From contig JALSIF010000301.1 of the NCBI GenBank assembly GCA_026981635.1, positions 1 to 8,852 on the forward strand: DNA of 8,852 nucleotides. The letters run 5' to 3'. Positions 1 through 8,852 of this stretch are shown here, piece after piece; position 1 is the first letter of the stretch, and the number at the start of each line of letters is the position of its first letter. The translations under genes and the position numbers were made by a program. This DNA comes from a bacterium (lineage in GTDB: Bacteria > 4484-113 > JALSIF01). Under the pieces are notes generated by a model. That model saw only the letters and a list, made by a program, of their open reading frames with translations. It did no database searches and was not told the DNA's origin.

Positions 1-1839
1 CTTATTAACGACATCCTGGACTTCTCCAAGCTGGAGGAGGGGAAGGTGGAGCTGGAGGAGATCCCCTTCAATCTCCACCAGCTCTGCTACCGGACGGTGC
101 GGATCTTCTCCGGCCAGGCCCAGGAGAAGGGGATTGAGCTGATCTGCTCGCTGGGAACTGAGGTCCCCATGGGGGTAAGGGGGGATCCCACCCGGCTCAA
201 GCAGGTGCTCATCAACCTGCTTAGCAACGCCATCAAGTTTACCGACGATGGTGAAGTGCGCCTGGAGGTGAGGGAACTTGAGCGGGTGGAGGGGGAGCGG
301 AGCCGGTTGGAGTTTGCTGTGGTGGATACTGGCATCGGCATCCCCGAGGAGAAGCTGGAGCAGATCTTTGAGACCTTCACCCAGGCCGACAGTTCGGTCA
401 GCCGCCGCTATGGGGGGACCGGACTGGGTCTGGCCATCTGCCGCAAGATCGTTGAGCTGATGGGCGGCAAGCTCATGGTGGAGAGCAAGGAGGGGGAGGG
501 GACCCGCTTCTTCTTCCAGGTTGAGCTCCCCCTGGCCGAGGTGGGGGAGATGGAGATACCGGAGCTACCTCGGGAGGTGGCCGGGATGGTGGTCCTCATC
601 GTGGATGACAACGCCACCAACCGGCGCATCCTGGAGGGCTACCTGGAGAGCTGGGGAATGGAGGAGATCGTCTCCCTGCCCAGCGGGGAAGAGGCCCTGA
701 GCTACCTGGATGGCCTTACCCGGCGGAAAAAGCCGCTGCCCGGGCTGATCATCACCGACGCCAACATGCCGGGACTTTCTGGGCCCGAGTGGATTGAGCG
801 GGCGCGGGCCCAGTTTGACCTCAGCGAGACCAAGGTGCTCCTGCTTACCTCCTCCCTGGCGCTGGAGGCGGAGGAGCGGGAGCGGCTGGGGATCGGTGCG
901 GTGGTGTTTAAGCCGGTGATGCCGGAGCAGCTCTACCGCCACATCCTCAGACTCACCGGCCACCTGGCCGAGGAGGTGGAGGAAGAGGGGGCTGAAGCGG
1001 GGCGGGTGATCCTAAGCTCCAAGGCGCGCATCCTGGTGGTGGAGGACAACCCGGTCAACCTCAGGGTGGTGGCCAGTCTGCTGGGGCAGCTGGGGCTGGA
1101 AAACATCTCCACCGCTGGGGACGGGCGCCAGGCGGTGGAGCTGGTCAAGTCGGGCCGGTTTGACCTGGTACTGATGGATGTGCAGATGCCGAGGATGGAC
1201 GGGTTGGAAGCCACCCGGGAGATCCGCCGCTTTGAGGAGCAGAGCGGCCGGCCCCGGGTTCCCATCGTGGCCCTTACCGCCCACGCCCTGCCGGGTGACC
1301 GGGAGCGCTTCCTCAAGGCGGGGATGGACGACTACCTGACCAAGCCGGTTGACCCCAAAGAGCTGGAGCGCACCCTGGCTCGCTGGCTGTCGGTCGGGGA
1401 GGGAGACCGGCGGAGGGAGACTGGACCCCCGCCAGGGGAGGGAGAGCCGGCCCCGGCCGCTTCCCCTGCGGCCAGCGACAACGGGAAGCGGGCACGGCCG
1501 GTGGTGGAGATGGAGGAGCTTATGCTCCGCATGGGGGGGAACCGGGAGCTCCTGGCCGAGGTGGCCAAGGTCTTTCTGGAGACCTACCCGGAGCAGCTGG
1601 GGAAGCTCGCCCAGGCGGCCAGGGCGGGCCATGGGGAGGAGCTGTGGAAGATCGCCCACTCCCTGAAAGGCTCGCTGGCCAACCTCTCGGCCAAGGAGGC
1701 CAGTGAGCTGGCGGCACAGGTGGAACGGCTGGCCAAGGGGGGGGAGGTGGAAAAGGCGGCGGCGCTGGCCGGCCGGCTGGAAGAGGCGGTCCAGGCGGTG
1801 GCGGAGGTGCTCAGGCGGGAGATGGAGAAGGTGGGCTAG
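1..1839 (+). CDS. Hybrid sensor histidine kinase, BarA/GacS type (5' truncated by window edge)
   Basis: The reading frame is open from base 1, so the start lies outside the window; 612 codons are visible (numbered from base 1). Residues 1-12 ([12 protein letters not shown]) are the end of the HisKA dimerisation helix; the phospho-accepting His is upstream. The HATPase domain spans about 28-178, with N-box N72/N76, G1 box DTGIGI (109-114), F-box near 121-128 and G2 box GGTGLGLA (138-145). Receiver 1 (about 197-320) has acidic D202/D203, phospho-acceptor D253, T283 and K304. Receiver 2 (about 342-455) has E348/D349, D393, T426 and K448. A Pro/Glu/Ala-rich linker (about 457-500) leads to a C-terminal Hpt domain with HSLKGS and phospho-His H553. 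All phosphorelay residues in view are intact, so it should run a His-Asp-His relay from the inner membrane. Sensor domains are not visible. The phosphatase gene starts 6 bases downstream and is the obvious relay target; this pairing is inference. Confidence 0.95.
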
Positions 1840-1845
1840 GCGGGG

Positions 1846-3039
1846 ATGCGGGTACTCATCGCCGACGACGACCTCATCTCTCAGCGGATCCTCTCCTCCG
1901 CCCTGGAGAAGCTGGGCCACCAGGTGGAGAGCGCCCGCGACGGCAGGGAGGCGTGGGAGAAGTTCTGCCAGGACCACTATGAGGTGGTCATCCTGGACTG
2001 GGTGATGCCGGGGATGAAGGGGCCGGAGGTGGCCCGGCGCATCCGGGAGGAGGCGAGGGACTACTATCCCTACGTCATCCTGCTTACCTCCCTGGACGAG
2101 AAGGAGAACCTGATTGAGGGGCTCCAGTCGGGGGCCGACGACTATCTGACCAAGCCGCTGGACCCGGCTGTACTGGAGGCGCGGCTGGCGGTGGCCAGGC
2201 GAATCGTTGAGCTTGAAGAGAGCCTGAAACAGAAGATTGAGGAGCTCTCGGAAAAGAACCGCCGCATCAGCGAGGAGCTCAGGGCCGCCTCCCGCATCCA
2301 GGCGGCCCTGCTGCCCAGCCCGGCGGTGGTGGGGCCGCTGGAGATCGCCTGCTACTACCGGCCCAGCGAGGAGCTGGGCGGGGATCTGCTTAGCTTCTTT
2401 CCCCTCAGCGACCGGCTGCTAATGGCCTACCTGCTGGATGTGAGTGGCCACGGGATGAGGGCCTCCCTGCTCTCGGTCTCCCTGGGCTACATCATCTCCA
2501 GCAAGTCCAAGCAATACTTCAACCGGGACGGCGGCGAGGCGCAGGGTGAGGGTCTGGGGAAGAGGCTGGTTGAGCTGGTGGGGGAGCTAAACGAGGAGCT
2601 TCAGCTCCTTGCCCAGACCGGCCAGTACTTCACCATCGCCCTCTCCCTGGTGGAGCTTGACCGGCTCACCCTCCACCTGGTCTCGGCGGGGCAGCCGCCG
2701 GGCCTCATCGTGAGGGCCGACGGGGGAGAGGAGTGGCTGGACCTACCCGGCTTTCCGGTGGGGCTGGTGGAGGAGGCCGACTATGAGGTGCAGAGCAGAG
2801 CCCTCTCTCCCGGTGAGGTGGTGATCTTCTACTCCGACGGCATCACCGAAGCCCGCTGCGGGGAGGGCAGGCCCTTCGGGCGCGAGGCGCTGCTTGGGGG
2901 AGCAAGGCGGGGGGCCAGGGGGGGAGCCATGCGGGTGCAGGCGGAGATCGTCTCCGACCTCAACGACTGGCTAGGGGACCACCCTCCCCAGGACGACATC
3001 TCCCTGCTGGTGCTGGGGGTTAGGGGAGAGGGGGGCTAG
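1846..3039 (+). CDS. Receiver domain-coiled coil-PP2C (RsbU/SpoIIE-like) serine phosphatase
   Basis: A 397-residue protein. The N-terminal receiver (1-120) has acidic D7-D9, phospho-acceptor D51 (ILDWVMPG), T81 and K103. Residues about 112-150 are rich in Glu/Lys/Leu heptads, a likely coiled coil that passes the phosphorylation signal on. The PP2C/SpoIIE domain (about 151-393) retains the metal-binding acidic residues: D180 in ELGGD, D198 in LLDVSGHG, D331 in FYSDGITEA and D383/D384 in QDDISLLVL. The block after GGD reads LLSF rather than the common YYDF, so the second Asp is absent; the metal-binding Asp remains, so activity is still expected. Family members dephosphorylate anti-sigma-factor antagonists (partner switching); no such partner is in the window. 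The ATG is 6 bases after the kinase stop with only a weak G-rich ribosome site, suggesting translational coupling. It ends convergently on the neighbouring - strand gene, sharing CTAG. Confidence 0.93.
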   Translation: MRVLIADDDLISQRILSSALEKLGHQVESARDGREAWEKFCQDHYEVVILDWVMPGMKGPEVARRIREEARDYYPYVILLTSLDEKENLIEGLQSGADDYLTKPLDPAVLEARLAVARRIVELEESLKQKIEELSEKNRRISEELRAASRIQAALLPSPAVVGPLEIACYYRPSEELGGDLLSFFPLSDRLLMAYLLDVSGHGMRASLLSVSLGYIISSKSKQYFNRDGGEAQGEGLGKRLVELVGELNEELQLLAQTGQYFTIALSLVELDRLTLHLVSAGQPPGLIVRADGGEEWLDLPGFPVGLVEEADYEVQSRALSPGEVVIFYSDGITEARCGEGRPFGREALLGGARRGARGGAMRVQAEIVSDLNDWLGDHPPQDDISLLVLGVRGEGG

Positions 3040-3680
3040 TCCCAGCCCTCACCCCCGTAGGACATCTGCCAGAAGCGCTCCTCGTAGTGGCAGGTGAGGA
3101 CGAAGTTCTCCTCCATCTGGGCAAGCTCCTCTGGATCTTCGCCCGCTGCGATCCGGTCAAGGCTCTCCCCCAGCCAGGCGACGAAGGCGGCAAACTCGGG
3201 GGTGGTCCAGTTGTCTATGAACTCCTGCCAGGGGGACTCCCCTTTAAGGTTCTCCTTTACCCAGCTCCAAGCCTCGTGGTAGGCCCGCTCCAGGGTCCAG
3301 AGGGCGGTAAAGCAGACGGGGAAGCTCTCCCGGTAGGCCAGGCGCAGGAGGTAGTCGGTGTAGGCCCGGCAGGTGGGGAGGGGCTTTGCACCGGCAAGGT
3401 CCACCCCCGCCCGCTCGGCCATTTTGCGGAAAAGCTCAAGTTCGTCCAGCATCACCCCTACCGACCGGCCCAGGCTCTCCATGAACTCCCCCGGCGCGCG
3501 GGCAGAAAGCAGGGCGAGGAAGCGGGTGTAGTCCACCCCGAAGAGGTAGTCCTGGATGAGCCACTGGGCGAAGACCGGCTGGGGGATGGTGAGGGCGGCG
3601 GTCTCCTCCAAGAAGGGGTGGTGGGTGGCCCGGTGCCACAGGGAGGCGTGTTTTTCTAGAAGCTCACTGGTAAAGCCCAT
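3036..3680 (-). CDS. TenA/PqqC-fold family protein, TenA_E-like (lacks the catalytic Cys)
   Basis: A 214-residue all-helical TenA-family protein, the usual length. It has the family QDYLF segment with D44 and a C-terminal EERFWQM motif with E200. Aligned to the upstream paralog by eye, the nucleophilic Cys position is L127 and the Tyr four residues later is E131, within ALWTLERAYHEAW. That Glu-for-Tyr pattern without Cys is what I expect of the TenA_E subfamily, implicated in salvage of thiamin pyrimidine breakdown products such as aminopyrimidine and its N-formyl form. The substrate here is inference. The start is well supported: TGA of the upstream tenA runs straight into GGAGGT, 7 bases before this ATG, so the two are probably translationally coupled. 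The TAG stop overlaps the stop of the convergent phosphatase gene. A heme-oxygenase-like or PqqC-like role is the main alternative. Confidence 0.88.
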   Translation of the reverse strand: MGFTSELLEKHASLWHRATHHPFLEETAALTIPQPVFAQWLIQDYLFGVDYTRFLALLSARAPGEFMESLGRSVGVMLDELELFRKMAERAGVDLAGAKPLPTCRAYTDYLLRLAYRESFPVCFTALWTLERAYHEAWSWVKENLKGESPWQEFIDNWTTPEFAAFVAWLGESLDRIAAGEDPEELAQMEENFVLTCHYEERFWQMSYGGEGWD

Positions 3681-3692
3681 CCTCGCACCTCC
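3681..3692 (-). promoter_or_regulatory. Strong Shine-Dalgarno between the two tenA genes
   Basis: Read on the - strand, the upstream tenA stop TGA is followed at once by GGAGGTGCGAGG and then the ATG of the second tenA. The GGAGGT is a near-perfect ribosome site with 6-7 base spacing. It fixes the downstream start and suggests coupled translation within one transcript. Confidence 0.8.
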
Positions 3693-4385
3693 TCAGGCGA
3701 TCTCCTCCGGCCACCCCTCCAGGGTCCAGCCCATCTGCCAGAACATCCACTCCCAGCGCACCGCCTCGGCAAAGATGGCCGAAAGCCGCTGGTGGCGGGG
3801 GAGGGAGGGGTCGGTCACCCCGGCCTCCTCGGCCAGCCGGTCGGTGAGCTGGCGGAACTCGCCGCACAGCCCCACCCACTCGGGGTCGGAGTACATCTCA
3901 ATCCACTCGTGGTAGGGGCCCGAGGTGGGGCGACCCTCCAGGCCGGCCAGGCGGGTGCCGATCTCGGCGTAGCCCACGAAGCAGGGGGTGAGGCAGACGG
4001 CGATGTCAAGGAGGTCTCCCTGGTTAGCGGTGGCCAGCATGAAGCGGGTGTAGCCCAGGGTGGTGGGGGCGGGGCTGGCCTTTTCCAGCTCCTGCCGGCT
4101 GATGCCGTTTCGCTCGCAGTAGCTTCGGTGGAGCTCCATCTCGGTGTTCAGGGTCACTTCGGTGAGCTTGGCAAAGAATCCCTGGCGCTCCACCGTGTCG
4201 GCCTTGGCCGAGCCCAGCGCCAGCACCCGGCAGTAGTCAATCAGGAAGAGGTAATCCTGAATCAGGTAGTGGCGGAACTTCTCCTCCTCCAGGGTGCCGG
4301 CGGCGAGGGCCTCCACGAAGGGGTGGTGGGCCGCCCGCCGCCACAGCTCCCGGTGGGCTGCGATGAGCTGGTCGGTCAGTCCCAT
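3693..4385 (-). CDS. tenA: TenA aminopyrimidine aminohydrolase / thiaminase II (TenA_C type)
   Basis: A 230-residue protein whose catalytic residues fall at or near the Bacillus subtilis TenA positions: D44 in QDYLF, Y112, the nucleophile C135 in LTPCFVGY, Y139, Y165 near the Y163 position, and the C-terminal Glu at E212 in WEWMFWQM. This matches the Cys-containing subclass, which hydrolyses 4-amino-5-aminomethyl-2-methylpyrimidine to HMP during thiamin salvage in the cytoplasm and can cleave thiamin. No other thiamin gene is in the window and no TPP riboswitch is seen upstream. It starts 37 bases after the stop of the propeller lipoprotein gene and ends 12 bases before the second tenA, so one transcript could cover all three. 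The ribosome site is weak (GGAA close to the ATG). Subfamily assignment is firm; physiological substrate is inferred. Confidence 0.93.
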   Translation of the reverse strand: MGLTDQLIAAHRELWRRAAHHPFVEALAAGTLEEEKFRHYLIQDYLFLIDYCRVLALGSAKADTVERQGFFAKLTEVTLNTEMELHRSYCERNGISRQELEKASPAPTTLGYTRFMLATANQGDLLDIAVCLTPCFVGYAEIGTRLAGLEGRPTSGPYHEWIEMYSDPEWVGLCGEFRQLTDRLAEEAGVTDPSLPRHQRLSAIFAEAVRWEWMFWQMGWTLEGWPEEIA

Positions 4386-4422
4386 GGTTCCATTTTAGGT
4401 CGCCGGGGGGACCAGCTGGCCC

Positions 4423-6216
4423 TCACTCCTGGATGGCGAACTTCACCTTGCTGTCGGTCAGGGTGTGGTAGGCGATGGCGATCTTGCCGTTTATGACTGC
4501 AATGGAGGAGAAGGGGGAGGCAATGGTGTCATCTGTGTCCACCATCTGGGCCAGCCAGCTGCCCTGGCCGTTTGCTTGGGTTGCGCGGGCAAGTTTGATG
4601 CCCTTGACCAGCTGGTTGTCCTGGGTCCCGCCACCGAAGAAGGAGACCACCGGCTTGTTGTCCACTACCGTCATGTCCAGACCGCTGGGGAAGGTGAAGC
4701 CGTCCGATTCGTCGGCCAGTACCAGATCCCAGCTTCCCAGGCCGTCGGACTGGGAGCTGTAGGCATAGACCAAGCCTACCCCCAGTGCCTTGGTGTAGAT
4801 AACGGCGGGCTTGTTGTCTACCACGTAGAGCTTGATGGAACCTCCTGCCTCTATGGTTTGGGTGACCTCCTGGGTCTGCCAGCTACCTGTGCCGTCGGAC
4901 TGGGAGTTGAGGGCGAAGAAGACCTGGCCGTTCTTGGTGTATGCTACCGCTGGCTTGCCCTGCACCTCGGCGATGGAGCAGAGGTCAGAGCCAGCCTGAC
5001 CGGCGCCGGTGGTGACGGTAGAGATGTTCCAGCTGCCCAGGCCATCGGTGGTGGTGCTTACTGCGACTCTGAACTCCTCCTGGCCGATCCGGTAGCAGAT
5101 GGCAGGCTTGCCCCCCACCACGGTTAGCTCACTTACCATTCCGGCTATCTCCTGGTTGGGGGGGGCCACCGTTACCACATCCCACTGGCCCTGGCCGTCG
5201 GCCTGGCGGTTGATGGCGTACATCAGGGTGGTCCGGTTGGAGCCATCAAAGAAACTTACCGCCGGTCGCCCGTCCACGATGGCGAGGGAGGTGGTCCCTC
5301 CCACCGAGTCGGAGGCAAAGATGGACCCGATCTGCCAGCTCCCGGAACCGTCGGGCTGGGTGTTGATGGCGAAGTGGACCTCCACCGCCTGATCGGGCGG
5401 GTTGTTCTCGTTTAGGAAGTAGTAGGTCATGGCAGGGCGGCCGTCCACCTCCTTGAGGGATACGCCCGCCGTCCCTCCGATCTCTCCCTGGGTCTCCACC
5501 ACCTGGATGTTGAAGTTGAGCTGGCTCCCACCACCACCGCCACCGCTTATCAGGATGGGAACCGGGTCGGCTGGGTCCACGAAGGGGGTGCCAGCCACCT
5601 CTCCGGCGGCCAGAAAGACCTCCTCGTGGGCGGGGGCTGAGAGGTCCACCGGCACGGCGATGGGCAGGTAGCCGCTCTGGGTGGGCTGGGCAGCACTGTC
5701 AATCACATCGCTCAGGGGGTAGCTTCCCAGCAGGGGGGCGGTGGCGGGGTCAAAGTCGGCCTGGTACTGGTAGCGGCGGATCTCGGTTACCGAGGTGCCG
5801 AAGGCGGCCACCAGCAGGTTCACGTCGGCGAAGTTGACCTCGCCGTCGCCGTTGAAGTCGTGGGCCTGCTTGACGGTGGAGCCGTCTACCGACTGGCCGA
5901 AGGTGGCCACCAGGCCGTTTACATCGGCAAAGCTCACCGTCCCGTCGGCGTTGTTGTCACCGATGAGGCGAACCTCGGCGTGAACCAGACTGGCCGAGGT
6001 GTCCAGAGCGCCCTGGGGGTTTTGGGGGTCGGCGGGGTTGAGCTGCAGGATGGGCTGGCTTCCCTGGGCGGGAAGCTGGGCGATGGACCTGGTGAGGGCG
6101 GGGGGAGGGGAAGTCGGGCTGTCACCCTGCCGCCCGCCGCAGGCGGCAGATAGGCCAGCAACCATCCCAACGGCTAGAAGCAGCTGGACGAAGACAGAGG
6201 GTCTTATCCTGGACAT
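4423..6216 (-). CDS. Dockerin-like, seven-bladed beta-propeller lipoprotein (paralog A)
   Basis: A 597-residue exported protein of unknown function. I chose ATG 6216 because GGAGG lies 5 bases upstream and the signal peptide then begins naturally (MSRIRP, hydrophobic 8-22). A lipobox-like LSAAC gives C26 as a putative lipidated Cys, though Ser at -3 is atypical. A Pro/Ser-rich tether follows. Residues 85-140 hold two calcium-type EF loops, D87-D98 and D120-D131 (DxNxDGxV..xxD), as in type I dockerins. Residues about 145-222 form a conserved segment I do not recognise, then a Gly6 linker (225-230). Residues about 236-597 carry seven repeats at 48-57 residue spacing, each with (D/G)G(R/K)PA (258, 315, 368, 420, 467, 519, 576) and, in six, a DGxGSW-like motif (289, 340, 391, 441, 491, 549). 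The seventh outer strand is probably supplied by NFNIQVVE at 234-241. No catalytic residues are apparent; binding or scaffolding is plausible but unproven. Confidence 0.9.
   Translation of the reverse strand: MSRIRPSVFVQLLLAVGMVAGLSAACGGRQGDSPTSPPPALTRSIAQLPAQGSQPILQLNPADPQNPQGALDTSASLVHAEVRLIGDNNADGTVSFADVNGLVATFGQSVDGSTVKQAHDFNGDGEVNFADVNLLVAAFGTSVTEIRRYQYQADFDPATAPLLGSYPLSDVIDSAAQPTQSGYLPIAVPVDLSAPAHEEVFLAAGEVAGTPFVDPADPVPILISGGGGGGSQLNFNIQVVETQGEIGGTAGVSLKEVDGRPAMTYYFLNENNPPDQAVEVHFAINTQPDGSGSWQIGSIFASDSVGGTTSLAIVDGRPAVSFFDGSNRTTLMYAINRQADGQGQWDVVTVAPPNQEIAGMVSELTVVGGKPAICYRIGQEEFRVAVSTTTDGLGSWNISTVTTGAGQAGSDLCSIAEVQGKPAVAYTKNGQVFFALNSQSDGTGSWQTQEVTQTIEAGGSIKLYVVDNKPAVIYTKALGVGLVYAYSSQSDGLGSWDLVLADESDGFTFPSGLDMTVVDNKPVVSFFGGGTQDNQLVKGIKLARATQANGQGSWLAQMVDTDDTIASPFSSIAVINGKIAIAYHTLTDSKVKFAIQE
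5644..5975 (-). repeat. Near-identical duplicated segment, copy in paralog A
   Basis: This covers the dockerin-like module and the front of the middle segment. Aligned by eye with 7696-8030 it has about ten scattered substitutions plus one 3-base indel with local changes, including long runs without any synonymous difference. Flanking coding sequence on both sides is far more divergent. Confidence 0.85.
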
Positions 6217-6221
6217 CCCTT

Positions 6222-6228
6222 CCTCCTT
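6222..6228 (-). promoter_or_regulatory. Ribosome binding site deciding the start of paralog A
   Basis: On the - strand AAGGAGG lies 5 bases before ATG 6216. An ATG 39 bases further upstream is in frame, but it would put a hydrophilic, Lys/Glu-containing stretch ahead of the signal peptide and would place this ribosome site inside the gene. Confidence 0.8.
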
Positions 6229-6247
6229 TTTTGACAGGTTATTTGAC

Positions 6248-6266
6248 CCGAGCACAACCAGCTCGG
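6248..6266 (-). repeat. Inverted repeat, 6-bp arms
   Basis: CCGAGC (6248-6253) and GCTCGG (6261-6266) are perfect inverted arms around a 7-base loop. It lies 22 bases upstream of the ribosome site of paralog A. No T-run follows on either strand, so it is not a typical terminator. Confidence 0.55.
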
Positions 6267-6268
6267 AG

Positions 6269-6297
6269 AAAAGCGGCCGTCCTTTCGGGTGGCCGCT
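6269..6297 (-). terminator. Possible attenuator or weak terminator hairpin ahead of paralog A
   Basis: Arms AGCGGCC (6272-6278) and GGCCGCT (6291-6297) are perfectly complementary. On the - strand the inner part can close on a GAAA tetraloop, and the stem runs into four T residues. The U-run is short and the gene start is about 50 bases further on, so an attenuator or leader stem is as likely as a true terminator. Confidence 0.35.
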
Positions 6298-6316
6298 GGG
6301 AGATAGCTTGGCTCCC
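6298..6316 (-). repeat. Inverted repeat, 5-bp arms, abutting the attenuator-like hairpin
   Basis: GGGAG (6298-6302) and CTCCC (6312-6316) pair around a 9-base loop. The hairpin ends exactly where the 6272-6297 hairpin begins, so in RNA the two could stack coaxially. Confidence 0.4.
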
Positions 6317-6373
6317 CTACCGCTCTACCTTCCTCTCTGGCAAGGACAAGCGCAGCAGAAAGTAGGAAGAGGT

Positions 6374-6394
6374 GGGAAGACAAGTTATCTCCCC
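6374..6394 (-). repeat. Inverted repeat, 7-bp arms (one G-U pair in - strand RNA)
   Basis: In the - strand transcript, GGGGAGA (complement of 6388-6394) pairs with UCUUCCC (complement of 6374-6380) around a 7-base loop. The single non-Watson-Crick pair is G-U on the - strand but A-C on the + strand, which favours an RNA read from the - strand. Confidence 0.4.
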
Positions 6395-6398
6395 GAAA

Positions 6399-6463
6399 GC
6401 AGTTTAGCACGGTGGAACCGGTGGGCATACAGCAAGCCCCTGCCCCCGGTTCCGGCAGTTTAG
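6399..6463. repeat. Pair of 9-bp direct repeats flanking a long hairpin
   Basis: GCAGTTTAG occurs at 6399-6407 and again at 6455-6463. Each copy is followed by ACGG, after one extra base in the first copy. The copies are 56 bp apart and bracket the hairpin at 6414-6453. No other match was noticed in the window. Confidence 0.5.
6414..6453. repeat. Long GC-rich inverted repeat (13 bp with one bulge)
   Basis: GGAACCGG (6414-6421) pairs with CCGGTTCC (6446-6453), and after a single bulged T, GGGCA (6423-6427) pairs with TGCCC (6441-6445), leaving a 13-base loop. It begins 42 bases after the stop of paralog B. No T-run follows on either strand, so a Rho-independent terminator is doubtful; a 3'-end stabilising stem or protein site is possible. 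Confidence 0.6.
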
Positions 6464-6495
6464 ACGGCTCAGCCGGAGTCTCTTCTTTTGTCCGC

Positions 6496-8280
6496 CTACT
6501 GACCGAGGGCGAACCAGAGCTCTCCGGTCTGGAGCTTGTGGTAGACGATGCCCACCTGGCCGTTTACCTCGGCGATGGAGGTGCGGGGGTACATTTGGCC
6601 CTGCTTGTCCACCGCCACCCCACTCCAGCCGGTGAGTCCGTCGCTGGATGAGCTCCTTGCCAGGCGGATGCCAGAGGTAATGTCATCTCCCGGGCCAGCT
6701 CCCCAGAAGCTTACCGCCGGCCGTCCTCCGATCAGGGTGATGGCAACACCGGTAACTGGCTCAAAGTTTCCGCCACTGTCGTCGGCGGTGATGATCTGCC
6801 AGCTCCCCGAGCCGTCGGTAAGGTCGCTTAGGGCGTAGCCCAGAGAGGGAGGGGTGAGTATCTGGTAGGCGATGGCCGGCCTGCCGTCTGCGGTGACCAC
6901 CATGTCAAGGTAGGGGCCGGCAGTGAGGTCGCTGGTGAGCTGGTAGCTCTGCCAGGTGCCGGTGCCGTCGGGCTGGTCGTTGATGGCGAAGTAGAGGTTG
7001 GCCCCCTTGGTGTAGGCGACGGCGGGCCGGCCCTCTACTTCGGCGATGGCGCACCAACCTCCTATCCCCACGCCGGAGGGAGCGGTGTCCACGGTGCTGA
7101 TGTTCCAGCTGTCCAGCCCATCGGCGGTGGTGCTTACTGCTGCGCGGATCTCGCTGTTTGAACCCACCGAGTAGCAGACGGCCGGCTTGCCACCTACCGT
7201 GGTGAGGTCGCTGGTCATGCCGATGGCCGTCTCGGGGTCCTGGTCTACGGTTACCACCGTCCAGCTTCCCTGGCCGTCGGCCTGGGAGTTGAGGGCGTAG
7301 TGGAGGGCCGGATTGGTGCCGTTGAAGAAGGTGACCGCCGGCCTGCCATCCACCTCCGCCAGGGAAGTAACCAGCCCCACCGAGCCCGAACTGAAGATGG
7401 TCCCGATCTGCCAGCCGCCAGAGCCGTCGGGGTTGCTGCTGATGGCAAAGCGCACCTGGATAATGCTGTCGCCGGGAACTCCGGTGTTGTAGTAGTAGGC
7501 GATGGCGGGACGGCCATCAATCACTGCCAAGGTGGCGCCGGCAGTCCCTCCGGTCACCGGCGAGGCATCCACCACCTGGCGGTTGAAGCCCAGCGGGGCG
7601 AGGCTGATGGGGACCGGTGTGGCGGGGTCCAGGAAGGGCTCGCCCGCCACCTCGCCGGCGGCGATGAAGACCTCCTGGTGGGGACCCATGCTGGTGTCCA
7701 CCGGCACGGCGATGGGCAGGTAGCCGCTCTGGGTGGGCTGGGCGGCGCTGTCCATCACATCGCTCAGGGGGTAGCTTCCCAGCAGGGGGGCGGTGGTGGG
7801 GTCAAAGTCGGGGCCGTCATACTGGTAGCGGCGGATCTCGGTTACCGAGGTGCCGAAGGCGGCCACCAGCAGGTTCACGTCGGCGAAGTTGACCTCGCCG
7901 TCGCCGTTGAAGTCGTGGGCTTGCTTGACGGTGGAGCCGTCTACCGGCAGGCCGAAGGTGGATACCAGGCCGTTTACATCGGCAAAGCTCACCGTCCCGT
8001 CGGCGTTGTTGTCACCGATGAGGCGAACCTCCATGCGCACCACACCGGCGGTGGGGTCAAAGGCCCCCTGGGGATTGGAGGGGTCAACCGGGTTTAGGGT
8101 AAGGATGGGCCTACCCCCCTGGGCGGGAAGCTGGGCGGTACCTTTTGAGGCCGACGCCAAGTCGGGCTGGGGGAGATGTTCTCCCCGGCTTGGCAACCGC
8201 TCGGCGCGGCAGGAAGAAAGCCCCGTCAAGACCGCAAGGAGAAGTAGAGTCCAGTTCCCGAGCTTGCCGGAAAACCCCAT
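6496..8280 (-). CDS. Dockerin-like, seven-bladed beta-propeller lipoprotein (paralog B)
   Basis: A 594-residue paralog of the downstream gene with the same architecture. The ATG at 8280 follows GGGAGG by 9 bases. The signal peptide (hydrophobic 11-22) ends in a canonical lipobox LSSC, giving C24. Dockerin-like EF loops are D90-D101 and D123-D134. The unrecognised segment (about 148-225) is almost identical to that of paralog A, but the Gly6 linker is absent. Seven propeller repeats carry (D/G/E)G(R/K)PA-like motifs at 255, 311, 363, 416, 465, 518 and a degenerate one at 573. DGxGxW-like motifs occur at 285, 335, 387, 438, 489 and 547. QVVDAS near 235-240 probably closes the ring. Identity to paralog A is very high in the dockerin and middle segments and much lower in the signal peptide and propeller. 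Exported and probably membrane-anchored; ligand unknown. It lies 84 bp after acnA, whose metabolic role gives no clear functional hint. Confidence 0.9.
   Translation of the reverse strand: MGFSGKLGNWTLLLLAVLTGLSSCRAERLPSRGEHLPQPDLASASKGTAQLPAQGGRPILTLNPVDPSNPQGAFDPTAGVVRMEVRLIGDNNADGTVSFADVNGLVSTFGLPVDGSTVKQAHDFNGDGEVNFADVNLLVAAFGTSVTEIRRYQYDGPDFDPTTAPLLGSYPLSDVMDSAAQPTQSGYLPIAVPVDTSMGPHQEVFIAAGEVAGEPFLDPATPVPISLAPLGFNRQVVDASPVTGGTAGATLAVIDGRPAIAYYYNTGVPGDSIIQVRFAISSNPDGSGGWQIGTIFSSGSVGLVTSLAEVDGRPAVTFFNGTNPALHYALNSQADGQGSWTVVTVDQDPETAIGMTSDLTTVGGKPAVCYSVGSNSEIRAAVSTTADGLDSWNISTVDTAPSGVGIGGWCAIAEVEGRPAVAYTKGANLYFAINDQPDGTGTWQSYQLTSDLTAGPYLDMVVTADGRPAIAYQILTPPSLGYALSDLTDGSGSWQIITADDSGGNFEPVTGVAITLIGGRPAVSFWGAGPGDDITSGIRLARSSSSDGLTGWSGVAVDKQGQMYPRTSIAEVNGQVGIVYHKLQTGELWFALGQ
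7696..8030 (-). repeat. Near-identical duplicated segment, copy in paralog B
   Basis: Partner of 5644-5975, in direct orientation about 2.05 kb away. It carries one extra codon (YDGPDF against YQADF in protein). Direct repeats this long and similar could allow recombination that fuses the two genes. Confidence 0.85.
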
Positions 8281-8364
8281 CTTCTTCTTCCTCCCGAGTG
8301 CAGTTTTCCCCTTGGCAAGCTTACTCGGCTTTGCTGTCAGGTTAGCTAACTGAGCCTGATATTT
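8281..8364 (-). promoter_or_regulatory. acnA-paralog B gap with two inverted repeats and a ribosome site
   Basis: In this 84-bp gap, GGGAGG (complement of 8290-8295) is the ribosome site of paralog B. CCGAGT (8294-8299) and ACTCGG (8323-8328) form a 6-bp inverted repeat whose left arm overlaps the ribosome site. A second palindrome lies at 8337-8353. I see no clear -35/-10 pair and no T-rich terminator for acnA. Confidence 0.4.
8337..8353. repeat. Palindrome just after acnA
   Basis: TCAG-g-TTAGCTAA-CTGA: the perfect 10-bp palindrome GTTAGCTAAC (8341-8350) extends to TCAG/CTGA arms with one bulged G. With no loop it suits a DNA-binding dimer site better than an RNA hairpin. It is 11 bases past the acnA stop and 56 bases upstream of the paralog B start. 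Confidence 0.4.
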
Positions 8365-8852
8365 TTACCCCTTTGCTCCCACTTCTGCTTTCAGCAGCTG
8401 GCGGAGCACGAAGGGGAGGATACCGCCGTGGCGGTAGTACTCCAGCTCCACCTCGTTGTCCAGGCGGGCCACCACCTGGAACTCGCGGGTGGAGCCGTCG
8501 TCCCGGCGGGCGAGGGCGGTCAGGGTCTTTCTCGGGGTGAGGCCGTCGGCGATGCCCTGGATGGTGATGGCCTCGCGGCCGGTTAGGCCCAGCTTCTGCC
8601 AGCCCTCGCCGGGCATGAACTCCAGCGGCAATACCCCCATGCCGATGAGATTTGAGCGGTGGATGCGCTCAAAGCTCTGGGCGATCACCGCCTTGACACC
8701 CAGCAGGGCGGTCCCTTTGGCCGCCCAGTCGCGGCTGGAGCCGGTGCCGTACTCCTTTCCCGCCAGCACCACCAGGGGGACGCCCTCCTCCTGGTAGCGG
8801 CAGGCGGCCTCAAAGATGGTCATCTCCTCTCCCTCGGGGAGTTTCAGGGTAT
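8365..8852 (-). CDS. acnA: Aconitate hydratase, AcnA/IRP1 type, C-terminal swivel domain (5' part outside window)
   Basis: The frame is open to the window edge (161 full codons visible), so the Met at 8823 is internal: the codons before it (TLKLPEGEE) continue the expected aconitase sequence. Hallmarks of the C-terminal swivel domain are [16 protein letters not shown], with active-site Ser/Arg, and then [20 protein letters not shown]. The chain ends in the family-typical [17 protein letters not shown]. This pattern is of the AcnA/IRP1 class, not AcnB or mitochondrial aconitase. Family members are about 900 residues, so less than a fifth is seen and the 4Fe-4S cysteines are outside. It interconverts citrate and isocitrate in the TCA cycle, in the cytoplasm. 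The TAA stop precedes an 84-bp gap before the lipoprotein gene. Confidence 0.96.

What the first reader, a model, noticed from the sequence alone, without database searches (positions are those of the whole stretch)
4423..8280. Tandem pair of lipoproteins combining an N-terminal dockerin-like module with a seven-bladed propeller
Both genes encode lipobox, two dockerin-type EF loops, an uncharacterised segment and a propeller, in that order. Dockerins usually sit at the end of secreted enzymes and dock to cohesins; here the module is close to the lipid anchor with no catalytic domain in the protein. The proteins may be surface scaffolds or ligand sensors whose calcium-bound module stabilises the stalk or recruits a cohesin partner elsewhere in the genome. 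The parts are seen directly; the role is inference.
Basis: partly seen in the sequence, partly recalled or inferred. Interest (0 to 1): 0.6.

Follow-up and report, generated by a model that had tools for sequence, protein, structure and literature searches.

The report
Lipoproteins with a dockerin nested in FN3
Two neighbouring genes make lipid-anchored surface proteins in which a calcium-binding 'plug' (dockerin) is built into the middle of another small domain and followed by a lectin-like propeller; hundreds of related proteins fill the genomes of one small, poorly known bacterial class and look like a cell-surface snap-together system that is not for digesting cellulose.

Summary
Confirmed: both genes encode lipoproteins with a real type I dockerin (PF00404 over cut-off; two canonical EF loops; AlphaFold model, Z 9.8 to dockerin 2y3n_B) and a closed seven-bladed propeller (Z 32 to PLL lectins). 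In the nine other genomes of the window's class this is clear from sequence: dockerin-excised flanks hit fibronectin FN3 domains (E 1e-7), and the class holds about 500 copies (up to 99 per genome); 375 genomes of other families gave none full-length. Pfam's dockerin model finds about a quarter of them. Sampled C-terminal parts are PKD, Ig-like and propeller domains, not enzymes. Between the two window genes the dockerin core was homogenised by gene conversion (synonymous divergence 5% against 50%). Best reading: a non-cellulosomal, lipid-anchored cohesin-dockerin surface assembly with a nested dockerin. Cohesin binding and ligands are untested.

The parts
4423..6216 (-). gene 1 (W1): lipoprotein, nested dockerin, PLL-like propeller; ATG start at 6216
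   Evidence: ORF; SD AAGGAGG before ATG; PF00404 24.5 bits. Residue numbers below count from the GTG at 6255.
6139..6216 (-). W1 signal peptide and lipobox (LSAA-C39)
   Evidence: read from the sequence
5965..6048 (-). W1 first half of the FN3/Ig-like sandwich (strands A, B; residues 70-97)
   Evidence: AF2 strands 16-20 and 36-43 of the module model
5797..5964 (-). W1 dockerin (residues 98-153), EF loops 5923-5958 and 5824-5859
   Evidence: PF00404; canonical loops; Z 9.8, rmsd 1.3 to 2y3n_B
5548..5796 (-).
   Evidence: AF2 strands 100-110, 121-126, 142-148, 156-166, 169-172, 178-182; alignments to Ig/FN3 folds run across the insertion
4426..5520 (-). W1 seven-bladed propeller (residues 246-610)
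   Evidence: AF2; Z 32.2 to lectin PLL4 8q82_A
5647..5976 (-). W1 gene-conversion tract (residues 94-203)
   Evidence: pS 0.045-0.086 in the tract against about 0.5 outside
6496..8280 (-). gene 2 (W2): paralogous lipoprotein
   Evidence: ORF; SD GGGAGGA before ATG; PF00404 24.2 bits
8209..8280 (-). W2 signal peptide and lipobox (GLSS-C24)
   Evidence: read from the sequence
8020..8103 (-). W2 first half of the FN3/Ig-like sandwich (residues 60-87)
   Evidence: aligned to W1
7852..8019 (-). W2 dockerin (residues 88-143), EF loops 7978-8013 and 7879-7914
7600..7851 (-). W2 second half of the FN3/Ig-like sandwich (residues 144-227)
   Evidence: aligned to W1
6499..7590 (-). W2 seven-bladed propeller (residues 231-594)
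   Evidence: aligned to W1
7699..8031 (-). W2 gene-conversion tract (residues 84-194)

Best explanation
The two proteins are lipid-anchored receptors of a non-cellulosomal cohesin-dockerin assembly on the cell envelope. Shown: lipobox, type I dockerin with two intact calcium loops, lectin-like seven-bladed propeller, absence of a catalytic domain. Predicted for the window and clear from sequence in the rest of the class: the dockerin replaces the B-C loop of an FN3/Ig-like sandwich, which would hold both its ends like a frame. Inferred: cohesin domains on other lipoproteins of the same cell bind the nested dockerin, so that propellers, PKD and Ig domains are linked into a calcium-dependent coat or mesh; the sandwich does for the dockerin what the neighbouring Ig-like X-module does in cellulosomal X-dockerin pairs (stabilising it under load); the propeller binds a glycan or other surface ligand.
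For: Dockerin. Nesting: AF2 module model pLDDT 76.5, pTM 0.71, strands A,B - dockerin - C to G, dockerin part Z 9.8 to 2y3n_B and the rest aligning across the insertion to Ig and FN3 domains at Z 6-6.7. Class: 25 dockerin-excised flanks find fibronectin, FN3con, PTPRF, contactin and chitinase A1 FN3 domains in the PDB, best E 1e-7, read straight across the junction; about 506 copies in 10 of 10 genomes, 0 full-length in 375 other genomes; in a census of 48 modules of two genomes 41 span the full profile. Outside the class 135 of 148 dockerins sit at the C-terminus. Cohesins: upstream domain hits PDB cohesins (E 8e-5) and PF00963 in 10 of 17, present in all ten genomes; own-genome copies C310, C20, C290, C124 found by a profile trained without them. 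C-terminal parts of 20 sampled class proteins: PKD, Ig-like, PQQ and other propellers, no enzyme. X-module precedent: PMC4266597.
Against: No binding data. The window proteins' flanks alone do not beat shuffled controls against the class FN3 profile, and profile-profile comparison gives only 31% probability, though in the right register; for these two the sandwich rests on the AF2 model, from an alignment in which only W1 and W2 cover the flanks, plus homology to own-genome modules that do match (C138, C20, C310, C83). No cohesin of the own genome reaches Pfam's cut-off. The window proteins carry no cohesin themselves. The C-terminal parts were sampled, not fully surveyed.
Confidence: 0.6

Rival explanations
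1. The dockerin has lost its partner and is now only a calcium-stabilised structural insert that stiffens the stalk between the lipid anchor and the propeller.
For: The fold is nested and would be stable alone; most copies lie in proteins without a cohesin (32 of 48 in the census); no cohesin of the own genome passes Pfam's cut-off.
Against: The dockerin is the most conserved part between paralogues in five of six other neighbouring pairs (pN 0.18-0.29 against about 0.5 in most other parts), and cohesins are expanded in parallel in all ten genomes.
Confidence: 0.22
2. The dockerin and a following Ig-like domain are simply consecutive; the stretch before the dockerin is a linker, and there is no nesting.
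For: W1 and W2 flanks score poorly against the class FN3 profile; the flanks of the AF2 model rest on two sequences.
Against: The AF2 model builds one sandwich from both sides; in the class the strand-B motif 'LxW' and strand-C motif 'GYNVY' lie on either side of the dockerin in nearly every copy and excision restores an FN3 profile match.
Confidence: 0.1
3. The system is a cellulosome-like scaffold that gathers degradative enzymes.
For: Cohesins and dockerins; the own genome has two subtilases with C-terminal dockerins (C251).
Against: No enzyme domain in the 20 sampled nested-dockerin proteins nor in the window proteins; no multi-cohesin scaffoldin seen in the proteins examined.
Confidence: 0.08

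Closest known systems
Cellulosomal X-module-dockerin pairs (C. thermocellum CipA 2b59; R. flavefaciens CttA, PMC4266597)
   Same: a dockerin in contact with an Ig-like beta-sandwich that stabilises it; surface adhesion role in CttA
   Different: there the modules are consecutive; here the dockerin is nested in the sandwich, the protein is a lipoprotein and no cellulosome was found
Non-cellulosomal cohesin-dockerin sets of ANME archaea and their bacterial partners (PMC9012536, PMC10553843)
   Same: large cohesin/dockerin repertoires in non-cellulolytic organisms, sometimes adjacent, next to adhesin-like domains
   Different: no nested dockerin is described in the passages read; here about 500 copies share one FN3-framed module
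Bacteroides cellulosolvens type II dockerin of Cel48 (2y3n, PMC8063739)
   Same: closest solved dockerin by sequence (E 1.2e-6) and fold (Z 9.8); two similar calcium repeats
   Different: C-terminal on an enzyme, not nested
PLL/PHL seven-bladed lectins of Photorhabdus (8q82, 5mxg; PMC6943638)
   Same: closest fold of the propeller (Z 30-32, rmsd about 2.4)
   Different: 12-14% identity; sugar-binding residues not tested; no dockerin or lipid anchor known to me there

Membership tests
Dockerin type I (PF00404) | profile match over curated cut-off | tested here: met
   24.5 and 24.2 bits, cut-off 22.9
Dockerin type I (PF00404) | two DxNxDGxxxxxD calcium loops, each followed by a helix | tested here: met
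   loops at 100 and 133 (W1), 90 and 123 (W2); helices in the AF2 model
Dockerin type I (PF00404) | binds a cohesin | not testable with these tools
   candidate cohesins exist in the genome
Fibronectin type III domain (flanks of the dockerin), class genomes | sequence profile match once the dockerin is excised | tested here: met
   PDB FN3 hits, best E 1e-7; Pfam fn3 in only 3 of 25 single sequences, best E 0.002; the permuted control keeps only titin (an FN3 array) and FN3con below E 0.1
Fibronectin type III domain (flanks of the dockerin), window proteins | FN3-like sandwich around the dockerin | tested here: inconclusive
   AF2 model sandwich with Ig and FN3 matches at Z 6-6.7, but profile scores at noise level
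Cohesin (PF00963), domain upstream of the module in class and own genome | profile match | tested here: met
   10 of 17 match PF00963 at E 0.1 or better, best 3.5e-9; profile hits PDB cohesins; own-genome copies below Pfam's cut-off
Cellulosome | multi-cohesin scaffoldin plus dockerin-bearing glycoside hydrolases | tested here: inconclusive
   none seen in 20 sampled proteins; no complete survey
PLL-type lectin | seven-bladed propeller | tested here: met
   Z 32.2, rmsd 2.3, 309 residues
PLL-type lectin | conserved sugar-binding residues | not tested
   sites were not mapped
Bacterial lipoprotein | signal peptide with lipobox cysteine | tested here: met
   LSAA-C39 (fits the permissive lipobox only) and GLSS-C24, read from the sequence

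The most novel reading that the evidence does not exclude
A whole small bacterial class builds its outer surface from hundreds of lipid-anchored proteins clipped together through dockerins nested in FN3 domains and divergent cohesins, largely missed by current dockerin annotation: a non-cellulosomal, calcium-dependent surface mesh with a topologically enclosed, force-resistant plug.
Probability: 0.35. Interest if true: 0.8.

Novelty: new variant of a known kind. Interest (0 to 1): 0.62.

Why it matters
Dockerins are known as mostly terminal plugs; a dockerin framed by an FN3 domain would be a new way to build the plug and a natural experiment on mechanical stabilisation, directly testable by force spectroscopy beside X-module-dockerin pairs. 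The class-wide count (about 500 modules, of which Pfam's model finds about a quarter) would add a large, poorly annotated, non-cellulosomal cohesin-dockerin repertoire and a hypothesis for how these uncultured bacteria organise their surface.

Tried and rejected
Full-length AF2 with only the two paralogues left residues 1-245 unresolved. The single genome-contig scan, made with the own-genome module, returned mostly ordinary C-terminal dockerins from Phycisphaerae and Latescibacterota, useful as contrast but not naming the window's class. A viral-contig scan found nothing. Gene conversion as a class-wide habit: rejected, six other neighbouring pairs are saturated at synonymous sites throughout. 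Pfam hits VirK, DUF3558 and PDB hits to pantothenate kinase: weak chance matches. Papers describing a dockerin inserted in an FN3 domain: none found in the held library; Peer 2009 is not held.

Full report
Observation. The window (contig C301 of a 1.75 Mb, 85% complete draft genome) carries two adjacent minus-strand genes for 58-59% identical lipoproteins. Gene 1 most likely starts at ATG 6216, not GTG 6255, because a strong Shine-Dalgarno precedes it. Both have a PF00404 dockerin over the curated cut-off, with two canonical calcium loops, and a C-terminal seven-bladed propeller that AF2 models well and whose best structural neighbours are PLL/PHL lectins (Z 30-32, next group about 27). No enzyme domain is found.

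The 'uncharacterised segment'. In the own genome the dockerin and its two flanks recur as one unit in about nine other lipoproteins with different C-termini. In the nine class mates the flanks are plainly FN3: '..VTDLxxxxxxxxxLxWxYxN' before and 'xxGYNVYRS...YxVxPxDxxGxxGxxS' after the dockerin. With the dockerin cut out in silico, a profile of 25 flank pairs finds FN3 domains of fibronectin, PTPRF, contactin and chitinase A1 in the PDB (best E 1e-7), aligned without a break across the junction, which lies in the B-C loop. Single excised sequences are weak in Pfam (fn3 in 3 of 25). The control with the halves swapped loses the fibronectin matches; its best hit, titin, is a tandem FN3 array, in which F-G of one domain does precede A-B of the next.

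The window proteins themselves. Their flanks are degenerate. Against the class FN3 profile four own-genome modules (C138, C20, C310, C83) rise above shuffled sequences, W1 and W2 do not; profile-profile comparison of excised own and class flanks is weak (31%) though in register, while the intact profiles align collinearly past the dockerin. An AF2 model of the W1 module (35-row alignment, but only W1 and W2 cover the flanks) has pLDDT 76.5 and strands A,B, then the dockerin helices, then C to G. VIA-align puts the dockerin on 2y3n_B (Z 9.8, rmsd 1.3) and the remainder, read across the insertion, on Ig and FN3 domains (Z 6-6.7). Those Z values are modest and shared by many Ig-like folds. So nesting is well supported for the class and probable for the window.

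Distribution. The full module profile has about 506 matches (E 1e-12 or better) in the ten class genomes, up to 99 in 4.0 Mb; PF00404 gives 125 at E 0.001. The own genome is the outlier: it holds about ten modules by its own profile but only two pass with the class profile. Among 375 genomes of other families only one weak match appeared, covering the dockerin alone (at most nine candidates per genome were scored). Of 148 dockerins outside the class 135 are C-terminal, and 1 of 152 has nested-like flanks. In two class genomes 41 of 48 modules span the whole profile and 16 of 48 have a cohesin upstream; that sample was picked by the module profile, so it says how complete the modules are, not how common nesting is among all class dockerins. 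Classical C-terminal dockerins also occur in the class, such as on two own-genome subtilases.

Partner. The domain directly upstream in many class members is a cohesin: PF00963 in 10 of 17, PDB scaffoldin cohesins by profile (E 8e-5), all ten genomes. A profile trained without own-genome sequences finds C310, C20, C290 and C124 (70 to 21 bits, shuffles below 4; C142 is not separated). The C-terminal parts of 20 sampled class proteins are PKD, Ig-like or propeller domains or unassigned, no enzyme.

Evolution of the pair. Synonymous divergence is 0.045-0.086 over residues 98-203 and about 0.5 elsewhere, the mark of recent gene conversion over the dockerin and the first strands after it. Six other neighbouring pairs show no such tract, but in five of them the dockerin is the slowest-changing part at the protein level.

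Mechanism (inference). A lipid-anchored receptor whose nested dockerin is captured by cohesins on sister lipoproteins, displaying a lectin-like propeller. The nearest mechanical precedent is the X-module-dockerin pair, in which the Ig-like neighbour stabilises the dockerin and raises rupture force (PMC4266597); the nearest ecological precedent is the cohesin-dockerin sets of ANME consortia (PMC9012536, PMC10553843). Neither cohesin binding nor a ligand was tested.

Noticed in passing
window 3036-4385 (-): Two tandem TenA/thiaminase-II-like paralogues; the first (3693-4385) passes NCBIfam's cut-off for salvage TenA, the second does not.
   Followed up: no
window 1-3039 (+): Hybrid histidine kinase with receiver and Hpt-like parts, followed by a response regulator with an RssB/RsbU-like phosphatase output.
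   Followed up: no
window 5647-5976 and 7699-8031: Gene-conversion tract between the two paralogues, limited to the dockerin and the following strands.
   Followed up: yes
L040 2365-5605 (own genome C251): Two adjacent subtilases with classical C-terminal dockerins, possible clients of the same cohesins.
   Followed up: no
L132, L165, L166, L185, L217, L226, L236: A conserved helical segment 'ALAELxxLxxPEGVDxxLFxELKDALxEAL' takes the cohesin's place between lipobox and nested module in many class members.
   Followed up: no
L277 (class genome G007, C54 245.5-256 kb): Tandem array of five nested-dockerin genes, two of them with two modules each.
   Followed up: partly
L044 5480-16354 (own genome C181): Open frame of 3625 aa with a prepilin-like N-terminus and, near residues 2100-2400, repeats like those of the window's propeller.
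   Followed up: no
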